Part shown: positions 1 to 41,102 of the stretch, piece by piece
Layout of the letters: each line of letters opens with the position of its first letter
How positions within the stretch are numbered: the first letter of the stretch is position 1
Source of the DNA: an uncultured Bacilli bacterium
GTDB taxonomy: Bacteria; Bacillota_I; Bacilli_A; RF39; UBA660
Direction of reading: 5' to 3'
Length of the DNA stretch: 41,102 nt
NCBI GenBank assembly: GCA_947623685.1
Contig: CANQHF010000008.1
Span: 1 to 41,102, forward strand
Notes under the pieces: generated by a model
Database searches by the model: none
What the model saw: the letters and a program-made list of their open reading frames with translations, nothing else
Told to the model about the DNA's origin: nothing
Translations under genes and position numbers: made by a program

Positions 1-87
1 CTATTTAAACAATAAAATTTTTAATCCTACATTTTAACTTTTTTATCAAAAATCCCCAAAACTCTTTACATTAACAATATATTTATA

Positions 88-121
88 TAAAAAAACATTA
101 ATAATTACTTACTTATTAATG
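88..121 (-). terminator. Rho-independent terminator of the rsmE-mtaB operon
   Basis: On the minus strand the 9-bp stem CATTAATAA / TTATTAATG is followed directly by seven T. The stem includes the last codons and the stop of mtaB, so the transcript ends right at the gene end. Confidence 0.75.
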
Positions 122-1400
122 TTCCTTTTAATATTTTATCTTCGTATTCTGTTAATTTTACTTTTACTTCTTTTCCAATTAACTCTTTACACCCCTTAAA
201 AATAACCTTTAAATAATTATCAGTATGTCCTGTTACATATCCATCATTATACACTTCTGGTATTACTATCATATTTTTTCCAATATGATTTTTGTAATAA
301 CAATCTTCTAATTTATCAAATACGCTAATTAGTTCCTTTGATCTTTTATGTTTTTCTTCATTTGTTATTTGATCATCCATTAAAGCTGCCCTTGTTTTAC
401 TTCTTTTGGAAAAAGGAAATACATGTCCACCAGCAAAAGAAACCTTTTTTACAAAGTTTATTGTCTCATTAAAATCTTCTTTTTTTTCTTTAGGAAATCC
501 TACAATAACATCAGTTGTAATAGCAATATCTGGTCTTATTTTTCTTATTTTATTAATTTTATCTAAATAATATTTAGTATCATATTTTCTATTCATAAGT
601 TTTAATATTTTATCACTTCCGGCTTGTAAAGGAATATGAAGATGATTAACAATCTTATTTGAATTTTTAAGAGTTTTTAAAAATTTATCATTTAACTCAG
701 TTATTTCTATTGAAGAGATTCTTATTCTTTTTAAACCTTCTATTCTTTCTAAATCTAAAAGTAAGTCACTAAAATCATAACCATTTAAATCAGCTCCATA
801 ATGACCTGTATGAATACCAGTTAAAACAATTTCCTTGTAACCATTTTTACAAAGTTGTTCTGCTTCTTTAATAACTTTTTTAGGATCTTTACTTCTTACT
901 TTACCCCTAGTATACGGAATAATGCAATATGAACAGTAATTTTCACACCCATCTTCTATTTTTATTAAAGCTCTTGTTCTTGTGTTAAAATGGCTTATTT
1001 GCATATCATCAAAATCTTCTTTTAAAATGTCTTTTACATCTATTATTTTCTTTTTTGTTTTTATAAATTCTTCAATTAAATCAACGACCCTACTTTTGTC
1101 ATTATTTCCAATTAAAACGTCAGCATAATTAATAATATCATCAAGGTTTTCTTTTATTTGACTAAAACATCCCATTACGGCAATAACGGCGTTTTGATTT
1201 TTCTTTTTCGCTTGTCTTATCATTTTTCTTGATTTTTGATCACTTACGTTAGTAACAGTGCACGTATTAATTAGATAAACGTCAGCATCGCAACAAGAAA
1301 AATCCACAACCTCATAACCACGTTTAACAAACTCTTTTATCGCATATTCACTTTCATAAATATTAACTTTACAACCTAAAGTATATACTGCAACTTTCAT
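105..1400 (-). CDS. mtaB: tRNA (t6A37) C2-methylthiotransferase MtaB
   Basis: Radical SAM enzyme that converts N6-threonylcarbamoyladenosine at position 37 of ANN-decoding tRNAs to the 2-methylthio form (ms2t6A). The N-terminal domain starts with the family signature YTLGCKVN and supplies cysteines for one cluster. The radical SAM motif is CENYCSYC near residue 150, and the C-terminal 60 residues fit a TRAM domain. Length (431 aa) is normal. The ORF track opens at a GTG three codons earlier. I choose the ATG at 1400 because GGGAAG lies 8 bases before it and the family starts at MKVAVYTLGC. It is last in an operon after rsmE and an unknown membrane protein, a position like that of yqeV in Bacillus. 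Confidence 0.96.
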   Translation of the reverse strand: MKVAVYTLGCKVNIYESEYAIKEFVKRGYEVVDFSCCDADVYLINTCTVTNVSDQKSRKMIRQAKKKNQNAVIAVMGCFSQIKENLDDIINYADVLIGNNDKSRVVDLIEEFIKTKKKIIDVKDILKEDFDDMQISHFNTRTRALIKIEDGCENYCSYCIIPYTRGKVRSKDPKKVIKEAEQLCKNGYKEIVLTGIHTGHYGADLNGYDFSDLLLDLERIEGLKRIRISSIEITELNDKFLKTLKNSNKIVNHLHIPLQAGSDKILKLMNRKYDTKYYLDKINKIRKIRPDIAITTDVIVGFPKEKKEDFNETINFVKKVSFAGGHVFPFSKRSKTRAALMDDQITNEEKHKRSKELISVFDKLEDCYYKNHIGKNMIVIPEVYNDGYVTGHTDNYLKVIFKGCKELIGKEVKVKLTEYEDKILKGTLISK

Positions 1401-1417
1401 TTTCATCACTTCCCAAA

Positions 1418-1441
1418 ATAAAAAGCTTATTTTTAAGCTTT
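1418..1441 (-). terminator. Short hairpin with T tract between the 1433 gene and mtaB
   Basis: On the minus strand AAAGCTTA / TAAGCTTT encloses a 3-4 base loop and is followed by TTTTTATTTT. It sits in the small gap before mtaB, so it may be a partial (attenuating) terminator lowering mtaB relative to rsmE. Confidence 0.5.
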
Positions 1442-2026
1442 ATTATCATTACCATTAATAGCTTCTTTTTTTATTCCATATATTGGAGATATTACTTGAG
1501 AAACCTTAAAGGCCTTTACTTCTGCATTGTTATTTACGTTTTGATCTTGAGCTTTAACTTCAGATGGTTCTAAATTATATTTTTCTAAATAATTTATTCC
1601 CAAGTTATCATCATCTTCATATGGTTTTAAATCATTTTTCTTTTGCATTAACTCATCTATTGATATAATAGCTGTTTTTTCTTGATCATCTTCAAAATCG
1701 GTAAGGTTTATTATAGATGTATCATTTAACGCATCATTTATTGCGTTTTTAACTTCATCTAGCTTATTTAAATCATTTACTTCTTCATTAGATGAGATTA
1801 ATTCTTGTTTTTTATTTTCCTTTGTTACGTTTTCTTTAGTTTCTTTTTTTATCCTTAAGAAATTTACTTTAGCTTTTATTTCTTCAAGTACGTAAGTGAA
1901 AAAAAGTAAACCACATAAAACTATAATAAGAAAAATTATGATTGAAAAAATCATTTGCCCTTGCGTGTTTAAACTGTTATAAAAGTTATCAAAAGAATAG
2001 GACGCAGCCGCAAATAATTTTTTCAT
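1433..2026 (-). CDS. Unknown single-pass membrane protein
   Basis: I do not recognise a family. The 197-aa product has one clear membrane segment near residues 25-45 (IFSIIIFLIIVLCGLLFF), then a long polar, acidic and lysine-rich cytoplasmic-type tail with low-complexity stretches and no cysteine or catalytic motif. The track start is a GTG that lies inside the ribosome binding site AGAGGTGA. The ATG at 2026, five bases after that site, is the better start. It sits between rsmE and mtaB, with the rsmE stop codon (TGA) inside its binding site, so translation is probably coupled to rsmE. Confidence 0.8.
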   Translation of the reverse strand: MKKLFAAASYSFDNFYNSLNTQGQMIFSIIIFLIIVLCGLLFFTYVLEEIKAKVNFLRIKKETKENVTKENKKQELISSNEEVNDLNKLDEVKNAINDALNDTSIINLTDFEDDQEKTAIISIDELMQKKNDLKPYEDDDNLGINYLEKYNLEPSEVKAQDQNVNNNAEVKAFKVSQVISPIYGIKKEAINGNDNKA

Positions 2027-2031
2027 ACTAC

Positions 2032-2736
2032 TCACCTCTTAAATTCGTAATTTATCATACTAAGCGCTACTACTGGCGCCGTTTCAGCTCTTAAAACGTT
2101 ATCGCCTAAAGACACACTTATAAAACCATTTTTAATTAGATATTCTTCTTCACTTGGTTCAAAGCCACCTTCTGGGCCTATAACTATTAATATTTTATCA
2201 CACTTATTATTTTTTTGAAGTATTTTTTTTATGTTTTTTGTATTTTTATTTAATGAACATAGTAATTTTAAATCATAATTTAAATTTATTAAGTCGTTTA
2301 TTTTATTAATTTTATTAATTACTGGCACAAAGACCCTAAAAGATTGTTCTGATGCTTCTTTACAAATTTCCTGCCAACGTTTTATTTTAGAATCTTCTTT
2401 TTTTGAATCAATTTTTACAACACACCTTTTTGATGTGACTGGGAAAAATTCATAAGCTCCTAATTCGGTTGATTTTTGTAACAAATAATCTTGCTTTTGT
2501 TCTTTTATAATGCAAAAAGCTATTCCAACTTTTATTTCGTCTTCGTTTTTTCTTTCTTTTTTTATAACATCAAATAAAACCTTATCATTAACGCTTGTTA
2601 AAAGACAAGTATGTATTGTTTTATCATAAATGATTTTTATTATATCACCTTTTTTCATTCTCATAACGCTTTTTATGTGATGATAATCACTATTTTTTAA
2701 TTCTAGGTTTTTATTTATCGCAAAATATTGTTGCAT
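2032..2736 (-). CDS. rsmE: 16S rRNA (uracil1498-N3)-methyltransferase RsmE
   Basis: SPOUT-class methyltransferase that methylates N3 of U1498 in 16S rRNA in the assembled 30S subunit. The 234-aa product has the expected small N-terminal PUA-like domain (residues 1-70) and a C-terminal trefoil-knot domain with the SAM-binding signatures IGPEGGF and SLGDNVLRAETA. Start ATG follows AAGGAAATGATGTT. It is first in the rsmE-membrane protein-mtaB operon. A promoter (TTTACT, 17 bp, TATATT) is visible just upstream, divergent from the AAA+ gene. Confidence 0.97.
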   Translation of the reverse strand: MQQYFAINKNLELKNSDYHHIKSVMRMKKGDIIKIIYDKTIHTCLLTSVNDKVLFDVIKKERKNEDEIKVGIAFCIIKEQKQDYLLQKSTELGAYEFFPVTSKRCVVKIDSKKEDSKIKRWQEICKEASEQSFRVFVPVINKINKINDLINLNYDLKLLCSLNKNTKNIKKILQKNNKCDKILIVIGPEGGFEPSEEEYLIKNGFISVSLGDNVLRAETAPVVALSMINYEFKR

Positions 2737-2760
2737 AACATCATTTCCTTACTAGTAATT

Positions 2761-2789
2761 AATATAGCAAAAAAATAAAAATTAGTAAA
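2761..2789 (-). promoter_or_regulatory. Promoter of rsmE operon
   Basis: Minus strand TTTACT, 17-bp spacer, TATATT, ending 24 bases before the rsmE start codon. It fits a housekeeping sigma factor. Confidence 0.55.
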
Positions 2790-2827
2790 CTTAACTTAAA
2801 ACATTAGTAAAAGATAACTTTTTTTGA

Positions 2828-2860
2828 TATAATAATTAAAGTAAGAAACCTAAAAGGAGG
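2828..2860 (+). promoter_or_regulatory. -10 box and strong Shine-Dalgarno of the AAA+ gene
   Basis: TATAAT at 2828-2833 on the plus strand; no convincing -35 box is seen. The ribosome binding site AAAAGGAGG (2852-2860) lies eight bases before the GTG at 2869 and decides that non-ATG start. Confidence 0.5.
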
Positions 2861-2868
2861 TTTTAAAA

Positions 2869-3834
2869 GTGGATGATGTTTTTAAAGATGAAGTACTAAC
2901 ATTTGATGATGATTTAAATAAAAATAGTATTTTAGAAAAATATGGTGAAAACTTAAGTACTAAAAAATACATTACTAATCCCGCAATCGCAAGGGATGAT
3001 GAAATAGAAAAAACAATTTTAACCATGTTAACACCTGATAAGTCTGCTATTTTAGTTGGTAAAGCCGGTATCGGTAAAACTGCCATCGTAGAAGGAATAG
3101 CATATAAGATTCAAAAAAACGACGTTCCAAACGCAATTAAAGGATATGACATAATAAAAGTTAACACCTCGTCTTTACTTGGAAAATACGTAAATGAATA
3201 TGGTGATGAAGAATTAAGAATTAGCGTTTTATTAAAAGAAGTTGAAAAAGCATCAAATGTAATATTATTTATTGATGAAATTCACACGTTGGTAATTGAA
3301 TCAAGAAATAGTGGAATAGATTTTGTAAATGCTTTTAAACCAGCCTTATCAAGGGGTGACGTTAAGGTAATTGGAGCAACAACAGTTGATGAATATAACC
3401 AGTATTTAATAAGAGATAAAGCCTTTTTAAGACGTTTTGAAAAAATTGACGTTGAAGAGCCAAGTGCACAAACAACGGTTAAAATTTTAATGGGAACATA
3501 TCCTAAAATTGAAAATCAAATGAACGTTAAACTTGCCTATTCAAGTTACGTAATTGAAAACATAATGAAATTTATCGTTGATATGACTAGTGAATATAAA
3601 AGGGTTTATGAATTAGGTTCTAGATATCCTGATAATGCACTTTCTCTTTTATCAAAAGCATTTAGTTATGCTAAATTCGATAATAGTAAATACGTTACCT
3701 TTAAACATTTTTATAAAGCAATAATGAATTGCCAAAGTGTTTATTCTGACGTTATAAAAAAAGAAGCCGAAAAATTTAAAGTACAATTTAAAGATTTTTT
3801 AGAAAAAGAAAACGTTGATTTAAACGATTATTAA
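2869..3834 (+). CDS. Stand-alone ClpB/ClpC D1-like AAA+ ATPase
   Basis: The 321-aa product matches only the first AAA+ module of Clp/Hsp100 unfoldases. Walker A GKAGIGKT is at residues 64-71, Walker B VILFIDEIH near 130, then GATTVDEY, and an arginine-finger-type RRFEKIDVEEPS near 190, ending in the alpha-helical lid. It lacks the N-terminal Clp repeat domain, the middle domain, the second AAA+ module and any ClpP-binding loop I can recognise. It therefore cannot be a normal ClpC or ClpB. The start is GTG after AGGAGG. It is one of the few plus-strand genes and forms its own unit, divergent from rsmE and convergent with folA. The function is unknown; a remodelling ATPase or a remnant of clpC are both possible. 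Confidence 0.85.
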   Translation: MDDVFKDEVLTFDDDLNKNSILEKYGENLSTKKYITNPAIARDDEIEKTILTMLTPDKSAILVGKAGIGKTAIVEGIAYKIQKNDVPNAIKGYDIIKVNTSSLLGKYVNEYGDEELRISVLLKEVEKASNVILFIDEIHTLVIESRNSGIDFVNAFKPALSRGDVKVIGATTVDEYNQYLIRDKAFLRRFEKIDVEEPSAQTTVKILMGTYPKIENQMNVKLAYSSYVIENIMKFIVDMTSEYKRVYELGSRYPDNALSLLSKAFSYAKFDNSKYVTFKHFYKAIMNCQSVYSDVIKKEAEKFKVQFKDFLEKENVDLNDY

Positions 3835-3864
3835 AAAATGATAGATTAATATCTACCATTTTTT
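3833..3864. terminator. Bidirectional terminator between AAA+ gene and folA
   Basis: AAAATGATAGAT / ATCTACCATTTT stem (one mismatch) with a TAAT loop. It has T runs on the plus side and A runs on the other, so it can serve both convergent genes. It overlaps the last codons of folA. Confidence 0.8.
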
Positions 3865-4347
3865 TCTTTTATATAATACTCTTTTATATTTAGGTGTGGC
3901 ATCATTATATGATGCTATTACCTCTTTTTCATATAATTCATCTTTAAATTTTGGAAAATATACATCTGCATCCAAACACTCATCATCAATTAATGTTAAT
4001 AGCATATAATCTGCGCAATTAATCATTTCATTATAAACAGATGCACCACCTATTACGTATATATCATCATCTATTTGTTTTCTTAAAAGATTAAATTCAT
4101 CTAACGAATGAATGCAAATAACTTCTTTAGGAAAAGTATTTTCATCTTTTGTTGTTAAAACTATATGAGTTCTTCCTAAAAGTAATTTAGGTAGTGATAA
4201 AAACGTGTTTTTACCCATTAATATATGGTGATTCATAGTTACACTTTTAAAAAATTTTAAATCTTCTTTTATGTGCCAAATCAAATCATTGCCACGCCCT
4301 AATTCATTATTTTTTCCTATTGCTGCAATCATAATTAACTTATTCAT
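3853..4347 (-). CDS. folA: Dihydrofolate reductase
   Basis: Reduces dihydrofolate to tetrahydrofolate with NADPH, regenerating the cofactor consumed by thymidylate synthase. Family features are the N-terminal MIAAIGKNNELGRGNDLIWH (substrate loop), GKNTFLSLP and the cofactor-binding VIGGASVYNEM. Length 164 aa is normal. The ORF track begins six codons earlier inside thyA; I prefer the ATG at 4347 because AGGGAT lies just before it and MNKLIMIAAIG is a typical start. It follows thyA by seven bases, forming the common thyA-folA pair. Confidence 0.96.
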   Translation of the reverse strand: MNKLIMIAAIGKNNELGRGNDLIWHIKEDLKFFKSVTMNHHILMGKNTFLSLPKLLLGRTHIVLTTKDENTFPKEVICIHSLDEFNLLRKQIDDDIYVIGGASVYNEMINCADYMLLTLIDDECLDADVYFPKFKDELYEKEVIASYNDATPKYKRVLYKRKKW

Positions 4348-4354
4348 ATTATCC

Positions 4355-5257
4355 CTATTTAGCAATTGGAAAATTAATTTTTCCGTGATGCTTATAATTT
4401 AATATTTTTACATCTTTACAATCTTTGGAATTATCATAATCATAAAAATTCTTAACGTCTTTATTTATCCATAAATCTGGTGCTGGATAATCACCTAATT
4501 CTTTCATCCTTCTTAACTGTTCTTTTACACCATCTACTTGATTAACGTATATATGAGCATCCTTAATACTCCAATCTAACGTACCGGGTTTTAAATCATT
4601 AGTTAAAGCAAGCATGGTAAGAAGGGTTGCATACTGCGTTACGTTAAATGGTAACCCAAGTGGTACGTCACAACTTCTTTGATGAACTAATGCGTTTAAT
4701 TTTCCATCTGTTACGTCCCACTCACTTGACCAAACACAAGATGGTAACACAGCGGTACTTAAATAATCATCTTGCCATAGACTCATAACCATTCTTCTGT
4801 CATTTGGATTATTTTTTATCGCATCTATTAGTCTATCTATTAAACCAAATTTTTTTACTATGTATCCATATGCCGTTCCGATTGTATGAGCGTAATTTTT
4901 TCCAAAATCTTTTTCAACTACAACCGTTTTTAACTTGCCGTCTTCACCTGGTACCTTTTGGGTCGCTTTCCATATTCCGTTTTCATCAATTTCCCACTCA
5001 TCCCATATGTGTACGTTTCTTTCTTTAAGCCATCTTACATCATTACTTTGAACTTGATAAATCCATAGCATTTCAAGAATGGCTTGCCTAAAAAATAGCT
5101 GTTTGGTTGTAAGAACTGGGAATTCTTCTTCCAAATTAAAATCGAAGTGATAAGAAGGAATTTTTATGGTATTTATTCCGGTTCTATTTTCTACTTCTTT
5201 TCCTTCACTTAATATTTTTTCACATAATTTTAAATACTCTTTATCCCATTTAGACAT
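4355..5257 (-). CDS. thyA: Thymidylate synthase ThyA
   Basis: Makes dTMP from dUMP using methylene-tetrahydrofolate. The 300-aa product has the catalytic cysteine in LPSCVW near residue 170, and the conserved RSCDVPLGLPFN and DAHIYVNQ blocks. The PSCVW form replaces the more usual PPCH, a variant I recall from other Firmicutes. The start ATG follows AAAGGTAGG. It is first of a two-gene unit with folA. Its promoter lies inside the 3' end of murE. Confidence 0.96.
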   Translation of the reverse strand: MSKWDKEYLKLCEKILSEGKEVENRTGINTIKIPSYHFDFNLEEEFPVLTTKQLFFRQAILEMLWIYQVQSNDVRWLKERNVHIWDEWEIDENGIWKATQKVPGEDGKLKTVVVEKDFGKNYAHTIGTAYGYIVKKFGLIDRLIDAIKNNPNDRRMVMSLWQDDYLSTAVLPSCVWSSEWDVTDGKLNALVHQRSCDVPLGLPFNVTQYATLLTMLALTNDLKPGTLDWSIKDAHIYVNQVDGVKEQLRRMKELGDYPAPDLWINKDVKNFYDYDNSKDCKDVKILNYKHHGKINFPIAK

Positions 5258-5297
5258 AAAATACCTACCTTTCTTATCCCCTAGTTATTCTATAAAC

Positions 5298-5326
5298 ATT
5301 ATATCAATTATCTTCATTTAACTCAA
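5298..5326 (-). promoter_or_regulatory. Promoter of thyA-folA within the murE end
   Basis: Minus strand TTGAGT, 17-bp spacer, TATAAT. The -35 box and spacer are inside the last codons of murE. The position gives a leader of roughly 35 bases before thyA. Confidence 0.65.
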
Positions 5327-6644
5327 TATTTATTATCTTTAGAACTTCTTCTAAATCAGAAAAATGATACTTTTTATCACCTATTATTTGATAGTCTTCA
5401 TGTCCCTTACCTAATATCATTAATATTTTTTTATTATCAAGTAATTCAATTGCTCTTTTTATAGCCTTACGTCTATCATATATTACTTCAAATTTTCCTT
5501 TAGCACCTTTTAATATATCTTTTATTATGTCTTTTTCATCTTCATTTCTTGGATTATCATTAGTAAAAATTACGTAAGAAGAATTTCTACAAGCTATTTT
5601 ACCCATTATTGGTCTTTTTGTTTTATCTCTATTTCCACCACAACCAACAATGGTAATTATTCCGTTATTCTTTATTTTTTTAACTGTTTTAAGAACTTTT
5701 AAAACAGCATCTGGAGTATGTGCATAGTCAATAAAAATAACATTATCTTTATAAATTATCTTCTGCATTCTTCCAGGTGGCTCTTTAAATAAATTAGATT
5801 TATTAATAAATGAATTTTCGTCATAGCCTAGTTCCTTAACTATCTTATATGCCATTAGATAATTATAAACATTAAAACGGCCAACTAAAGATAGTTTTAT
5901 TTTATAATTGTTTTTATCTTTGAAATAAACCGTTGTATTTTCAAAACTCATGTTAATTTTTTTTATTTTAACATCTTTTCCTATTATGTAGTTATTATTT
6001 TTTCTATTTTTAAAACGCTTATAATACCTATCTTTTTTATTTAATACACACACTCTTTTATTTTTTAACATATTTATTATTTTCATCTTACTTTTTATAT
6101 AATCTTTCATGTTTTTATGATAATCTAAATGATCTTGAGTTATATTTGTTACCGCTACCGCATCAAATAATAACCCATATAATCTTTCTTGCTTTAAAGC
6201 GTGACTTGAAGATTCCATAACAACTACTTTACATCCATTTTCTTTAGCATCTAAAATAAGATTATATAATATATCTATACTAGGTGTTGTATTATCTAAA
6301 CTTTTAACGAATCCATCAACATAAAAGCCAATCGTACCAATATAAGCGGTTTTAACCCCAATATAATTTAATATTTGGTATACAAGATAGCAAGTGGTTG
6401 TTTTACCATTAGTCCCAGTTATTCCAATTAGTTTTATATTATTTATTTTATCACTATAAAAATTTTTAATATAATCATTTATATTATCTACTTTAATGGT
6501 CTTTATATCATACGTATCATTAGTTTGAGTAATTATTTTAGCGGCTTTATTATTAATTGCATCTTGTGCGTATTTTTTATTATTATCATCAACTAAAAAA
6601 TAATCACCTTCCTTAACATATTTAGAATTTTTCCATAGACGCAT
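5304..6644 (-). CDS. murE: UDP-N-acetylmuramyl-tripeptide synthetase MurE
   Basis: Cytoplasmic Mur ligase adding the third residue of the peptidoglycan stem peptide to UDP-MurNAc-L-Ala-D-Glu. Seen: the ATP loop GITGTNGKTTT at residues 74-84, the central-domain VMESSSHAL and TQDHLDYH motifs, DYAHTPD, and TNDNPRNED near residue 370. DNPR is the meso-diaminopimelate recognition motif, so the third residue is inferred to be mDAP. The protein (446 aa) is about 40 residues shorter than typical because the N-terminal domain is reduced. It stands apart from any other mur gene here, downstream of the surface-protein pair. Confidence 0.95.
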   Translation of the reverse strand: MRLWKNSKYVKEGDYFLVDDNNKKYAQDAINNKAAKIITQTNDTYDIKTIKVDNINDYIKNFYSDKINNIKLIGITGTNGKTTTCYLVYQILNYIGVKTAYIGTIGFYVDGFVKSLDNTTPSIDILYNLILDAKENGCKVVVMESSSHALKQERLYGLLFDAVAVTNITQDHLDYHKNMKDYIKSKMKIINMLKNKRVCVLNKKDRYYKRFKNRKNNNYIIGKDVKIKKINMSFENTTVYFKDKNNYKIKLSLVGRFNVYNYLMAYKIVKELGYDENSFINKSNLFKEPPGRMQKIIYKDNVIFIDYAHTPDAVLKVLKTVKKIKNNGIITIVGCGGNRDKTKRPIMGKIACRNSSYVIFTNDNPRNEDEKDIIKDILKGAKGKFEVIYDRRKAIKRAIELLDNKKILMILGKGHEDYQIIGDKKYHFSDLEEVLKIINIELNEDN

Positions 6645-6691
6645 ATAATCACCTTCTATATTTGTTTATGTAAAATTCTAAAAATTGCAAC

Positions 6692-6720
6692 AAAAAAAAG
6701 AATAAACTAAAATTTATTCT
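6692..6720 (-). terminator. Terminator after first surface-protein gene
   Basis: On the minus strand GAATAAA / TTTATTC stem followed by nine T (one interruption-free run). It separates the surface-protein gene from murE. Confidence 0.8.
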
Positions 6721-6736
6721 CATATGTTTTTATTTT

Positions 6737-7420
6737 CTATGAATCAGTTGTACTATACGTTAAGGTTATATCTCCAAACTCAACATCAAAATCGCCATCT
6801 GCAACAAAAGCGTTAATATAATAATAAATAGCAATAGCAATCTGTTTAGAAGCACCTTTTTCTAAAGGATGATCTGTTATATTATCTTTCGTATCTGCTA
6901 AAGCATTTATACCCCAACTATTACCAGGGACACCATCATAATATATTTGAAGTACTATGCTTGCACAAGCTTTATCAACTAGTTCTTGTGATGTTCCTTC
7001 TTTAGCAGTACATTTTTTACTTCCAAACTCAATTTTCTTTAAATATGCTGTATATTTTCCTTGATTTGTTACAAAAAATCGCCATTCAACAGTTTGATCT
7101 GGACCAGTAAACGTTGCTTTTAAATTACTAATAGTCGGGTGTGCCGGATTACTATTATCTATTGTTGCAGTAGTTCCTGTCGCATTACCTCTTATATAAC
7201 CAGTACCAATAGGATCAGTTGCAACAGTCCAGCTTGAACTTGAAAACAAAACTTTAAAGTCTGATGGATCTGGTGTTACTGTTGCAGTTGAATTAATATC
7301 TAGATTTTTAGAAAATGCTGAAAATCCTATTGATAATCCTATTACTCCAACCATAAGCACCATGATTATTATTATTTTAGAGTTTTTATTATATCTTTTT
7401 CTTGTTCTTTTACTTTTCAT
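6737..7420 (-). CDS. Secreted or surface protein, paralog A
   Basis: A 227-aa protein with a basic N-terminus (MKSKRTRKRYNKN), a hydrophobic segment at about residues 16-36 (IIIIMVLMVGVIGLSIGF) and then SAFSKNLDINSTATVTPDPSDF. This start resembles the signal region of TasA/camelysin-type exported proteins processed by SipW-like peptidases; that link is an inference and no sipW gene is in the window. The mature part has two cysteines about 16 residues apart (CTAKEGTSQELVDKAC), likely a disulfide, and a beta-rich ending. Paralog B next to it is clearly related along its length. Start ATG follows AAAGGTGG. Expression depends on the G-tract promoter cassette. Confidence 0.85.
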   Translation of the reverse strand: MKSKRTRKRYNKNSKIIIIMVLMVGVIGLSIGFSAFSKNLDINSTATVTPDPSDFKVLFSSSSWTVATDPIGTGYIRGNATGTTATIDNSNPAHPTISNLKATFTGPDQTVEWRFFVTNQGKYTAYLKKIEFGSKKCTAKEGTSQELVDKACASIVLQIYYDGVPGNSWGINALADTKDNITDHPLEKGASKQIAIAIYYYINAFVADGDFDVEFGDITLTYSTTDS

Positions 7421-7511
7421 TTGTTTTCCACCTTTTTTTTTAATTTACTATGTTTATAATATCACTAACCCCCCCCCGGTCAAGTTTTTTGATGAGTTGT
7501 GGAAAACAAAT
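7419..7511. repeat. 13-bp perfect inverted repeat enclosing promoter A
   Basis: ATTTGTTTTCCAC at 7419-7431 and GTGGAAAACAAAT at 7499-7511 are exact reverse complements, with 67 bases between. The inner arm covers the ribosome binding site and reaches the start codon. The outer arm lies upstream of the -35 box and so is not in the transcript, so this is not an RNA hairpin. The same pair occurs at paralog B. Confidence 0.8.
7456..7483 (-). promoter_or_regulatory. G9-tract promoter of surface gene A
   Basis: Minus strand: TTGACC (-35, 7483-7478), then nine G (7477-7469), then TTAGTGA and TATTAT (-10, 7461-7456). The spacer is 16 bp. TGATATTAT forms an extended -10. The homopolymer starts right after the -35 box, so gain or loss of one G changes the spacer to 17 or 15 bp. 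The leader is about 29 bases. Confidence 0.75.
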
Positions 7512-7525
7512 TGAAAAATCGTTTT

Positions 7526-7568
7526 AAAAAAAACATACTATTTGGGATTCACATCATTTTGTATGCTT
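7526..7568 (-). terminator. Weak terminator candidate after surface gene B
   Basis: On the minus strand GCATAC and GTATGT can pair across a 22-base loop and are followed by eight T. The stem is short, so read-through toward gene A is likely. Confidence 0.35.
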
Positions 7569-7587
7569 TATTGTTTTAATTTATTGT

Positions 7588-8280
7588 TTACGAATCACTT
7601 GAACTATATGTTAAGGTTATATCTCCAAACGTAACGTCGAAGTCTCCATCTGCTACTGCTGCATCAGTATTTGTATAATCATTCCCTATCCAAATTGTAA
7701 CAGGCTCAAAAACTCCTTTTGCTAATGGATGATTAGTTATAGTGCGCGTTTCAGCAACATCCCTTAAATAATTAGGATTACTAGAATCGCTTAAATTGAA
7801 AGATAATAAGAATTCAATCTTTCTACAAGCATCATCAACTAAATCTTGCGATGTTCCTGGTTTTGCAGTACATGTTTTATCTCCAAATTCTATTTTCTTT
7901 AAATATGCTGTATATTTTCCTTGGTTTGTTACATAAAATTCCCATGCAGCTGATTGTCCTGAATTAGTAAACGTAGCTTTCAATCCAGTTATTTTTGGAT
8001 GTGATGGATCATTATTATCTATTGTTGCAGTAGATCCAGTTGCAGTGCCATCGCCCCAACTAAATTCCAAATTTCCATCTACCACACTATCTTTTGAACT
8101 TGAAAACAAAATTTTAAAGTCTGATGGATCTGGCGTTACTGTTGCAGTTGAATTAATATCTAAATTTTTAGAAAATGCTGAAAATCCTATTGATAATCCT
8201 ATTACTCCAATCATAAGTACCATGATTATTAATATTTTAGTGTTTTTATTATATCTTTTTCTTGTTCTTTTACTATTCAT
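7588..8280 (-). CDS. Secreted or surface protein, paralog B
   Basis: A 230-aa paralog of the neighbouring gene. The first 55 residues are almost identical (basic start, membrane segment, SAFSKNLDINSTATVTP). The middle shares CTAKPGTSQDLVDDAC and the KYTAYLKKIEFG strip. The end shares VADGDFDVTFGDITLTYS. Regions between these are diverged, as expected for exposed loops. It has its own copy of the G9 promoter cassette and inverted repeat, so the duplicated unit was gene plus promoter. The function is unknown; a fibre- or matrix-forming surface protein is a guess from the signal region only. Confidence 0.85.
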   Translation of the reverse strand: MNSKRTRKRYNKNTKILIIMVLMIGVIGLSIGFSAFSKNLDINSTATVTPDPSDFKILFSSSKDSVVDGNLEFSWGDGTATGSTATIDNNDPSHPKITGLKATFTNSGQSAAWEFYVTNQGKYTAYLKKIEFGDKTCTAKPGTSQDLVDDACRKIEFLLSFNLSDSSNPNYLRDVAETRTITNHPLAKGVFEPVTIWIGNDYTNTDAAVADGDFDVTFGDITLTYSSSDS

Positions 8281-8369
8281 TTGTTTTCCACCTTTTTTTA
8301 ATTTCCTATGTTTATAATATCACTTACCCCCCCCCGGTCAAGTTTTTTAGTGAGTTGTGGAAAACAAAT
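8279..8369. repeat. 13-bp perfect inverted repeat enclosing promoter B
   Basis: ATTTGTTTTCCAC at 8279-8291 and GTGGAAAACAAAT at 8357-8369, with 65 bases between. The arms are identical to those at paralog A. Confidence 0.8.
8314..8341 (-). promoter_or_regulatory. G9-tract promoter of surface gene B
   Basis: Minus strand: TTGACC (8341-8336), nine G (8335-8327), TAAGTGA, TATTAT (8319-8314). The spacer is 16 bp with an extended TG -10. The design matches promoter A, although flanking A/T tracts differ by two bases. Confidence 0.75.
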
Positions 8370-8379
8370 TGAAAAATCG

Positions 8380-8408
8380 TTTACATATATTTTTTATTAT
8401 TGTATAAT
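8380..8408 (+). promoter_or_regulatory. Promoter of the candidate antitoxin RNA
   Basis: Plus strand TTTACA, 17-bp spacer, TATAAT. No ORF or ribosome binding site follows; a terminator lies about 80 bases downstream. Confidence 0.65.
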
Positions 8409-8414
8409 TTAATT

Positions 8415-8500
8415 AGTGAGAGCAACCTACTAGGCTAGTTTGCTTTCCTAGAGATTCTAGGAGAAGTTACTACCCCCTTGGGATAGTAACTTCTCTTTTA
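8415..8500 (+). ncRNA. Candidate antisense RNA of a type I toxin-antitoxin locus
   Basis: Predicted RNA of about 85 nt between the TTTACA-17-TATAAT promoter and a strong terminator. It contains the small hairpin CCTAGA-GAT-TCTAGG, then the terminator stem. It overlaps the 3' end of the convergent peptide gene, including the stop codon, so it is antisense to that mRNA's 3' part. It also carries GCTTTCCTAG, whose CTTTCCT is complementary to AGGAAAG just upstream of the peptide gene's ribosome binding site. The ends are estimates. Regulation of the toxin by this RNA is an inference from layout. Confidence 0.55.
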
Positions 8501-8505
8501 TATTT
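8461..8505 (+). terminator. Strong terminator of the candidate antitoxin RNA
   Basis: GAGAAGTTACTA / TAGTAACTTCTC, a perfect 12-bp stem extended by CCC/GGG, followed by TTTTATATTTT on the plus strand. On the minus strand no T run follows, so the toxin transcript is probably not stopped here. Confidence 0.85.
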
Positions 8506-8578
8506 TAAGTATTAGCATTGCTAATAATAAAATTAAAAGTATGTTTATTACTTTAAGAAATATGTTTTCTTTTTTCAT
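8498..8578 (-). CDS. Candidate type I toxin, 26-aa hydrophobic peptide
   Basis: Too short for the ORF track. The peptide starts MKKENIFLKVINILLI and continues as one uninterrupted membrane helix to the end. A lysine-rich start plus a single helix is the usual form of Fst/TxpA/BsrG-type membrane toxins. A strong ribosome binding site, AAAGGCGG, lies eight bases before the ATG at 8578; an ATG at 8584 is only two bases away and less likely. The convergent short RNA overlaps its 3' end. The leader of about 60 bases contains ACTTTCC, which can pair with GGAAAG next to the binding site. I see no named family match; toxicity is an inference. Confidence 0.55.
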   Translation of the reverse strand: MKKENIFLKVINILLILLLAMLILKI

Positions 8579-8645
8579 AAGCATCACCGCCTTTCCTTTG
8601 CAAGAAAAAACGGAAAGTTAAACTAGCCCAAATATAGGTGCCCTC

Positions 8646-8674
8646 ATATTAATATTTAGCCATAACTTTTTAAA
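8646..8674 (-). promoter_or_regulatory. Promoter candidate of the hydrophobic peptide gene
   Basis: Minus strand TTTAAA, 17-bp spacer, TAATAT, about 60 bases upstream of the peptide start. The -35 box is weak. Confidence 0.4.
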
Positions 8675-8699
8675 TCCCCCTAAAAATTTTTAAAAAATT

Positions 8700-8727
8700 A
8701 AAAAAAAATTAACGTATTATACGTTAA
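8700..8727 (-). terminator. Terminator after the SleB-like gene
   Basis: On the minus strand TTAACGTATAATACGTTAA, a self-complementary stem, followed by nine T. It isolates the toxin-antitoxin candidate from the upstream gene. Confidence 0.75.
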
Positions 8728-8747
8728 TCATTTATATATATTGTTTT

Positions 8748-9791
8748 TTATTTATATCTATTGCTAGTTTTTGTAATTGTGTTATCAGAAAAACTTCTAC
8801 TTTCATTAGAACGGAAAGATAAAAAATTGTGGTTTCTAATTCCGTTTAATGCATCATTAACCGCTGTTCTTACGTTTTCCGGAATATTTCCTAAATATTT
8901 TTTATAATAATCCTGTTCATAAACAACGAATTGATGGGGAGCAGTTGCTTGAGCTATTGGATCAGTACCATGAGAATTAATCCAAGCTTTTGATTCACAT
9001 CTATTTAATATCGTTGTTATAACTCCTAAAGCATCATCAAGAGATTTATCACACTCTGCTGCTACAATTGCCATTAAAAATTCTTTATCATCTTCATTTA
9101 TGTTATATTTTTTATTATCATCAGTAACAACAAAACCTAGCTCTTCTTTATTTTTATATTTAGCTGCATCTGGATTTATTTCTTCTTTTTCTTGCTCTTC
9201 ATTATCATTTTCAGTTTTATCATCAGTGTTTTTATTTAATAATATTGGGTTTATTTCTTGTGTATTTAAATCATCTATTGCCGTTAGCATTGGTGATTTT
9301 TCTTTTATATTTAAGTCATTATCTATAACATTATCAGTTATATTAGTTATACTATCCATATCAGTATATGATGTACTTGGTTTAGGGTTATTAGATTTCG
9401 AAGACTCTTTACTTACATTTATTCCACCAGTTAAAATAGTTGTAATAGATAGACCAATTGGGATTATAACTTTAGCTATTTTTCCTTTAACTAATTTATA
9501 TTTCTTTTCATTTATATATTTGAAAATAAACGAAAATTTTTCATCATTTTTAAAATCTTTTTTATTTTTTAAAATAACCTTTATATCATAATTTGATATA
9601 TAAAAAACAAGATCTCCTTTTCTAAAATGAATGTTGGTTATTAATTTGTTATTGTCTCTTAAATTTTTTAACATTTCAAATACATAATCAGGTGAAGCTT
9701 TTTGTCTTATTTTTTTATCATTATCGTCGATATAAAAAGAATTATATGCTTGTATTATGTTCCCAAGTTTTCTTATTTTAAGTTCCATCAT
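8748..9791 (-). CDS. SleB/CwlJ-type cell wall hydrolase with N-terminal membrane anchor
   Basis: The C-terminal about 115 residues fit the SleB/CwlJ hydrolase domain (Hydrolase_2), which in spore formers cleaves cortex peptidoglycan: FLMAIVAAECDKSLDDALGV with the probable catalytic glutamate at residue 246, then TTILNRCES. The N-terminal 100 residues are basic and of unknown fold, followed by a membrane segment near 105-125 (VIIPIGLSITTILTGG) and an acidic low-complexity stalk to about residue 225. This is unlike SleB itself, which has a signal peptide and a peptidoglycan-binding domain, so a vegetative wall enzyme is also possible. It has its own promoter and terminator. Confidence 0.8.
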   Translation of the reverse strand: MMELKIRKLGNIIQAYNSFYIDDNDKKIRQKASPDYVFEMLKNLRDNNKLITNIHFRKGDLVFYISNYDIKVILKNKKDFKNDEKFSFIFKYINEKKYKLVKGKIAKVIIPIGLSITTILTGGINVSKESSKSNNPKPSTSYTDMDSITNITDNVIDNDLNIKEKSPMLTAIDDLNTQEINPILLNKNTDDKTENDNEEQEKEEINPDAAKYKNKEELGFVVTDDNKKYNINEDDKEFLMAIVAAECDKSLDDALGVITTILNRCESKAWINSHGTDPIAQATAPHQFVVYEQDYYKKYLGNIPENVRTAVNDALNGIRNHNFLSFRSNESRSFSDNTITKTSNRYK

Positions 9792-9808
9792 AAATAATCA
9801 CCCATATA

Positions 9809-9837
9809 ATTATATCAATAAAAAAGTATATTTACAA
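9809..9837 (-). promoter_or_regulatory. Promoter of the SleB-like gene
   Basis: Minus strand TTGTAA, 17-bp spacer, TATAAT, followed 17 bases later by the start codon with GGGTGATT as binding site. Confidence 0.55.
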
Positions 9838-9847
9838 TTTTACATAT

Positions 9848-9875
9848 CAAAAAAATGTCAACTATTTGACATTTT
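9848..9875 (-). terminator. Terminator of metG
   Basis: On the minus strand AAAATGTCAA / TTGACATTTT with a four-base loop followed by T7. It contains the metG stop codon. Confidence 0.85.
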
Positions 9876-11409
9876 CTATTTCTTTTATTTTTTTATCTTT
9901 ATCAATTCTTTCAAATAATATTTCTGGTTTCATATTATCATAAGTATTATTTTCTTTAAAGATTAATGATTTATCGCTGGTGTTTAATTGTTTTAATATT
10001 TCATCAGATGTTTTTGTTAAAAATGGATTTAAAGCGTTTGCACACACCCTAATTGATTCTAGCAAATTATATAAAACTGTTTGTAATCTATCTTTTTTAG
10101 TTTCTTCTTTAGCAAGTTGCCAAGGCATTGTTTCATCAATGTATTTATTACTACGTCTTAATACTTCAAATATTTCATCAAGAGCAAAACCAATTTCTAA
10201 ATTATCCATTTTCTTTTCTAACCTAGAATCAAGAGCGTTAACCATTTTAATAAGTTCATCATCTATTTTTTCATTTACTTTTTTATTAATAATACTTCCA
10301 TTAAAATATTTATTAGCCATCGTAATTGTTCTATTAACCAAGTTGCCTAAAGTGTTTGCTAAATCCGCGTTAGTTCTTTCAATTAATAATTCATAAGTTA
10401 AATTACCATCATTTGCATATGGTATTTCATGAAGTACATAATACCTTACCGCATCAACACCAAATAACTCTACTAAATCATCAGCGTATATGGTATTTCC
10501 TTTACTTTTACTCATTTTATCTGAATTAGTTAAAAGCCAAGGATGTCCAAATACTTGTTTAGGAAGTTCTAATCCTAAACTCCATAAAAAGCATGGCCAG
10601 TAAATGGTATGAAATCTTATTATATCTTTCCCAATTAAATGAAGATCCGCAGGCCATAAATATTTAAATTCATCGCTAGATCCGTCTGGATCATAACCTA
10701 TGTTAGTAATATAATTAGTAAGTGCATCAAGCCATACATATACAACGTGTTTTTTATCCATATCAACTGGTATGCCCCAATCAAATGAAGTTCTAGAAAC
10801 ACATAAATCTTGTAATCCTGGTTTTATAAAATTATTTAACATTTCGTTTTTTCTTGATTCAGGTTTTATGAAATTAGGATGTGATTCAATATATTCTACT
10901 AATTTATCTTGATATTTCGATAATCTAAAAAAGTAAGCTTCTTCTTTTTTTTCTTCAACGAATCTACCACAATCCGGACACTTACCATCAACTAATTGTG
11001 ATGATGTCCAAAAGCTTTCGCATGGTGTACAATAAAGTCCTTTATATTCTCCTTTATATATATCACCATTTTCATACATTTTATCAAATATTTTTTGAAC
11101 TATTCTTTCATGGTTAGGATCAGTTGTTCTAACAAATTTATCATATGAAGTGTTCATAATATCCCAAATTCTTTTTATTTCATTTGATACATCATCAACA
11201 AATTCTTTAGGTGTTACACCCTTTTCTTTTGCTTTTAATTCAATTTTTTCACCGTGTTCATCAGTACCAGTTTGAAAATATACATCATAACCTTTCATTC
11301 TTTTGTATCTTGCAATTGCATCCGCTAAAACAATTTCATAAGTATTTCCAATGTGTGGTTTACCTGACGTATAGGCTATTGCCGTTGTAATATAATATTT
11401 TTTATCCAT
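9862..11409 (-). CDS. metG: Methionyl-tRNA synthetase
   Basis: Charges tRNA-Met, including the initiator. Class I signature HIGN is near residue 19 and KMSKSKGN near residue 300. The zinc knuckle CTPC...CPDCGR is near residues 125-150. At 515 aa it ends after the anticodon-binding helical domain and lacks the C-terminal tRNA-binding (EMAP-like) dimer domain found in about 650-aa forms. The start is the ATG at 11409, eight bases after GGAGAG; the track's GTG start overlaps that site. Upstream are a 52-aa ORF and a T-box leader with an AUG specifier, so it is inferred to be induced by uncharged tRNA-Met. Confidence 0.96.
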   Translation of the reverse strand: MDKKYYITTAIAYTSGKPHIGNTYEIVLADAIARYKRMKGYDVYFQTGTDEHGEKIELKAKEKGVTPKEFVDDVSNEIKRIWDIMNTSYDKFVRTTDPNHERIVQKIFDKMYENGDIYKGEYKGLYCTPCESFWTSSQLVDGKCPDCGRFVEEKKEEAYFFRLSKYQDKLVEYIESHPNFIKPESRKNEMLNNFIKPGLQDLCVSRTSFDWGIPVDMDKKHVVYVWLDALTNYITNIGYDPDGSSDEFKYLWPADLHLIGKDIIRFHTIYWPCFLWSLGLELPKQVFGHPWLLTNSDKMSKSKGNTIYADDLVELFGVDAVRYYVLHEIPYANDGNLTYELLIERTNADLANTLGNLVNRTITMANKYFNGSIINKKVNEKIDDELIKMVNALDSRLEKKMDNLEIGFALDEIFEVLRRSNKYIDETMPWQLAKEETKKDRLQTVLYNLLESIRVCANALNPFLTKTSDEILKQLNTSDKSLIFKENNTYDNMKPEILFERIDKDKKIKEIENVK

Positions 11410-11472
11410 AATTAGCACTCTCCTTTTAGCATTATTATAATTATACTTAATAAATAAACTTATACCATTAAT

Positions 11473-11631
11473 TTATTTATTTTTATTTTTCTTTTGTTTA
11501 TTCTTCTTATAAACTATTATTACTTTATTTAAAGGTTTTGAAGAAAAACCTTTTTTTTCAGAATAAATAATACCATTTGAAAAAGATATCTCACCTTGTT
11601 TTTCAAAATTATACAAAATTTTATTCTTCAT
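11473..11631 (-). CDS. Unknown small basic protein between T-box and metG
   Basis: A 52-aa lysine-rich protein, MKNKILYNFEKQG at the start and a KKNKQKKNKNK tail. I do not recognise it. The ATG at 11631 has GGTGATTT before it; the longer track ORF begins in the T-box terminator and is not credible. It is translated only if the T-box antiterminates, so it would be co-regulated with metG. Confidence 0.6.
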   Translation of the reverse strand: MKNKILYNFEKQGEISFSNGIIYSEKKGFSSKPLNKVIIVYKKNKQKKNKNK

Positions 11632-11648
11632 ATAAATCACCATTAAAC

Positions 11649-11880
11649 CAAAAAAAATCATCCTAATTAAAGGACGATTATTAACCGCGGTACCACCTTT
11701 GTTCTAGATTTTTACCTAGCACTTAAACTCTTAACGCAAGTTAACGTTTTAATCTATTAGATTAAACAGCTTTTGAAAACCATCTATATGGTTATTATCT
11801 ATGTATGCTTTCAGCTTACCATACTCTCTTTTAATAGTTTTACCCATACTCTTTTTCATCAATGCCTTTAAAACAAATAA
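11649..11880 (-). promoter_or_regulatory. Methionine T-box leader upstream of metG
   Basis: A tRNA-sensing leader RNA. On the minus strand are seen the stem I start (GATGAAAAAGAGTA), an apical AGAGAG and GCTG region, the specifier-loop strand ATAGATGG, the T-box GGTGGTACCGCGG (11697-11685), and a terminator ATCGTCCT / AGGATGAT followed by eight T. By position in the loop the specifier reads AUG (11783-11781), matching methionine. The T-box UGGU is complementary to an ACCA tRNA end, as expected for tRNA-Met with A73. Confidence 0.9.
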
Positions 11881-11909
11881 ATTATAACATAATATATTTT
11901 ATAATACAA
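11881..11909 (-). promoter_or_regulatory. Promoter candidate of the metG T-box leader
   Basis: Minus strand TATAAT at 11886-11881, with a poor TTGTAT 17 bp upstream. Placement just before the leader supports it. Confidence 0.45.
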
Positions 11910-11930
11910 TATTTTAAATTTTCTTTCATT

Positions 11931-14900
11931 TTATTTTTTTCTAGATAACACTAATGCATTTGCCTTTACTATTTCATGTTGATCATTATATGTGAATTTC
12001 CCATTTTTAATTAGTTCATCTACGTTTTTACTATCCAATAAACCATATAAAAACATATAATACTGCATATTTATATCATTTAATAGTGCTTTATAATACT
12101 TTACATCATATATCATATCAATAGAATTTAGTAATTCTATTTGCTTTTCATTTAACTTTTCGTTTCTATATGCTATTCTTTGTCTATTTATCCAAAAACC
12201 TAATTTAATAATATTACCAGTTTCTTCTATAACAACATAATCTTGTGATATTAATAAATTACCATGCTTTTCGTAATATTTTTTAGCAAGATTATAATTT
12301 ATTATCCAATCATTTTTTATTACTTCATTGTTACCATTAACTTTCCAAGCCATTTTTATTTCATTTAGTAATTCTATTTGATTTTTATTTAACTTTCCGT
12401 TTTTATATGCTATTCTTTGTCTATTTATCCAAAAACCTAATTTAATAATATTACCAGTTTCTTCTATAACAACATAATCCCGCGGTATTAATAAATTACC
12501 ATACTCTTCGTAATATTTTTTGGCAAGGTTATAATTTATTATCCAATCATTTTTTATTACTTCATTGTTACCATTAACTTTCCAAGCCATTTTTATTTCA
12601 TTTAGTAATTCTATTTGCTTTTCATTTAACTTTCCGTTTTTATATGCTTGTCTTTGACTATTCATCCATAAACCTAATTTGATAATATTACCAGTTTCTT
12701 CTATAACAACATAATCTTGCGGTATTAATAAATTACTATGTTCTTCGTAATATTCTTTGGCAAGGTTATAATTTCTTACCCATTTGTCTTTTATTAACTC
12801 TTGGCTATAATTGCTATTAACTTTCCATACCATTTTTATTTTATTTAATAATTCTGTTTGTTTTCTATTTAACTTTCCGTTTTTATATACTTGTCTTTGA
12901 ATATTTATCCACCTACCTAATTTAATAATATTACCAGTTTCTTCTATAACAACATAGTCTCGCGGTATTAATAAATTACTATGCTCTTCGTAATATTCTT
13001 TAGCAAAGCTATAATTTTTTATCCATTTGTCCGATATTAATTCTTGATTATAATTACAATTAACTTTCCAAGCCATTTTTATTTCATTTAGTAATTCTAT
13101 TTGTCTTTTATTTAACTTTTCATTTTTATATGTTTGTCTTTGTTTATTTATCCACAAACCTAATTTAATAATATTACCAGTTTCTTCTATAACAACATAG
13201 TCTCGCGGTATTAATAAATTATTATGTTCTTCGTAATATTCTTTAGCAAGGTTATAATTTCTTATCCATTTGTCCGATATTAATTTATGATTATAATTAC
13301 AATTAACTTTCCAGACCATTTTTATTTCATTTAGTAATTCTATTTGTCTTTTATTTAACTTTTCATTTTTATATGCTACTCTTTGATTATTTATCCACAT
13401 ACCTAGTTTAATAATATTACCAGTTTCTTCTATAACAACATAGTTTTGTGGTATTAATAAACTACCATGTTCTTCATAATACTTTTTGGCAAGGTTATAA
13501 TTTCTTATCCAATCGTTTTTTATTACTTCATTGTTACCATTAACTTTCCAGATCATTTTTATTTCATTTAGTAATTCTATTTGTTTTCTATTTAGATTTT
13601 CATTTTTATATGCTTGTCTTTGACTATTTATCCACCTATCTAATTTAATAATATTACCAGTTTCTTCTATAACAACATAATTTCGCGGTATTAATAAATT
13701 ATTATGTTCTTCATAGTATTTTTTAGCAAAGTTATAATTTATTATCCATTTGTCCGATATTAATTCTTGATTATAATTACCATTAACTTTCCATACCATT
13801 TTTATTTCATTTAATAATTCTATTTGTCTTTTATTTAACTTTTCATTTTTATATGCCGTTCTTTGATTATTTATCCAGTTACCTAATTTAATAATACTTC
13901 CGTTTTCATTTTTAGTAACATAATCTTGGGGTATTAATAAATTACTATGTTCTTCGTAATATTTTTTGGCAAGATTATAATTTCTTATCCAATCGTTTTT
14001 TATTACTTCATTGTTACCATTAACTTTCCAGACCATTTCTATTTCATTTAATAATTCTATTTGCTTTTTATTTAACTTTCCGTTTTTATATGCCGTTCTT
14101 TGACTATTTATCCACCTACCTAATTTAATAATATTACCAGTTTCTTCTATAACAACATAATCTCGCGGTATTAACAAATTACTATGTTCTTCGTAATATT
14201 TTTGGGCAAGGTTATAATTTCTTATCCAATCGTTTTTTATTACGTCATTGTTACCATTAACTTTCCAGACCATTTCTATTTCATTTAATAATTCTATTTG
14301 CTTTTTATTTAACTTTTTATTTTTATATGCTTCTCTTTGACTATTTATCCATAAACCTAATTTAATAATACTTCCGTTTTCATCTTTAACAACATAGTTT
14401 TGTGGTATTAATAAATTACTATGTTCTTCGTAATATTTTTGGGCAAGATTATAATTTCTTATCCATTTGTCCGCTATTAATTCTTGATTATAATTACAAT
14501 TAACTTTCCAAACCATTTTTATTTTATTTAATAATTCTATTTGTTTTCTATTTAACTTTCCGTTTTTATATACCGTTCTTTGTCTATTTATCCATAAACC
14601 TAATTTAATAATACTTTCGTTTTTATCTTTAACAACATAGTTTTGTGGTATTAATAAATTACCATGCTTTTCATAATATTTTTTAGCAAAGTTATAATTT
14701 CTTATCCATTTGTCCGATATTAATTCTTGATTATAATTACAATTAACTTTCCAGACCATTTTTATTTCATTTAGTAATTCTATTTGTTTTCTATTTAATT
14801 TTTCATTTTTATATGCTACTCTTTGATTATTTATCCACATACCTAGTTTAATAATATTACCAGTTTCTTCTATAACAACATAGTTTTGTGGTATTAATAA

Positions 14901-15209
14901 ACTACCATGTTCTTCATAATACTTTTTGGCAAGGTTATAATTTCTTATCCAATTGTTTTTTATTAACTCTTGGCCATAATTACAATTAACTTTCCAGACC
15001 ATTTTTATTTCATTTAGTAATTCTATTTGCCTTTTATTTAACTTTTCATTTTTATATGCTTGTCTTTGACTATTTATCCACCTACCTAATTTAATAATAT
15101 TACCAGTTTCTTCTATAACAACATAATCTTGTGATATTAATAAATTACCATGCTTTTCGTAATATTTTTTAGCATAGTTATATTTTTTTAACCATTCATT
15201 TTTAAACAT
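11931..15209 (-). CDS. Protein of 13 tandem helicase-associated (HA) repeats
   Basis: The 1092-aa product starts directly with repeats and is built of 13 units of 79 or 81 residues. Each unit runs W-x(3)-Y-x(2)-AKKYYEEHGNLLIP, a tyrosine-valine strip, LGxWIxxQRxxYKNxKL, then QIELLNEIKMVW. This is the pattern of the HA domain (PF03457) usually found after a DEAD-type helicase or nuclease core and thought to bind nucleic acid. No helicase, nuclease or other catalytic region is present. Two linkers alternate irregularly: NCNYNQELI...DK before the next W (81) and NGNNEVIKND (79). The units are nearly identical in DNA too. The last about 70 residues diverge and end basic. The function is unknown. 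Start ATG follows AAGGTG. Confidence 0.85.
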   Translation of the reverse strand: MFKNEWLKKYNYAKKYYEKHGNLLISQDYVVIEETGNIIKLGRWINSQRQAYKNEKLNKRQIELLNEIKMVWKVNCNYGQELIKNNWIRNYNLAKKYYEEHGSLLIPQNYVVIEETGNIIKLGMWINNQRVAYKNEKLNRKQIELLNEIKMVWKVNCNYNQELISDKWIRNYNFAKKYYEKHGNLLIPQNYVVKDKNESIIKLGLWINRQRTVYKNGKLNRKQIELLNKIKMVWKVNCNYNQELIADKWIRNYNLAQKYYEEHSNLLIPQNYVVKDENGSIIKLGLWINSQREAYKNKKLNKKQIELLNEIEMVWKVNGNNDVIKNDWIRNYNLAQKYYEEHSNLLIPRDYVVIEETGNIIKLGRWINSQRTAYKNGKLNKKQIELLNEIEMVWKVNGNNEVIKNDWIRNYNLAKKYYEEHSNLLIPQDYVTKNENGSIIKLGNWINNQRTAYKNEKLNKRQIELLNEIKMVWKVNGNYNQELISDKWIINYNFAKKYYEEHNNLLIPRNYVVIEETGNIIKLDRWINSQRQAYKNENLNRKQIELLNEIKMIWKVNGNNEVIKNDWIRNYNLAKKYYEEHGSLLIPQNYVVIEETGNIIKLGMWINNQRVAYKNEKLNKRQIELLNEIKMVWKVNCNYNHKLISDKWIRNYNLAKEYYEEHNNLLIPRDYVVIEETGNIIKLGLWINKQRQTYKNEKLNKRQIELLNEIKMAWKVNCNYNQELISDKWIKNYSFAKEYYEEHSNLLIPRDYVVIEETGNIIKLGRWINIQRQVYKNGKLNRKQTELLNKIKMVWKVNSNYSQELIKDKWVRNYNLAKEYYEEHSNLLIPQDYVVIEETGNIIKLGLWMNSQRQAYKNGKLNEKQIELLNEIKMAWKVNGNNEVIKNDWIINYNLAKKYYEEYGNLLIPRDYVVIEETGNIIKLGFWINRQRIAYKNGKLNKNQIELLNEIKMAWKVNGNNEVIKNDWIINYNLAKKYYEKHGNLLISQDYVVIEETGNIIKLGFWINRQRIAYRNEKLNEKQIELLNSIDMIYDVKYYKALLNDINMQYYMFLYGLLDSKNVDELIKNGKFTYNDQHEIVKANALVLSRKK
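12140..15200 (-). repeat. Tandem 237/243-bp direct repeats inside the HA-repeat gene
   Basis: The 13 coding units form a direct-repeat array. Blocks such as TTACCAGTTTCTTCTATAAC recur in most units on the plus strand. Units 2 and 8 share the uncommon LGMWINNQRVAYKN block, suggesting copying of whole units. The array is prone to copy-number change and to assembly collapse. Confidence 0.85.
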
Positions 15210-15233
15210 AATAACACCTTCTTAAACATTGTT

Positions 15234-15261
15234 ATTATATTTAAAATCTTTTAAAAGTCAA
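15234..15261 (-). promoter_or_regulatory. Promoter of the HA-repeat gene
   Basis: Minus strand TTGACT, 16-bp spacer, TATAAT, about 25 bases before the start codon. Confidence 0.65.
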
Positions 15262-15284
15262 ATAAATAGTACTTTTATAATTTA

Positions 15285-17633
15285 TTATATAAACCAATTA
15301 CTTCTTTTTTTAATAATTATGTTTAATAAATTACTTAATAATCTAAATAACCTAGTTGATACATACATTAATGCTAAAAGAATTAATAAAGAATTAGCTG
15401 ATAATATTTCTAATGAAAATATGCTTCTTCCTACCGTGGTTATAATAACTAATAAGAATAAAATACTTAAAACTAAAATAAGTGATTTTCTTAATAAGTT
15501 AAGTGGTTTACTTATTCTATATATTAATAAAACCGCGGTATAAGCCGTTATTATAACTGCTATCGTAGAAGTTTGTTCACTTGGTATTTTTAATAAACTT
15601 GCCACAAAAACCAAAAGTAATACATTTATAACAGTTGTTATTCCACTTGGGATTGCTTTACTTATAACGTTTATGAAAAACTTTCCCTTTACCCTTGTTT
15701 TATTAGGTTCAAGTGCTAAAATAAACGCCGGAATGCCAATGGTAAGAGAATTTATTAAAGTCATTTGAATCGGAATAAAAGGATAAGTATAATTAATAAA
15801 TAAAAATAATAAAGCAAGTAAGGATGCATATATTGTTTTAGATAAAAATAAGGTTGCGGATCTTTCAACGTTATTAATCGTTCTTCTTCCTTCTTTTACT
15901 ATTTCTGGCATAGCATCAAAATTAGAATCTAACAAAACTAATTCGGAAACGTTTCTTGCGGCATCAGCTCCATCATTCATAGCAACGCCACAATCAGATT
16001 CCTTAAGTGCTAAAACATCGTTTACTCCATCCCCGGTCATTGCAACAACGTGTCCACTATTTTTAAGAGCTTTAATTAACATTTGTTTTTGATCCGGTTT
16101 AACCCTTCCAAAAATGTTATTTTCTTCTGCAATTAAATTTAAATCAGTATCATCTTTTATGTATCTTGCATCATATATTCCTTTTACTTTTATTCCAACT
16201 AATGATGCAATATTACTAACCGTTTTTGGATTATCTCCTGAAATAACTTTTATTTCAACGTCATTATCAGCAAAATATTTTATTGTATCAATGGCTTCTT
16301 TTCTTATTTTATCCCTTATTAAAATAAATGCTAAAACATCCATCTTATCTGAAAGTTCATTGTTTTTTAAAGTTGGCATTTTAACTAATACTAATATTCT
16401 ATTTTCTTTTGATAAAGTATCTATTTCGTTTTTATATTCTTTTAAATTATTTTTAAGTACAAATTCTGGTGCTCCCATAATGTATGATTCATTTTTTAAA
16501 ATAACACCAGAGTATTTTCTTTCTGATGAAAAGGAAATATTCTTAACTGATTTTATTTTAGAATCATTACCATACTTTTCATTTATTGCTAAAAAAGTTG
16601 GGTTTTTATCATCTAAGTTAGTTGAAATCATCTGCATTACTTCATCAATTTCATATGCTTTATGGTTACCAACTAAAATTACATCTTTTACTTCCATTTT
16701 TCCATCGGTTATGGTTCCGGTTTTATCTAGGCATAATGTATCTACCCTTGCTAAAGTTTCCAAGGCATATAAATCTTGAACTAAAACATTATGTTTTGAT
16801 AATCTTAAAACACTTATTGCAAGAACGGTTGAAACAAGTAAAATAAGTCCTTCTGGAATCATACCAACCACCGCTGCAACCACCTTTGTAACTGCGTTTT
16901 GCGCTGTGTTACCATCAATAGAAAACTGTCTTAAAAGAAGTAAAATTCCAATTGGAACAAGAGTAATTGAAACGTATTTAACTATTTTTTTAAGAGATCT
17001 CATTATTTGTGAATTAATCTCTTTTTTCATTTTTTTAGCATCCCTAGAAATTACTGACGTATAATTATCAAGTCCAACGTGTATAACCCTTGCTTTTACA
17101 GATCCACTTACAATAAAACTACCAGATAAAATGGTATCTTCTTTTTTCTTATAAATGGTTTTAGCTTCACCAGTTATAAAAGATTCATTTACTTCACATT
17201 CTCCATCAATAATTACTGAATCCGCGATAACTTGATCACCTAATTCATAAATTATTAAATCATCAATAACAATATCATCATTATGAATTTCTTTTTTAAT
17301 TCCATCTCTTATCACCTTGGCCTTTGATGATGATATAACCGATAATTTATCAACGATTTTTTTTGCTCTTATTTCTTGAATCGTACTTATTAAAGTATTA
17401 CAAACCACCACTCCTAAAAATAGTAAATTTTTATATGAACCAACTATTATTATTGCAACGCCTAAAATAATGTTAATAAAATTAAACAATGTAAAAGTAT
17501 TTTCTATTAAAATTTGTTTTATACTCTTACTAGGAGTTGTTGTGTCATAATTTACTTTTCCTTGTCTTATTCTTAGCTCAACTTCTTTTTTAGATAATCC
17601 CTTAAACACAATAAAGTCATCTCTTTCTATCAT
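15285..17633 (-). CDS. P-type cation-transporting ATPase
   Basis: A 782-aa membrane pump. The first 45 residues form the cytoplasmic N-terminus, followed by a membrane pair. The actuator domain carries ESFITGEAKT (TGE motif). TM4 has MIPEGLILL, and the phosphorylation site is CLDKTGTITDGK near residue 300. The hinge is MTGDGVNDVLALKESD, and more membrane helices follow to the end. The PEGL motif points to the P2 (calcium/other divalent) group; no heavy-metal CXXC domain exists, so it is not a copper or cadmium pump. The substrate cannot be fixed; calcium or magnesium is most likely. A TATAAT lies only eight bases before the ATG and no ribosome binding site is seen, so the mRNA may be leaderless. 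Confidence 0.93.
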   Translation of the reverse strand: MIERDDFIVFKGLSKKEVELRIRQGKVNYDTTTPSKSIKQILIENTFTLFNFINIILGVAIIIVGSYKNLLFLGVVVCNTLISTIQEIRAKKIVDKLSVISSSKAKVIRDGIKKEIHNDDIVIDDLIIYELGDQVIADSVIIDGECEVNESFITGEAKTIYKKKEDTILSGSFIVSGSVKARVIHVGLDNYTSVISRDAKKMKKEINSQIMRSLKKIVKYVSITLVPIGILLLLRQFSIDGNTAQNAVTKVVAAVVGMIPEGLILLVSTVLAISVLRLSKHNVLVQDLYALETLARVDTLCLDKTGTITDGKMEVKDVILVGNHKAYEIDEVMQMISTNLDDKNPTFLAINEKYGNDSKIKSVKNISFSSERKYSGVILKNESYIMGAPEFVLKNNLKEYKNEIDTLSKENRILVLVKMPTLKNNELSDKMDVLAFILIRDKIRKEAIDTIKYFADNDVEIKVISGDNPKTVSNIASLVGIKVKGIYDARYIKDDTDLNLIAEENNIFGRVKPDQKQMLIKALKNSGHVVAMTGDGVNDVLALKESDCGVAMNDGADAARNVSELVLLDSNFDAMPEIVKEGRRTINNVERSATLFLSKTIYASLLALLFLFINYTYPFIPIQMTLINSLTIGIPAFILALEPNKTRVKGKFFINVISKAIPSGITTVINVLLLVFVASLLKIPSEQTSTIAVIITAYTAVLLIYRISKPLNLLRKSLILVLSILFLLVIITTVGRSIFSLEILSANSLLILLALMYVSTRLFRLLSNLLNIIIKKRSNWFI

Positions 17634-17641
17634 ATATATTT

Positions 17642-17647
17642 ATTATA
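17642..17647 (-). promoter_or_regulatory. -10 box very close to the P-type ATPase start
   Basis: TATAAT on the minus strand ends eight bases before the ATG. A start of transcription about seven bases downstream would fall within one to three bases of the ATG. A clear -35 box is not seen. Confidence 0.4.
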
Positions 17648-17679
17648 CCATTTTTTAACAATTTTAAAGAACATAAATA

Positions 17680-17711
17680 AAAGATAATATATATTTTACA
17701 TATTATCTTTT
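17680..17711 (-). terminator. Terminator at the end of dnaJ
   Basis: On the minus strand AAAGATAATA / TATTATCTTTT. The stem contains the dnaJ stop codon and ends in a T run. Confidence 0.75.
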
Positions 17712-18827
17712 TAAATATTTTTCATAATTTGAAAATTCACTAGTTTTTAGATTTGTTTTATTTAAATCTTCTAATAATTTCTTTTGTTTTCTATCTAATT
17801 TATTAGGTGTTATAACCTTTAAAATTACGTATAAATCACCAGCGCTGTGCCTTGATGGAGTTTTAAGCCCTTTACCCTTAATCCTATGTCTTTCACCAGA
17901 TTGACTTCCTGCTGGTATAGTTAAAATAACAGCATCTTCAAGGGTTGGTACTTCTTTTTTACATCCTAAAGCAGCTTCTGCTATAGTAAGTGGTAAGGTA
18001 ACGTATAAATCAGCATTATCCCTTCTAAATAATGGATGATCTTTTACTTTTATTTCGATGTATACATCACCATTAGGCCCACCATTTTCTCCGGCCGGCC
18101 CTTTACCAGCTACCCTTAAATGATCACCTGTATCAACACCCTTTGGAACTTTTACAATTATCTTTTTTCTTACCTTTTTCTTTCCAGTACCCTTGCATGA
18201 TGAACACTTACTTGTGTAAGTTTCTCCCGTACCATCACACGTAGGACAGGTTCTTTGGGTAATAAAAGCACCTAATATACTTCTTTGTTGTTCTTTAATG
18301 TAACCTGTTCCACCACAATCTGGGCAAGTTTTAACACCTGTTCCACCATGCCCATTACATTCTTGACATTTATCCATTATGTCAAGTTCAAGTGTTGTTT
18401 CGGTTCCAAAAGCAGCTTCTTCAAAACTCATTTCAAAAATAACATTTAAATCTGGTCCTTTAGTTGCACGCTTAGTTTTTCTTGTGCCACCAGAGAAAAA
18501 TGATGAACCACCGCCAAAGCCAAAGCCAGCTCCAAATATATCTTTTAAAATATCTGATGCATCAAAATCCGCAAAACCAGAAAAATCACCACCAAAGCCT
18601 GCGTTTTGATCAAAGGCAGCGTGTCCAAACTGATCATACCTACTTCTTTTATCCTTATCAGATAAAACGGCATATGCTTCTTGTGCCTCTTTAAATTTTT
18701 CGGCAGCATTAGGTTCTTTTGAAACATCTGGATGATATTTTTTAGCAAGCTTTCTAAAAGCACTTTTTATTTCAGCATCCGTAGCATCTTTAGAAACACC
18801 AAGTACTTCATAATAGTCTTTCTTCAT
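17703..18827 (-). CDS. dnaJ: Chaperone DnaJ (Hsp40)
   Basis: Co-chaperone that delivers substrates to DnaK and stimulates its ATPase. The 374-aa product has the J domain with HPD (YHPDVSKEP), a glycine/phenylalanine-rich linker (about residues 75-115), four CXXCXGXG zinc-finger repeats ([32 protein letters not shown]) and the C-terminal substrate domains. The start ATG has TAGGAGGT upstream. It is last in the hrcA operon, 14 bases after pepF, and not directly after dnaK as is usual. Confidence 0.97.
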
Positions 18828-18841
18828 AATGCTTATACCTC

Positions 18842-20644
18842 CTAACTATTATATAATAATTCAAACGAATCAATATATTTATCAAACATTTTTATAGCAC
18901 TTTCAATTACTTTTTTATCAGTCATATCAACGCCTGCTACTTTAAGAGCATCAAGTGGGTACTTGCTACCACCAGTTTTTAAAAATGATAAATAATTTTC
19001 TAATGCGTTCTTTTTATTATTTAAAATTCCATCAACTATATAGCAAGCAGCCGAAAGTCCTGTAGCATACTTATATACGTAAAAATCATAATAAAAGTGT
19101 GGTATTCTCATCCATTCATATTTGATTTCTTCATCTAAAACAACTTCATTACCATAGTATTTTTTTAATATTTTATAGTAGCAATCTGATATGTAATCAC
19201 TTGTTAAACTTTCGTTTCGTTCTTTTTTATCATACATCTCATATTCAAACTCCGCGAACATCGTTTGTCTATAAAGAGTTGCTTTAAACATATCAATTAT
19301 ATGATTTAAAATTGATAATTTTTCATCTTTATTTTTAGAATTTTTTAACATGTAATTAGCAAGTAACATTTCATTTACCGTAGATGCTACTTCCGCTACA
19401 AATATTTCGTAATTAGAATATACGTATTTATTATTTTTACATGAATAATAAGTATGCATAGAATGCCCAAGTTCATGAACAACCGTTGAAACATCATCGA
19501 TTGTTCCCTTATAATTTAAAAGTATAAATGGATTAGTATCATAAAAACCAGAAGAATAAGCTCCTGTATATTTTCCCTTGTTATAATAAACGTCTATCCA
19601 TCTTTCATCAAAAGCTCTTTTAATTACGTTTATGTAATCATCGCCTAGTACGCTTAATGATTTTAACGTTAAATCTTTAGCTTCTTCAAATGAATATTTT
19701 TTATCATAATCTTTAACTAATTCTACGTATGTGTCATAAATATGAAATTCATCTAATCCTAATAATTTTTTCTTAACTCGATAAAATTTATATATAACAT
19801 CCATATTATCATTTATACATTTTACCAAATTATTATAAACTTCTATATTTATGTTTTCACTAAATAAGGATGCCTTAACACTACTTTCATAATTTCTAAT
19901 CTTTGATAATGCTATTTCTGTTTCTATGTTTCCATTAAATAAATCCGCGATAACATTCTTATAATTTTTATAACCATTATACAAGGTAATAAAAGCATCC
20001 CGACGTACCTTTCTGTTTTTGGATTTTATTAAGGTGCTATATACGTTATCATTAAATTCAATTTCCTTTTCGTTTTCATCTTTTATTTTATCAAACTTAA
20101 TATCAGAATATATTAATGTTTGATAAGTTTTAGAAGAATTATTTAAAGATTTAGAAAGCATTGCAATTATTTTTTCTTTATCTTCTGATAACGTATGATT
20201 CTTATATCTTAAAATATCATCAAACATAAATTTATATTCTAATAATCCTGGATTATTAGAATAATATTTTTCTAAAATATTATTATCCAAACTTAAGATA
20301 GAAGGAGTAAAAAATGATGTTAACTCTGCATATTTACTACTTAAATCTAGTACTCTATCATTCATTTTTTTATTTTTATCATCTAACGTATTTGAATCAT
20401 AATTTAAATGCGCATAATAATATAATTTACTTATTAATCTATCAATTTTTTCATCAAATTTTAAAAAATTAAATAAGTTATTTGCACTATCTAAAAAACT
20501 ATCTTTATAATTTGGAATTTCTTTTAATAATTCTTCTGCTTTTTTAAAATCTTCTTCCCAGGATTCATCATTTTTATAAATAGTTGTTAAATCCCACTTA
20601 TACTTATCATCTATTTCACTTCTTAATTTGATACTATTATTCAT
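18842..20644 (-). CDS. pepF: Oligoendopeptidase F (M3B metallopeptidase)
   Basis: Cytoplasmic zinc endopeptidase degrading short peptides. The 600-aa product has the zinc motif HELGHSMH near residue 390 and the [12 protein letters not shown]-type substrate region before it; length is normal for PepF. The unusual point is its place between dnaK and dnaJ. It starts 65 bases after dnaK, with a hairpin in the gap, and runs 14 bases into dnaJ, so it is probably heat-shock co-regulated by read-through. Confidence 0.95.
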
Positions 20645-20666
20645 TAAGTCTCCTTTAATTAAGCAT

Positions 20667-20691
20667 AAAGTTCTAGACCAGCTAGAACTTT
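20667..20691 (-). other. Stable hairpin between dnaK and pepF
   Basis: AAAGTTCTAG / CTAGAACTTT, a perfect 10-bp stem with a five-base loop. No T run follows on the minus strand, so it looks like an mRNA stability or processing element protecting the dnaK 3' end, not a terminator. Confidence 0.5.
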
Positions 20692-20709
20692 ACTACTTAT
20701 TTTCCCTTT

Positions 20710-23101
<2,392 letters not shown>

Positions 23102-23104
23102 ACT

Positions 23105-24094
23105 TTACCTTTCTATATTACGCTTTATAAAATCAAGTAATGACACAACCTTTTCATAATCCATCCTTTTTGGACCAACGATTGCAATCGTACCTTCTTC
23201 ACCATTTGCTAAATACTTAGTCTTAATTACGGATACATTATCATCAAAGTTGTTTTCATGACCTATATAAACATTTATATCATTATTATCTGCTTCTATT
23301 TTTTTAACCATTTTATCATCATCAAATTTATTTAACAACGACTTTATTCTAGATACGTTGTCAAACTCTTGATAATCAAGTAATTTCGTTCTACCTGACA
23401 TATGCATATGATTCTTATAAGAAAACTCGTTAAATGCATTATAAAACGCTTGATATAAAGCTTCATGAGATTTAACATAATTACCAATTATTGGTTTTAT
23501 TTCATATTCCAATTTTGCACTTATTTCATTAAGTGGTGTTCCGATAAGTAATTTGTTAATTAACTCAACTACTTTTTTTACCTCTGATGGCAAAACATTA
23601 TTACCAACCTTTAACTCCTTATGTTCCACATGACCTTTATCCGTTATTACAATCGCAATAATTTTATCATTTTCAAGTGGAACAACTTGAACTTCCTTTA
23701 GCTTGTTTATTGCACTATTTGCACCTAAAACAACTGAAGTACAATTAGTTATTTCAGAAATAATTTCCATACTTTTAGTTATAACATCAGATAGTGCAAG
23801 TTGCTTATTATCAAATATTCTCTGAAGTTTAAGTACGTCTTCACCAGTCATTTCTTTAGGTTTCATTAAGTTATCAACGTAATAACGATATCCCATTTCA
23901 CTTGGAATCCTACCACTTGAAGTATGGGTTTTTTCGATGAATCCCATCTCTTCTAGTTGAGCCATCTCATTTCTTATCGTTGCAGAAGAACATTTAAGTT
24001 CTTCATTTAAACTAGTTGAACCAACCGGATTAGCCGTTTTAACATATTCTTCAACGATTAACTTAAGAAGTTTATTTTGTCTTTCACTTAACAA
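23105..24094 (-). CDS. hrcA: Heat-inducible transcription repressor HrcA
   Basis: Represses heat-shock operons by binding CIRCE. The 329-aa product has the winged-helix N-terminus (LLKLIVEEYVKTANPVGS, CSSATIRNEMAQLEEMGFIE) and the GAF-like C-terminal domain (VVLGANSAI, GPKRMDYEKVVSLLDFI). The start is TTG, with GAAGGTG six bases upstream. It leads hrcA-grpE-dnaK-pepF-dnaJ and has a CIRCE element in its promoter, so it is expected to control itself. Confidence 0.97.
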   Translation of the reverse strand: MLSERQNKLLKLIVEEYVKTANPVGSTSLNEELKCSSATIRNEMAQLEEMGFIEKTHTSSGRIPSEMGYRYYVDNLMKPKEMTGEDVLKLQRIFDNKQLALSDVITKSMEIISEITNCTSVVLGANSAINKLKEVQVVPLENDKIIAIVITDKGHVEHKELKVGNNVLPSEVKKVVELINKLLIGTPLNEISAKLEYEIKPIIGNYVKSHEALYQAFYNAFNEFSYKNHMHMSGRTKLLDYQEFDNVSRIKSLLNKFDDDKMVKKIEADNNDINVYIGHENNFDDNVSVIKTKYLANGEEGTIAIVGPKRMDYEKVVSLLDFIKRNIER

Positions 24095-24126
24095 TTTATC
24101 ACCTTCTTTTTTTATGAGCTACTAAT

Positions 24127-24155
24127 ATTATAATATGTCACTTTAGCAAAGTCAA
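24127..24155 (-). promoter_or_regulatory. Promoter of the hrcA operon
   Basis: Minus strand TTGACT, 17-bp spacer, TATAAT. The -35 box lies inside the CIRCE spacer, so HrcA binding would block polymerase. Confidence 0.8.
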
Positions 24156-24169
24156 TACCGGAGTGCTAA
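24143..24169 (-). promoter_or_regulatory. CIRCE operator (one half degenerate)
   Basis: Minus strand TTAGCACTC, nine bases, CTTTGCTAA. The first half matches the consensus TTAGCACTC-N9-GAGTGCTAA exactly; the second has three mismatches in its inner bases. Confidence 0.85.
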
Positions 24170-24182
24170 AAAAATATAAAAA

Positions 24183-24204
24183 TAAAAACACCAATAGGTG
24201 TTTA
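24183..24204 (-). terminator. Terminator after the tail-anchored protein gene
   Basis: On the minus strand AAACACC / GGTGTTT with a four-base loop followed by TTATTTTTA. It insulates the CIRCE promoter from upstream transcription. Confidence 0.75.
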
Positions 24205-24471
24205 TTTTATAAATGAAATTACTTTATCTATACCAATTATATATACCACTAATGCCATAATATCCAAAATAAGTAAAATAGAAAGTAAAATTATTAATGG
24301 TGCCTTATTTTTTTTAACGGGTATTTCTTGACTAGTTTCGTTATCTAATTTAACATCATCTTCGATTACTAATTCTTCAGCGTCAGTTGTGGCTTTATTC
24401 TCACCTTTACTTATTGGGGAAACATCTTCTAATTCTTCAATTTCTTCTAATACTTCTTCTTTAGTATCCAT
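24202..24471 (-). CDS. Unknown acidic protein with C-terminal membrane anchor
   Basis: An 89-aa product. The first 60 residues are acidic and low in complexity (EEVLEEIEELED), and a single membrane helix follows near residues 60-82 (APLIILLSILLILDIMALVV), ending in a short basic tail. No family is recognised. I prefer the ATG at 24471 over the track start because GGAGG precedes it. It lies between hemW and the hrcA promoter, about 40 bases after hemW, and ends at a terminator. Confidence 0.75.
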   Translation of the reverse strand: MDTKEEVLEEIEELEDVSPISKGENKATTDAEELVIEDDVKLDNETSQEIPVKKNKAPLIILLSILLILDIMALVVYIIGIDKVISFIK

Positions 24472-24512
24472 AACTAACCTCCATATCCTATATGAATTAT
24501 ACTCCAAATAAA

Positions 24513-25634
24513 TTATTTATTCAAGATATATGAATCAAGTAATCTTATAATTATCTCATTTGATACAAATAATTTATCACTTGGAATAAATAAATTATTT
24601 TTATTTTCCATTAATAACTTATCATCAACAAGTTTTTTATAATCAAATACATCTTCAATTCGCTTGTTATATTTATTTTTAAAAGATAGCTTATCAATTC
24701 CATTTATCTTTCTTAAAGATAGCATTACATAATCATTTATTTCCGTTTTTTTATTTATTTTTTCTTTGTAAACTATTCTTTTACCATTAATGTAATTATC
24801 AACGCTTTTAGTATTATCATACCTTATATTATTAATAAAACCAGATGCTCCCGCTCCAAAACCATAGTATCTATAATTATTCCAATAAGCTAAATTATGG
24901 CAAGATGAAAAACCAGGTTTTGAAAAATTACTTATTTCATAATGAACGTAACCATTTGATTTTAATTTTTCTACTATTTTATAATACATTTTACTTTGTG
25001 CATCATCATTTAGTTCCTTAAAATTATTTACGTATAAAATTGTATGCTCTTCTATTATTAAAGCATAAGTACTTATGTGATTTACGTTAAGTTTTATAAT
25101 TTCATTTAAATCATTTTCCAAATCATCCATTTTTTCATCTGGAAGCGCATAAATCAAATCAACATTTACATTATTAAAATATTCTTTACATAAGTTTACG
25201 TTTTTAATCATTAAATCTTTATCTATTTTTTTATTTAATATTTTTTCATATTTACTATTAAAGGTTTGAAGGCCAATACTTAACCGGTTAACTCGGTTTT
25301 TCTTTAACAAAAGAAGTAATTGATCAGTTATGTCTTCATAATTACATTCAAAAGTAAATTCATAACTATCTTTTAGTTTTAACCTTTTTAATACTTTAAA
25401 TAAATTATTTAAATTTTCAATTGATAAAGAGCTTGGAGAACCACCACCAACATAAATCGTTTCTAATGGTTCATTTTTATATGATGTTAAAATCTCTTTT
25501 TCTAAAGCACTTATGTATTTTTTTGCCTTTTTATCATCATAAAACACCTTGCAAAAATCACAATACGAACATATCTTTTTACAAAAAGGAATATGAATAT
25601 AAGCTGATCGCAATTTATTTTTTTCTATTTCCAT
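24513..25634 (-). CDS. hemW: HemW-family radical SAM protein (HemN-like)
   Basis: Of the coproporphyrinogen oxidase-like family; HemW proteins act as heme chaperones and are not true HemN oxidases. Seen are YIHIPFCKKICSYCDFC with the CXXXCXXC cluster motif, YVGGGSPSSL, and FECNYEDIT. The extra fourth cysteine position follows the HemW-type pattern. The track start overlaps the preceding gene by 77 bases. I suggest the ATG at 25634 (weak GGAAAA upstream), giving 373 aa and a 20-base overlap; the start is uncertain. No other heme genes are visible. The order lepA-hemW-hrcA matches Bacillus, with a SpoIIID-like gene inserted. Confidence 0.88.
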   Translation of the reverse strand: MEIEKNKLRSAYIHIPFCKKICSYCDFCKVFYDDKKAKKYISALEKEILTSYKNEPLETIYVGGGSPSSLSIENLNNLFKVLKRLKLKDSYEFTFECNYEDITDQLLLLLKKNRVNRLSIGLQTFNSKYEKILNKKIDKDLMIKNVNLCKEYFNNVNVDLIYALPDEKMDDLENDLNEIIKLNVNHISTYALIIEEHTILYVNNFKELNDDAQSKMYYKIVEKLKSNGYVHYEISNFSKPGFSSCHNLAYWNNYRYYGFGAGASGFINNIRYDNTKSVDNYINGKRIVYKEKINKKTEINDYVMLSLRKINGIDKLSFKNKYNKRIEDVFDYKKLVDDKLLMENKNNLFIPSDKLFVSNEIIIRLLDSYILNK

Positions 25635-25935
25635 TAAATTTTCCGTTTTCATCTTTTGTATATCCATTATTTTCTTGAGATATAATTCCACCCATAGAAT
25701 GTCCTACTACTTTGTTTTTTTGTTGGTACTCTTTTATTTCATTAATTACAAATTGAGCATCAGAACCATAAATTTCGGTTAATAATTCTTCATTATTAAG
25801 TAATCTTCCAACGGTAGAAGATGGTATTTTATACTTTTTTTCTATTTGCTTTTGATTTAGTTTTTCTCCCAATAATGCATTAACACATATTCTAGTTTTT
25901 TCTTTCATGACAGTAATTTGCTTTTCATTTAACAT
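25615..25935 (-). CDS. SpoIIID-like helix-turn-helix regulator
   Basis: A 106-aa DNA-binding protein. The core KTRICVNALLGEKLNQKQIE, followed by KKYKIPSSTVGRLLNN, is a helix-turn-helix. The downstream acidic helix and the GHSMGGIISQ strip resemble, by eye, the ends of SpoIIID (IRHLRGGEAT in Bacillus). SpoIIID switches mother-cell genes during sporulation. The assignment is by pattern only and moderate. It is between lepA and hemW, 11 bases after lepA and overlapping hemW. Start ATG has GGAGAAT upstream. Confidence 0.6.
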   Translation of the reverse strand: MLNEKQITVMKEKTRICVNALLGEKLNQKQIEKKYKIPSSTVGRLLNNEELLTEIYGSDAQFVINEIKEYQQKNKVVGHSMGGIISQENNGYTKDENGKFNGNRKK

Positions 25936-25946
25936 AATATTCTCCT

Positions 25947-27740
25947 TTAATCATCTACTTTTAAAACTGATAAAAACGCTTCTTGCGGCACATCAACGTT
26001 TCCTACCCTTTTCATTCTTTTTTTACCTTCTTTTTGTTTTTCTAAAAGCTTTCTCTTACGAGTTACATCGCCACCATAACATTTAGCTAAAACGTTTTTC
26101 TTCATTGCTTTAATATCACTTCTTGCAATTACCTTTGTACCTATTACCGCTTGAATTGGTACTTCAAATAATTGCCTAGGTATTAATTTTTTTAGGTTTT
26201 CTGTTACTATCTTACCCCTTTGATAAGCAAAATCTTTATGAGTGATAACTGATAATGCATCTACTATCTCACCATTAATTAAAATATCCATTTTAACCAA
26301 ATTACTAGCTTTATAACCAATTACTTCATAATCAAAAGATGCGTAACCTTTAGTAAAAGATTTTAATTTATCAAAAAAATCATACACGACTTCTGATAAA
26401 GGCATTTCATAATGAATGTTAACTCTTGTCTCATTAATATAATCCATATTTATGTAAGTACCCCTTTTTTCTTGACATAATTCCATAACCTGACCTATGT
26501 AATTACTAGGTACTATTATATTAGTTTTAATATATGGTTCTTTTATTTCCTTTATCTTTTCATTAGAAGGCATATTGCTTGGGTTATCAACTAATATTTT
26601 TTCATTATTTGTTTTAATTACTTCATAAACTACCGATGGACTTGTTGCAACAATATCAATACCAAATTCTCTTTCTATTCTCTCTTCTATTACATCCATA
26701 TGAAGCATTCCTAAAAAGCCGCATCTAAAACCAAAACCAAGTGCCGTTGACGTTTCTGGTTCAAATGATAAAGAAGCATCATTTAATTTTAATTTTTCTA
26801 AAGCTTCTCTTAAAAGATTATACTTATTTGATTCAGTCGGATAAAGACCACAAAAAACCATTGGCTTCATTGGTTTATATCCAGATAATAACGTTGCACT
26901 ATCTTTACTTAAAGTAATTGTATCTCCTACTTTAATATCACTAACACTTTTAATTGAAGCACATAAATAACCTACTTCTCCCGCGGATAAAGTTTTAACT
27001 TTTCTTTCCTTTGGATCATGAATTCCTAATTCTACCACTTCATATTCCGCATTAGTTGATAACATCTTTATTTTATCTCCAACACTTACTTTTCCATTTA
27101 CCACCCTAAGCCAAATAATTGCACCGCGATACGATTCATAAACACTATCAAAAATTAATGCTTGAAGTTTTTTAGTATCACTTCCTTTTGGTGATGGTAT
27201 TTTATTTATGATTGCATCTAACAACTCATCAATACCAACACCAGTTTTAGCACTAGTTAAAATAATTTCATCTTCCATAAAACCAAAAGTATCCATAATC
27301 TCTTTTTTTACCTTTGCAACGTTTGCGTTAGGTAAATCAATTTTATTAATAATCGGAATTATGGTTAAATTATTTTCCAAAGCAAGATATAAATTAGCAA
27401 TCGTTTGAGCTTCTATTCCTTGGGATGCATCAACAACCAAAACAGCTCCTTCACAAGCTGCCAAAGAACGCGATACCTCATATGAAAAATCAACGTGACC
27501 CGGGGTATCAATTAGGTTAAGTAAATACTGTTCATTATCCTTTTTATACACCATAGATACAGAGTTAAGTTTAATGGTAATTCCTCTTTCACGCTCTAAA
27601 TCCATTGAATCCAATAACTGGTCTTTTAACTCTCTTTTAGTAACCGCACCAGTTTTTTCCATTATCCTATCTGCTAAAGTTGATTTACCATGATCAATAT
27701 GAGCAATAATACTAAAGTTCCTTATATTTTCCTTTTCCAA
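25947..27740 (-). CDS. lepA: Elongation factor 4 (LepA)
   Basis: Translational GTPase that back-translocates or remodels stalled ribosomes and helps 30S assembly. The 597-aa product has the G1 motif [10 protein letters not shown]2 ERGITIK, G3 DTPGHVDF, G4 NKID, and the LepA-specific C-terminal end ([20 protein letters not shown]). The track opens at a GTG inside the ribosome binding site. TTG at 27740, five bases after AGGTGA, gives the usual start before [17 protein letters not shown]. Confidence 0.97.
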
Positions 27741-27776
27741 GATAATCACCTAGACATAATTATATCATAACAAATT

Positions 27777-27803
27777 AAAAAAGTCTTAATTAAAGACTTT
27801 TTT
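27777..27803 (-). terminator. Terminator after the 31-residue repeat gene
   Basis: On the minus strand AAAAAGTCTTT / AAGACTTTTTT, a self-complementary stem with T run, overlapping the gene's last codons. Confidence 0.8.
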
Positions 27804-28727
27804 AGAATCATTAATTTCTTTTAAATAATCTTCTATGTTAGAATCAACGTAATTATATTTATTTATATCAATTAAATCTTTTATTTCTTTTATGTCAGCG
27901 CCATTAATATACATTTCATCTTGATTGTACATACAATATGATAAAAATTTATCCATATTATAAAATATTTGATTTATTAAGTTAATATCTTTTTTCAAGA
28001 ACAAATATAATGCAATTACATTTTTATTTTTTGTTTCTAATACCATTTTTTCTAACGTAGTTTGTGATATTAAATTCTTTTCAAAACATAAATTAATATA
28101 GCATTTGATTTTATCAATATCATCTGAATTTAATATCCATTTGGTTAGTTCATCTCTATTCTCTTTTGTTAAGCCTTCTACATCTATTGCAAACAAATAA
28201 ATATATTCTGGGTCGTTAGTTTGTATTATACATTTAGTTAATTCATCTTTATTTTCTTTTGTTAAGCCTTCTACATCTATTGCAAAATAATAAATATGGT
28301 ATGCATCATTAGTTTGAACTATTCCTTGGGTTAGTTCATCTTTATTTTCTTTTGTTAAGCATTTTACATCTTTTGCAAAATTATAAATATAGTATGCATC
28401 GTTAGTTTTAATTATTCTTTTGGTTAACTCATCTTTATTTTCTTTTGTTAAATTTTCTACATCTCTTGCAAAATAATAAATATAAAATGCATCATTAGTT
28501 TTAATTATTGCTTTGGTTAATTCATCAATATTTTCTTTTGTTAAACCTTTTACATCTCTTGCAAAATTATAAATATATTCTGCACTGTTAGTTTGAATTA
28601 TTGCTTTGGTTAATTCATTTATATCATTGGATGTTAATTTTTTTTGGTTATCTATTGTAAAATGATATATTTTAGCAGAAGTTTTAGAACCAATTTTATT
28701 AATAAATCTTTTTGTTCTTAAGCTCAT
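27786..28727 (-). CDS. Alpha-helical 31-residue repeat protein, function unknown
   Basis: A 313-aa product. After a basic start, six tandem units of 31 residues follow (about residues 32-220). Each has the form TKENKDELTKxIIxTNDA, then a YIYxFAxDVEGL second helix; the pair of helices per unit suggests an alpha-solenoid binding surface. The last unit is diverged and the C-terminal 95 residues are not repeated. No enzyme motif is present and I do not recognise a named family. It has its own promoter and terminator between trpS and lepA, breaking an otherwise conserved order. Start ATG follows AAAGGAG. Confidence 0.8.
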   Translation of the reverse strand: MSLRTKRFINKIGSKTSAKIYHFTIDNQKKLTSNDINELTKAIIQTNSAEYIYNFARDVKGLTKENIDELTKAIIKTNDAFYIYYFARDVENLTKENKDELTKRIIKTNDAYYIYNFAKDVKCLTKENKDELTQGIVQTNDAYHIYYFAIDVEGLTKENKDELTKCIIQTNDPEYIYLFAIDVEGLTKENRDELTKWILNSDDIDKIKCYINLCFEKNLISQTTLEKMVLETKNKNVIALYLFLKKDINLINQIFYNMDKFLSYCMYNQDEMYINGADIKEIKDLIDINKYNYVDSNIEDYLKEINDSKKVFN

Positions 28728-28755
28728 AGTAATTTTCTCCTTTTTAATTACTTTT

Positions 28756-28783
28756 ATTTTATATATTTTTAATTTTTTGTCAA
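28756..28783 (-). promoter_or_regulatory. Promoter of the 31-residue repeat gene
   Basis: Minus strand TTGACA, 16-bp spacer, TAAAAT, just downstream of the trpS stop codon. Confidence 0.55.
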
Positions 28784-28793
28784 TTATATCATT

Positions 28794-29837
28794 CTAATCA
28801 AAGTATTCAATTCCCATAGCTTTTTTTACTTCTTTTAATGTTTTAGAAGCTACTAAACGAGCTTTTTTTGTTCCTTCTTTTAAAATATCATATACTTTAT
28901 CAATATCTTGAGCGTACTTTTGTCTTCTTTCCCTAATTGGCTTTAATTCTGCTTGTAAAATATCATTTAAGAATCTTTTTATCTTTATATCGCCAAGACC
29001 ACCACGTCTATAATGATCTTTTAGTTCGTCTAAATTATTGTATTCTGGAAGATATTTTTTAAAATCATCATCTTTACAAAATACATCTAGGTACGTAAAT
29101 ACAGTGTTACCTTCAACTTTACCAGGGTCTTCAATTTTTATATGATTTGGATCAGTGTACATACTCATTACTTTTCTTTTAATTTCTTCTTCTGAATCTT
29201 TTAAATAAATACAGTTACCAAGTGATTTGCTCATTTTAGCTTTCCCATCAATTCCAACTAGCCTAAAACACGCTTCATTTTCTGGCAACATTTCTTTTGG
29301 TTCAACTAAAGTATTTCCATATATAGAATTAAACTTTCTTACTATTTCTCTTGCTTGCTCTATCATTGGTAGTTGATCGTCTCCAACCGGAATAATATTT
29401 GCCTTAAATGCTGTTATATCTGCCGTTTGTGAAACTGGATAAGTAAAAAAACCCGCTGGTATGCTTTCTTCAAATCCTTTTTGTTCTATTTCAGACTTTA
29501 CTGTTGGATTTCTATGTAATCTTGATATTGTAACAAGATTCATATAGTAAAAAGTTAGTTCTGTTAATTCTGGTATCATTGATTGTATAAAAAACGTAAC
29601 TTTAGTTGGATCTAAACCAACCGCTAAATAATCCAATGCAACTTCAATTATGTTATCTTTTATTTTTTTCGGATTATCAAAGTTGTCCGTTAAGGCTTGT
29701 GCATCCGCTAGAAAAACATACATCTCGTCATAGTTTCCTTCGTTTTGCACTTTAACTCTATTTCTTAAGGAACCAACGTAATGTCCAATATGAAGTGGAC
29801 CAGTTGGTCTATCTCCTGTTAGTATAATATTTTTCAT
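28794..29837 (-). CDS. trpS: Tryptophanyl-tRNA synthetase
   Basis: Charges tRNA-Trp. The class I signatures are [16 protein letters not shown] at residues 5-20 and KMSKSLGN near residue 200; 347 aa is within the usual range for bacterial TrpS. A T-box leader with a UGG specifier precedes it, so expression should rise when tRNA-Trp is uncharged. No terminator is evident after the gene. Confidence 0.97.
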
Positions 29838-29930
29838 ATTTTTTTCCTCTTTTCTTTAACATTTTATTTTTTTACTTTAGTAATTAACACCCCATCGCTT
29901 ATCTAATAACATTTTATCACATTTATTTAA

Positions 29931-29965
29931 CAAAAAAAACTCATATCCAAATAGGATAAGAGTTT
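29931..29965 (-). terminator. T-box-controlled terminator before trpS
   Basis: 12-bp stem with a four-base loop followed by T8 on the minus strand. It is the OFF structure of the trpS leader. Confidence 0.85.
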
Positions 29966-30172
29966 AATCTTACTTTTAATGCCACCTATGTACCATCATA
30001 CATATGTTATAAGGTAACGGATAACTACCGGAAATAGCCTACTTGAAATGTTCTTTCGGTATTCACTTGCAAGCCCATTTACTAAAACTCATATATGATT
30101 TTACATCAGCCAATCACTTTCTTTAATATTTATTTTAGCTACTTTTCTTGCGCATCGCTTTAAATATATTTA
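29931..30172 (-). promoter_or_regulatory. Tryptophan T-box leader upstream of trpS
   Basis: On the minus strand: stem I base GCAAG / CTTGC, upper stem CTAAAA / TTTTAG, and specifier strand TAAATGGGC giving UGG (30077-30075), the Trp codon. GGCTGATG follows the apical region. The T-box sequence TAGGTGGCA (29989-29981) departs from the GGTGGTACCGCG consensus, but its UGGC fits the GCCA end of tRNA-Trp with G73. The terminator AAACTCTTATCC / GGATATGAGTTT runs into eight T (29965-29931). Confidence 0.88.
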
Positions 30173-30173
30173 G

Positions 30174-30202
30174 ATTATATATAATTTATATTTATTTGTC
30201 AA
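30174..30202 (-). promoter_or_regulatory. Consensus promoter of the trpS leader
   Basis: Minus strand TTGACA, 17-bp spacer, TATAAT: a full consensus housekeeping promoter, with transcription predicted to start just before stem I of the T-box. Confidence 0.85.
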
Positions 30203-30206
30203 ATAA

Positions 30207-30533
30207 TTATTCATTCATCATTTTGTCAATACCATTAAAAATTCCGTTCATCGTCCATTTAAAACCATCCGCAAAAACTTTTGAAGTGAAAAGTCCAAAA
30301 TTAGATACCTTATTATCATAATTCTTTTTTATATTTGATACATAGTTTTCTACCTTAATTGTTTTTCCTTCTTTTACATCTTGTTCAAATTGTTTTATTT
30401 TTTCTTGTGTTAAAGATGTTTTTTTATTATTTAAATCTTCGTAATAGCCACCAGCTTGTGCAAAATATAAAACTAAAAATCCAAAAAATAAACACCATAT
30501 AAAGCCATGAAAAATTTTCTTGTAGCTTATCAT
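30207..30533 (-). CDS. Unknown membrane-anchored protein downstream of spoIIP
   Basis: A 108-aa product. One membrane helix lies near residues 8-27 (FHGFIWCLFFGFLVLYFAQA), followed by a polar, lysine-rich outside or inside domain with no cysteine or catalytic motif. No family is recognised. Its ATG overlaps the spoIIP stop (ATGA), so the two are translationally coupled and probably work in the same process. Confidence 0.75.
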   Translation of the reverse strand: MISYKKIFHGFIWCLFFGFLVLYFAQAGGYYEDLNNKKTSLTQEKIKQFEQDVKEGKTIKVENYVSNIKKNYDNKVSNFGLFTSKVFADGFKWTMNGIFNGIDKMMNE

Positions 30534-31465
30534 AAAACACCTCTTATGTATTCTATAATCGATTGATATAAAACATCTATGGTATTATCAACTTCTTGTT
30601 TTGTATTATCCTTACCACCTATTTCTACTAAAAATACGTTTTCTGATACATCTTGATTATAAACACCATTATATCCTTTTCCGCCGTGCTCTATTATTCC
30701 CCTTGAAATTCCTGGTACTTTAGATTCCATTATGTCATTTAGTTTTTTGGTAGTTATTTTATTTTTTTCATTATTTGGATTATCTAATCCTATAACAAAA
30801 AGGACTTTTGCATACGCTTTGTTATTATAACTCATCGTACTTATTTTTTTTGATACTGAATCCCGATGTATATCAAAAAAATAAGTAAGATTAGGATTTT
30901 TTTCTCTTGCTTCATCCAAATATTTTCTAGAAGCAGTATATGATTTATAATACTTAAAATTATTTTGTTCTAAAAATACTTTTATACTTTGTTCTTCTAA
31001 ATAAGCTTTGTTTTCGGAAGTATTTAATTTATCAGTTAAAACTTTTGCAGCTTCATAAACGTTATAACTTACGTATTCTTCACTTTGGTGAGTATTATAT
31101 ACGTATATTACCGGCTTATTATTATCATTAGAATTTACGTTTGAAATTTCGTTTTCGGTTTTTTTTGCAACGTTTGTTTTACTTAACGTTGCTTTAACCG
31201 TTTTTAAAGATGCGTTTTTAACGTTTTCATTTAACATACTAACTGGACTGTTAATTACTTCGTCTATTTTATTAGAAATATGTTTTTGAACGTTATAATT
31301 TACATAATTAACATCCTTTTTTAAAATTGAATTTTTTAATCTATTATTTTTTAGATAATTAATCATATAAACGTATGAAAAAAAGAAAAAAAACGTAAAA
31401 ATAAATAATAACATTCTTTTTTTTACTTTATTTTTTCTTATTTTTTTGCCCTTAAACCGTTTCAT
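30530..31465 (-). CDS. spoIIP: Stage II sporulation protein P (SpoIIP)
   Basis: Membrane-anchored peptidoglycan amidase/endopeptidase of the engulfment DMP complex in spore formers. The 311-aa product has a membrane anchor near residues 20-40 and the SpoIIP catalytic region: VIYVYNTHQSEEY, YFFDIHRDS, and FLVEIGGKDNTKQEVDNT. The start is the ATG at 31465 after GGTGATTAAT; the track's GTG lies in that site. It follows gpr as in Bacillus. SpoIID and SpoIIM are not in this window. Confidence 0.93.
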   Translation of the reverse strand: MKRFKGKKIRKNKVKKRMLLFIFTFFFFFSYVYMINYLKNNRLKNSILKKDVNYVNYNVQKHISNKIDEVINSPVSMLNENVKNASLKTVKATLSKTNVAKKTENEISNVNSNDNNKPVIYVYNTHQSEEYVSYNVYEAAKVLTDKLNTSENKAYLEEQSIKVFLEQNNFKYYKSYTASRKYLDEAREKNPNLTYFFDIHRDSVSKKISTMSYNNKAYAKVLFVIGLDNPNNEKNKITTKKLNDIMESKVPGISRGIIEHGGKGYNGVYNQDVSENVFLVEIGGKDNTKQEVDNTIDVLYQSIIEYIRGVL

Positions 31466-31536
31466 ATTAATCACCAAAAATAAAATACCATATCATAAGT
31501 ATTATATTTGTCGAACTAGTGAATTATTAAAAATAT

Positions 31537-32547
31537 TTATATATTATGAAGTGAATGATTTATTCCATAACTTATTATGTCACTTAACTTTTCAATTACA
31601 AAGTCAACTTCTTTAGGAGTTACCATTAAGTTATATCCTATTGGGGTTAAAACTTCATAAGTTAATTTTTTTAATTCTTCTTCATTTAAAGTACCAATTA
31701 ATCCAAGTAAGGTTTTTTTATCTTCATTACTTACAATTACATCTTTATTAAGATAATTAACTGGTCTATTAATAAATTTAGCTATCTTTGTTTTTTGAAA
31801 ATTTTTATTATATGCATAGTTTTTTATCATATAATTAATCGTATCTGATACTATAACAACGGCGTCAACAACGGTTGGAACACCAACCGAAATAACCGGT
31901 ACACCAGTGGTTTGTTTTGATATTTCTTTTCTTTTATTTCCAATTCCGCTACCTGGTGAAATACCAGTATCTGATACTTGAATACTTTTGTTTACCCTTG
32001 AAATAGAAGTAGATGCTAGTGCATCAATTACGATTATTAAATCTGGTTTTATTTCTTTTACCACTCCATTTATAAAGTCACTTGTTTCAATTCCGGTTTG
32101 ACCAGTTACCCCAGGATAAAAAGCAGATACGTTAGAAAAAGATGAATCAACGTTAAAATTCATATCAAAAAGATGCTTTGTAACAATCATTTTATTAACT
32201 GCTTGTGGGCCTATTGCATCGGGAGTTGATTTTATGTTACCTAACCCTATAATAACCGTTTTCATATTGCTTTTAAAACCTATTATATTTAACATCTTCT
32301 TAAATTCTTTATTAAAGATGGTGGCCACTTTTTTTTTAGCATCATCATCAGTTACGTCATCAAATTCTAAGGTAAGATAAGTGCCTGCTTTTTTGCCTAT
32401 CGTATTATTTTCATCTAATTTTATCCAAGATATTTTAACGTTTTGTTCCGTTGTTACTTTTGGTTTAAAATTCTTCTTATCTTTTTCAAGTAAATCAATT
32501 GCCATATCAGTTCTTATTTGATACTTATCTAAATCAATGTTATGCAT
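31537..32547 (-). CDS. gpr: Germination protease GPR
   Basis: Aspartic-type protease that degrades small acid-soluble spore proteins at germination. The 336-aa product starts IRTDMAIDLLEKD, which matches the cleaved pro-region and R(T)DLA-type start of the family, then VIIGLGNIKSTPDAIGPQAV and VIVIDALASTS, and SDTGISPGSGIGNKRKEIS. Start ATG follows AGGTGATAATTA. It is divergent from rpsT and about 70 bases upstream of spoIIP. No SASP gene is in the window. Confidence 0.95.
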   Translation of the reverse strand: MHNIDLDKYQIRTDMAIDLLEKDKKNFKPKVTTEQNVKISWIKLDENNTIGKKAGTYLTLEFDDVTDDDAKKKVATIFNKEFKKMLNIIGFKSNMKTVIIGLGNIKSTPDAIGPQAVNKMIVTKHLFDMNFNVDSSFSNVSAFYPGVTGQTGIETSDFINGVVKEIKPDLIIVIDALASTSISRVNKSIQVSDTGISPGSGIGNKRKEISKQTTGVPVISVGVPTVVDAVVIVSDTINYMIKNYAYNKNFQKTKIAKFINRPVNYLNKDVIVSNEDKKTLLGLIGTLNEEELKKLTYEVLTPIGYNLMVTPKEVDFVIEKLSDIISYGINHSLHNI

Positions 32548-32653
32548 TAATTATCACCTATTGTTATTTTTACCAAAAATATTAAATATTATTGATTTTT
32601 TATATTTTTTTTGATAAACTATAAGAAGTTGTGAAACGCCAGGAGGTGAAAAC

Positions 32654-32896
32654 ATGCCAAATATTAAAAGTGCTAAAAAAAGAGTTAAAGTAAACAAAGT
32701 AAAGCACGAAGCTAACATAATGCCAAAAGGAGCTATGAAAACAGCCGTTAAAAAGGCAAGAAATGAAGCTACAGATGAAAATATTAAACTTGCTAACAAA
32801 AGAATTGATAAAGCGGTTAACAAAGGAATTATAACAAAAAATAAAGCAGCTCGTTTAAAATCAAACATATCTAAAAAAAATAATGAAACGAAGTAA
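32654..32896 (+). CDS. rpsT: 30S ribosomal protein S20
   Basis: Primary binder of 16S rRNA in the small subunit. The 80-aa basic protein begins MPNIKSAKKRVK and has the KNKAARLKS end of the family. AGGAGGTG precedes the ATG. It is divergent from gpr, as in Bacillus, and ends at its own terminator. Confidence 0.97.
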   Translation: MPNIKSAKKRVKVNKVKHEANIMPKGAMKTAVKKARNEATDENIKLANKRIDKAVNKGIITKNKAARLKSNISKKNNETK

Positions 32897-32913
32897 ATCT
32901 ACTTCTTTTTTTT
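32888..32913 (+). terminator. Terminator of rpsT
   Basis: GAAGTA / TACTTC stem with loop AATC followed by eight T, containing the rpsT stop. Confidence 0.8.
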
Positions 32914-32946
32914 ATGCAAAGTTGGTATAATAATTATGGTGATGAT

Positions 32947-33876
32947 ATGAATATTAAGAAATTAATTAAAATAGCAGTTATGGTAATTATAATTGTCTTT
33001 TTGTTTTATCTTATTAAGGATAATTATTATTTAATTACCAATAAAATAGATTATGTATACAAAAAATATATGCAGCCTAAAATAAGACAAACCCTAGTTG
33101 ATAATGAATACAGAAAAAAAGAAAATTATGAATATTTAAAAATATATGAAGATACCAACATAAATAATAAAACCGAAGCTAAAAATATGATATATACATT
33201 TTTAGATTCTGGTTGGGATAGTTATACGGTAAAGTGTAATCCTGATTATTTAAATTGTGTTAATGACATAATTGAAATGGCACAAAACGAAACTTATTTA
33301 ACTGATTTAAGTAATTTCGTTCATCCGTTTAACACCTTTGAAGAAGTAAATACAACTTTTACATCAGCTGGTAAAATGACCTTAAAAAAAGTAAGTAAAT
33401 ACTCTGATGAACAAATTAAAGTAATAAATGAAAAAGTAAATGAAATATATGATAAATATTATGATCCATCAAAAAATGTAAAAGAAAACATTAAAATATT
33501 CCATGATTATATAATAAATAATACAAAATATGATTCTGATAATAAAACTGGTGCTTCTTCAACTGATTCTAGTACTGCTTATGGGGTTTTAATTAATGGG
33601 GTTGGTATATGTAGTGGTTATACCGATGCGATGGCTTTGTTTTTAGAGAAAATGAACGTTAAAAATTACCGATTATCATCTTCTTCCCACGTGTGGAATT
33701 TAGTATATGTAGGTGGTAAATGGCTCCATCTTGACTTAACGTGGGATGATCCTATAATGGAAGATAAATCCGATGCAATAAGTGATGAATATTTTTTAAT
33801 TGACACAAATGAATTATTATCAAAAGAAGATAATGAGCACGAATTTGATAGTACGATATACATAGAAGCAAAATAA
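32947..33876 (+). CDS. Membrane-anchored transglutaminase-like protein
   Basis: A 309-aa product with an N-terminal membrane segment (residues 5-25, IAVMVIIIVFLFYLI) and a C-terminal transglutaminase-like cysteine peptidase-fold domain. The triad is visible as Cys222 (GVGICSGYTDAM), His248 (SSHVWNLVYV) and Asp263 (KWLHLDLTWDDP), the normal order and spacing. The domain probably acts outside the cell on wall or surface proteins (inferred). The ATG at 32947 follows GGTGATGAT; the track start 11 codons earlier overlaps a possible TATAAT at 32926. It ends at a terminator. Confidence 0.85.
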   Translation: MNIKKLIKIAVMVIIIVFLFYLIKDNYYLITNKIDYVYKKYMQPKIRQTLVDNEYRKKENYEYLKIYEDTNINNKTEAKNMIYTFLDSGWDSYTVKCNPDYLNCVNDIIEMAQNETYLTDLSNFVHPFNTFEEVNTTFTSAGKMTLKKVSKYSDEQIKVINEKVNEIYDKYYDPSKNVKENIKIFHDYIINNTKYDSDNKTGASSTDSSTAYGVLINGVGICSGYTDAMALFLEKMNVKNYRLSSSSHVWNLVYVGGKWLHLDLTWDDPIMEDKSDAISDEYFLIDTNELLSKEDNEHEFDSTIYIEAK

Positions 33877-33907
33877 AACAAGTAATTTACGTTTACTTGT
33901 TTTTTTA
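33877..33907 (+). terminator. Terminator of the transglutaminase-like gene
   Basis: CAAGTAA / TTTACTTG-type stem followed by seven T on the plus strand. Confidence 0.75.
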
Positions 33908-34084
33908 TTTGAATAAATTTATAATGCTTGCTTTTAATGCTTCATAAAAACTTGGATTAATAATAGTTAACGCCGTTAATGAAAGAAGAACCATAAAAAT
34001 AATTATTACAATAATAAAACTAACATTAAAACCCTTCATTGCTTCTTTATCTATTTTTGAAGGTCTACCTACTTTTTTTCGCAT
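33905..34084 (-). CDS. Unknown 59-aa single-pass membrane protein
   Basis: Just below the size cut of the ORF track. It begins MRKKVGRPSKIDKEAMKG, then one strong membrane helix (about residues 21-43) and a short tail ending INLFK. AGGTGATTAA lies directly before the ATG. It follows miaA by about 34 bases and is probably in the same transcript. The GRPSK block is an AT-hook-like motif, but with the adjacent membrane helix it is more likely a positive-inside anchor. No family is recognised. Confidence 0.7.
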   Translation of the reverse strand: MRKKVGRPSKIDKEAMKGFNVSFIIVIIIFMVLLSLTALTIINPSFYEALKASIINLFK

Positions 34085-34118
34085 TTAATCACCTACTAAT
34101 AATATGATACAAAATTTA

Positions 34119-34985
34119 TTAATTATTTTCAATATAACTTATTACTTCTTTTATTGTTTGTCCAAAATTATTTACGTTTACAAAAAACCATTTTACATTC
34201 ATTTGATTTTTAAACCAAGTATATTGTCTTTTAGCATAATTTCTACTTCTTTTTTTAATTAAGTCAACTGCTTCATCTAAAGTTATTTTTCCATCAAAAT
34301 ATAAATATAACTCCTTATAAGAAATAGCCGTATTTATTGCTTTACTTTTTACTTTATCATCATAAAAACATCTTGCTTCATCTATTAAGCCATTTTTAAT
34401 CATATCATCTACCCTATTATTAATTGCTTCATATAACTCATCTCTTGGTCTTGTAAGTCCAATAAATTTAACGTCTTCATATAATAATTTACTTTCTTTT
34501 TTATCGATGTTATTTTTATGATTATTTAAGTAACTTTCTAGTCTTTGTCTGTTATTAACGTGTATTTTAGTATTTTTATCTATTTTTAATACCATATCAT
34601 ATAGTTTTTCATTAGTATATGATGAATAATCTTTTCTTCCATTATTTTTTTCAAATTCATAATTATATAATAATGCTTTTAGATATAATCCAGTTCCACC
34701 AACAATAACAACGTTTTTATTTTCTTTTAATAATTTATCTAGTACTTTTCTTGCATCTTTTTGATAATCATAAACTGAATAATCATCATTTACATCCTTT
34801 ATATCTATTAAATGATGAATAATACCTTCTTTTTCTTCTTCTGTTACTTTAGCAGTACCTATATCCATTTTTTTATATATTTGCATACTATCGCAAGATA
34901 TTATTTCTGCACTATATTTTTTTGCAAGTTCGACAGATAATTTTGTTTTGCCAACCGCGGTTGGCCCTACTACCACAATTATCAT
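34119..34985 (-). CDS. miaA: tRNA dimethylallyltransferase MiaA
   Basis: Adds a dimethylallyl group to A37 of UNN-decoding tRNAs. The 288-aa product starts with the P-loop VVGPTAVGKTKLS, then ISCDSMQIYKKMDIGTAK and the GGTGLYLKAL block. The RSRNYAKRQYTWF signature is near the end. Start ATG follows CGGAGGT. It follows mutL, as is common, but with a terminator between them. MtaB at the other end of the window modifies the same tRNA position in another tRNA set. Confidence 0.97.
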   Translation of the reverse strand: MIIVVVGPTAVGKTKLSVELAKKYSAEIISCDSMQIYKKMDIGTAKVTEEEKEGIIHHLIDIKDVNDDYSVYDYQKDARKVLDKLLKENKNVVIVGGTGLYLKALLYNYEFEKNNGRKDYSSYTNEKLYDMVLKIDKNTKIHVNNRQRLESYLNNHKNNIDKKESKLLYEDVKFIGLTRPRDELYEAINNRVDDMIKNGLIDEARCFYDDKVKSKAINTAISYKELYLYFDGKITLDEAVDLIKKRSRNYAKRQYTWFKNQMNVKWFFVNVNNFGQTIKEVISYIENN

Positions 34986-35085
34986 AATACCTCCGTTTAA
35001 TAAATTAAGTATTAAATTTTTTTAAAGTAAATAATACATTATTTATTTTATTATGTAATTTCTTATTAACAACAAATATTATAAT

Positions 35086-35116
35086 TAAAAACAAAGCTAT
35101 GTCAAATTACATAGCT
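35086..35116 (-). terminator. Terminator of mutL
   Basis: On the minus strand AGCTATGT / ACATAGCT with a six-base loop, followed by TTGTTTTT, over the last codons of mutL. Confidence 0.75.
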
Positions 35117-36882
35117 CTTTTAAACATTTTTTCAAGTTCATAATTACTATAAAATATGGTAGTTGGTCTTCCATGTGGACATGTATATGGATTATCACAA
35201 CGTCTTAAATCATCAATTAACGCTTCCATTTCTTCCATTGATATGTTTGTATTTGCTTTAATAGCCATTTTACAACTAAGCATAATGGCAGCTTTTTCTC
35301 TAAATTTTTCAATTGTAAAATTCTTTTCTTCACTTATTATTACTTCTAAAATTCTTTTAATTGACTCTTCTTCGTATCCTTCTTTAATCCAAGTAGGATG
35401 CTCTTTTATAACAAATGAGTTTATACCACTTTCTTCAATATCAAAATGCATATCTTTTAAAACGTTAATGTTTTGTTTTATTATTATAAATTCGTTAGAT
35501 GGAAATTCTAAAGTAAGTGGAATAAGCATTTTTATGCTATCACTTTTTGGATTGCCGAACGCTTTTAAATAACCTTCATAATTTATTCTTTCTTTTGCGG
35601 CATGCTGATCTATCATATAAAGTCCTAGTTCATTATGGCATATTATGTACGTTCCTTTAGCAAGTCCTACCGGGTACATCTCTGGCATAATTATTTTTTT
35701 ATTTTCTGCTTTTGTTTTATCATTTTTTTCTTCATTATAACTTGTTATATCTTCATTTACTTCCATTACCGGTTCATCAAAAATAGAATAATCTATCGCA
35801 CTAGATGAAATTACGTTTTGTCTTTCTAAATTAAGTTGTTGTAATTCTACTTTAGGTTTTTCATCAATTACTTCTTTCTTTTCAATTTTAGGAATTAAAA
35901 GTGCTTTATCCAAAACGTTTTTTATTCCCGTTTTAATAAGTTCTTTTAAATCATCAAAATTACTGAATTTTATATCTAACTTTGAAGGATGTACGTTAAC
36001 ATCAACAAGTGATGGATCAGTCGTTATATTAAGAACAACAATTGGATATCTAGTTTCAGGCTTATACGTATGATAACCATCGTTTATTGCCCTGTTTAAT
36101 TCGGTATTTCTTATAACTCTATTGTTAACCAAAGTAATCATATGATTTCTAGATGATCTGGTAACTTCTGGTAACGCAATGTACCCATCAACGTCATAAT
36201 CATCATTATATATTGATATTTTAAGCATTTTTCTTGCAACGTCTGATCCATATATTTCTTTTATAACCTTAAGTAAATTACCAGTACCATCGGTATTTAA
36301 TAAAGTTTTACCATCACTTATTAAAGTAAATTTTATATTAGGATAAGATAAAGCCATTTTATTTACGTAATCACAAACATTAGCAAGTTCAGTATAAGTA
36401 CTATTTAAATACTTTAATCTAGCAGGAGTATTATAAAACAAATTTTTAACGGTAATTATTGTTCCTTTTCTTGCGTCTGATGGTTCTTCTAAAACTTTTT
36501 TACCACCTTCTATTTTGAGTTTTGTACCAACGTCCCCTAAAGATGTTTTTAAAGTAACTTCTGAAACGGAAGCAATCGAAGGCAATGCTTCTCCCCTAAA
36601 GCCTAAAGATGAAATTCTAAAAAGATCCATTTCATCTAAAAGTTTACTTGTAGCGTGCCTTTCAAAAGCTAAAATGGCATCATCATGACTCATACCACTT
36701 CCGTTATCGCTTACTTTAATTAATTTAGTTCCAGCTTCTTCAACTTCAATTTTAATTTCATTAGCTCCCGCATCTACGCTATTTTCAACTAATTCTTTTA
36801 CTACTGAAGCACATTTTTCAACAACTTCTCCTGCTGCTATCTTATTTGCTAAAACTTCATCCATAACTTTTATTTTATTCAA
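35107..36882 (-). CDS. mutL: DNA mismatch repair protein MutL
   Basis: Mismatch repair matchmaker with a GHKL ATPase. The 591-aa product has NKIAAGEVVEKCASVVKEL, the DNGSGM and RHATSKL motifs, FRGEALPSIASV, and a C-terminal domain with the end motif PHGRPTT. The zinc/endonuclease motif of MutL-alpha type (DQHAXXERXXYE) appears as DQHAAKERINYE, so it probably nicks DNA itself, as in methyl-independent repair. The start is TTG at 36882, eight bases after AGGTGG; the track's GTG overlaps the binding site. mutS is not in the window. Confidence 0.96.
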   Translation of the reverse strand: MNKIKVMDEVLANKIAAGEVVEKCASVVKELVENSVDAGANEIKIEVEEAGTKLIKVSDNGSGMSHDDAILAFERHATSKLLDEMDLFRISSLGFRGEALPSIASVSEVTLKTSLGDVGTKLKIEGGKKVLEEPSDARKGTIITVKNLFYNTPARLKYLNSTYTELANVCDYVNKMALSYPNIKFTLISDGKTLLNTDGTGNLLKVIKEIYGSDVARKMLKISIYNDDYDVDGYIALPEVTRSSRNHMITLVNNRVIRNTELNRAINDGYHTYKPETRYPIVVLNITTDPSLVDVNVHPSKLDIKFSNFDDLKELIKTGIKNVLDKALLIPKIEKKEVIDEKPKVELQQLNLERQNVISSSAIDYSIFDEPVMEVNEDITSYNEEKNDKTKAENKKIIMPEMYPVGLAKGTYIICHNELGLYMIDQHAAKERINYEGYLKAFGNPKSDSIKMLIPLTLEFPSNEFIIIKQNINVLKDMHFDIEESGINSFVIKEHPTWIKEGYEEESIKRILEVIISEEKNFTIEKFREKAAIMLSCKMAIKANTNISMEEMEALIDDLRRCDNPYTCPHGRPTTIFYSNYELEKMFKRAM

Positions 36883-36951
36883 ACATACCACCACCTATAT
36901 ATCATTATAATTATAACACATATATATTAAACATGTAATAATTACCCTATT

Positions 36952-36978
36952 ACATTTAACCTATTATTACATATAATA
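36952..36978 (+). promoter_or_regulatory. Possible sigma-K-like promoter of the coat-like gene
   Basis: AC at 36952-36953, 16 bases, then CATATAATA, which fits the AC-N16/17-CATANNNTA consensus of Bacillus sigma-K. The same bases include TATAAT, so a housekeeping promoter is not excluded. Confidence 0.35.
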
Positions 36979-36999
36979 CTTTAAGGAAGGTGAAATTGT

Positions 37000-37260
37000 A
37001 TGAACAAAGGATATCAACCATCAAATCAAATACCAGTAAATAATGCTTTATATGGATATTATGTTCCATATAACTATTCTAACGTTAAAGGGCAAAATGA
37101 TGAAAGACTAGCCGGTGGATTTATTTTTCCATTCTTATTAGGTGGTGTAACTGGTGCCGCAGTTGCTCCTGCTTTTTGGAATAATGGCTATAACAATAGA
37201 CCAAATTATTATTATGTACCAGGACCATATTATCCATATCCACCAAGAAGATGGTTTTAA
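37000..37260 (+). CDS. Small tyrosine/proline-rich protein, spore-coat-like
   Basis: An 86-aa product with a short hydrophobic glycine-rich middle (GGFIFPFLLGGVTGAAVAPA, residues 40-60) and a Tyr/Pro/Asn-rich tail (YYYVPGPYYPYPPRRWF). The composition resembles small coat or coat-associated proteins of spore formers, but I recognise no named family. Start ATG follows AAGGAAGGTG. It is a single plus-strand gene divergent from mutL, with a possible sporulation-type promoter and a bidirectional terminator. Confidence 0.7.
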   Translation: MNKGYQPSNQIPVNNALYGYYVPYNYSNVKGQNDERLAGGFIFPFLLGGVTGAAVAPAFWNNGYNNRPNYYYVPGPYYPYPPRRWF

Positions 37261-37296
37261 AAAAGATTTAGTTTTCTTTAACTAAATCTTTTTTTC
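37258..37296. terminator. Bidirectional terminator after the coat-like gene
   Basis: AAGATTTAGTT / AACTAAATCTT stem flanked by A and T runs. It serves the coat-like gene (+) and the convergent 37268 gene (-). Confidence 0.85.
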
Positions 37297-37846
37297 TTAT
37301 TAAACGATATGTAGCAATATATTCATAATTTACGAGAGCATTTGGTACGTCAGCATAACAAACAAAATCAGATGGTAAGATAATTTGTTTATTATTATCA
37401 TCAACAAACTTTATGTCTCCATAAGGAAACTTATGAGACCAGGTTTTATCATTAAAATTCTTTTTTAAAAAATGGAAATCAGTTCTCTTGCTATTAAAAT
37501 AATAAAAAGAATCAGTTAAAAAAAGGGCAACCAACCATTCATCTTCCATCGTAAGTTCATAGTCTTCATCGACTTTTTTGGCACTTATTTCTAAAAGTTT
37601 GCAATCTTCTAAAAACGCAAATACTAATTCTTCTTTATTAATATCTTTTTTAGAATTATTGCTTACTTCACCAACGTCCCAAGCACAATGACATTTTAAA
37701 TCCTTATCAATGTATAAAACTTTTTCGGTTGGCACATCGCAATTCATGGCATATAAAAAGCAATTAATATCTAAATTAACCCACTCATCTGTTTTTTTAG
37801 GTTTAATACTTTTTTTCATAAGATCGATTATTTCACTATTTAACAT
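37268..37846 (-). CDS. Unknown soluble acidic protein
   Basis: A 192-aa product without signal peptide, membrane segment or motif I can name. It is mixed alpha/beta in appearance with aromatic-rich stretches (WLVALFLTDSFYYFNSKR) and three cysteines in the first 90 residues (NCFLYAMNC, KCHC). Start ATG follows GGGAGAATATT, the same leader sequence as the SpoIIID-like gene. A full-consensus promoter lies 50 bases upstream, so strong expression is expected. It is a single-gene unit between lysozyme and coat-like genes. Confidence 0.75.
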   Translation of the reverse strand: MLNSEIIDLMKKSIKPKKTDEWVNLDINCFLYAMNCDVPTEKVLYIDKDLKCHCAWDVGEVSNNSKKDINKEELVFAFLEDCKLLEISAKKVDEDYELTMEDEWLVALFLTDSFYYFNSKRTDFHFLKKNFNDKTWSHKFPYGDIKFVDDNNKQIILPSDFVCYADVPNALVNYEYIATYRLIRKKDLVKEN

Positions 37847-37872
37847 AATATTCTCCCTTTCTTTAGCAAGTT

Positions 37873-37901
37873 ATTATAGTAAATAATTAATATATTGTCA
37901 A
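37873..37901 (-). promoter_or_regulatory. Consensus promoter of the 37268 gene
   Basis: Minus strand TTGACA, 17-bp spacer, TATAAT, with a leader of about 20 bases to the start codon. Confidence 0.8.
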
Positions 37902-37902
37902 T

Positions 37903-39126
37903 TTATAATATATAACTTACATCAACTAATCCTTCTATTCCAGGAATTTTTGCCTTGGAAGTATATTGCCACATAGAATATGCTTCGTTATATTTACAAG
38001 TTGAATTATATTCTGCTACCCAATCAACATACTTTCTTGCCGAATCACTTAATCTATTTAATGCATACCACCTTCCAGAATATACTTTTACTTTATATTT
38101 ATAATTAACATAATTACTAACACTATTTACATAATATTGTATAATTTCATCATAACGTAATTTAGATATGTTATTTGAACTACTTGTTTTGGTACTCCAA
38201 CTTTCAATGTCATAATAAATCCCAAGGGTAGGCGTTATTTCATACTTGCTAATCATATTTTGAGTAAATAACGCTTCTTTTTTAGCACCATTTAATGTGG
38301 TTGCATAACTAAATAAATATATTCCGTATGGAATATTAAGTCTTTTTAATTCACTTATGTTTCTTTCAAATTTTTTATCTAACGTATCATAATAACCAAG
38401 CCTTAATATAACTCCATAACAATCACTTTGTTCCTTAAATAAATCCCAGTTAATATCTTTTTGATAGTAGCTTACGTCAACCACTTTAATACTAGACGTT
38501 CCTAAATATTTACCAGTTGCCGAAAAATAATTATTAACTCCGTTAATTTGCTTTATACCAGTTACTTTATTACCATTTTCATAATAATAAGTTATTCCAT
38601 TTTCATTTACGAAACCATTTTTTAAATCAATTTTTTTGGTATCACTTAAATTATTATTAACATCATTATAATCTAAATTATCTTTCGAATCATTATTTTC
38701 ATCTTCTATAGTTTCTTTATCTAAATTATTTTCATCTTCTAAAGATGATGATATTTCTTCTTTTGCTTCATTATTATTAATTTCATTATCATTAACTTCG
38801 TTTTCATTAACTTCATTATCATCAGCTACATTATCATCTTGTTTTATATCGTTAGTTTCAGTTTGAATATCGCTACCTTCTTCATTTTCATCAAATGGTA
38901 TAAAGTCCACTACATTTTCTTTTTTTGGTACATTCAAATTATTAATTGTATAATCTTGATTAATTTGTGGTACCACACTTACATATAATGATTTTTGTTT
39001 TGATACTGTTTGCGCTTTTACTTTTACTTTTACATTATTAGTATTATTTTGTACTTTTAAAATATCTAATTTTAAAAGTGATAAAATAATACTTGGTAAT
39101 AAAATCAAAAATATTATTTTTTTCAT
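37903..39126 (-). CDS. Secreted GH25 lysozyme with acidic stalk
   Basis: Predicted muramidase cleaving MurNAc-GlcNAc bonds. The 407-aa product has a signal peptide or anchor (residues 1-20, MKKIIFLILLPSIILSLL), a long Asp/Asn/Glu-rich stalk to about residue 165, and one cell-wall-binding-type repeat (GFVNENGITYYYENGNKVTG). The GH25 domain starts VVDVSYYQKDINWDLF, and its catalytic acids are in that first Asp region and YYDIE. The ending is WQYTSKAKIPGIEGLVDVSY, the family end. It lies next to uvrC but has no evident link. The role in wall turnover or spore release is inferred. Confidence 0.92.
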   Translation of the reverse strand: MKKIIFLILLPSIILSLLKLDILKVQNNTNNVKVKVKAQTVSKQKSLYVSVVPQINQDYTINNLNVPKKENVVDFIPFDENEEGSDIQTETNDIKQDDNVADDNEVNENEVNDNEINNNEAKEEISSSLEDENNLDKETIEDENNDSKDNLDYNDVNNNLSDTKKIDLKNGFVNENGITYYYENGNKVTGIKQINGVNNYFSATGKYLGTSSIKVVDVSYYQKDINWDLFKEQSDCYGVILRLGYYDTLDKKFERNISELKRLNIPYGIYLFSYATTLNGAKKEALFTQNMISKYEITPTLGIYYDIESWSTKTSSSNNISKLRYDEIIQYYVNSVSNYVNYKYKVKVYSGRWYALNRLSDSARKYVDWVAEYNSTCKYNEAYSMWQYTSKAKIPGIEGLVDVSYIL

Positions 39127-39247
39127 ATTTAACTTGCATTCCTTTCTTTTGATTTTTTTAAGCTATAAAGGTGGAAATAGTAAACTTTAATAAACTATCT
39201 CCTACTTTTTTATTCTCCTTAAAAAACAAAATACCCTTAAAAAAAAT

Positions 39248-39276
39248 AAAAAAAATTAGATTTTTTTCTAATTTTT
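39248..39276 (-). terminator. Terminator of uvrC
   Basis: On the minus strand AAATTAGA / TCTAATTT followed by a long T run, overlapping the last uvrC codons. Confidence 0.75.
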
Positions 39277-41031
39277 TTCATTTCTTAAAAATTCATATAA
39301 ATCATTTGCTACTTTATAAGGTAAGTCTTCTTGTAATTCTTCTTTATTCAAGGTTTTTAGTTTTGTTATCGTTTTATATTTTTTTAATAACTCTTTTTTC
39401 CTTTTTGGCCCTATTCCTGGCACGTTATCCAAAATGCTTGATAAACTACCCTTACTTCTTATGTCTTTATGATAATTAATTGTGTAACGATGCACTTCAT
39501 CTTGAATTCTAGTAAGCAAATGAAATACATCCGATGTTTTATCTATGTTATATTCTTTTTCAGTACTTATCAAAGCGGTGGTGGTGTGTTTATCATTTTT
39601 CTTAAGTCCCAAAACGGGTATATCTAAATATAAACTATCTAATATATCTTTAGCGGCGTTAACTTGAATAATACCACCATCAACAATTATTAAATCTGGT
39701 CTTTCTAATTTTTCTGATAATACTCTATAATATCTTCTATAAATAACTTCCTGCATAGTATGATAATCATCTTTAGAATCCGAATTTATTTTATATTTGC
39801 GATATTCTTTTTTATCTGGTTTACCATCTTTAAAAACAATCATACCAGATACGGTAAAAGTACCAAATAAATGGGCGTTATCAAATACTTCAATTCTTCT
39901 TAAATTAGGAATACCAATTATTTTACCTAGTTGTTCATTTGCCAAAGTGGTCCTTTTTTCGTCTCTTATAATAAGTTCAAATTTTTCATCTAATACAATT
40001 TTAGCATTTAAATATGCCATATCAATTAATCTTTTTTTAATTCCTTTAGTAATTGTTATAACTTTGGTATTTAATGCTAAAGACAATAGTTTTACATCAA
40101 AATCTTGGCCAACTAATATTTCTTTTGGCACTTCGTTTTTATCATAAAAACTAGTAACAAAATAAGATAAAGTATCATCTATTTCATCAAATAAAGGAAA
40201 TACCTCACCATCTCTTTTATTTATTTTTCCATCTCTTAAATGTAAAACTTGAAATGATATATAATCGTTTTTAACATAGTAATTAATAACGTCACGATCT
40301 ACGTTATCAGTAAAAGTTATTTTTTGTTTTTCTAATACTTTATCTACGTATTCTAACATTTCTTTATACTCAATTGCTTTTTCAAAATTAAGATTAGAAG
40401 ATGCTTCATTCATTAAATTAACGATTTTTTTTCTTACTCCATCATAATTACCCTTTAAGAAACTTGTTATTTCGCTAATCATCTGATTAACGTAATTTAA
40501 ATCTATCTTTTTTTCACAATATCCCAAACACTCATTTAAATGATAATATAAACACACTTTTTTTTCCATTAACTTACATTTTCTAAGTGGATATATTCTA
40601 TTTAATAATTCTACTGTTTTTCTAGCAGCATTAGCGTTAGGATAAGGCCCAAATAATTTACCTTTATGATTTTTTATTTTTCTGGGTCTTGATATAATTA
40701 ATCTTGGGTATTTATCACTGGTTATTTCAATATATGGATAGGATTTATTATCCTTTAACAAAATATTATATTTAGGTGAATATTTTTTAATTAAATTTAT
40801 TTCTAAAAGTAATGATTCAACTTCGCTTGAAGTTACTATGTATTCAAAATCTTTAATGTTTTCAACCAAAGCCTTAGTTTTACCAGTATGTTCTTTATTA
40901 AAATAAGATGAAACTCTTTTCTTTAAGTTTTTAGCTTTACCAACATAAATTATGTTTCCGTTTTCATTTTTCATAAGATAACAACCTGGTTTGGTTGTTA
41001 GTAACTTTAATTTTTCCTTAATTTTATCCAT
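39268..41031 (-). CDS. uvrC: Excinuclease ABC subunit C (UvrC)
   Basis: Makes both incisions in nucleotide excision repair with UvrAB. The 587-aa product has the GIY-YIG nuclease domain (PGCYLMKNENGNIIYVGKAK, residues 15-35), the CLYYHLNECLGYC cysteine cluster, a UVR helix pair near residues 200-235, the RNase H-like C-terminal nuclease (EVFDNAHLFG, IIVDGG) and a helix-hairpin-helix end (VPGIGPKRKKELLKKY). Start ATG follows AAAGGAATGTGAGG. The gene is complete; nothing identifiable remains in the 71 bases to the window edge. Confidence 0.98.
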   Translation of the reverse strand: MDKIKEKLKLLTTKPGCYLMKNENGNIIYVGKAKNLKKRVSSYFNKEHTGKTKALVENIKDFEYIVTSSEVESLLLEINLIKKYSPKYNILLKDNKSYPYIEITSDKYPRLIISRPRKIKNHKGKLFGPYPNANAARKTVELLNRIYPLRKCKLMEKKVCLYYHLNECLGYCEKKIDLNYVNQMISEITSFLKGNYDGVRKKIVNLMNEASSNLNFEKAIEYKEMLEYVDKVLEKQKITFTDNVDRDVINYYVKNDYISFQVLHLRDGKINKRDGEVFPLFDEIDDTLSYFVTSFYDKNEVPKEILVGQDFDVKLLSLALNTKVITITKGIKKRLIDMAYLNAKIVLDEKFELIIRDEKRTTLANEQLGKIIGIPNLRRIEVFDNAHLFGTFTVSGMIVFKDGKPDKKEYRKYKINSDSKDDYHTMQEVIYRRYYRVLSEKLERPDLIIVDGGIIQVNAAKDILDSLYLDIPVLGLKKNDKHTTTALISTEKEYNIDKTSDVFHLLTRIQDEVHRYTINYHKDIRSKGSLSSILDNVPGIGPKRKKELLKKYKTITKLKTLNKEELQEDLPYKVANDLYEFLRNEKN

Positions 41032-41102
41032 AAAAACCTCACATTCCTTTCACTTCGTTCAAGGCACACATAGTCATGAAAAAATTGAATAAAATTTATT
41101 TT

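What the first reader, a model, noticed from the sequence alone, without database searches (positions are those of the whole stretch)
11931..15209. Giant protein made only of 13 HA (helicase-associated) domains
HA domains normally follow a helicase or similar core in one to several copies. Here 13 copies make up nearly the whole 1092-aa protein and no enzyme domain is present. With about 80 residues per unit this could be a DNA- or RNA-coating or scaffold protein, a binding partner for a separately encoded helicase, or part of a defence system. It sits in the block that interrupts a conserved gene order.
Basis: partly seen in the sequence, partly recalled or inferred. Interest (0 to 1): 0.7.

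Follow-up and report, generated by a model that had tools for sequence, protein, structure and literature searches.

The report
Thirteen-unit protein array with hypervariable positions
A gut bacterium makes a large protein that is almost nothing but 13 near-identical copies of a small three-helix domain, which differ mainly at three positions on one positively charged helix, as expected if each copy reads a different bit of DNA; relatives attach the same kind of array to helicases and, unexpectedly, to RNA-polymerase sigma factors.

Summary
In detail: window 11931-15209(-) is one intact 1092-aa ORF of 13 PF03457 (HA) units plus a ~55-aa tail, with no enzyme domain and no lost helicase.

Its units are 87% identical in DNA, but residues 38, 42 and 45 of the unit are nearly saturated with change. 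Amino-acid change there is 2.4 times the synonymous rate of the rest; the rest is under purifying selection. The same positions (with 22, 23, 41, 46) are hypervariable in 54 other arrays from the same bacterial family. In an AlphaFold model they lie on one face of helix 2 (net charge +3 per unit) and in a neighbouring loop.

Arrays occur alone (57 of 91 ORFs surveyed), behind a ResIII/DEAD helicase (27), and behind complete sigma-70 factors (4).

Best reading: a modular, sequence-selective nucleic-acid-binding array, most likely for DNA, working in the manner of zinc-finger or TALE arrays; here probably a stand-alone DNA-binding regulator. Binding itself is inferred, not shown. A protein-scaffold or coating role is a rival. 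Defence is not supported. The exact copy number of 13 comes from a metagenome-type assembly and is uncertain.

The parts
11931..15209 (-). HA-only array protein, 1092 aa, pI 9.4, net charge about +50
15000..15200 (-). HA unit 1, residues 38/42/45 = R,S,Q
14757..14957 (-). HA unit 2 (M,N,V)
14514..14714 (-). HA unit 3 (L,R,T)
14271..14471 (-). HA unit 4 (L,S,E)
14034..14234 (-). HA unit 5 (R,S,T)
13797..13997 (-). HA unit 6 (N,N,T)
13554..13754 (-). HA unit 7 (R,S,Q)
13317..13517 (-). HA unit 8 (M,N,V)
13074..13274 (-). HA unit 9 (L,K,Q)
12831..13031 (-). HA unit 10 (R,I,Q)
12588..12788 (-). HA unit 11 (L,S,Q)
12351..12551 (-). HA unit 12 (F,R,I)
12114..12314 (-). HA unit 13 (F,R,I)
11934..12113 (-). 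C-terminal tail of about 55-60 aa, conserved with HA-only proteins of three other genomes of the genus; function unknown, low model confidence
15234..15261 (-). sigma-70-type promoter-like site TTGACT-16-TATAAT (11 of 12 matches) directly upstream of the gene
   Evidence: consensus match only
15215..15223 (-). RBS-like AAGAAGGTG, 5 nt before the ATG
   Evidence: sequence

Best explanation
The gene encodes a stand-alone modular nucleic-acid-reading array. Each ~80-aa HA unit is a three-helix domain with a small beta hairpin. The scaffold is kept nearly constant, by selection and by recent duplication or conversion of units, while residues on the exposed, positively charged face of helix 2 (38, 42, 45; in relatives also 41, 46) and the loop residues 22-23 diversify. 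The most likely mechanism is that helix 2 of each unit enters the major groove of double-stranded DNA and contacts a few bases through these residues, so that a string of units recognises a long, specific sequence, in the way zinc-finger or TALE arrays do. In other architectures of the same bacterial family the array would aim an effector: a ResIII/DEAD helicase or a sigma-70 factor. In the window it has only a short genus-specific tail, so the likeliest role is a DNA-binding regulator or site-specific DNA-bound anchor. SHOWN computationally: array, fold model, hypervariable positions, their selection pattern, fusion partners. INFERRED: DNA binding, sequence specificity, one unit reading a few bases, the regulatory role.
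For: (1) In the window array, per-position entropy peaks at 38 (2.16 bits), 45 (2.13) and 42 (2.08); the next is 1.46. Of the flanking codons, 39, 41, 43 and 44 are identical in all 13 units at DNA level and 40 in 12. (2) pN at 38/42/45 is 0.54 against pS 0.23 in the rest, ratio 2.4 (bootstrap over units 1.9-3.1); the rest has pN/pS 0.35; there are 10 distinct triplets in 13 units. (3) In 54 other arrays from the family, the most variable positions are 38, 42, 41, 22, 45, 49, 23 for HA-only arrays and 38, 42, 22, 45, 23, 41, 46, 49 for helicase-linked ones. In 54 of 55 arrays they exceed other exposed helix positions (Wilcoxon p about 1e-10). (4) Helicase-linked arrays of two genomes of one genus share scaffolds (81-96% identity) while the variable residues match 0-86%. 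(5) The model has pLDDT about 90 in the units; helix 2 spans unit positions 36-48. The fold matches the solved HA domain 2kta (Foldseek probability 1.0, TM 0.62). (6) The helix-2 segment (38-51) carries +3 per unit, the protein about +50. Variable residues are often N, S, T, Q, R, K, Y, H, although position 38 in particular also takes I, V, L, A; control surface positions are E/K-rich. (7) Arrays are fused to complete sigma-70 factors (regions 1.2, 2, 3 and 4 all over cut-off) in three genomes that also have a separate ~370-aa sigma factor scoring highest for sigma region 2, presumably RpoD, and to helicases in 27 ORFs. (8) Five of the 25 strongest covarying pairs are between variable positions (21 of 1653 possible pairs).
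Against: No HA-DNA or HA-RNA complex is known in the PDB copy searched, and no paper on PF03457 function was found in the open library. Hypervariable surfaces also occur in protein-binding repeats. In the window array positions 41 and 46 hardly vary, and several variable residues (M, L, F, I, V) are hydrophobic. The pairwise unit statistics treat related units as independent; the bootstrap only partly covers this. The C-terminal tail has no recognisable function. No target sequence was identified.
Confidence: 0.6

Rival explanations
1. A modular RNA-binding array, as PPR or PUF proteins are: the variable residues read bases of single-stranded or structured RNA, and the protein acts on specific transcripts.
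For: The same hypervariable pattern would be expected. Many HA units sit behind DEAD/ResIII-type helicases, some relatives of which act on RNA. The protein is basic.
Against: Fusion of the array to complete sigma-70 factors ties it to promoter DNA. ResIII is the helicase family of type III restriction enzymes, which act on DNA. The fold has no match to RNA-binding repeats.
Confidence: 0.15
2. A protein-binding scaffold: the variable face of helix 2 binds different protein partners or one rapidly evolving partner, as in ankyrin or leucine-rich arrays.
For: Hypervariable surfaces on tandem repeats are a hallmark of such proteins; several variable residues are hydrophobic.
Against: Helix 2 of the units is net +3, and the units are separated by linkers of about 12-14 residues rather than packed into a continuous solenoid (pTM 0.54 for three well-predicted units). 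The fusion partners (helicase, sigma factor) are nucleic-acid machines.
Confidence: 0.12
3. A non-specific DNA-coating or nucleoid-type protein; the variability is neutral drift in tolerant surface positions after recent unit duplication.
For: High positive charge, recent near-identical units (87% DNA identity).
Against: Non-synonymous change at the three codons exceeds the synonymous rate of the rest of the array by 2.4 times, which relaxed constraint alone is not expected to give. The same positions are singled out in 54 of 55 arrays against other exposed positions.
Confidence: 0.1
4. Defence component, or partner of a separately encoded HA helicase.
For: HA-helicases are accessory and patchily distributed.
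Against: No other HA protein in the own genome; PADLOC gives nothing with a passing stretch; housekeeping neighbours at the HA-only loci inspected.
Confidence: 0.03

Closest known systems
Helicase-HA proteins (ResIII/DEAD core plus PF03457 repeats), e.g. the adjacent WP_013483605 and WP_013483606 of Ruminococcus albus pRUMAL01
   Same: Same HA unit; in the window's bacterial family also the same variable positions.
   Different: The window protein has no helicase, has 13 instead of typically 4-7 units, and its units are far more alike.
Sigma-70-HA fusions found here (L079, L080, L081, L087)
   Same: Same bacterial family, same HA unit and largely the same variable positions.
   Different: They carry a complete sigma factor and some a ~120-aa helical tail; the window protein has neither, and its own tail is unrelated.
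TALE, zinc-finger and other DNA-binding tandem repeats (extended in PMC11417379: STAR, MOON, pTERF)
   Same: Near-identical repeats whose few variable residues sit at fixed positions.
   Different: Unrelated fold and unit length (~80 aa against 34 for TALE); HA and PF03457 are not mentioned in that survey's main text; no binding or code has been shown for HA.
2kta, HA domain of Bacteroides vulgatus A6KY75 (NMR)
   Same: Only solved structure found by sequence and by fold.
   Different: Single unit of a putative helicase, solved as an isolated domain.

Membership tests
PF03457 HA (helicase-associated) domain | Profile match over the curated cut-off | tested here: met
   13 of 13 units over 28.4 bits
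PF03457 HA (helicase-associated) domain | Three-helix fold of the solved member 2kta | tested here: met
   AlphaFold unit model, Foldseek probability 1.0, TM 0.62
Helicase-HA proteins | ResIII/DEAD helicase core in front of the array | tested here: not met
   No such domain; orthologues also lack it
Sigma-70-HA fusion | Sigma-70 regions 1.2-4 in front of the array | tested here: not met
   the N-terminal marker domain of that family is absent from G000
Modular sequence-reading repeat proteins (works-like class, no common ancestry) | Near-identical repeats with variation concentrated at a few fixed surface positions | tested here: met
Modular sequence-reading repeat proteins (works-like class, no common ancestry) | Variable positions lie on one candidate recognition face | tested here: met
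   Helix 2 spans unit positions 36-48 in the model; variable positions spaced i, i+3/4, i+7/8.
Modular sequence-reading repeat proteins (works-like class, no common ancestry) | Binds DNA or RNA, with specificity set by the variable residues | not testable with these tools
   Needs binding assays
Known anti-phage defence systems | Match to a defence family or a defence-gene neighbourhood | tested here: not met
TALE-like proteins | 34-aa two-helix repeats with repeat-variable diresidue | tested here: not met
   Unit is 79-81 aa, three helices plus hairpin

The most novel reading that the evidence does not exclude
HA repeats are a previously unrecognised natural system of modular, re-targetable DNA recognition: each unit reads a few bases through residues 22/23 and 38/41/42/45/46, unit order gives the target, and this family of gut bacteria uses the arrays bare, to aim helicases, and to aim dedicated sigma factors at chosen promoters.
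Probability: 0.35. Interest if true: 0.92.

Novelty: new variant of a known kind. Interest (0 to 1): 0.76.

Why it matters
HA domains are listed in Pfam only as 'helicase associated', with a guessed nucleic-acid role. The pattern found here gives a concrete, testable role: modular recognition with variable residues at named positions. Fusion to sigma-70 factors would be a way of directing transcription initiation by a modular array. If specificity follows the variable residues, HA units would be another family of re-targetable DNA-binding modules beside zinc fingers and TALEs, and the natural arrays in these genomes would provide many test cases.

Tried and rejected
Lost or frameshifted helicase: rejected, intact start with promoter and RBS, HA-only orthologues. 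Partner helicase in the genome: none with HA. Defence: no PADLOC or neighbourhood support. Phage origin: viral scan found no relative, one weak match in phage records; an alignment-based viral scan could not be run because no column stretch was conserved enough. Fold search with the three-unit model: no significant match, expected for beads on linkers; repeated with one unit. Window tail versus the HTH-like tail of other HA-only proteins: unrelated. HTH-like tails (A3) versus sigma region 4: aligned but only 4% probability; versus the C-terminal module of giant sigma factors: 43% probability; left as suggestive. NCBIfam: nothing for the window protein. Remnants of the HAD or NUDIX genes next to the window gene: none found. 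Paper searches for HA, PF03457, or sigma factor fused to repeats: nothing relevant.

Full report
OBSERVATION. The window is one whole 41,102-bp contig of a 1.24-Mb, 65-contig genome. The ORF 11931-15209(-) encodes 1092 aa. Pfam HA covers it with 13 stretches, 649 bits, and each unit is over the curated cut-off when searched alone; these are the only HA domains in the genome. Units are 79 or 81 aa long, depending on two alternative linkers, and 81-98% identical in DNA (mean 87%). A conserved tail follows unit 13. No enzyme domain is present, and the start is not a truncation: a TTGACT-16-TATAAT site and AAGAAGGTG lie between the ATPase gene and the ATG.

CONTEXT. In the genus the order is P-type ATPase - HAD hydrolase - NUDIX - metG, with HAD, NUDIX or both missing in some genomes (HAD and NUDIX named from their sequence, not scanned). 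The HA gene sits here in G000 (13 units), in G004 (3 units, after HAD) and in G012, where the assembly breaks inside the array, leaving its start on one contig and its last unit plus tail on another. A fourth homologue, in G008, has two units at another site. The tail is found only in these four genomes of 18. So the gene is accessory and its unit number varies. HA domains occur in 55 of 291 sampled genomes of the bacterial family; in a sample of 392 genomes from the phylum the only two with HA belong to that same family. HA helicases are common on Streptomyces and other plasmids.

THE CENTRAL RESULT. Positions are numbered from the first W of the unit. The 13 units are not simply repeats. Residues 38, 42 and 45 (LG-x-WIN-x-QR-x) take five amino acids each, while the codons around them hardly change: 39, 41, 43 and 44 are identical in all units and 40 in 12 of 13. 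Non-synonymous differences at the three codons run at 0.54 per site against a synonymous 0.23 per site in the rest of the unit, and against 0.08 non-synonymous in the rest. Collecting 411 units gave 54 further arrays of four or more units. The same positions, plus 22, 23, 41, 46 and 49, are the most variable within arrays, for HA-only and helicase-linked arrays alike. In 54 of 55 arrays the variable set exceeds other exposed helix positions. Arrays of two genomes of one genus (L103, L104) share scaffolds while the variable residues change. Variable positions covary with each other beyond a within-array shuffle: five of the top 25 pairs. In more diverged helicase arrays (Ruminococcus albus plasmid, Streptomyces, Micromonospora, Aneurinibacillus) the whole unit has diverged, so the pattern there is much weaker, though 41, 45, 46 or 38 are usually among the top positions.

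STRUCTURE. AlphaFold gives each unit as helix 1, a short hairpin, helix 2 and helix 3, with pLDDT around 90. The models start two residues before the W, so model residues 38-50 (helix 2) are unit positions 36-48, and model residues 56-64 (helix 3) are 54-62. Variable positions 38, 41/42 and 45/46 form one face of helix 2; 49 follows its end, and 22-23 lie in the loop before the hairpin. The helix-2 segment carries +3 per unit; the protein has pI 9.4. The only structural relative found in the PDB is 2kta, an HA domain solved alone.

PARTNERS. In 81 fetched stretches there were 57 HA-only ORFs (some cut by contig ends), 27 with a helicase, 4 with a complete sigma-70 factor and 3 others. The sigma fusions (L079 13 units, L080 3, L081 6, L087 7) have regions 1.2, 2, 3 and 4 over the Pfam cut-offs and coexist with a separate ~370-aa sigma factor with the highest region-2 score, presumably RpoD. 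HA-only genes stand next to a sigma-HA gene in L087, and two flank an ECF-like sigma gene in L101. The N-terminal domain of the fusions marks a family of large accessory sigma factors present in 73 of 386 genomes; those fetched have other C-terminal extensions without HA. HA-only loci otherwise lie among housekeeping genes.

INTERPRETATION. Fixed scaffold, variation confined to one charged helix face, faster-than-synonymous change there, and attachment to nucleic-acid machines including a promoter-recognising one: together these are best explained by sequence-selective nucleic-acid recognition, most likely of dsDNA, with units acting as modules. For the window protein, without an effector, a stand-alone regulator or DNA anchor is most likely. 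DNA binding, specificity and the regulatory role are inferences. The rivals are an RNA-reading array, a protein scaffold, a non-specific coat, and a defence component.

NOVELTY. The domain family is known, and an HA-only protein is already annotated under that name in a plasmid record (L152). The hypervariable-position pattern and the sigma-70 fusions were not found described in the open literature searched; a survey of DNA-binding tandem-repeat proteins (PMC11417379) does not mention HA or PF03457 in its main text. Subscription papers and preprints were not searchable.

LIMITS. The genomes are mostly metagenome assemblies, so unit numbers and order may be wrong; helicase-HA and short HA-only architectures do occur in complete records, but the sigma fusions were seen only in unnamed draft genomes. 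Units in one array are related, so the statistics are descriptive. Model coordinates could not be inspected. Defence families were checked only with PADLOC-DB 2023.

Noticed in passing
L079:6118-10365(+), L080:6317-8491(-), L081:7531-10785(-), L087:7588-10353(-): Complete sigma-70 factors fused to arrays of 3-13 HA units in three genomes of the same bacterial family; each genome also has a separate ~370-aa sigma factor, presumably RpoD.
   Followed up: yes
L186:4540-8592(-), L173, L182, L184, L185: A lineage-specific family of large accessory sigma factors (73 of 386 genomes) with long C-terminal extensions; L186 has seven tandem ~88-aa repeats that look like sigma region 4 or HTH modules, and L173 holds four such genes in tandem.
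   Followed up: partly
L078, L080, L081, L085, L087 C-terminal tails: HA-only and sigma-HA proteins of other genera share a ~120-aa helical tail that weakly resembles the HTH-like C-terminal module of the giant sigma factors (hhalign P 3e-4, probability 43%).
   Followed up: partly
L101:10390-10860(+): ECF-like sigma factor gene lying between two HA-only arrays of 8 and 9 units.
   Followed up: partly
L134, L135 (G396) and L147 (G444): Tandem clusters of five to six HA-only genes.
   Followed up: partly
window 11667-11871 (-): T-box leader (Rfam RF00230, 100 bits) in front of metG, with a ~50-codon ORF between it and metG; the terminator-like hairpin downstream of the HA gene belongs to it.
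   Followed up: yes
window 6737-7420, 7588-8280, 8748-9791 (-): Three consecutive genes between metG and a Mur ligase gene without any Pfam family; G004 has other genes there, one of which looks like a reverse transcriptase from its sequence.
   Followed up: no
L084:1329-5129(+): A helicase with a single HA unit behind a ~500-aa N-terminal region of unknown kind.
   Followed up: no
plasmid hits at 2-12 kb from the start of Streptomyces records: HA-helicase genes lie close to the record start in several Streptomyces plasmid records, recalling the terminal helicase TtrA (described in PMC8743542); identity with TtrA not tested.
   Followed up: no
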